From positions 1 to 26,191 of IMG/VR virus record IMGVR_UViG_3300032073_000209: a stretch of DNA of 26,191 nt. One strand, written 5' to 3'. The position numbers and the translations under genes were made by a program. Each line of letters begins with the position of its first letter. Position 1 is the stretch's first letter. Shown in pieces: positions 1 through 26,191 of the stretch. Below the pieces are notes generated by a model. That model did no database searches and had not been told where the DNA came from. It saw only the letters and a list, made by a program, of their open reading frames with translations. This stretch comes from a virus.

Positions 1-562
1 TAGACCTCTCGCTACTTATGGTAAACGTCTCATCAACATTGAAGTGATATCTCGCATTGTTAATGACATCACACCTCTTGACGGCATCAGTTAGATTATC
101 TGAGTTAGTTGTTATCACTGTCTCAAACTCAACACTACCAAACATAGGATTGTTTTCGTCTATCTCATATCCTTGAAGTCTAGCAATCATAGCAGTGTTA
201 GGGTGGGACACAACAAGAGGAAGTGAGGCAGTGCTACTGCCATCACTAACCTTGACGTAATCTTCAATCTCGATTAGAACCGTTTCATTGAAGGTCTTCA
301 GATACTTCAGAGTCTTTTCTATCTCTATCGTTACTAGACCTACATCCTGCTTTTCAGAACTAAGGGTCTCTATCGTTAGACCACAGACAGTTGTGTTGTC
401 TGCATTATACAGAGTTAAGGTTGAATCATCACAATTCAATTCTAACATTGCGTAGTCAGAAACTTGACTGTTCTTCGCATTGTCTCCATTGTGGTATTTT
501 CCTTTCATTTGTATATCTATCAACGCATCATAGAGCGTTTTCGTATTCATTCGTATTATCAT
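1..562 (-). CDS. Sliding-clamp (PCNA)-like protein, 3' end cut by window edge
   Basis: An open frame with no stop runs from an ATG at 562 to the window edge, giving about 187 residues. The ATG is preceded by GAGG with 8-nt spacing, which favours it over the in-frame ATG at 550. The residues resemble PCNA domain 1 and the start of domain 2. An early DALIDI helix is followed by strands (STLTLYNADNTTV), then GLVTIEIEKTLKYLKTF and a segment ending SLPLV, as in the PCNA 'LPLL' strand, and then a second helix DAVKRCDVI followed by FTISSE. Sliding clamps encircle DNA and hold polymerase, ligase and other PIP-box proteins. The next genes upstream encode clamp-loader subunits and ligase, which supports the call. 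The second half is outside the window, so length and C-terminus cannot be judged. The assignment rests on pattern resemblance and context. Confidence 0.55.
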   Translation of the reverse strand, partial: MIIRMNTKTLYDALIDIQMKGKYHNGDNAKNSQVSDYAMLELNCDDSTLTLYNADNTTVCGLTIETLSSEKQDVGLVTIEIEKTLKYLKTFNETVLIEIEDYVKVSDGSSTASLPLVVSHPNTAMIARLQGYEIDENNPMFGSVEFETVITTNSDNLTDAVKRCDVINNARYHFNVDETFTISSERS

Positions 563-575
563 ATTTATTCCTCAT

Positions 576-1440
576 TCAAAGTTCACCTGCTTTAATCTCA
601 GGGAAACCATTCCAATCTACTTTACCATCATCGATAGACAGCACTTTCAATCTCTTACCAATCATCTCAGGCTTTCTAGCACTTGCTTCAACCATAGCGG
701 TGAAGGTTGCGCCGTTCTTCCTGATGTCTCTAGCCATCCTTACTGTTGCAGTGAAGATGTCTTCAGTTGAAGAATGCCAGTTAGCCTCAACACCAATAGG
801 GTTAGGGTTGCCAGCATACTTGTCTTTAGAGTGTGCAATCACAATTCTGTGACACTGCATCTCAAGTATCTGCTTGTGCAGGAAGTTCTTGTAAGGAGTG
901 TTCCTATCACCCCATACATACGGTGGTTGTTTGATAACTGTGTCAGCATCCATACCATGCTTCTCACGCATCTTAGTTTCACAAACATCTGTTAGAAGTT
1001 TATCTGCTCCATCTACGATGACTGCCTTCAACTTGTCTTCCTCTAGTATTTCTAGAGCCATTTGGTAGAATGCTCTCGCATTGTCCATAGTCTCATCGAA
1101 GTCAACTAGACTTCCATCCTTCCTGACTATCGGGTTGTATACTATTAGGTTCTCTATGTTCCCATAGTGATTCCTCTTCACATCTATTGCTCTGTTATCA
1201 AAGTCAAACACTAGAACTTTCATGTCGTTCTTGATGTCTTCCTCTGTCAACAAATCCATAGCCGTTGCCGATTTAGCAGACTTGGGTTCTCCCCAAATAC
1301 CAAGACACAGGAATGACTTGTTGTTCTCCTGCGCTTGCTTTATCTGCTCAAGCATAGCCTTCTTGCGAAGAGCATACTTACCCTTATCAGATTCTTTCGT
1401 TTGCACTGCCTTTGTTTTATCGTTGTTTGTCCAACTCATA
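576..1440 (-). CDS. RecA/RadA-fold (Sak4-like) P-loop ATPase
   Basis: This is a 288-residue protein. It has a Walker A motif GEPKSAKS at residues 50-57 and a hydrophobic Walker B strand ending in acid (LKAVIVDGADKL) about 95 residues later. This layout fits the compact viral RecA-like recombinases (Sak4/AAA_24), which load on ssDNA with an SSB partner and promote annealing or strand exchange. The start at 1440 (MSWTNNDK) is chosen because GGTGAT lies four bases upstream. An earlier in-frame ATG at 1463 would add MIIKMVID and overlap the previous gene more deeply. The gene stops 13 nt before the clamp-like gene and follows a candidate SSB gene. It could also be another P-loop enzyme, but the replication context favours recombination. 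Confidence 0.65.
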
Positions 1441-1689
1441 TCTATCACCATTTTTATAATCATCAGGATTAAATGAAATCCCTTTCCATTGTTTTAGTAG
1501 TTCATTAAGTTCTACAAGAGACAATTTAACTCTTACATCTTTGGATTCAAAGTGAAACTTTGTCCAATAGTCACCCGTTTCGGGATTGTACTTCCAAGTT
1601 AGGAAGTCTACGCTATCCATGAGGAAGGCGAAACTTCGCCCATGAATAACGAGACCTCCATTGGAATCAGTAATCATACCGTATTCCAT
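1417..1689 (-). CDS. Small protein of unknown function (90 aa)
   Basis: I do not recognise this protein. The chosen start ATG at 1689 (MEYGMITDSN) has GAGGTG just upstream, in the last codons and stop of the previous gene. It is mostly beta-like at first (GGLVIHGRSFAFLMDSVDFLTW) and ends in an amphipathic helix (VRVKLSLVELNELLKQW). There are no cysteine motifs or membrane segments. Its stop overlaps the start of the RecA-like ATPase gene, so the two are translationally linked. A recombination or SSB accessory role is possible from position only. Confidence 0.7.
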   Translation of the reverse strand: MEYGMITDSNGGLVIHGRSFAFLMDSVDFLTWKYNPETGDYWTKFHFESKDVRVKLSLVELNELLKQWKGISFNPDDYKNGDRYELDKQR

Positions 1690-1699
1690 TTTACACACC

Positions 1700-2920
1700 T
1701 CAGTCGAAGAACCAGTCTTCATCTTCTTCTACGACATCAATCTGCTCAGGGCTTCCGCCACGATTGTTCACGACAAACAAGCCTGACACATTGATACTTG
1801 TTGGGTTCTCAGCAGATTGAGAAGTTCTACCCACTACGATTATCGAAGAACCGATACCGAAGTTGATGTCTACATTCTCAGGAATCCAGCAGGTAGTCCC
1901 ACTGAAACCATCTCCATCCCAATCAATCTCTGTGTTGAAGTCATCCAAGTTAACAATCCTGTTACCATTACTGGTTGCTCTCATGTTGATACTTGTGACA
2001 CTACCATCAGTAAAGACGAATCTATCTGCATAGTTCTTGCTCATAGCAGAAGCATGGTATCTATCAATGTCAACCAATGGGCTGTAATTAGATTCACAGA
2101 ACTCCATCAGAGTGTCTTGGATATCAATCTTAGATACATCTCTGTAAGTCTCAGAGTCGGTAGATAGGTCTGCATTGTATACCAATGAAGTTAGTGTAGT
2201 GTCAGTTCCACCGCTTACTGCACCTGCTCTGAAAGAGTTAGGTATGCAACTGAAGTGAACGAACTCAAACGTCTTTGGCTCAAAGTGGACACAGGATGTT
2301 CCTTTGTAGGAGAAATCCCACTTACCCATTTGTCCATCGACTTCACCAACGAATACACCGCTTCTTCGGTATTCTTCCTTTGGTAGTGGTTTACCGTAGT
2401 TCTTGTTCCAGTCACCTTCTCTTGTGTCTAGAGGCACAATGAATCTACCTGTGTCAACTTCTACGTTGTTATCAGGAAGTTTGCCCATGTGCTTAACAAT
2501 CTCTTCACCACTTCTCATCATCCTTGCTTCATAGCCATCACCATCTTCAGTGAAGATAGCAACTCTACCCAAGTTGTATGTCATTTCGCTGTCTCTCATA
2601 TATTCGTTAGTTAGCCTGTCTCTATTCATAGCACCCATATCTCTTGCTTCATTCATCGAGATGAAGAAGCCGAATGCATCCTTGAATAGACCGCCACTGT
2701 TGTTACTAGTGGTTCTTGGTGAATCTTGTCGCTTCATTGCTGCACGACTGTTCACATAGAATGCTTTCCAAAGACCCCTCGCTAGTTGGGGTTCTTCGGT
2801 TGCGTTGACGTTGTTCTTGGAACATATGTCCTCAAACCTCGCCATAGCATCCTCTTGGCTCATGCCAAGTATTTCTGCGGCTTTCTCAATATCATTTTTT
2901 ATTTCATCATTCATTTTCAT
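1700..2920 (-). CDS. Candidate single-stranded DNA-binding protein with acidic tail
   Basis: This 406-residue protein starts at an ATG preceded by GGAGG. The N-terminal 50 residues look helical (EKAAEILGMSQEDAMARFED). The middle is beta-rich with many aromatic residues. The C-terminal part has an OB-fold-like run (GSSIIVVGRTSQS then INVSGLFVVNN). The last residues are strongly acidic and end in aromatics (VVEEDEDWFFD), like the acidic tip through which SSBs recruit partners. It sits between RecA-like and clamp-loader genes, the usual place for an SSB in a viral replication module. No zinc finger of the archaeal RPA41 type is seen. The family was not recognised directly, so the SSB role is inference from tail, fold hints and neighbours. 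Confidence 0.5.
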   Translation of the reverse strand: MKMNDEIKNDIEKAAEILGMSQEDAMARFEDICSKNNVNATEEPQLARGLWKAFYVNSRAAMKRQDSPRTTSNNSGGLFKDAFGFFISMNEARDMGAMNRDRLTNEYMRDSEMTYNLGRVAIFTEDGDGYEARMMRSGEEIVKHMGKLPDNNVEVDTGRFIVPLDTREGDWNKNYGKPLPKEEYRRSGVFVGEVDGQMGKWDFSYKGTSCVHFEPKTFEFVHFSCIPNSFRAGAVSGGTDTTLTSLVYNADLSTDSETYRDVSKIDIQDTLMEFCESNYSPLVDIDRYHASAMSKNYADRFVFTDGSVTSINMRATSNGNRIVNLDDFNTEIDWDGDGFSGTTCWIPENVDINFGIGSSIIVVGRTSQSAENPTSINVSGLFVVNNRGGSPEQIDVVEEDEDWFFD

Positions 2921-3161
2921 TTTCCTCCTTTGTTTTCATTTTCTTTCTTTCGTGTTTTATTTCCACTAATCCTTCTGTCAGCATGACTACGCCACACAAT
3001 ATCCAAAAGACATTGGAATCTACGCTGATGTAATCTAGCGTGTTTAGTATAGGCAGTACAATCAGCAATGCACCGCCTAACGCTATTATCTCATACCGAA
3101 GTAGTAGATGTTTGATATCTTCAATATCCACTACGCCGTCTTTGTTTAAATCCATTTTCAT
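2907..3161 (-). CDS. Small membrane protein with an EF-hand-like calcium loop
   Basis: The 84-residue product opens with DLNKDGVVDIED, residues 4-15. This matches a canonical dockerin/EF-hand loop (D-x-N-x-D-G-x-V-D-x-x-D). Two hydrophobic stretches follow, about residues 27-41 (IIALGGALLIVLPIL) and 52-67 (VFWILCGVVMLTEGLV), and then a highly charged tail (KHERKKMKTKEENENE). The likely topology is two membrane passes with both ends on the same side. The start ATG follows GAGGTATAAAT. The gene overlaps the SSB-like gene by 14 nt. Its function is unknown; calcium sensing or membrane anchoring of viral complexes would fit but is not shown. Confidence 0.7.
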   Translation of the reverse strand: MKMDLNKDGVVDIEDIKHLLLRYEIIALGGALLIVLPILNTLDYISVDSNVFWILCGVVMLTEGLVEIKHERKKMKTKEENENE

Positions 3162-3175
3162 ATTTATACCTCATT

Positions 3176-3253
3176 TCAAAATCTCCTTTTAGGTGAGTCT
3201 AACCATCTTAATAATTGTCTTAATACTACTATACCTATCAGGAATTCAACCAT
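3176..3253 (-). CDS. 25-aa hydrophobic micro-protein
   Basis: The ATG overlaps the TGA of the RFC small-subunit gene (TGATG). The frame then fills the gap exactly up to the ribosome-binding site of the next gene. The peptide begins MVEFLIGIVVLRQLLRWL and ends in a basic tail (SPKRRF). It is thus a short hydrophobic or amphipathic helix with positive charges at the end. Stop-start overlap of this kind is the rule for real genes in this operon. It is too short for homology-based naming. A membrane-active or protein-binding peptide is possible. Confidence 0.5.
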   Translation of the reverse strand: MVEFLIGIVVLRQLLRWLDSPKRRF

Positions 3254-4170
3254 CAAATCATCTGTCCTATCATCCAAGATGCTAGTAATTTTGGAGTCAT
3301 ACTACTACTTCTCCATTCTGCCTCTCCGACAACCCTAAGCAATTTGAACTTCTTGGTTGCTGGCATGTCTGTCTTGATGACTACATCATGCAAATTAATG
3401 CATATAGTCTTCATGTCTACTGCTTCATATAACAAATCATGCACCTTACCTAAAGAATTTTCATAGTTATTTTCATCAATCATTTGTAATATTTCAGTAT
3501 AGGGTTCTTGATTTTTGTTTATCTGATTCAATATGGAGGACTTACTGTAAGTTACAGCCTGAAGTTCAGTAAGCCCCCGCCTCATGTCTCCATGTAGTGA
3601 CTCTATGAAGATTTCTAAGTCATCACTAGAAATATGGCTTATTCCTTCCTTTACTAAAATATCTGATAGTAACTTATGCATGGTTCTATCTTGTAATCTA
3701 CTGAATCTGTAATTCGCACACCTTGATTGAAGGGGATGTATTATCCTGAATCTATCATTACATGTGATAATGAATCTGACATTCTCAGCATATCTCTCCA
3801 TAATTCTCTTCAGTGCGTTCTGAGCATCTTTCGTCATACCATCCATCTCATCAAGAAGTATAATCTTGAAAGGAGCATCCCCTATCTTTCTAGTGGAAGC
3901 AATCTCTTTGATTTGGTTTCTGACTGTCTCTAGTCTTCTATCGTCTGATGCATTGATTTCAAAGAAGTTGTTGTCTACATCTTCCTTGAGTATGTCATTC
4001 GATAACGCAATACCAGCAGCAGTTTTACCCACACCTGCTATTCCATAGAGTAGAACATTAGGCATGTTGCCCTGTTCTACCCAACTCTCTGCATCAATTG
4101 TGAAATTGTATTGTCCTACAACCTCACTAAGTTTCTTTGGTCTATATTTTTCTGTCCATAACATTTTCAT
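3253..4170 (-). CDS. rfcS: Replication factor C small subunit (clamp loader ATPase)
   Basis: The 305-residue protein has the full AAA+ signature of RFC small subunits. It starts WTEKYRPKKLSEVVGQ, followed by Walker A GIAGVGKT at 43-50, Walker B ILLDEMD at 104-110, sensor-1 region FIITCND, and the arginine-finger motif SRC at 149-151. The length is slightly short of the usual 320-330 of archaeal homologues. With a large subunit it opens the sliding clamp with ATP and loads it on primer-template DNA. The ATG follows GAGGA directly. The preceding gene ends 9 nt upstream and encodes the likely large-subunit counterpart. Confidence 0.95.
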   Translation of the reverse strand: MKMLWTEKYRPKKLSEVVGQYNFTIDAESWVEQGNMPNVLLYGIAGVGKTAAGIALSNDILKEDVDNNFFEINASDDRRLETVRNQIKEIASTRKIGDAPFKIILLDEMDGMTKDAQNALKRIMERYAENVRFIITCNDRFRIIHPLQSRCANYRFSRLQDRTMHKLLSDILVKEGISHISSDDLEIFIESLHGDMRRGLTELQAVTYSKSSILNQINKNQEPYTEILQMIDENNYENSLGKVHDLLYEAVDMKTICINLHDVVIKTDMPATKKFKLLRVVGEAEWRSSSMTPKLLASWMIGQMI

Positions 4171-4179
4171 TCCTCATTT

Positions 4180-5016
4180 TTAATCTAGCCACTTTGACAG
4201 TGTGGCAACTGGTTGAACCGGAGTTCGTTTCGTTTGTCTATCTTTACGGAGTTTAAGTATTCTCAAATCCGTGGTTGAGAGCGTCTTTCTACAATACTCC
4301 TTGAAATCATTGTTTTTCAATAAGTCTTTCAAAAGGTATTTCTGAAAAGGCCGCATTTTTAACTTCCTCAAAATTTTCGGTATTGAGGAATATGCCTTTC
4401 TTTGTGGTGGTGTCATCTTTCGATGCATTCTACCATCATGAGCATAAGCCAACATCTCGTAGAAGTAGGCCTTGCTCCATCTTCTTTTCACTTTAGCATC
4501 TAAGAACATCAGTTTGTTCGGATGCAAGTTAGGTGCTAACCAAGATATGAACTGGATATCAGCAGGTTCGCTAATCATCAGTTGATTCTTCACAACCTCT
4601 CTATCGGGATTTCTCAAGTAGTCTCCAACCATAGTAAAGATATCAACGTCATAGTTGTAAGGTTCATCAGAACGTGGAGCAATCTCTTTGATTTCATCAA
4701 ACAGAGATTTCTTTGTTGCTCTATTCAACTTGCACATACCAAACAGTTTCTTGGGTACATCCTTCTGATTGATTGAAGTTAGTATTACCTGACCTTTATA
4801 CTCAAGGATAGTCTTCCTGATTGCTTCTACATTTGGCTTGTAGTTACATTCTCTGATAATTATTCCTCTGTTAGCAGGTATAGAGTGATTATCTTCTATA
4901 TCATATTCGTTGGCATACATTATGATGGGGTCTTCTGAGACGAGTTTTCTCGCCTTCTCCATCTTGTCTGTTCCATCTTTTCCTACAACTATTATTGTTC
5001 TATTCTGATTCTTCAT
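4180..5016 (-). CDS. Clamp-loader large-subunit-like protein with degenerate P-loop and C-terminal PIP-like motif
   Basis: The N-terminus has a strand plus glycine loop (TIIVVGKDGTDKMEKAR) where a Walker A would be, but not a complete GKS/T, so ATP binding looks lost. The later part recalls the archaeal RFC-L collar: ADIQFISWLAPNL, then a helix with RRWSKAYFYEMLAYAHDG, then a PP motif and basic helices (MTPPQRKAYSSIPKILRKL). The last residues, PVATLSKWLD, resemble the archaeal PIP box at the RFC-L C-terminus. At about 280 residues it is much shorter than RFC-L (around 480), closer to a non-catalytic partner like T4 gp62. The start is either 5016 (MKNQNRT) or 5031. It lies next to rfcS. The assignment is by pattern and context. 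Confidence 0.6.
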   Translation of the reverse strand: MKNQNRTIIVVGKDGTDKMEKARKLVSEDPIIMYANEYDIEDNHSIPANRGIIIRECNYKPNVEAIRKTILEYKGQVILTSINQKDVPKKLFGMCKLNRATKKSLFDEIKEIAPRSDEPYNYDVDIFTMVGDYLRNPDREVVKNQLMISEPADIQFISWLAPNLHPNKLMFLDAKVKRRWSKAYFYEMLAYAHDGRMHRKMTPPQRKAYSSIPKILRKLKMRPFQKYLLKDLLKNNDFKEYCRKTLSTTDLRILKLRKDRQTKRTPVQPVATLSKWLD

Positions 5017-5332
5017 ATTTATTAGGCTCATTTATATCAATCCTTATTTCCATTATTTCTTCGTATGCTTTGCCACAAGCACCACAGTCAACTAAAATGA
5101 TAAACCACTTTAATCCATTTTCTTGTTTAACACCTGCTTCATATGCAAATGCCTTGCTCTTACACTCTCTACATCCTTCCTGTACTCTCTTCAGCACATG
5201 ATGAGTTAGTATTTCATCGTCAGATACCTGACTCTGCTTGTCTAGTCTTAGTTTCAAATTGCAAATATCACAAATTTGTTTTAGTTCCGACTTGACTTCA
5301 CGGAGACTGCATCTCTTGCACAGTGCCGCCAT
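5000..5332 (-). CDS. Double zinc-ribbon protein
   Basis: The 110-residue product has two cysteine clusters. The first is CKRC near residue 5 with CDIC near residue 20, and the second is CREC near residue 54 with CGAC near residue 83. This is the spacing of two small zinc ribbons. A beta hairpin (LKWFIILVDCGACG) lies inside the second. The start follows a GGGGG run. The 3' end overlaps the start of the clamp-loader-like gene. Zinc ribbons of this size usually bind nucleic acid or RNA polymerase, but no specific family is recognised. Confidence 0.75.
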   Translation of the reverse strand: MAALCKRCSLREVKSELKQICDICNLKLRLDKQSQVSDDEILTHHVLKRVQEGCRECKSKAFAYEAGVKQENGLKWFIILVDCGACGKAYEEIMEIRIDINEPNKYEESE

Positions 5333-5724
5333 CAGAGAACCCCCTTCATCTTGAGTATCTTGTCAAGACCATCTGAAGTGAGATGCTCTTTTTGCATTAC
5401 CATGAATGAAGTCTTTGCCAATGTGTCCCAATCTGCATTGGATGGTAGATTTAGTGGTAACATGTTAATTAGTTTCATAACCTCACTCAGTCTACTCACT
5501 ATCAGTATTGGCTTGCTTCTTGCAGAGTGTTCTTTTTCTTTGTACTTTGAATCAATCTCATGTTGAAGTAGGCTTCTCTGTATCCCAAGAAGAAAGTCTT
5601 GACTTCCTCTGAGACATATTCTGACCCTCACTCGGTATCCTATTTCTGTACCATTTCTGACGATGCTGACTTCAGGATTCCCATGAGAAAGGAACGCTCC
5701 TTGAATAAACTCCTTACTATACAC
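5332..5724 (-). CDS. LAGLIDADG-fold protein, probably without nuclease activity
   Basis: The 130-residue protein matches a single LAGLIDADG domain. FIQGAFLSHGNPEV stands at the position of the LAGLIDADG helix and first strand, then YRVRVRICLRGSQDFLLGIQ, then PILIVSRLSEVMKLINML. The C-terminal KEHLTSDGLDKIL is like the typical end of intron-encoded homing endonucleases. The acidic residue that binds metal at the end of the first helix is replaced (GAFLSHG), so cleavage activity is doubtful. The start is GTG with GGAG four bases upstream; an in-frame TGA shortly upstream rules out an earlier start. It is free-standing between ligase and a zinc protein, with no sign of intron or intein in the neighbours. 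A domesticated DNA-binding role is inferred. Confidence 0.6.
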   Translation of the reverse strand: MYSKEFIQGAFLSHGNPEVSIVRNGTEIGYRVRVRICLRGSQDFLLGIQRSLLQHEIDSKYKEKEHSARSKPILIVSRLSEVMKLINMLPLNLPSNADWDTLAKTSFMVMQKEHLTSDGLDKILKMKGVL

Positions 5725-5748
5725 AGGTCTCCGAGTAGAAGCCTGTCA

Positions 5749-7281
5749 TTATATGTTACTACAATATCGTTCAATATCGTGTATGGTATTACATTCACTA
5801 GGATACTTGTCTTCTCTGATTCTAACTATTCTAGGAAATCTCAACCCATACGTTCCGTCTTGATTCTTAGTAACTGCATCAGAGGTTATCTCCAATACTA
5901 TTCTAGGCAGGAAAAAATATGTCCCACTATCATAAGACTCAACTATTCTCTTTAGTTTCACGGATAGTACATCCATCTCAGCCTCTGAGATACCTGAACC
6001 TACACTTCCTACTTCCACATATCCTGCACCTTCTTCTTTGACGGACACACCATATGTAGCGACTACTCCTGCTCTCTTACCACTACCATGTTTACCTGAA
6101 GTGATAACAACATCCAACTCTATTCTAGGTGGTTTATGTTTTAGAAGAGCCTTAGACCTCTTGGATTCATAGGTGGCATCCAAGTCTTTAATCATGATTC
6201 CTTCAAACCCACCATTGATTGCTACATTGTAGGCTGCTTCGATATTACCATGTTCAAACATTCTAGCCTGATACTGCTCAGGGACGAACTTCTTCATCGT
6301 CTCTAACCTAGTCTCATACGGATGATTCAACTGAACGTTTCCCATGTATGACATGCAATCGAAGACAACTAGTTGAACAGGACAGTCAGCCATTGCTTTC
6401 TGTTTATCTTTTGAGTGAACCCTTGTTCCTAGTTTCTGATGTGCGGTAGGATTACCTGTCTCATCAATAGGAAATATCTCACAATCAATGACATATCTAC
6501 TAGCATCAAATTCAGAAGCCCATGAGACAACATCAGGATACTGGTCTGTTACAATCTTACCCTTTCTATTGAAAATTATTATGTCACTGTCCTTGTGTAT
6601 CTGATATCTGTTTCCATCGTACTTAGTGTCGATGATGAATCTGTCAGGTAACTTTCCTGTATATGATTTAGCAAGCATGGGTTTGATGTAAGCACCATGA
6701 GTATGCTCAGGTGGGTCTCTATCGTTATCTAAATACATCACCATAGAACTGAGTGAGTTTGTCTTGGAGAATCTTGAAATGTCCTTATCATATAGAAGTG
6801 ACATTGACTTCTCTACCGTACTAGTATTGATTCCATTTCTAGGAGTCCTCAACCAGTATCGTATGAACCACTTTATCTGTAAGTTAGACATGCTTGTTAT
6901 GTTTCGACTTATCTCACTGTAAGCATCAGACTTCATACTTGAGCAATCCAACTCAAGAAGGGTTACCATCTGCTGAAGTGACATATCCAAATGCGGTTTG
7001 TCATAGTAAAGGAATTGTAACATTCCCTCTCCTAAGTCTAGCCACTTCTCTGCCTCTGTCTCTATCTCATCTTCAAAGACATTGTATATGTTAGCCAGCC
7101 ATTTTACTGCTTTCTTCTCACCAATGTTATTACTGTCATACTCCATCGCTAGTATCTTTACCATAGCGATTCTATCATTGGTAGATAGACTAGATAGTGT
7201 TGCTGATATTATCTCTTTCTTTCTTGTTGGTGTGACGTTCTCTATCGACTCACACATCCTGCTCATTATTGTCATACTCAT
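5749..7281 (-). CDS. lig: ATP-dependent DNA ligase
   Basis: The 510-residue protein has the archaeal ligase plan. A helical DNA-binding N-terminus covers about 1-200. The nucleotidyltransferase core has the AMP-accepting lysine in DTKYDGNR (K220), then YVIDCEIFPID, EGIMIKDLD and LLKHKP (motifs III, IV and V). An OB domain follows with RIVLEI and a FPRIVRIREDK-type motif VI. It seals nicks during viral replication using ATP. The length is a little below the usual 550-600 of archaeal ligases. The start at 7281 has GAGGAAT four bases upstream. The gene overlaps the end of the PC4-like gene. No clear PIP box was noticed. Confidence 0.93.
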   Translation of the reverse strand: MSMTIMSRMCESIENVTPTRKKEIISATLSSLSTNDRIAMVKILAMEYDSNNIGEKKAVKWLANIYNVFEDEIETEAEKWLDLGEGMLQFLYYDKPHLDMSLQQMVTLLELDCSSMKSDAYSEISRNITSMSNLQIKWFIRYWLRTPRNGINTSTVEKSMSLLYDKDISRFSKTNSLSSMVMYLDNDRDPPEHTHGAYIKPMLAKSYTGKLPDRFIIDTKYDGNRYQIHKDSDIIIFNRKGKIVTDQYPDVVSWASEFDASRYVIDCEIFPIDETGNPTAHQKLGTRVHSKDKQKAMADCPVQLVVFDCMSYMGNVQLNHPYETRLETMKKFVPEQYQARMFEHGNIEAAYNVAINGGFEGIMIKDLDATYESKRSKALLKHKPPRIELDVVITSGKHGSGKRAGVVATYGVSVKEEGAGYVEVGSVGSGISEAEMDVLSVKLKRIVESYDSGTYFFLPRIVLEITSDAVTKNQDGTYGLRFPRIVRIREDKYPSECNTIHDIERYCSNI

Positions 7282-7492
7282 TTCTATTCCTCAATATTTT
7301 TTCCAGTGCCTTATGCACATCTTCCATTTCTTTCATGTTCATTCTAATGCCCTTCTTGGTGGGCTGACTGTTTACATGCCAACGAATATCTACAATATCA
7401 ATATTGTAGAAGTTCCCTGTCCTAACTACCATTTCGTTAGTAGCGTCTCTTGCTATTCTTAGTATTATTTTTTCATCCTTCAAGCCAACCAC
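7250..7492 (-). CDS. PC4-like single-stranded-DNA-binding protein
   Basis: The 80-residue protein contains IVDIRWHV followed by PTKKGIRMNMKEMEDVHKALEKIL. This follows the PC4/Sub1 fold signature: a strand with 'vDIRew', a linker 'kPgkKGIsL', then the C-terminal helix. PC4 domains dimerise and bind ssDNA at promoters or replication bubbles. The likely start is GTG at 7492; TTG at 7483 is an alternative, and no ATG fits. It lies just upstream of ligase in the replication module. Together with the viral TFB it could act in transcription, or as a second SSB in replication. Confidence 0.6.
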   Translation of the reverse strand: MVGLKDEKIILRIARDATNEMVVRTGNFYNIDIVDIRWHVNSQPTKKGIRMNMKEMEDVHKALEKILRNRNEYDNNEQDV

Positions 7493-7871
7493 CCATGAAC
7501 TGTTGTAAGTTCTTCCACGATTTGAAATAACGTGGAGACTCCTGTTCGTCTACTCTATGTGCTACCCATACTACTCCGCCAAGACTACTAATCTTGACTA
7601 ACTCGTATGTTCTTCCCCCGACCTCAAACATATCTTCAGTCTCTATGTCAGGAACTAGACCGAACTTCTGTGATAATTCGTTAGCGATATCACCCATATG
7701 TTCAGCAATATACTGAACAATCAGGTGACGTTGTATAGGTACTTTAGCATCAACTGTGACTTTTATCTTACCTTCCATATCACACACCCTACACTTATTG
7801 CCTTCACAAATCGGACAAGGTATCTCCGCAGGAAGCGGAGCAGGAAAGCGTATAGTCACTGCTTTCTTCAT
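7473..7871 (-). CDS. Zinc-ribbon protein of unknown function (132 aa)
   Basis: The start ATG at 7871 overlaps the TGA of the lipoprotein gene. An N-terminal zinc knuckle has CPIC and CRVC nine residues apart within PCPICEGNKCRVCDMEG, similar to the CxxCxGxG clusters of DnaJ-type fingers. The rest is alpha/beta with a C-terminal aromatic helix (YFKSWKNLQQFMGGWL). Its stop lies 20 nt inside the PC4-like gene. No family is recognised, and a nucleic-acid or protein-binding role is only suggested by the finger. Confidence 0.7.
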   Translation of the reverse strand: MKKAVTIRFPAPLPAEIPCPICEGNKCRVCDMEGKIKVTVDAKVPIQRHLIVQYIAEHMGDIANELSQKFGLVPDIETEDMFEVGGRTYELVKISSLGGVVWVAHRVDEQESPRYFKSWKNLQQFMGGWLEG

Positions 7872-8350
7872 TGTCTGCCATCCCACACTCTGTAAACTAC
7901 TTCATATTCAACTGTGACATCGAATGGGAAGGCTGCAAAGTGCAGGGTTGCATTTCCAAACTCAGGAGCAAAACCACTTGACCAGTGATGTTGTCCTTGA
8001 ACCAAGTAGCCTTGCATACCAACCCAACTGTAATTACTGAAGATAACTGAATTGTTAATTACTTCAAAGGACAAGTGCGTTATATTGTATGTGAATGCTT
8101 GGAGTTCAATTGCTCCGTAGGTTGTGTTTGTGTCTACCCAAATAGTAGGTGCGTGAATCAGCGTTTCATTAGTTGTGTTATTCATAACAAGAGTGAACTC
8201 TCCTGTCATTGATACCCAATCTGCCTGTGTTGTCTGACCTTCAAATTCTTCTTCAGGAGGGTCAGGCAATGCTTCAGTGCATCCTGCTAGGAGTGCTGTT
8301 GCAATTAATAGTGTCAAAGCCTTGTTGATGTTGGACTCCATCTTCATCAT
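7868..8350 (-). CDS. Virus-encoded lipoprotein rich in N-glycosylation sequons
   Basis: The 160-residue protein has a signal sequence with a hydrophobic stretch and lipobox (ALTLLIATALLAGC). It is thus a predicted lipid-anchored extracellular protein. After an acidic linker (PDPPEEEFEG) the domain is beta-rich and carries eight N-x-S/T sequons (NNT, NTT, NET, NTT, NIT, NNS, NYS, NAT), as expected for archaeal surface glycoproteins. The start ATG at 8350 follows GAGGG; a GTG at 8392 is disfavoured because it would precede a second signal start and lie in the TATA region. It has its own TATA-like box. A role at the host envelope, such as superinfection exclusion or a virion surface role, is plausible but unproven. 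Confidence 0.75.
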   Translation of the reverse strand: MMKMESNINKALTLLIATALLAGCTEALPDPPEEEFEGQTTQADWVSMTGEFTLVMNNTTNETLIHAPTIWVDTNTTYGAIELQAFTYNITHLSFEVINNSVIFSNYSWVGMQGYLVQGQHHWSSGFAPEFGNATLHFAAFPFDVTVEYEVVYRVWDGRQ

Positions 8351-8370
8351 CCCTCGCACACACAGGTAGG

Positions 8371-8382
8371 ATATATATTTTA
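8371..8382 (-). promoter_or_regulatory. TATA-box-like promoter of the lipoprotein gene
   Basis: On the minus strand the sequence reads TAAAATATATAT, centred about 26 nt upstream of the lipoprotein ATG. This is the archaeal TATA position for a leaderless or very short-leader mRNA. It lies in one of the few real intergenic gaps of the left block, which suggests that the lipoprotein is transcribed independently of the genes upstream. Confidence 0.55.
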
Positions 8383-8388
8383 CACCAT

Positions 8389-8460
8389 TCACTCAAAGGT
8401 AAACCCGAATTCTTCTAGTGTTGTCTGTCTGCTGTTTTCCATAGTCATTCTCACTCTCAT
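8389..8460 (-). CDS. 23-aa peptide with a PIP-box-like motif
   Basis: The ATG overlaps the TAA of the preceding small gene (TAATGA). The peptide opens MRVRMTMENS and continues RQTTLEEFGFTFE. The run Q-T-T-L-E-E-F-G fits the clamp-binding PIP pattern Q-x-x-L-x-x-F, and archaeal PIP boxes often have the same QxTLxxF form. Stop-start coupling and SD-like GGAGGAAGAA upstream (within the previous gene) support translation. A free PIP peptide could compete for a sliding clamp, as the small TIP protein does in Thermococcales. This is inference; expression of so short a frame is not shown. Confidence 0.5.
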   Translation of the reverse strand: MRVRMTMENSRQTTLEEFGFTFE

Positions 8461-8591
8461 TATTCTTCCTCCATCATTTCTGTGAATGCCAAGCCTGTTA
8501 GTAACTTGGTCTGTAATTCCAACAGTAGTTTAATCTCATCAAGTTTTCTTTCCACTGCTACTTCATGTCTTGCGTATCTTCCGTTCTTCAT
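8460..8591 (-). CDS. 43-aa small helical protein
   Basis: This small frame starts with an ATG overlapping the TGA of the previous gene (ATGA) and ends overlapping the next ATG. The product starts MKNGRYARHEVAVERKLDE and is almost wholly predicted helix with a leucine-rich centre (IKLLLELQTKLLTGL) and acidic end (MMEEE). It could form a coiled coil. No family can be named. Gap-free packing with both neighbours is the main evidence that it is real. Confidence 0.6.
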   Translation of the reverse strand: MKNGRYARHEVAVERKLDEIKLLLELQTKLLTGLAFTEMMEEE

Positions 8592-8818
8592 TCGTTCACC
8601 ACCGACTTAGGGAAGAACACATCCTCCCACACTGTTAGTTCTGCTTCTGTCATTCTAGTAGTGAAGATAGTTCCGCTACGCAAATGTACCTCTACCTCGT
8701 ATGTGTTCTTCTTCAACATGCCTTCCGGTACTTCAACTACTGAATAAGCAGATACTTCTGCCATATTCAATGTCGTCTTTCCTGCCGTTGTCGCCAGTTT
8801 GTAGAATTTATCTTTCAT
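8588..8818 (-). CDS. Small protein of unknown function (76 aa)
   Basis: The ATG overlaps the previous stop as ATGA. The protein is beta-rich with alternating hydrophobic strands (AYSVVEV, TYEVEVHLRSGTIFTTRM) and a final helix with tryptophan (EAELTVWEDVFF). The 'V-H-L-x-S-G' turn recalls small beta-barrel or PH-like domains in phages, but no name is justified. There are no cysteines or membrane segments. Confidence 0.7.
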   Translation of the reverse strand: MKDKFYKLATTAGKTTLNMAEVSAYSVVEVPEGMLKKNTYEVEVHLRSGTIFTTRMTEAELTVWEDVFFPKSVVNE

Positions 8819-9009
8819 TCTTCATCACCTATCTGAATTATATCCATCATTTCTTTCTGTGCAAAACCGTACTTGACATCCATTCCGAATCCTATCTCAT
8901 GCATTATCTGCATCATAGTTACTAATCTCTCTTCGATGTGATGTGGTGGGTCACATGGTTCACCATCGACATCGTATTGAATTGCTAATGTCCAAAATTT
9001 CTTACTCAT
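8815..9009 (-). CDS. Small protein of unknown function (64 aa)
   Basis: It lies between the JAMM peptidase gene and the 76-aa gene with short overlaps at both ends. It starts MSKKFWTLAIQYDVDG. Features are a proline/histidine turn (CDPPHHIEERL) and a methionine-rich helix (VTMMQIMHEIGFGM), and the end is acidic. The single cysteine and two histidines do not form a known metal site. No function is evident. Confidence 0.7.
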   Translation of the reverse strand: MSKKFWTLAIQYDVDGEPCDPPHHIEERLVTMMQIMHEIGFGMDVKYGFAQKEMMDIIQIGDEE

Positions 9010-9563
9010 TCTTCTTCACCTTCCAATACGTCTTCTGCTACCTTTACCCACTCAGGTTTCTCAACAGGCTCTTGCCTGTAAATACCATAGTGAACCTTCT
9101 TCGCTATCTCAGAGTTAACATCGTAAGCGATGAACTGATTGTCACCTAGAACGGTTGCACTTTCCAACATGCTCTTCCATGTGTGGATAGTCTTCCAATC
9201 AGTTCCACTGAAGAAAGCCTGTCCGAATGGGTGCGTGTGTATCCAACATTTCAATGGTAACTTCATACCACCTAGTTGTTCTTCTTGGTCTTTGAAACTC
9301 ACAAAGCCAAACGTTCCCACACTGATATACAACTCATCCTTAGCGTCTACAATAACCTGAACCTCTCTTGGCGAATCAAACGCCTCAAGAGACTTGTTCC
9401 ATATCACTGTGTAGAATGCCTCTGTCTCTATATCAGGAAACGGGTAAGAGAACTCGACCTGCTCAAACACAGTTCTAATATCCTCTTTCCAATTCTCATC
9501 TACTATCTCTAATCCTTCTATTCCATTTTCATTATATTCTGTTTCATCTGTTTTCATTTTCAT
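9006..9563 (-). CDS. JAMM/MPN (JAB) metalloprotease, deubiquitinase-like
   Basis: The 185-residue protein carries a complete JAMM motif, H-T-H-P-F-G-Q-A-F-F-S-G-T-D, with zinc ligands H109, H111 and D122 and Ser119 (HxH-x7-S-x2-D). An upstream acidic residue would serve as general base. JAMM enzymes cleave isopeptide or peptide bonds after the diglycine of ubiquitin-like proteins. In archaea they remove SAMPs, and in phages they occur near tail genes. Here it lies four genes from an E1/ThiF-like enzyme, and a Ub-fold candidate is encoded 6 kb away on the same strand. The ATG follows GGAGGAG. Full-length single-domain form. Confidence 0.85.
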   Translation of the reverse strand: MKMKTDETEYNENGIEGLEIVDENWKEDIRTVFEQVEFSYPFPDIETEAFYTVIWNKSLEAFDSPREVQVIVDAKDELYISVGTFGFVSFKDQEEQLGGMKLPLKCWIHTHPFGQAFFSGTDWKTIHTWKSMLESATVLGDNQFIAYDVNSEIAKKVHYGIYRQEPVEKPEWVKVAEDVLEGEEE

Positions 9564-9826
9564 GCTCCTCCTAATTTTTGTATTATTACATCCATCTCAT
9601 TCTCAAACTCATGGAATGCTCTGTGACCTGCGATGAACCCACCTGCATGTCTCTTTGTTCCCATGAACTCTTCACCACAGGCAGGGCATGAGACTTTTAC
9701 TATCTCTGCTTGGATGTAATACCCATCTGTGGCGATTATGTTTGTTATCTGTCCGATATCCTCTTCAGTCAGATTTTCTATCTCTTCGTCTTCTCCTTCC
9801 ATTATTCTTTTTTCTTCTTCACTCAT
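9560..9826 (-). CDS. C2H2-type zinc-finger protein ending in LGGA
   Basis: The 88-residue protein has an acidic N-terminus, a short strand region (YYIQAEIVKV), then CPACGEEFMGTKRHAGGFIAGH. The two cysteines and the downstream histidines (including AGHRAFH) fit a C2H2 finger. The C-terminus is IIQKLGGA, a diglycine plus one residue, in the gene just upstream of the JAMM protease. A JAMM-processed tail is conceivable, but there is no beta-grasp fold here. It overlaps both neighbours by 4 nt. Confidence 0.75.
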   Translation of the reverse strand: MSEEEKRIMEGEDEEIENLTEEDIGQITNIIATDGYYIQAEIVKVSCPACGEEFMGTKRHAGGFIAGHRAFHEFENEMDVIIQKLGGA

Positions 9827-10107
9827 GCTTTCACCATCATATACTGTCGAAGTGATTTGATTCGTCTTGGTGCGACTAATCGAGGTTCTTCAACTATCAC
9901 CTCTGTCTCTTCTAATTCCTTCTGTACTTGTTTGATGTCCATTCCCTTTTGCAAGGGGAGAAGTACACTCCTTCTATACTGTTCCTTCCACATCACTTGA
10001 ACACAGTCATTGCAGAACCTTCTGCTATCTGCCAAGTGTTCGGGAACAGGCTCATCTTCTTTACCACAAAGAGTATTTCCTAATATTGAGAAGCAGATAT
10101 ATTTCAT
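9823..10107 (-). CDS. Putative zinc-binding protein (94 aa)
   Basis: Cysteines are arranged as C-x8-C near the start (YICFSILGNTLCG) and CNDC near residue 32, which would form one zinc site. A basic-aromatic helix follows (VMWKEQYRRSVLLPL), then an acidic helix and a basic end (RRIKSLRQYMMVK). It overlaps its neighbours as ATGA-type junctions in the E1-JAMM operon. Function unknown; a DNA-binding or adaptor role is possible. Confidence 0.65.
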   Translation of the reverse strand: MKYICFSILGNTLCGKEDEPVPEHLADSRRFCNDCVQVMWKEQYRRSVLLPLQKGMDIKQVQKELEETEVIVEEPRLVAPRRIKSLRQYMMVKA

Positions 10108-10334
10108 TCTGCTTTCTCCTTGTAGGCAGGATGTGTCTTTGGCAATCTGTGCAGTCTTCTCACAATCATGTTGTTCACTAGATTGGATACTGAGTCAGCA
10201 CCATCTGCGAACCTCTTGCTCGCAACACCATCTCCTGAAGGACACATCTTATCCTCCAACTCCGTCAGGTCTATCTTGTCCATGAGATACTTCAGGACTT
10301 CATACTCAACGTGAATCTTAGAAGCGGCTCTCAT
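10104..10334 (-). CDS. Small protein of unknown function (76 aa)
   Basis: It starts at an ATG following GGTGA, overlapping the stop of the E1-like gene. The product is mainly helical (EYEVLKYLMDKIDLTELEDK, then SVSNLVNNMIVRRLHRL) around a loop (CPSGDGVASKRFADG). It has one cysteine and no diglycine tail. Because it follows the E1-like gene directly it may be a partner, but nothing in it resembles an E2 or a Ub-fold. Confidence 0.7.
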   Translation of the reverse strand: MRAASKIHVEYEVLKYLMDKIDLTELEDKMCPSGDGVASKRFADGADSVSNLVNNMIVRRLHRLPKTHPAYKEKAE

Positions 10335-10948
10335 ATGTTCACCATCTTCATATCAGTTACATCCTCATTGTCATTGAACCATCTCTGAATCCATTGGATA
10401 CCCATACTCGCAATCACCATGTTCATGCAGTTGATGTCCTTTGCACTACCATCCCATGACTGTGCTTGACAGGAGAAAGAACCTTCTTCACCAATCAGTA
10501 ATGTATCCATCATCTTAGGGTCAACCTTGTATGAAATCAATGCTGCATTTCTACCAGTTGAACGTAGGTCTAACCACTTTAACTGAGCATCTGACCCAAA
10601 CCCCTGCCGATACAATAAACGTCTTACTGCTAGATTGTCTGCACAACATACCACCAAGTCATATCCTTGTAACTGCTTGTCGAGTAGAACATTGAATGGT
10701 TGGGCATTGATGCCTGAGATACATTCAACTTTCTTCTCACCAATATCTAACTCATCATACGCTTGATAACCAAGGTTCTTGGTATCAACGGTATCACCAT
10801 CATAGACAGTTATGTTGTATAGATGAGTTTCAGGAACGTTTGTTCTCTGCGCCTGATTCATTCTCTTTAGGAACTGTACTAAATAACTTCCAATTCCACC
10901 TGCTCCTATTATCATTATTTTTCTTTCATTGTGTTTCTTCATTTTCAT
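10331..10948 (-). CDS. E1/ThiF-family adenylating enzyme
   Basis: The 205-residue protein has the E1 Rossmann signature IMIIGAGGIGSYL at 11-23. It continues with the ATP-proximal strand ITVYDGDTVDTKNLGYQAY, then IGEKKVE, and YDLVVCCADNLAVRRLLY, the usual 'D-x-V-x-x-x-x-D-N' strand. The NLNRQ motif is changed to NLGYQ and the classical CxxC zinc pairs are missing, so it is a minimal, diverged member. A catalytic cysteine may be in GSFSCQAQS. Family enzymes adenylate the C-terminal glycine of Ub-like proteins for conjugation or sulfur transfer. The ATG follows GAAGGT. It shares an operon with the JAMM protease. Confidence 0.8.
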   Translation of the reverse strand: MKMKKHNERKIMIIGAGGIGSYLVQFLKRMNQAQRTNVPETHLYNITVYDGDTVDTKNLGYQAYDELDIGEKKVECISGINAQPFNVLLDKQLQGYDLVVCCADNLAVRRLLYRQGFGSDAQLKWLDLRSTGRNAALISYKVDPKMMDTLLIGEEGSFSCQAQSWDGSAKDINCMNMVIASMGIQWIQRWFNDNEDVTDMKMVNI

Positions 10949-11168
10949 TACCTTCTAATATTTTCATTTGCATTTGTATTTGGTGCGCATCGATTATTTC
11001 GATTGTTATACCATCCATTGTCGCACCAACAACGGTGATTGCGTCTTCCAAGACTGTTCTACGAACTGTGTTCTGAAGCCTTGGCAGTCTTTCATATAAT
11101 TCTATAAATGCAGAAAAGTGGTACTGCATCTGCTTTATTGTTTTTATTATGTTATCTTCTTCATTCAT
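10926..11168 (-). CDS. Small protein of unknown function (80 aa)
   Basis: It lies between TFB and the E1-like gene and overlaps both. The first half is helical with aromatic residues (IKQMQYHFSAFIELYERL). The second half has two strands (DAITVVGATMDGITIEII) and a glutamine/methionine stretch (AHQIQMQMKI). No motifs are recognised. It is real by packing, codon use and ATG with adjacent GAATGAATG context. Confidence 0.65.
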   Translation of the reverse strand: MNEEDNIIKTIKQMQYHFSAFIELYERLPRLQNTVRRTVLEDAITVVGATMDGITIEIIDAHQIQMQMKILEGNENEETQ

Positions 11169-12061
11169 TCATATGCCCCACTTAGGAATTCATCGACACT
11201 CAACGAGAGCATCTTCTGCTTTGTTAATCCTAGATAACCTAGCATTTCAGGAACTGAGGTTCTTATCCCCATCTCAGAACCATTCAGTGCAGCACTGATT
11301 ATCTGCTTTTGTGAATGTGGTTCACCCATCATCCTAGCAACTAGCCAAAGTGTTGAGTTCTGCATGTTAGGTGTATACCTAATAGTAGACCTGTTCAGTT
11401 GATTGAATATTTTCTCAGCAACTAGTATGCAACTCTGCCTGTAATCTGATGAGATACTATCCATTCTCTCCAACGTGTTCACTAGAGTCTGAACCGGATT
11501 TTGGTCAGCGAAAACATACGACTTGTTGAAGTGTCTTGCAATTCTCTTTGCATACTTCGCAATTGTAGCAAACTCCACTTTAATCTGCTTAGAGTGCTTT
11601 CTGAGTGTAACACCATATCCAGCCTCCTTCAACATGAAGTAGGATAATCCTGCTGCTATGTGTTCAACTGGTATGCCTCTAGTAACTCTGTCTTCACGAA
11701 GAGAACGATAGTTTCTAGGAACAATGTCCAACACTACTTTAGACACATCATAGTATGAGAGATACATTCTAGTGTGTAGAATTGTTCTTTTCTCTGTCTC
11801 AGTCACAGGTCTTGCTCTGATGTGTTGCATCTTCATACGATAGTCGTTATTGTTCCTAGTCTCCATGATGTATGAACCAAGTCCCTTAGCACTATCATTA
11901 TCCTTAGTTGGTATGTACTTCTCCTTAGCACTTATCCAAGAGACAGTTTCCTCAAAAGGTCTGACGACTTGAACTAAACCACAGTCATCGCATACAACCT
12001 CTCCGAGTACCTCATCGAATGTGGAAGAAGTGCAACTGCATTCTACGCACACTTGACTCAT
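11165..12061 (-). CDS. tfb: Transcription initiation factor B (TFB/TFIIB homologue)
   Basis: The 298-residue protein has an N-terminal zinc ribbon (C5, C8, C24, C27 in CVEC and CDDCG). A B-reader/linker-like region with RPFEETVSW follows, and then two cyclin-like repeats of about 90 residues. Helices such as IAAGLSYFMLKEAGY and LVNTLERM carry the repeat pattern. The length matches cellular archaeal TFB. TFB binds the TBP-TATA complex and the BRE and recruits RNA polymerase. A virus-borne copy could direct the host polymerase to viral promoters. The ATG overlaps the stop of the preceding gene (CGATGAG). Confidence 0.9.
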   Translation of the reverse strand: MSQVCVECSCTSSTFDEVLGEVVCDDCGLVQVVRPFEETVSWISAKEKYIPTKDNDSAKGLGSYIMETRNNNDYRMKMQHIRARPVTETEKRTILHTRMYLSYYDVSKVVLDIVPRNYRSLREDRVTRGIPVEHIAAGLSYFMLKEAGYGVTLRKHSKQIKVEFATIAKYAKRIARHFNKSYVFADQNPVQTLVNTLERMDSISSDYRQSCILVAEKIFNQLNRSTIRYTPNMQNSTLWLVARMMGEPHSQKQIISAALNGSEMGIRTSVPEMLGYLGLTKQKMLSLSVDEFLSGAYE

Positions 12062-13281
12062 CGTGAGACCTCCTTGATATTTCCCAAACCAATTCGATAG
12101 TTGGACTTCTCAACTCTAGCCAACGTGTGAATCATATTCTTCGCATGATTGTCATTCTTCAAAATCATAGCCCTTGAAGCGATTTGGTCTCCAATGCTTG
12201 AATTGTCATGTAGATTGTCTATACAGAAAGGACCGTCATATTTGTTATGTCCCTTTACAAACACTGCACTAACTCTCTGAAATCTTGAATTGTTCTCATT
12301 TTTGTAGATTATCCAATCTCCCAATTTCCCTCTTACTAATACTGCATAGTCGTAGTTGTCTGCGGTTTTGATACCTAGATGTTCTTTAGACTTTTCAGCA
12401 TCAAGAAGAATCATGTCATCGTATTTGTCTGTCATCTCCTTCAGCAGAACATTCGCTCTTTCTTCTACCATCTTGGAAGTTCTGTTCTGCATCAGCCATG
12501 CTACCATCAATTTATACTCAGACTCACTTGGGTCTCTTGACATAACAGCCTTGAACAGTTTCAAGGGACTGAGATTAGACCATTTCTTAGAACGAGTGCT
12601 ATTACTTCTGTAAGAGTTGATGAAGATATTTGCATCCTTCACTTTCATACTTCCCCAAATACCATCAGATATTTCCAATGCAATTTCATTGTCATTAACC
12701 AACTGCATATTTATTCTACACTCAATCTTCTGACCCTCCTTGAAGAACCAATATGGTGTTCTGTTCTCCAATGCATAGATTATATTCTGAGAGTAGGTCA
12801 CATTCTTCCTGATGTATTCCCTCAATCTGTCAGCGTCACGGTTAGTAGTACCGTAGAGTATAATCTTAGACATGGCAGATGCACAATCTTCCTTGTTCTT
12901 CCTCACGTTGTTCAGTGCGAATAAACCATTAGTCTTACTCAATGATACTGTGACGGTCTCGCCATTGTATTTCCAACTGAAGTATGCAAGCCAATCATCA
13001 TCGTGTTCTGAATATCCTCTCTGTGGAGACATGAATACATGTGTGACCTTGCTCTTCAATGTCTCTAATATTGGGTCATGACCCTTCTTGCTTCTTCGAC
13101 TGTTGATTTCAGGTCGCTGCATTGGAATTTCAATCTCACCAAATTTATTCATTCTTCTACGAGGATTCAAATCGAATCTCCCAGTTGAATATTTTATATT
13201 CCTAGTTGTCCTGTAAAGAAAACTAGAAGATAGGGTTTGTCTTCTGTCATCAGGTGTTGGTATTAACATTTTTATTTTCAT
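12058..13281 (-). CDS. Large protein of unknown function (407 aa)
   Basis: I do not recognise this protein. The chosen ATG at 13281 (MKIKMLIPTPDD) has GAGTGATT upstream; GTG at 13290 is an alternative. The N-terminal part is basic (NPRRRMNKFGEIE, RRSKKGHDP). A beta-rich middle has WLAYFSWKYNGETVTVSLS. It continues with a helical segment (SESEYKLMVAWLMQNRTSKMVEERANVLLKEM) and a C-terminal beta segment (YDYAVLVRGKLGDWIIYKN). There are no cysteine clusters, P-loop or membrane helices. It sits between TFB and the ribonucleotide reductase; a nucleic-acid-related role is possible given its charge. Confidence 0.8.
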   Translation of the reverse strand: MKIKMLIPTPDDRRQTLSSSFLYRTTRNIKYSTGRFDLNPRRRMNKFGEIEIPMQRPEINSRRSKKGHDPILETLKSKVTHVFMSPQRGYSEHDDDWLAYFSWKYNGETVTVSLSKTNGLFALNNVRKNKEDCASAMSKIILYGTTNRDADRLREYIRKNVTYSQNIIYALENRTPYWFFKEGQKIECRINMQLVNDNEIALEISDGIWGSMKVKDANIFINSYRSNSTRSKKWSNLSPLKLFKAVMSRDPSESEYKLMVAWLMQNRTSKMVEERANVLLKEMTDKYDDMILLDAEKSKEHLGIKTADNYDYAVLVRGKLGDWIIYKNENNSRFQRVSAVFVKGHNKYDGPFCIDNLHDNSSIGDQIASRAMILKNDNHAKNMIHTLARVEKSNYRIGLGNIKEVSR

Positions 13282-13537
13282 AATAATCACTCATTTCATC
13301 TTTATTTTTTTCATAGTATAACTTAAAATCATACATTTCTTTTAATTCGTCTGTTTTTTTAATATTAGAATGTCCCATTCTTATGAGATACTCTATTCTT
13401 TGAACAACGTACTTGGGTCTGACTCTACCTTCTTCAAGAGAGTCAAAGTACCTAGAGACGTTTGCTTTGCTTGCGGGTGAGTTGAAACTATCAAGAACTT
13501 CTTGCCTGATAGTCAACAACTGCTTCTTACTCATCAT
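13250..13537 (-). CDS. Small charged protein of unknown function (95 aa)
   Basis: The ATG overlaps the TGA of the ribonucleotide reductase gene (ATATGATG). The N-terminal half is helical (MMSKKQLLTIRQEVLDSF, SRYFDSLEEGRV, YVVQRIEYLIRMGH), like a small helical DNA-binding or adaptor domain. The end is very hydrophilic (YYENKNVNTNT). It overlaps the 407-aa gene by 32 nt. No family is recognised. Confidence 0.7.
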   Translation of the reverse strand: MMSKKQLLTIRQEVLDSFNSPASKANVSRYFDSLEEGRVRPKYVVQRIEYLIRMGHSNIKKTDELKEMYDFKLYYEKNKDEMSDYYENKNVNTNT

Positions 13538-15423
13538 ATTTCACAAACTCCACCTGCACAAGCAAGTTCACCCTGTAAGTTAGTGTTGTCCATAGTCTCG
13601 ACTATCTGAGTCAAGTCTATTTCCTTGAGTTCCTTGAACATCAAGTCGAAGGTCTTCTTGTCCGTTGCTTCAAATGGTGCTTGCTTGTAGATACCACCAT
13701 CATAAGGTAATACGGATAGACCGTTGTAGAAGTCTCTGTTCTTCCACATCCAGTTTCTGACATCCTCCCACTCATCCTCACGGATGTTGACAGTTGCAGA
13801 AACGTTGTGGGTGTTCACTCCTCTGTTATGCCCACTCATAACCCAATCAACCGAGAAACGCTTGACTCTCTCAAGCATCTCCAATGCTGACTCATCTCTA
13901 GTTATCACATCACCCTTCGGTGTTTTCTGTGGTATTGAGATAATACCTTGATTGGGATTGAAGTAATCATCCTCAACCAAGTTAGGGAACTTGGTCACAA
14001 GATAGTCATAGATTGGCTCTGTCTTCAGAACTCTGATTCTCCTGATGTAATACTTATCGAACCAAGCATGTATCCCTGAAGAAGAACCTAGCACTAGACT
14101 AGTAGTTCCAGCAGGTTTCACACATGTTATTCTTGCTGACTTCTTGATTCCAAGAAGACCCGCTATTCTCTCGTTTGTCTTTCTAGCATGATTCGCTGCC
14201 TTCTCCAAATCTAGGTTTAGGACTCTATTGCTTGCAATGCCAGTCATTGATACTCCAAGAAGTGCATCCTTCTCGGATGTCTTCTTCCAAACTTCCCTTA
14301 GATAGTGGAAGTCGGTGTAGGATGCTTGTAATGTTCCTAGTATAGTTGCTATTTCCACTCTCTCATGCAAGTCCATTTGGTTTTCAACATCAGAGGCATT
14401 AACCTCAGTCAAGTTGCAGAACTGATATGGTCTAAGTGCTATTTCACAACAAGGGTTAGTTCCCCAATCCTTGTCATTAGTGAAGTAGAATCCGGGTTCT
14501 CCTGTTCCTGACTCTTGAACTCTCTTCCATAGATTGTTGAAGAAGTCCTTCTTGATTCTATGTCGTAGCAATACAACTGAGTTGTTCGCTCTCGCTCTCT
14601 GTGGGTTCTTCTCCCAAAAGTGACCTGACTTACAAGTTACCATTTCATCATCATCTGCACTGAACAGACTGATTAGTGCTGCTCTACGAATACCACCTGC
14701 CAATACTGCATCTGCAATATGGCAAACAATGTCATGTGCTTCAAGAGTAGAAAGACAATCCCCATTACCTTTGTTAGATAGAATACCCTCTACCTTAACT
14801 AGACATTCTTTCAGTGGTTGAGGACCGGGTGCTTTACCACCACTAGTCTTCAACAATGCACCTTTTGGCCTGATATCCGAGTAGTCGAATCTAACTGTTG
14901 TTGACCTCTTACCGATGTAAGACTCAAACAGCACCTTGACTGCATCTGCCCATCCTTCGATGGAATCTGCAATAAGATGCCTGTAAGTTCTCTTAGGGTT
15001 AGGCAGTCTAATCTCAGGTAGTTTCTCTACATGATGTCTTTGAACTGAATAACCTACTCCTGTTCCTCCTAGAAGCAAGAACATTGCTTCCGAGAATGAC
15101 AGGTATGAATCGATGGGCATGAAAGCACAGTTGTATACTCTGTTAGGTGAGAGTTCAACAGGCTTACCCGCAAATTGCATTGACCTCATTGAAGGCAATA
15201 CTTTCTTTGGATAGACGAAGTTAGTGTAAACATTCTCTATCTCTTTCGTTAATTTTTCTTTATTTTCCTTTGTAATATCTAGACTATTCACATGAGTCAG
15301 ATGCATGTCTCTGTTTCTTTGACATATCTCTGCCCACGATTCTCTTCTCATTTTCTCTGCATCGTATTTTGCATACTTCATGTGAACAGTGATGTCCGAC
15401 ATTATCTCTTGTTGTAATTCCAT
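13534..15423 (-). CDS. nrdJ: Adenosylcobalamin-dependent (class II) ribonucleotide reductase
   Basis: The 629-residue protein starts at an ATG with AGGAGG upstream. Conserved blocks are YNCAFMPID with the first redox cysteine, LLLGGTGVGYSVQ, NPCCEIALRPYQFCNL (active-site Asn, thiyl Cys and Glu as N-x-C-x-E), CVKPAGTTSLVLG, and a C-terminal ACAGGVCEI redox pair. This set matches monomeric B12-dependent RTPR rather than class I or III enzymes; no R2 or activase gene is nearby. It makes deoxynucleotides for viral replication using host cobalamin. At 629 residues it is compact compared with the 739-residue Lactobacillus enzyme. No intein is seen. Confidence 0.9.
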   Translation of the reverse strand: MELQQEIMSDITVHMKYAKYDAEKMRRESWAEICQRNRDMHLTHVNSLDITKENKEKLTKEIENVYTNFVYPKKVLPSMRSMQFAGKPVELSPNRVYNCAFMPIDSYLSFSEAMFLLLGGTGVGYSVQRHHVEKLPEIRLPNPKRTYRHLIADSIEGWADAVKVLFESYIGKRSTTVRFDYSDIRPKGALLKTSGGKAPGPQPLKECLVKVEGILSNKGNGDCLSTLEAHDIVCHIADAVLAGGIRRAALISLFSADDDEMVTCKSGHFWEKNPQRARANNSVVLLRHRIKKDFFNNLWKRVQESGTGEPGFYFTNDKDWGTNPCCEIALRPYQFCNLTEVNASDVENQMDLHERVEIATILGTLQASYTDFHYLREVWKKTSEKDALLGVSMTGIASNRVLNLDLEKAANHARKTNERIAGLLGIKKSARITCVKPAGTTSLVLGSSSGIHAWFDKYYIRRIRVLKTEPIYDYLVTKFPNLVEDDYFNPNQGIISIPQKTPKGDVITRDESALEMLERVKRFSVDWVMSGHNRGVNTHNVSATVNIREDEWEDVRNWMWKNRDFYNGLSVLPYDGGIYKQAPFEATDKKTFDLMFKELKEIDLTQIVETMDNTNLQGELACAGGVCEI

Positions 15424-15446
15424 TTTATGTCCTCCTTTATTTTGAC

Positions 15447-15474
15447 GTAGGCTTCGCACCTACTTGACAGTCAA
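15447..15474. other. Hairpin plus 11-bp palindrome upstream of the ribonucleotide reductase gene
   Basis: The 82-bp gap between the Ub-fold candidate and the reductase gene contains a hairpin with 5-bp stem GTAGG/CCTAC (15447-15451 with 15459-15463). The perfect palindrome TTGACAGTCAA (15464-15474) follows directly. It precedes the SD by about 20 nt on the minus strand, so it could be a leader structure or operator controlling the reductase. It is too short for a cobalamin riboswitch. Confidence 0.45.
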
Positions 15475-15505
15475 TCTACCACTGTTAAGACTTGGGCTAC
15501 GTTAA

Positions 15506-15709
15506 TCAGAACCTGCCGCCAACGACTGCTGGCACAAGTTTTACTTCATCGACAGTTTCCCAATTGACATCTGAGATGTTTTCACGGATTACCATGTCTC
15601 CATCTACAAATATCCAATGTGTAGGGTGGTCATTGATTTGGTCAATCACCTCTACTTGTCCCACTGTCATGTCTGTGTGTCCTGTTTCATTTACTATTAC
15701 CAATTTCAT
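15506..15709 (-). CDS. Candidate ubiquitin-fold protein ending in VVGGRF
   Basis: The 67-residue protein follows the order of a beta-grasp domain. An initial hairpin (MKLVIVNETGHTDMTV) is followed by a short helix (GQVEVIDQIND), strands HWIFVDGDMVI and a final strand DEVKLVPAVVGG. The C-terminus is GG at 64-65 plus Arg-Phe, so the diglycine would need trimming as in ubiquitin precursors. The VPxVxGG ending also recalls the Ub-like tail assembly protein I of phages. The window also encodes a JAMM protease and an E1-like enzyme, which would process and adenylate it. The alternative is an unrelated small beta protein. The ATG follows GGAGGAAT. Confidence 0.5.
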   Translation of the reverse strand: MKLVIVNETGHTDMTVGQVEVIDQINDHPTHWIFVDGDMVIRENISDVNWETVDEVKLVPAVVGGRF

Positions 15710-15726
15710 TTTTTATTCCTCCATTT

Positions 15727-15945
15727 TTATTCAGTTTTTGCTCTTGTTATTTCTTGAATTCGACCAGTCAAGATGTTGATGGTCTTCTCGTAGTGGTTAC
15801 ACAGACCAATGTAATTGTTGGCCGTGTTCACTAGAGTCTGAATGTTCGCATTGTTCTGAACGAGCAACTGCTCAAGTTCTTCGATACGAGCATCCTTCTC
15901 GTCTTCTTTCTTTTCTGTCTTCTTCGTTTCATTCTTTTTTGTCAT
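15727..15945 (-). CDS. Small coiled-coil protein (72 aa)
   Basis: The protein has a lysine/glutamate-rich N-terminus (KKNETKKTEKKEDEKD) and then heptad-like helix IEELEQLLVQNNANIQTLV continuing to INILTGRIQEI. A coiled-coil dimer or trimer is likely. The ATG overlaps the TAA of the previous gene. Function unknown; such proteins often serve as scaffolds. Confidence 0.7.
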   Translation of the reverse strand: MTKKNETKKTEKKEDEKDARIEELEQLLVQNNANIQTLVNTANNYIGLCNHYEKTINILTGRIQEITRAKTE

Positions 15946-17072
15946 TATTTTTCCTCCTTTAATTCGTCTATCAACTTCGATACATTTCCTCTAGTTAAAG
16001 ATTTAATTTCTCCATCGTAGCCCAAAGCCCGCAGGTAGTTCACCTGACGTTCAGTTGGCTTATCATTATAGCGATTGATTATCTTCATCAAACTCTCTAA
16101 TTGTCTCTCGGTTAATTCTTTCTTCCCACGAACACGAATCTCCATGTCGTGTAAGAATCTACTTTCCCACTGATTGCTCGCTATGTCCTTACTGAACATT
16201 GGGATATCATAGAAATCACAACCATCTCTGAGTTCGGCAAGTCTCTGTTCTTCTAACATTGCCTCTCTTATTTTCTGTTGCTCTTCCCACTCAAGTTTCT
16301 TCTTGATTTGGTTCTCAATCTTGTTGTCCTCTTCAAGCACTTGTGTCTTGTAATGATTTAATCTGATTGAGAACAGAGTCAAATCGTTCAACAATCTCTC
16401 ATTGGGATATCCCTTCGTGTTTATCTGAGCCTTCGGGTTGTCGGGATGATTCCATCGCCAAACGATAGAACTCATCTTGTAGTCCTCCATCCCATAATCA
16501 CCACTTGACTTCTTCCTCAACTTAGTCTCAGGAACACTGATGCCCAACTTAGAATCATACACGTACTTTCCAGTATAATGCACGTTCACTCTTAGGTCAA
16601 GTTCCTTAACTTCATTGAATGTCAACTCAAACTCTTCACCGTTTTCATTCCACCAAGCAGTTGCCATCATTGTGCCAACCTTGGTCTTAATCCATTCTTC
16701 AATCATCTCTTCTGTGATAGCATTCTCATCAATACCCATCTCATCCTTGATAGCACGAAGAACCATGTAGGAGTTTATGTGGTCTGAACCAACACAATCC
16801 CTGTGTCCTGTCTCTGTGTTCTCTATCTCAAAGTGATAGACAATCGAATGGGAACAAAGGCACTTGTTAGGATGTTCCGAAGCCCAAGCAGGTCTTGGAG
16901 TACCAATACCCTGCCACCAAACTTCTCCTGTTGCCTTCCACTCATACTTGGCATTATCATAGTTATCAGCGATTGAAAGTGAGGTCATCTCTCTCTTGAG
17001 AATCTTATCCCATCTTCCCTCGCCAAGAGTTCTCTTAGCATTCTTCATTACATATTCTACATTATCATTCAT
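15945..17072 (-). CDS. Phage-type zinc-domain protein with C-terminal DUF3072-like motif
   Basis: The start at ATG 17072 (MNDNVEYVMKNA) has GGGTGA upstream. An N-terminal zinc-like module has CLCSHSIVYHFEIENTETGH then CVGSDHINSYM. It follows the pattern C-x-C-x-H ... (I/V)GS-x-x-I seen in many phage proteins of unknown role. A central coiled coil is rich in Glu/Lys (IKKKLEWEEQQKIREAMLEE). The end, TERQVNYLRALGYDGE then LTRGNVSKLIDEL, matches a short helical motif common in phage and bacterial proteins. Length 375 aa. The combination suggests a nucleic-acid-associated protein; no catalytic motif is seen. Confidence 0.75.
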   Translation of the reverse strand: MNDNVEYVMKNAKRTLGEGRWDKILKREMTSLSIADNYDNAKYEWKATGEVWWQGIGTPRPAWASEHPNKCLCSHSIVYHFEIENTETGHRDCVGSDHINSYMVLRAIKDEMGIDENAITEEMIEEWIKTKVGTMMATAWWNENGEEFELTFNEVKELDLRVNVHYTGKYVYDSKLGISVPETKLRKKSSGDYGMEDYKMSSIVWRWNHPDNPKAQINTKGYPNERLLNDLTLFSIRLNHYKTQVLEEDNKIENQIKKKLEWEEQQKIREAMLEEQRLAELRDGCDFYDIPMFSKDIASNQWESRFLHDMEIRVRGKKELTERQLESLMKIINRYNDKPTERQVNYLRALGYDGEIKSLTRGNVSKLIDELKEEK

Positions 17073-17076
17073 ATTA

Positions 17077-17196
17077 TTATTCACCCACATACGATTTCTT
17101 ACTACAAGCCTTGCAGAAGATTCCCTTACCAGTGTAAGACTTCCACAAGACTGTCATTTTGTTGCAGTTAGCACATCTACCAACTTCCTTACTCAT
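17077..17196 (-). CDS. 39-aa zinc-ribbon mini-protein
   Basis: The product starts MSKEVGRCANCNKMTVLW and has a second pair CKAC after a hairpin (SYTGKGIFCKACS). It is thus a complete four-cysteine zinc ribbon with almost nothing else. The ATG overlaps the stop of the preceding gene, and the stop lies just before the start of the next, so packing is perfect. Such mini-ribbons can bind RNA polymerase, ribosomes or DNA. Confidence 0.7.
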   Translation of the reverse strand: MSKEVGRCANCNKMTVLWKSYTGKGIFCKACSKKSYVGE

Positions 17197-17449
17197 TTTC
17201 TTCACTCTGTTCAATATCCATCAACTCGTCTCTTCTTACTTCCATTAGATGTCCATACAGTAGTTCGTTTATCTTCTCAAACAAAGCCTCTGCACATCCA
17301 CCGATTGTCTTACGATGCAATGACATCCAAATCTTGTGCTGGTTGTTCAATACAACCTTCACACCATCACTTTCAGTCATTGTTATCATAATCGGTGGTA
17401 GTTGTCCATCATCTACAAGTCGAAACTCAACTGTTGTTTCTTGCTTCAA
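17189..17449 (-). CDS. Small protein of unknown function (86 aa), TTG start
   Basis: It starts at a TTG that overlaps the TGA of the 55-aa gene; AGAGGGGG lies about 10 nt upstream. The first half is a beta sheet (TTVEFRLVDDG, PPIMITMTESDGVKVVLN). The second half is helical (GGCAEALFEKINELLYGHLM) with an acidic end. No family is recognised. Confidence 0.65.
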   Translation of the reverse strand: MKQETTVEFRLVDDGQLPPIMITMTESDGVKVVLNNQHKIWMSLHRKTIGGCAEALFEKINELLYGHLMEVRRDELMDIEQSEENE

Positions 17450-17613
17450 AATTCATACCCCCTCTTGGTTGCTTCTCTCAACATCATTTGCTGTGTGTCA
17501 AAGTCACATCGAATCCATACTCTGAACCAATGTGATTTGTCTGCAAAGATGTCAGGCGTTCTCTTGCTGTCTTCTTTATTTTGTCTTATTCTTCTTATTA
17601 TTTTTATTATCAT
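17446..17613 (-). CDS. 55-aa basic protein of unknown function
   Basis: This short frame has an ATG overlapping the TGA of the preceding gene (AGATGA) and a stop that overlaps the next start. It begins with a basic amphipathic helix (MIIKIIRRIRQNKEDSK), then an aromatic strand region (SHWFRVWIRCDFDT), and ends with a helix (QQMMLREATKRGYEF). It fills an otherwise empty 160-bp gap, which argues that it is real. Function unknown. Confidence 0.6.
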   Translation of the reverse strand: MIIKIIRRIRQNKEDSKRTPDIFADKSHWFRVWIRCDFDTQQMMLREATKRGYEF

Positions 17614-17870
17614 CTGTTATACCTCCCTCTAAATTCGTTCTTTGCGATGAGAGATAGGATGAACCTACCAAAAGATTTCATCCTTCTCTTCCATCGTCTA
17701 CTGTTTTCATATTCTTTCTCTAGTTCAACTATACTTGAATGGTCATACATTGAAACGAAATCCACCAACTCATCAAAGTCTGCTGGTAGGTTCTCTAGTT
17801 CAAAGTTTGACCAAAATAACCAGTCAATACTAGAGTAGAAGTTCTTCTGCTCTTTCATTATCATTTTCAT
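17610..17870 (-). CDS. Small protein of unknown function (86 aa)
   Basis: The chosen start is the ATGAAAATG at 17870, with GGAG seven bases upstream. In-frame ATGs just upstream (MEM) are possible. The first part is acidic and aromatic (IDWLFWSNFELENLPADFDEL) and the last part is basic (NSRRWKRRMKSFGRF, EFRGRYNR). It overlaps the zinc-finger gene upstream by about 40 nt. No family is recognised. Confidence 0.65.
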   Translation of the reverse strand: MKMIMKEQKNFYSSIDWLFWSNFELENLPADFDELVDFVSMYDHSSIVELEKEYENSRRWKRRMKSFGRFILSLIAKNEFRGRYNR

Positions 17871-18267
17871 ATTCATCTCCATTATTCCAAATTTTGAACC
17901 TAGCAATCATTTGGTCTAGGTTCTTCTGTGTGGTAGTTGTCATAAACTTGTTACTTCCCTTAAGGAAGATTACCACGCTATACACAACATCCGTGTAATT
18001 CTGTTTATCCCACAAATCTAGTAGTGGGTCTCCGACCTTCAATCTCTTCCAAGAAAAGCCCTCAATCTGAGAAATCGAGACTATGCCATTCTGAAATCTG
18101 ACATATCCTTTCATTCTAATTTCTCCTTCTGATTCAGGAATACCGTGTCTGTCTAAGAAAGAAAAGTAGTCTTCTTCTAAAACACACAGGCACTGTTCCG
18201 TCTCTTTCTCACCATCTGCGGTTTGTAAAACTGCCGTTCCGCTTCCGTTACATATTCTACATGTCAT
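17830..18267 (-). CDS. Protein with DnaJ-type zinc knuckle (145 aa)
   Basis: It starts MTCRICNGSGTAVLQ, a CxxCxGxG knuckle as in DnaJ, paired with CLC about 20 residues later, which would give one zinc site. The rest has beta strands (KGYVRFQNGIVSISQIEG) and a short region YSVVIFLKGSNKFM. The start overlaps the end of the preceding gene. A protein- or RNA-binding adaptor is likely; the specific function is unknown. Confidence 0.7.
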   Translation of the reverse strand: MTCRICNGSGTAVLQTADGEKETEQCLCVLEEDYFSFLDRHGIPESEGEIRMKGYVRFQNGIVSISQIEGFSWKRLKVGDPLLDLWDKQNYTDVVYSVVIFLKGSNKFMTTTTQKNLDQMIARFKIWNNGDEYENDNERAEELLL

Positions 18268-18857
18268 ACTGTCATCCCCTGCAATATTTGGGTTATCTTC
18301 TGCTGAACTCTATCGTTCTCCTTCTCAATCTCAAAGGACATCTTGAGATAATGGTCTTGCGGCCACCACTCAGGTTCTTGTGTCTTCCAAGACGATATTC
18401 TCCACTTGCCCTGCAAGTAGTAGTGTCTGTAAGAACGAACTGCGAAATCGAACCCGTTCTCATGTGATTCTCTAGTGATGCGATACCTGTCTGACATAGC
18501 AATGCCAAAAGGTGTCAAACCAGTTGCAGGTAACATACCCTCAACTTGATTGAAGACATTCGCATATTCCTCAAGCGTCTCTTCGACCTTGTGCTTGCGA
18601 CCATATCTAACAGTATACTCCTTGCACAGTGCTAGGCAGTGCGCTCTGAGCCACTGATAGTTCTGTGAAGTCTGCCTCGCCCAAATAGTGCAAGGATGAT
18701 TCAGCATCACAGGTCTGTAAGGTGCATCTTCGATACCGAGATGAGTAACGATAGTAGACATCATCTGCATACTCTCGGTTGGCATCTTGATTACGTGTGA
18801 ATCCATCATCATCTGTGCTGATGTCTTGGGACTCATATCCAATGCGAAAATATTCAT
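18264..18857 (-). CDS. Conserved phage protein of the 'MNIFxLDxxP-HVxKM' type
   Basis: The 197-residue protein begins MNIFALDMSPKTSAQMMM and then DSHVIKMPTESMQMM. This N-terminal pattern (M-x-I-F-x-L-D ... H-V-x-K-M-x-x-E) recurs in hypothetical proteins of many marine phages. Further on are NHPCTIWARQTSQNYQWL, GLTPFGIAMSD and a C-terminal SYRHYYLQGKWRISSW region. The conserved D, H, K and E could form an active site, but the function is not established. The ATG follows GAGGTGAGG. It is part of the zinc-finger gene cluster. Confidence 0.8.
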   Translation of the reverse strand: MNIFALDMSPKTSAQMMMDSHVIKMPTESMQMMSTIVTHLGIEDAPYRPVMLNHPCTIWARQTSQNYQWLRAHCLALCKEYTVRYGRKHKVEETLEEYANVFNQVEGMLPATGLTPFGIAMSDRYRITRESHENGFDFAVRSYRHYYLQGKWRISSWKTQEPEWWPQDHYLKMSFEIEKENDRVQQKITQILQGMTV

Positions 18858-19282
18858 TCTTCCTCACCTCTTAGACTAGTTCTAATTCTCTTCACGATAA
18901 TTGAATCTACTCTATTCTTGAAGAAACTGGTTCTCATCTCTTCCCTCAAGACTGCTCTCACAATCTTCTTGTTGGAAGTAATGCTATCGATTATCTTCTC
19001 AAGCCTCTCGACTTTTGCTTCTAAATCCGCAATCTTCTTTCTCTCGATATTCTCAACGTTCATCTTATGCATCACCCATTGACGCATACTGTCGTTGTTG
19101 CCACCTTGAGCATACTTGTTTGTGCTTTTCACCAGTGGTGTGTGACCCTCTAGATGACTATTCCTTTGATAGTTACCTATGTGTTTCTCACAATACTTCT
19201 GCTGGCTATTACGGCTAGTGTAAGCCGCATTGCACTTATGTCCGTCTTCTAATTTATATTCGCATCTTCTTGTCATTTTCAT
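18854..19282 (-). CDS. Zinc-binding N-terminus plus coiled-coil protein (142 aa)
   Basis: The N-terminal 35 residues contain C7, C17, C31 and H34 (RRCEYK, HKCNAAY, KYCEKHIG), a compact CCCH site. A coiled coil follows (IERKKIADLEAKVERLEKII) and then a basic region (REEMRTSFFKNRVDSIIVKRIRTSL). It starts ATGAAAATG after TAGGTG. This is the first solid gene downstream of a 400-bp stretch without good frames, so a promoter may lie in the A/T-rich sequence at 19290-19320. It is probably a nucleic-acid-binding oligomer. Confidence 0.7.
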   Translation of the reverse strand: MKMTRRCEYKLEDGHKCNAAYTSRNSQQKYCEKHIGNYQRNSHLEGHTPLVKSTNKYAQGGNNDSMRQWVMHKMNVENIERKKIADLEAKVERLEKIIDSITSNKKIVRAVLREEMRTSFFKNRVDSIIVKRIRTSLRGEEE

Positions 19283-19690
19283 TTTTATTCACCTATTATT
19301 TTTATTATTATTAGGAATCTAATAGTAGAGAAAGGTCTTGACCACCACAGTCTCAGTCGCTAGGAGAACACAAACTAAACCCAGTATGGCTTGTTGTTCA
19401 AAATGTTAGCGTTTGACCTTTTTTATTCACGACAAAACTCTACTCACCCTGTCGGGGTAGGAGTGTGATAGCAGGGGAATGCAATGTTGAAGTGAGTTGT
19501 TGGCATACAACGTTAACACTACTGTTATTGATTCTGCATTTTTACCACAGTAAACCTGCTGTTTGAATTGATGAGGGGAAGGATAGGTGCTATGCCCATC
19601 ATTCGGAGTTGGGAACTACAACCGGGAAGGTTGCCTCGATGTTACTTACGACCCTTGTTATCCTGCTTCATATTTTATACCGGGAAGCCG
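19283..19690. other. About 400 bp without a convincing gene
   Basis: Only frames under 26 codons are found on either strand, and they lack good start sites. Several short stems are visible: CACCCTGTCGGGGTAGG near 19447, GTTGGGAACTACAAC and AACCGGGAAGGTT near 19610-19636. A run of six T lies near 19419 (plus strand), and A/T-rich sequence lies near 19290-19320. It may encode a structured RNA or a long leader of the minus-strand operon. No tRNA, SRP RNA or RNase P RNA hallmarks were recognised. Confidence 0.4.
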
Positions 19691-19768
19691 CTACTCACGT
19701 TCCATGTAAGTGCGAACAAGTTCGGATGGATTTGACACACCGCTTCTCCTAAGAGTGCAGTGAACCAT
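19691..19768 (-). CDS. Possible 25-aa micro-protein
   Basis: The ATG has AGGAG ten bases upstream. The frame starts MVHCTLRRSGVSNPSELV and ends RTYMERE, with normal-looking composition. It follows the 35-aa micro-ORF at 19815-19922. Without comparison it cannot be told from chance. Confidence 0.3.
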   Translation of the reverse strand: MVHCTLRRSGVSNPSELVRTYMERE

Positions 19769-19814
19769 CGTCAGTCTGCTCCTATATCTTCAATCCTTAT
19801 TATTACTAAACCCT

Positions 19815-19922
19815 CTATCTCACGACTCGACTTTTCATACTCTCGATAAACCAACCGCTAAGTTCGTCTACCTCAAAGGTGAAGGCTAATCCACCTGAAC
19901 AATCATTGTCTCCCTGAGCCAT
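19815..19922 (-). CDS. Possible 35-aa small protein
   Basis: The frame starts 13 nt after the stop of the NMAD1-like gene at ATATGGCTC. The product, with GGLAFTFEVDELSGWFIESM in the middle, looks protein-like, with alternating hydrophobics and an aromatic helix. The nearest SD-like AGGAGA is about 21 nt upstream, inside the previous gene, so initiation is weakly supported. The role is unknown. Confidence 0.42.
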   Translation of the reverse strand: MAQGDNDCSGGLAFTFEVDELSGWFIESMKSRVVR

Positions 19923-19935
19923 ATGTGAGTGTGTT

Positions 19936-20280
19936 TTACTTTCTCCTGTAAACTAGGAGAAGTGTCAGATAACCTATCAAGTCCTTGATGATATCATCAT
20001 CTGATTCTAGTGAGTCATTACCGAGAACAAGCCTGTTCAACTTGTCATCGATTCTGACTTTGATTTGCTCATCAGTTGGTGCAGAGGAGAAATACCTCTT
20101 CGGGTCTAAGACCGAATCACCATACTGGTTGTTCTTCTGAAGAACTAATGTCTTCATCTCGTCAAACACTTCAGCAATCAATTTCTGATTCTGAACCAGT
20201 GTTGGTTGAATTGCCTCATTGTGTTTCCTTTGCGTTGTCTTGCTATCGTATTGTTTTGCTTTACTAAATCCGTCTGTCAT
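19936..20280 (-). CDS. NMAD1/DUF1599-like nucleotide-modification-associated protein
   Basis: The 114-residue protein contains VLQKNNQYGDSVLDP, then IKVRIDDKLNRLVLG, then ESDDDIIKDLIGYLTLLLVY. This is the pattern of the all-alpha DUF1599/NMAD1 family (KN-x-x-YG ... R-x-x-DK-x-x-R ... E-x-x-x-D-x-x-x-D-x-x-GY). The fold is related to MazG-type NTP pyrophosphohydrolases, and members occur in phages near nucleotide metabolism or modification genes. The start at 20280 (MTDGFSK) has GGAGAG upstream; an earlier ATG at 20313 is less likely. It is the first gene of the minus-strand block and is probably transcribed from the divergent region. Confidence 0.75.
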   Translation of the reverse strand: MTDGFSKAKQYDSKTTQRKHNEAIQPTLVQNQKLIAEVFDEMKTLVLQKNNQYGDSVLDPKRYFSSAPTDEQIKVRIDDKLNRLVLGNDSLESDDDIIKDLIGYLTLLLVYRRK

Positions 20281-20330
20281 ATTATTCTCTCCGAGTTGTC
20301 TGAACTTCTTCATGTTTTTTGTTTTTCACT

Positions 20331-20352
20331 ATTTTACACCACTATGTAAAAT
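20331..20352. repeat. Inverted repeat ATTTTACA-N6-TGTAAAAT
   Basis: The perfect 8-bp arms lie 51 nt upstream of the NMAD1-like start codon, so this may be an operator or may include the minus-strand promoter. Confidence 0.55.
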
Positions 20353-20631
20353 TGAATATCTTCGCAGTACAACGTTTTCATTTGGTTTTTCAATTTTTCA
20401 TATTTTTCACCCCCTCAAGAGAGAAGGAGTAGTAGTAGATATGATGACATATAGTAGTAGTATAAGATAGTGAAATATATGAAATATTAAAATAATAATT
20501 AAAATCATTGATTTTATACCCTTTAGACTACTTTTTGATTTTTCACCCTGACTGAAAAATACTGAAAAATACAATTTCAATCAGAAAAAGGTGAACAACT
20601 ATCATATTACATATGAGAAATATCACATGTC

Positions 20632-20647
20632 ATATGTATATACATAT
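20632..20647. repeat. Perfect 16-bp AT-rich palindrome
   Basis: ATATGTATATACATAT equals its own reverse complement. It sits in a longer CATATG/ATATATG-rich stretch (20611-20668). It may be a DNA-unwinding element or protein site. Confidence 0.55.
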
Positions 20648-20890
20648 ATGATATATGTTATACATATAGGAGACCGATTCTAGAACCAATCGAGGGTCAT
20701 CTGATTGAGGTAGATAGAAATAACTACCAAAGACAACCGATTAGTTAAGAATAGTCTAAGAAACGCTTGTGCAAAAAGGAGTAGAACTCCCAATATCACA
20801 ACACTGTTCAGCGCACCCATATATGTGTCTCAACCCTATTAAAGAAATATCCACCCCTAGTGGTCGCCCCAAAACACCTGCGCCTCACTT

Positions 20891-20916
20891 CTTACCATAT
20901 GGTGTGACGCTTTGCT
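20891..20916 (+). repeat. Palindromic promoter element, copy 1
   Basis: The core is TTACCATATGGT with right arm GCTTTGCTGG. The left arm is degenerate. It lies upstream of the first rightward gene, with the core centre 54 nt before the ATG. Confidence 0.75.
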
Positions 20917-20952
20917 GGCATATCCTATCAATGGTTGAGAAACCCTACTGAC
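20917..20952 (+). promoter_or_regulatory. Conserved promoter-like segment after palindrome copy 1
   Basis: The segment contains TATCCTATCAATGGTTGAGA at about -34 to -15 from the ATG at 20953. The same order, CCTAT then (G/C)(T/C)TTGAG, recurs after copies 5 and 6. It is at the right place for an archaeal TATA/BRE of a leaderless transcript. Confidence 0.5.
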
Positions 20953-21348
20953 ATGCCACTAATAGTAGGAATAGAGAACGGAATAGAGAAAGGCTTCCAT
21001 GAAGTTGAGATACAGTTGGTTAACGGATTAGGATTTGGTCTGTTAGCACAGAATGCAGGTGTTGGAAGTATGAGTGTTAGATATGGGGGAGTGAAAATCA
21101 CCCCTGAAGAGTTCAGACGTAGAATGTTACTCTGCAACTTCGCTAACGAGATATACGACATGGGAAGGTTCTATGATACAATGACCCTTGAGTTCTGTCA
21201 GAGATTGAAGGATGCCGATTGGTCATGCAATGTCTCAACATACGACAAGAGGAAGTTTAACACGGAATACAAGAACTGGTTAGTTAGACTTCAGGAGTTG
21301 GAGTTCAGTGCTTTTGAGAGAAAGATGCAGGAAAGAGGTGAAGAATAA
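20953..21348 (+). CDS. Protein of unknown function, first gene of rightward block (131 aa)
   Basis: The start at 20953 (MPLIVGIENGIEKG) is chosen because it sits at the fixed distance from the palindrome and promoter segment; an upstream ATG lies inside the conserved segment. The N-terminal half is a beta sheet (FHEVEIQLVNGLGFGLLA, SMSVRYGGVKI). The second half is helical (EFRRRMLLCNFANEIYDMGRF). The end is acidic and leads directly into the next gene (1 nt apart). No family is recognised. Confidence 0.75.
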   Translation: MPLIVGIENGIEKGFHEVEIQLVNGLGFGLLAQNAGVGSMSVRYGGVKITPEEFRRRMLLCNFANEIYDMGRFYDTMTLEFCQRLKDADWSCNVSTYDKRKFNTEYKNWLVRLQELEFSAFERKMQERGEE

Positions 21349-21474
21349 ATGGAATACGATATGAATTGTGAAGGATGTAAGAAAGAAGTGATAATTACAG
21401 GTGCATACTTGGGTCTGATTGAGGATGCATGGTGTGAAGACTGTGGATGGGAAGGTGAGAATCTTGAAGATTGA
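21349..21474 (+). CDS. 41-aa zinc-ribbon mini-protein
   Basis: The ATG follows the previous stop directly (TAAATG), and AGAGGTGAAG lies upstream. The product opens MEYDMNCEGCKKEVII and has a second pair in WCEDCGWEG, a complete zinc ribbon. It ends one base before the next start codon. It is one of several mini-ribbons in the window. Confidence 0.7.
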   Translation: MEYDMNCEGCKKEVIITGAYLGLIEDAWCEDCGWEGENLED

Positions 21475-21475
21475 G

Positions 21476-21646
21476 ATGAAGACATGTGTTATCTGTGGAG
21501 AACCCATCGATATACACTACAAGGAAGATGGAACACCGTATTGGTCAGAAGGACATAATGCAGAACCAGTTGAAATTGGTAGGTGCTGTGATAAGTGTCA
21601 GAATGAGGTTGTCCTACCTGAGAGATTGAGGAGGGCTATGTCATGA
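21476..21646 (+). CDS. Phage-type zinc protein 'CVICGEPI ... GHNAEPV ... CCDKC'
   Basis: The 56-residue protein starts MKTCVICGEPIDIHY, followed by YWSEGHNAEPVEIGRCC and CDKCQNEVVLPERL. The C-x-x-C, GHNAxP and C-C-x-x-C pattern is shared with small proteins of unknown function in many marine phages. It probably binds one zinc ion. The start at 21476 is preferred over an upstream in-frame start because it abuts the preceding stop. It overlaps the next micro-gene. Confidence 0.75.
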   Translation: MKTCVICGEPIDIHYKEDGTPYWSEGHNAEPVEIGRCCDKCQNEVVLPERLRRAMS

Positions 21647-21705
21647 AACTGAAAATGAGGGTTGAAACTGATGAATACGTTTGGGAGTTGTGGGACAATG
21701 AGTAA
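21643..21705 (+). CDS. Possible 20-aa micro-protein
   Basis: The ATG overlaps the TGA of the zinc protein gene (TCATGA). The peptide is MKLKMRVETDEYVWELWDNE, and its stop overlaps the start of the next gene. Coupling at both ends is the main support; it may serve mainly to carry ribosomes to the next start. Confidence 0.45.
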   Translation: MKLKMRVETDEYVWELWDNE

Positions 21706-21970
21706 TTATCCCGATGGAATGACTTCTGCTGACCATGCCTACCTTGATGGATACAGTGGGTGTTTACACGAATCTACCAGTGTCGAGGATGTGAGAATGA
21801 GAGTTCGTATTCCTAAAGGAATGACAGGTGGGCAGATTATTGAACTACATGGGTTAGATATTGAAGCCTACTTCGTCTGCGACAAGTGCAATCTAGGTAA
21901 GTGGATACCAGTTGATGTTGACTCATACATTGAGGGGTTAGACTGTCAAGGTGAGGACTTAGAAGATTAA
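21698..21970 (+). CDS. Small cysteine-containing protein of unknown function (90 aa)
   Basis: The start at ATG 21698 (MSNYPDGMTSADHAYL) overlaps the stop of the 20-aa frame. A longer frame from 21662 is less likely. It has a CDKC pair near residue 66 and single cysteines near residues 22 and 83, which might form a zinc site. The central part has VRMRVRIPKGMTGGQIIEL. It ends just before a UUCG hairpin. No family is recognised. Confidence 0.7.
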   Translation: MSNYPDGMTSADHAYLDGYSGCLHESTSVEDVRMRVRIPKGMTGGQIIELHGLDIEAYFVCDKCNLGKWIPVDVDSYIEGLDCQGEDLED

Positions 21971-21975
21971 AACGC

Positions 21976-21989
21976 CACCCTTCGGGGTG
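21976..21989 (+). terminator. C(UUCG)G hairpin after the first rightward operon
   Basis: CACCC-TTCG-GGGTG forms a 5-bp GC-rich stem with an extra-stable tetraloop. It starts 6 nt after the stop of the preceding gene. No T-tract follows, so it may be an RNA 3'-end stabiliser rather than an archaeal terminator. Confidence 0.55.
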
Positions 21990-21997
21990 TGCATAAT

Positions 21998-22037
21998 AGC
22001 AAAGCAATGCCTACCATATGGTAAGATACTTTGTCAA
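21998..22037 (+). repeat. Palindromic promoter element, copy 2
   Basis: Left arm AGCAAAGC, core CTACCATATGGTAA, right arm ACTTTGTCAA. The centre is about 55 nt before the ATG at 22073. The segment between carries a weaker version of the shared CCT...GCTTG sequence. Confidence 0.75.
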
Positions 22038-22072
22038 CATTTACCTCATGATGCTTGGTGCGACCTCTTGTT

Positions 22073-22879
22073 ATGGAGATGTTATCTATACTAACACTGC
22101 TATTTGCAGTGATGCTTGCTGTTGAACGCCCAAAGGAAGGCTTTGGAGGTCTAATGCCAATCAGTGATACTGAAATCATGGCACAACACCTGAATGGTCT
22201 ATCTGATGATGAATTGTCTAGTGGAACTAGAATGCTGAATGAATTGAAGGCTCTTATTGAGCAGGAAAAGAGAATTAGAGCAGTTATTCCGCTTAAGGAA
22301 CATAATCAAAGGTGGATGGAGAAGAATGGTGAGTTTTATCAGCAACTCAAAGATGCTGTTGATGCTCATCTTGCTCTAAGGAGAAATATTGGTCTTTCGG
22401 ATTACGATGTTAATCGTGATAGGTACGGAGACCTTGAGATAGAGGGAGCAGATGATGAGACTGATGGGCATTTGGCTATGTTATCTGCATCATATGAAGA
22501 TATCATGAAAAAGGCTTCTTGGTTGAGGAATCGTGGCAGTAGATATGCCATCAAGCACTTCATGAAGACTGGTGAAAAGAAGTATTGGCCGACAGATTAC
22601 AAGAAAATGCTAGGAATAAAGGGGGATACTACTAGTTGCGAAATCTGTTATGAGAATGCCTTCTACCAATCTGACTATGAAGCATCTTGGCAGGAAATGC
22701 CGGGTGCGCCTGTTCAGCCAGCATACTACTATTACAGTTGTGCTTGCTGTGGAATTAGTACATCTAAGACAGGTAGCCAATCTGAGAACATCTGTGGTGT
22801 AGATATGGTCGGTCAGCCTCTTTATGCTAACATGACAACAGAAGAAGTAGCAAGAATGTCCGATGAATACGGATATTGA
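22073..22879 (+). CDS. Membrane-anchored or secreted protein with C-terminal cysteine cluster (268 aa)
   Basis: The N-terminus MEMLSILTLLFAVMLAVERP is a hydrophobic helix with few charges before it, so it is a signal anchor or signal peptide. The middle is helical and charged (DDELSSGTRMLNELKALIEQE, VIPLKEHNQRWMEKNGEFY). The last third has CEICYENAFY and YYYYSCACCG, which could form a zinc site. The start at ATG 22073 is at the fixed palindrome distance; TTG at 22055 is possible. It is followed by a GNRA hairpin. Function unknown. Confidence 0.7.
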   Translation: MEMLSILTLLFAVMLAVERPKEGFGGLMPISDTEIMAQHLNGLSDDELSSGTRMLNELKALIEQEKRIRAVIPLKEHNQRWMEKNGEFYQQLKDAVDAHLALRRNIGLSDYDVNRDRYGDLEIEGADDETDGHLAMLSASYEDIMKKASWLRNRGSRYAIKHFMKTGEKKYWPTDYKKMLGIKGDTTSCEICYENAFYQSDYEASWQEMPGAPVQPAYYYYSCACCGISTSKTGSQSENICGVDMVGQPLYANMTTEEVARMSDEYGY

Positions 22880-22887
22880 ACCTAACA

Positions 22888-22913
22888 GGTCGGGGGAGGA
22901 GACTCCCTCGGCC
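22888..22913 (+). terminator. 11-bp hairpin with GAGA (GNRA) loop
   Basis: GGTCGGGGGAG pairs with CTCCCTCGGCC (two G-U pairs) around the loop GAGA. It starts 8 nt after the gene's stop. It is the strongest of the intergenic hairpins and has no T-tract. Confidence 0.6.
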
Positions 22914-22927
22914 TCAAGGTCTACGCT

Positions 22928-22970
22928 CACAAAGTAAGACTTCAACCATATGGTAGGAGTGGCGACAGGC
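22928..22970 (+). repeat. Palindromic promoter element, copy 3 (degenerate)
   Basis: The left arm CACAAAGT and core AACCATATGGTAG are present. The right arm is lost (GGAGTGGCGACAGG). No open frame follows at the usual distance. Confidence 0.65.
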
Positions 22971-23058
22971 TACACACTAAATGATGTAATCACTCATCAT
23001 CATCATCGTCTGTTCTGTAAAGCACTGTTGTCACCTCCTAACCCCGACAGGTTGCACC

Positions 23059-23095
23059 AACAAGTTGACAACCATATGGTAAGTTACTTTGTCAG
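23059..23095 (+). repeat. Palindromic promoter element, copy 4
   Basis: The left arm is diverged (AACAAGTTG), with core ACCATATGGTAA and right arm ACTTTGTCAG. The conserved downstream segment CCCTGATAATGGTTAAGACA with ACGTATAG follows at 23100-23127. The next start codon is farther than usual (23169). Confidence 0.75.
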
Positions 23096-23168
23096 CGTAC
23101 CCTGATAATGGTTAAGACAACGTATAGTTGTCTGAAGAGGTCGGACAAACTAACAGGAAGTGAATAAA

Positions 23169-23675
23169 ATGGCAAAAAGTAATGGAAGCGAAACATGGAA
23201 CGATGACCAAGCCACTGTGCTTGAGTATATAGAGACGAATGAAGGTAAGTTGGACACTATGACAGTGTTACAACTTCAAGATTATCTGAGTGAGGGAAAC
23301 AGAACAATATCCCGCCAAAACTCGATAACAAAGGCAATCAAGATGCAGTTGGCGACAATATCAAGAGTTACCAACGGCGAAATTGTGAACCCAATGGCAT
23401 CTCAGCAAGGCAAAAGAGCATCATTTGCACTATCTGAGGCAGAACAAGCCGACAAGGACGAAACTGTGTATCATATCAGTGAAGTTGACGGTGGAATCAA
23501 TGTTTTCATCGGTGATAGAACTCTATCCCTGATGGACAAGTTCAACGGACGAACAAACGATGACGGAAGCAGGAAAACCTCATGGAATAGCCTAACAGAG
23601 ATGTTCATGGCGACCATCGGGGAGAGAACGGATGAGAACTTCAACAAAGAAGTAAAAACAGCGAGGTCTGCATAA
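23169..23675 (+). CDS. Protein of unknown function (168 aa)
   Basis: The ATG at 23169 is preceded by GGAAGTGA, so unlike its neighbours it probably has a leader. A GTG at 23160 is possible. The N-terminal half is helical (ATVLEYIETNEGKLDTMTVL, LQDYLSEGNRTISRQ). The central part has strands (ETVYHISEVDGGINVFIGDR). The C-terminal helix (SWNSLTEMFMATIGERTD) is amphipathic. No cysteines, no membrane segments. A DNA-binding helical domain is conceivable, but no family is recognised. Confidence 0.75.
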   Translation: MAKSNGSETWNDDQATVLEYIETNEGKLDTMTVLQLQDYLSEGNRTISRQNSITKAIKMQLATISRVTNGEIVNPMASQQGKRASFALSEAEQADKDETVYHISEVDGGINVFIGDRTLSLMDKFNGRTNDDGSRKTSWNSLTEMFMATIGERTDENFNKEVKTARSA

Positions 23676-23710
23676 GTTTGACCTCTTCTGACCTCTTCAG
23701 ACACCTAATT

Positions 23711-23726
23711 TGACCCTTCGGGGTCA
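23711..23726 (+). terminator. C(UUCG)G hairpin
   Basis: TGACCC-TTCG-GGGTCA is a perfect 6-bp stem with a UUCG loop, 35 nt after the preceding stop and 15 nt before palindrome copy 5. Confidence 0.55.
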
Positions 23727-23740
23727 TCTTGGGGTCGCCT

Positions 23741-23781
23741 CTGACAAAGTAATACTACCATATGGTAGTGTGCTTTGCTAC
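23741..23781 (+). repeat. Palindromic promoter element, copy 5
   Basis: Left arm CTGACAAAGT, core CTACCATATGGTAG, right arm GCTTTGCTAC. Both arms are present. The centre is 54 nt before the ATG at 23816. Confidence 0.8.
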
Positions 23782-23815
23782 AATATCCCTATTATGCTTG
23801 AGAAGACGTATTTAC
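23782..23815 (+). promoter_or_regulatory. Conserved promoter-like segment after palindrome copy 5
   Basis: ATATCCCTATTATGCTTGAG followed by AAGACGTAT. The CCCTAT(T)A block is about 28 nt before the ATG, consistent with a TATA-like element for a leaderless mRNA. Confidence 0.5.
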
Positions 23816-24013
23816 ATGGAATCGGAAGCGATACTAAACAAGCAATACCAGTATGAAGTAGAAGTCGGACATGCAAAACAGGGTTCACACCATGTTTTGA
23901 TACTCAAGTCCCTCAAGGTGCGTGATGACAATCTAGCAGATGTCATTGCTCAACTTAATGTAGCACTTGAGTCGGTGAAGGAAACATTCGTAGAAGGGGG
24001 TTTCACACAATGA
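23816..24013 (+). CDS. Small protein of unknown function (65 aa)
   Basis: The start at 23816 (MESEAILNKQYQ) is set by the fixed palindrome distance; the longer frame reads through the promoter segment. It has two strands (QYEVEVGHAKQGSHHVLILK) followed by a helix (LADVIAQLNVALESVKETF), a simple alpha/beta domain. The stop overlaps the next ATG, so the two proteins are made together. Confidence 0.7.
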   Translation: MESEAILNKQYQYEVEVGHAKQGSHHVLILKSLKVRDDNLADVIAQLNVALESVKETFVEGGFTQ

Positions 24014-24750
24014 GTCAGAAACACATCAGGACCGTAGAGATATCATACCCATTTGGGTTTAACAGTAGTGAGAAGGAGTTGCTCAACCTTGAGTTATTCA
24101 AGTACAACGTAATCAACGTGGATAAGTGGGATAATGAGATACCATCCTATCAGTCTGAGACTGTTGAAAGCACTATGTCTAAGTATACTGTCGTGATGTA
24201 TAACGGTGAGTTAGTATTTGACTACCGACAAGATGCTCAGTCAGTCATAAACCAACTAATAGCACAAGGGCTTGAAGTAAACGATGAGCCTGTTGTCAGT
24301 GAAGAGACTACTTCTAAGGTTGTTGAACCACAATGGCGTGGTGAGACAATTCTCTTCTTGGATACTGCACATCACTTGGGTTCTTACAGTCAGAAGTTCC
24401 ATATCGTATCAGAAAACGAAGTAGGTGAAGCAGTTGTCAAACTGTATGTGTCTTTCAAGGCATATTCATACTCTAGCACCTTGACTTTCACTGCTGAGTG
24501 GTCTACTGACAGAGTTCAGAAGTCTGATGTCATCGAACAGCACTTGGTTGATTTACCTACACCAATGATGGGTAAGATACAGTCAATCTTTGAGAGCATC
24601 TTCTACTCAGAGGCATTCGATAAGAAGGCAGAAGAACCAATTATCTCTTGTAAGTTCGATGTAGTGTCAAAGCACTCATCTGAATGTAAGCCCTCAGTCA
24701 TTGAGATGCTTAGAGAAGCAAAGAAACAAGCCTCTTCGGAAGAAGAGTGA
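24010..24750 (+). CDS. Protein of unknown function (246 aa)
   Basis: The ATG overlaps the TGA of the previous gene. The product is beta-rich with many aromatic residues: YTVVMYNGELVFDYR, ETILFLDTAHHLG, AVVKLYVSFKAYSYSSTLTF. A linker is rich in V, E and T (VVSEETTSKVVEP). The C-terminal helix is basic then acidic (VIEMLREAKKQASSEEE). It may consist of two similar beta domains. No family, cysteine cluster or membrane helix is seen. Confidence 0.75.
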   Translation: MSQKHIRTVEISYPFGFNSSEKELLNLELFKYNVINVDKWDNEIPSYQSETVESTMSKYTVVMYNGELVFDYRQDAQSVINQLIAQGLEVNDEPVVSEETTSKVVEPQWRGETILFLDTAHHLGSYSQKFHIVSENEVGEAVVKLYVSFKAYSYSSTLTFTAEWSTDRVQKSDVIEQHLVDLPTPMMGKIQSIFESIFYSEAFDKKAEEPIISCKFDVVSKHSSECKPSVIEMLREAKKQASSEEE

Positions 24751-24764
24751 ACATAACCGTTCCT

Positions 24765-24785
24765 GAGCAGGAAGTAAAACTGCTC
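24765..24785 (+). terminator. Hairpin GAGCAG/CTGCTC
   Basis: A perfect 6-bp stem with a 9-nt loop, 14 nt after the preceding stop. Confidence 0.5.
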
Positions 24786-24844
24786 ATTCACACTCCACCC
24801 CTTAAGGGAACAATTGGGGATGATGGACAAACAGTAAGTTCGAC

Positions 24845-24907
24845 ATGCGATTATGTGCAGCAGCGTTATTAGACTTAGATGAAGCCGGAATATACTCTAA
24901 GCAATGA
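24845..24907 (+). CDS. Possible 20-aa micro-protein
   Basis: In a 300-bp gap, the frame MRLCAAALLDLDEAGIYSKQ is protein-like, but it has no clear ribosome-binding site and no palindrome upstream. It could be the remnant of a lost gene. Confidence 0.25.
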   Translation: MRLCAAALLDLDEAGIYSKQ

Positions 24908-24947
24908 ACCGGGTATGAATCCTTAACCATGCAACTACTGTCACTGT

Positions 24948-24966
24948 CCTGACTCCTCAGTTCAGG
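24948..24966 (+). terminator. Weak hairpin CCTGA/TCAGG before palindrome copy 6
   Basis: A 5-bp stem with a 9-nt loop, 6 nt before the palindrome. It holds the usual position of the intergenic hairpins but is weaker. Confidence 0.4.
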
Positions 24967-24972
24967 GTCAGA

Positions 24973-25012
24973 GCAACAAAGTGCCTTACCATATGGTAAG
25001 CAACTTTGTCAG
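24973..25012 (+). repeat. Palindromic promoter element, copy 6 (best copy)
   Basis: ACAAAGT-N3-TTACCATATGGTAA-N3-ACTTTGT is a perfect interrupted palindrome of 34 bp, followed by CAG. The centre is about 58 nt before the ATG at 25050. Confidence 0.85.
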
Positions 25013-25049
25013 ACGACCCTATACAATCCTTGAGGGAACGTATAGGTAC
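25013..25049 (+). promoter_or_regulatory. Conserved promoter-like segment after palindrome copy 6
   Basis: ACCCTATACAATCCTTGAGG followed by GAACGTATAGG. The CCCTATACA block lies about 34 to 26 nt before the ATG. Confidence 0.5.
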
Positions 25050-25313
25050 ATGACAAGAATACAACACATGAGAACAAAAGGCGGGAACGATGCAAAGAAT
25101 CAATTTGAAGTCTTTGATGATGAAGGTAAGCACTTTCTTTCATATAATTCAAAGATAGCCACGATAAAAGGCGATGAAGTAACACTATACGAGCCATATT
25201 GGAACATGTATAGTCAAACGACTAATTATTATCTTCTTCAGTTCCTGAACGAGTCTTCAATTCAAGACATTAGGGAAAAAGTGGCCGGAGGTGAATTCAA
25301 TGTTGTATGCTAG
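25050..25313 (+). CDS. Small phage-type protein with 'SYNSKIA ... WNMYSQTT' motif (87 aa)
   Basis: The start at 25050 (MTRIQHMRTKGGND) is set by the palindrome distance. The core, HFLSYNSKIATIKGDEVTLY then PYWNMYSQTTNYYLLQFLNE, follows a pattern common in small proteins of marine and other phages: S-Y-x-S/T-x-I-A, then W-x-x-S-x-T-T-x-x-Y-x-x-x-F-L. Two or three strands are followed by a helix. The function is unknown in all members I know. It ends IREKVAGGEFNVVC. Confidence 0.75.
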   Translation: MTRIQHMRTKGGNDAKNQFEVFDDEGKHFLSYNSKIATIKGDEVTLYEPYWNMYSQTTNYYLLQFLNESSIQDIREKVAGGEFNVVC

Positions 25314-25426
25314 CGATGACGATGACGATTGTTAAACTGAAATTTTAACTCGATGGCTCAAATATGAAAGAATGACCTAAACAAACCGAAATTATGCGTT
25401 AAGGTTGATTATTTGAGTTAAGATAT

Positions 25427-25468
25427 GAAGGGGGGAAGCCCGACAGATAGAAAACACTTCCCTCCTTC
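25427..25468 (+). terminator. 12-bp purine/pyrimidine hairpin before palindrome copy 7
   Basis: GAAGGGGGGAAG pairs with CTTCCCTCCTTC (one G-U pair) around an 18-nt loop. It stands 17 nt before copy 7, the usual hairpin position. Confidence 0.55.
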
Positions 25469-25485
25469 TACAATCGAGGTAAACG

Positions 25486-25526
25486 TAGACAAAGTTAGTT
25501 ACCATATGGTAGTGAAACTTTGTCAG
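25486..25526 (+). repeat. Palindromic promoter element, copy 7
   Basis: Left arm TAGACAAAGTTAG, core TTACCATATGGTAG, right arm AACTTTGTCAG. The conserved segment ACCTCAATATGGTTGAGACA with GTTATAGG follows at 25530-25557. No gene starts at the expected distance. Confidence 0.8.
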
Positions 25527-25769
25527 GATACCTCAATATGGTTGAGACAGGTTATAGGTGTTGAGCAGTACACTCAGCATGTGATGACTGAATAATGCCG
25601 TTATTAGGGCATAAGGTACTACAAGTGACTCTGTGGTGGAGTAGCGAGTCGGTGTGATAAAGCATTGGCAGTACAATGAGGGTAACTCCTTACTTGTAGG
25701 TATAATCGGGTCAATTCGGAAACGGAAAAACTGATACCCATTGATTATTGGAAGACGCTAGAAATAGAG
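25527..25769 (+). other. Possible non-coding transcript or leader downstream of palindrome copy 7
   Basis: A good promoter-like segment is followed by about 200 bp without an ORF above 20 codons. Short stems occur (ACTC-TGTGGTG-GAGT near 25628). It may encode a structured RNA or a leader for the micro-ORF at 25770. Confidence 0.35.
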
Positions 25770-25844
25770 ATGAATCCTCACACTATACACCTCATCGCAG
25801 GGTTGAGCAAGTCGGAAAGCACTATGGAAGCGTTAGGTTACTAG
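25770..25844 (+). CDS. Possible 24-aa micro-protein
   Basis: The frame MNPHTIHLIAGLSKSESTM ends EALGY at a TAG. The same frame is open and protein-like for about 28 codons upstream (including PIDYWKTLEIE) but lacks an ATG, GTG or TTG. It may be a degraded gene or use a rare start. Two hairpins follow directly. Confidence 0.3.
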   Translation: MNPHTIHLIAGLSKSESTMEALGY

Positions 25845-25852
25845 GTATAGAG

Positions 25853-25894
25853 CATCCAAATGGATGATACTCAGAAATACCCTCCCAATGGGAG
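25853..25894 (+). terminator. Two small hairpins after the micro-ORF
   Basis: CATCC-AAAT-GGATG (25853-25866) and CTCCC-AAT-GGGAG (25882-25894) lie between the micro-ORF stop and palindrome copy 8. Confidence 0.45.
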
Positions 25895-25944
25895 ACCGTG
25901 AGAGTTCTTATCCTTGATATGCTCCCCTGCCTCTGAGGTAGCCT

Positions 25945-25967
25945 TAGACAAAGTTAGTTACCATATG
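25945..25967 (+). repeat. Palindromic promoter element, copy 8 (left half only)
   Basis: The left arm and core up to CATATG are identical to copy 7 over about 22 bp. The right half is replaced by the arm of a hairpin terminator. Confidence 0.7.
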
Positions 25968-26018
25968 ATTGTAGATTAATTTTCTACAACCATATGCAAA
26001 TTTTTTTTGGCTTTTTTT
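25962..26018 (+). terminator. Hairpin plus double T-tract terminator closing the rightward block
   Basis: The 14-bp stem CATATGATTGTAGA / TCTACAACCATATG (one mismatch) has a 7-nt loop. Two T-runs follow, eight T at 26001-26008 and seven T at 26012-26018. T-tracts are the known archaeal termination signal, so this should end plus-strand transcription. Confidence 0.7.
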
Positions 26019-26082
26019 GTTGTCGCTCACTTCCTTCAAAAAAGTAAGAAATCGTTGTCTAAAGGCGGTGTAGAAAGTACAC

Positions 26083-26114
26083 TACTATAAACCGACACTA
26101 TTTCCGTGTTTCAT
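26083..26114 (+). promoter_or_regulatory. TATA-like promoter of the gene at the right edge
   Basis: CTACTATAAACC lies about 25-32 nt upstream of an ATG at 26115, the archaeal TATA spacing for a leaderless transcript. No palindrome precedes it, so it seems to be outside the palindrome regulon. Confidence 0.4.
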
Positions 26115-26191
26115 ATGTCTGTTTACAAGGAAAACAAAGCGATGAAAAATTCGCCATCAAATACTTCCTTTGAGATAATACTGAACGGTTC
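26115..26191 (+). CDS. Start of a gene cut by the window edge
   Basis: The open frame starts MSVYKENKAMKNSPSN and continues TSFEIILNG to the end of the window. It lies after the strong terminator and a TATA-like box. Only about 25 residues are visible and no family can be assigned. Confidence 0.45.
   Translation, partial: MSVYKENKAMKNSPSNTSFEIILNG

Follow-up and report, generated by a model that had tools for sequence, protein, structure and literature searches.

A probable mobile cassette array joined at a palindromic core in a putative magrovirus

Promoter early stem-loops (PeSLs) of T4-like phages consist of a promoter and a stem-loop repeated between the small genes of a hypervariable block, an arrangement shared by the locus described here, and they have been tied to modular shuffling (Arbiol 2010; Comeau 2014; both as covered in PMC3950731 and PMC4503421). 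A TATA/inverted-repeat motif of Halogranum tailed virus 1 (HGTV-1) has been likened to PeSLs (PMC3950731; PMC4503421). Integron arrays also share features with the present locus: their cassettes are small and meet at a conserved core, likewise short, beside stem-loops of conserved structure and variable sequence. Re-examination of HGTV-1 recovered 21 palindrome copies, which precede BRE/TATA-like promoters within a single block (128.7-142.1 kb).

Magroviruses infect Poseidoniales, one of the most abundant groups of archaea in surface seawater; to our knowledge none of these viruses is in culture. The window, that is, the whole 26.2-kb stretch of DNA that was analyzed (26,191 nt; IMG/VR virus record IMGVR_UViG_3300032073_000209), encodes an RFC-like clamp-loader subunit, an ATP-dependent DNA ligase, a B12-type ribonucleotide reductase and a TFB zinc ribbon. 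Because this set fits the genes described for the order Magrovirales in the ICTV profile (PMC10768690), the virus matches a magrovirus, a tailed virus of marine archaea, as judged by gene content. The window had no similarity to phage DNA. TFB, used as bait for further relatives, returned one locus only.

In the window, the repeats comprised seven CATATG-centred palindromes, some full and some half, plus a terminal copy that is degenerate, and a single 5-kb block contained them all (Table 1). An earlier note on this DNA had listed eight copies of a roughly 40-bp palindrome, all between plus-strand genes and none in the left block. A position weight matrix (PWM) built from the copies placed their centres at 20898, 22017, 22949, 23075, 23761, 24992, 25505 and 25964, in agreement with the listed places, and detected nothing comparable in the left block. 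Allowing up to three mismatches, TACCATATGGTA had 26 matches in the window against 11.4 expected, and those with zero or one mismatch all fell at the places noted earlier; a search for the exact full palindrome with both arms found nothing in the window, owing to variable spacers. The repeats are real, but they are not equal copies: copy 1 has no left CAAAGT arm, the right arm and the promoter are missing from copies 3 and 8, and the left arm of copy 4 is poor. Nor do all of them lie between plus-strand genes, as the 126-nt gap between copies 3 and 4 holds a minus-strand minigene. Copy 7 precedes a manA-like RNA and no protein gene. The second conserved segment that had been described after five copies, weaker at 21998, was confirmed, and the four gene starts said to lie 54-58 nt from a palindrome centre were found at 55, 56, 55 and 58 nt (ATG at 20953, 22073, 23816 and 25050, respectively).

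Table 1. Junctions, genes and other elements of the array in the window
Feature	Position	Strand	Remarks
Junction 1 (array start)	20894..20903	.	Core ACCATATGGT; right arm GCTTTGC 20909-20915; without left arm
Core promoter of cassette 1, TATCCTATCAATGGTTGAG	20919..20952	+	Leaderless ATG at 20953
Gene A131, function not assigned, first gene of cassette 1	20953..21348	+	
Small ORFs after A131, cassette 1 unit	21476-21646 and 21698-21970		
Junction 2	22013..22022	.	Core and both arms; left arm variant GCAAAGC
Gene D268	22073..22879	+	Leaderless, 56 nt from junction 2 centre
Junction 3	22945..22954	.	Core and left arm only
Promoterless 126-nt cassette	22949..23075	-	Boundaries exactly at CCAT/ATGG
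Acidic minigene, peptide (M)LYRTDDDDDE	22990..23025	-	Shine-Dalgarno AGGAGGTGAC
Junction 4	23071..23080	.	Core and right arm; left arm poor
Core promoter and ~38-nt leader of E-family gene	23096..23168	+	
E-family gene, hallmark protein of arrays	23169..23675	+	
Junction 5	23757..23766	.	Core and both arms
Gene F65	23816-24013	+	Leaderless, 55 nt from centre
Gene G246	24010-24750	+	
Junction 6	24988..24997	.	Core and both arms
Gene H87 (phrog_21575)	25050..25313	+	Leaderless, 58 nt from centre
Second acidic minigene, peptide MLYASDDDDDC	25300..25335	+	GGAGGTGA upstream; overlaps H87 end
Junction 7	25501..25510	.	Core and both arms; promoter segment 25526-25558
manA-like RNA	25559..25786	+	54 nt from junction 7 centre; unit without long ORF
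Junction 8 (array end)	25960..25969	.	Left arm and core only
Hairpin between two CATATG copies, then T8; terminator-like array end	25962..26008	+	

Forty related IMG/VR arrays were analyzed, and 41 whole records were searched. Close relatives carried the same array, with copies between homologous genes, so the absence from relatives that the earlier note had named as evidence against its reading was not observed. In the 41 whole records, perfect ACCATATGGT occurred in 2-13 copies per record, essentially as one cluster of a few kb each, a statement that covers the match positions among the matches listed and the fetched arrays. In G044, one copy lay 4 kb from the cluster. A gapped pattern of the repeat matched 78 stretches in viral contigs and a single one (L178) in 257 Gb of cellular genomes; the latter fell inside an open reading frame on a bacterial MAG contig that has no array and was attributed to chance, leaving no credible copy of the repeat in these cellular genomes. 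Arrays found by the pattern are biased toward copies with both arms; the first 17 arrays, except L012/L094 and L013, were not found in this way.

The arms were counted in 16 arrays with well-supported orientation. The left arm was present in 0/16 first, 49/63 interior and 11/14 last copies, at a chance rate of 2.5%, whereas the right arm was present in 16/16 first, 60/63 interior and 0/14 last copies. This asymmetry at the array ends indicates that each left arm is part of the unit before it and each right arm part of the unit after it. Read from sequence, the palindrome is formed where the 3' end of one cassette meets the 5' end of the next. Arms flanked 116 of 142 plus-strand coding units of at least 200 nt at both ends and were lacking from 41 of 44 units shorter than 200 nt. 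G026 contained approximately 21 cores, many of which bound units of 117-364 nt without a long ORF.

These counts bear directly on the earlier proposal that the palindrome is an operator for a dimeric regulator that switches a rightward block together; such an operator would sit just upstream of the BRE/TATA elements. In favour of this reading, the core is a perfect dyad at fixed spacing to the TATA element and the start codon, promoters always have the right arm, and there is one block per genome. A dimeric operator, however, calls for both half-sites at every regulated promoter, and the left arm was found at none of the 16 first promoters; most last copies keep a left arm although no promoter follows. 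Moreover, the variant right arms ACTTTCG, CTTTTGT and GCTTTGC were not mirrored by matching changes in the left arms, cores also bound promoterless units of 72-364 nt, cassettes occur in both orientations, so that the block is not intrinsically rightward, and the sequences of relatives break exactly at the palindrome centre. Regulation of the whole block through such an operator is therefore considered improbable.

The promoter half of the earlier interpretation fared better. The 40 arrays yielded 125 distinct units whose start codon lies 46-75 nt from the centre. Relative to the ATG, ATA/TAA/TAT triplets were most frequent at positions -26 to -24 (41-56 units, compared with roughly 5-15 elsewhere), and a further AT peak was present at -8/-7. 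C was enriched at -30/-29, in the manner of a BRE-like element. Start codons were mostly located 51-58 nt from the palindrome centre. Where the spacing from palindrome to TATA was stretched, for example at L006 9751, that from TATA to ATG remained constant. The TATA-like peak and the clustered starts agree with the leaderless promoters that had been suggested, here of archaeal type, and this prediction is well supported. The promoters presumably fire, and the array genes may be expressed early.

The start-site geometry was also supported independently of ORF calling by the positions of manA-like RNAs. The window RNA aligned with RF01745 over all 192 model positions (37.8 bits, E 4.8e-8), a score below the gathering score of 55.2 bits. 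A second manA-like RNA, in L100, started 55 nt from its centre, and a weak third match (L198 2182-2451) lay approximately 56 nt from the boundary, as computed by hand, in an inverted unit. manA is known as a 5'UTR element of marine phages and gamma-proteobacteria, whereas the window copy is a stand-alone unit.

Comparison of close relatives revealed cassettes of 72-464 nt that were cleanly present or absent, with breaks exactly at CCAT/ATGG. Three clean empty/filled pairs were found: an 84-nt cassette present in L197 and absent in L188 (flanks 96/95% identical), a 464-nt coding cassette present in L020 and absent in L101, and a 72-nt cassette present in L193 and absent in L187. Such precise insertion at a conserved core is also a mark of integrons. 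The relative L015, whose ribonucleotide reductase is 96% identical to that of the window virus, carries the 126-nt unit of the window twice, both times inverted with respect to the window, and has no D268 unit. Opposite-strand coding units with ORF starts 51-54 nt from the far core were identified in L010, L181, L198 and L200, and several genomes had two E-family paralogues per array in opposite orientations; orientation calls are less certain in the more divergent arrays. Where homology was confined to one side of a junction, identity on the other side fell immediately after the core. In the near-identical pair L179/L180, most units were 94-100% identical, one was 77% and one 91%.

Additional structure was found beside the core. 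The bases that follow GGT in the core can form a stem with the bases ahead of the CC upstream of TATA, leaving CTTTG as the loop (e.g., GGTTAGA/TCTAACC, GGTCAGT/ACTGACC and GGTTTGA/TCAAACC). After removal of promoters at least 60% identical, the summed length of GGTNNN/NNNACC stems was 275; shuffling the partners gave 214.8 ± 7.6, with a maximum of 243 in 3000 shuffles. A length of at least 6 was reached by 18 of 61 stems, compared with 5.0 after shuffling. The 3' ends of coding cassettes had a similar excess (z 4.6) and small cassettes a weaker one (z 2.5-3.0), z-scores that overstate the significance because the sequences are related. Covariation was weak in the window's own copies. Across the arrays, cassette ends carry sequence-variable, covarying stem-loops, and such stems beside an invariant core make an integron-like reading worth testing. 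First copies have the stem-loop side without an upstream cassette and last copies lack it, which argues against a terminator of the upstream gene. The outer arms themselves, considered as a hairpin, generally lacked compensatory changes, with one possible case at L010 7532.

The stem-loops beside the core, together with the manA-like units and the tandem promoterless units of G026, could also suggest that CCAUAUGG and its arms are RNA cleavage sites separating mRNAs and small RNAs from long transcripts. The first copy, however, has no upstream unit to be separated, the outer arms do not covary, and the units invert and have their own TATA elements; RNA processing is accordingly regarded as very unlikely.

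The arm asymmetry, the precise presence or absence of cassettes, their inversion, the TATA spacing and the covarying stem-loops are apparent in the sequences themselves, and the block is probably a mobile cassette array in a magrovirus, with cassettes that abut at the invariant palindrome CCATATGG and are swapped at this core. A typical coding cassette would open with ATGG-TNNN-ACTTTG-NNNACC-TATA, begin a leaderless mRNA or an RNA gene approximately 55 nt in, and end with the inverted arm ACAAAGT-NNN-ACCAT. Where two cassettes abut they would meet at CCATATGG, and the ~40-bp palindrome would be the join of their two ends. Small cassettes without arms or promoter would have only the core in common. 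Gain, loss, replacement and inversion would all break at the core. The resulting block would be hypervariable and PeSL-like, every coding module supplying its own promoter.

Exchange at the core may be driven by an enzyme, and candidates were searched for. Tyrosine recombinases (PF00589) were found in none of 27 records (controls 14/14), serine recombinases/resolvases (PF00239) in none of 27, and Y1 transposases (PF01797), as expected of IS200/IS605 or REP/RAYT systems, in none of 23; HNH domains were rare, being detected in 3 of 23 records and exceeding the cut-off in one. A site-specific enzyme is therefore hypothetical. The ICTV profile likewise reports no identifiable integrase or transposase in magroviruses (PMC10768690). 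A viral nuclease cutting CCATATGG was expected to give avoidance of this sequence outside arrays, which was not seen (approximately 17 sites, compared with 6 of the reversed control).

The E family was encoded in 37 of 40 arrays and was detected in 19/19 records with an array and 0/3 without one, with nearly all matches within or beside the array. No credible relatives were identified in Pfam, PDB sequences or folds: fold matches had E above 0.4, and WD40 sequence matches, in which no stretch passed alone, were not accepted as homology. The AlphaFold model was mostly helical and moderately confident (pLDDT 82.9, pTM 0.55). By its linkage to the arrays, this protein is the best candidate for binding the core. 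A virus-encoded DNA-binding protein, which the earlier note had envisaged, may exist, with the E family as the candidate.

Identical breaks could also arise if 8-13 bp recombined by homology or microhomology. Shuffling of ordinary promoter and stem-loop repeats by homologous recombination, with no dedicated enzyme, has its precedent in T4-like phages and HGTV-1; it fits the failure to find known recombinases, and magroviruses encode replication machinery of their own (PMC10768690). This explanation concerns the mechanism of exchange and is compatible with the cassette anatomy. Evidence against it comes from arm-less cassettes that share just 8-13 bp with their targets yet insert precisely, and from the occurrence of both orientations; we consider it a serious possibility, at somewhat less than even chances. 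A dedicated site-specific cassette recombination in magroviruses, integron-like with a symmetric CCATATGG crossover, folded ends and an enzyme of a novel family, possibly the E-family protein, is a more speculative and rather unlikely proposal. If a dedicated enzyme does swap the cassettes, it would constitute a new recombination system and a possible tool.

Besides providing a set of on-switches, the palindrome seems to act in swapping genes, as the seam at which interchangeable cassettes, most with a promoter of their own, would be joined head to tail. Such arrays are readable from sequence and so list viral genes and RNAs that are presumably host-directed and have predictable starts; they also allow the turnover of magrovirus gene content to be measured directly. 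A search of open-access literature on magroviruses, palindromes and cassettes found no description of this system.

The closest described systems appear to be the T4 PeSLs and the HGTV-1 motif, and in mechanism the locus may also resemble integrons. As in PeSLs, a promoter is directly joined to an intergenic stem-loop within a hypervariable block whose genes are shuffled between relatives. PeSLs carry sigma-70 early promoters of T4-like phages, whereas the promoters here are of the archaeal TATA type in a TFB-encoding archaeal virus. The locus also differs from PeSLs in its invariant palindromic core of 8-10 bp, in the inverted arms at both cassette ends, and in its inverted and promoterless cassettes. 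HGTV-1 is likewise an archaeal tailed virus that combines a palindrome, BRE/TATA elements and short genes in one block, but its palindrome, CTCCTCGTGGCACGAGGAG, is unrelated. In contrast to integrons, no tyrosine integrase (IntI) was found, the core is fully palindromic, cassettes occur in both orientations, and each coding cassette contains a promoter. What is new relative to PeSLs and HGTV-1 is the fixed palindromic core, the arms at both cassette ends, the inversion and the promoterless cassettes.

Ultra-short acidic minigenes of 6–11 codons (e.g., MLYRTDDDDDE, MFFDDDE, and MLYASDDDDDC) were frequently located in tiny cassettes and were preceded by strong Shine-Dalgarno sequences. Approximately 12 distinct minigenes were found in the arrays vs. 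none in shuffled arrays. They were also present in the related arrays L015, L097, L191, L192, and L201.

Features in the window and related arrays
Feature	Location	Strand	Remark
Leader of E-family gene	window 23131-23168
AT-rich non-coding stretch, ~580 nt	window 20313-20890		separates divergent gene blocks
Series of ~120-180 nt units without long ORF	L191 (record G026) 2752-4592		array orientation
Ultra-short acidic minigene	window 25300-25335	+
Ultra-short acidic minigene	window 22990-23025	-
manA-like RNA (RF01745)	window 25559-25786
manA-like RNA (RF01745)	L100 4228-4455
manA-like RNA (RF01745)	L198 2182-2451

The leader was limited to genes of the E protein family, in the window and in the relatives' E-family units. 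It holds a Shine-Dalgarno-like GAGG that appears to sit in a small hairpin (TTGTC..GACAA), and E-family genes may be autoregulated. The AT-rich stretch contains numerous ATATG/CATATG-like inverted repeats and is a possible replication origin. Several of the L191 units without a long ORF resemble one another (TTTAATTACATTAAA).

The manA-like RNA forms a stand-alone cassette. The manA RNA (RF01745) was previously listed in marine phages and gamma-proteobacteria; the manA-like RNA here occurs in viruses that appear to be archaeal.
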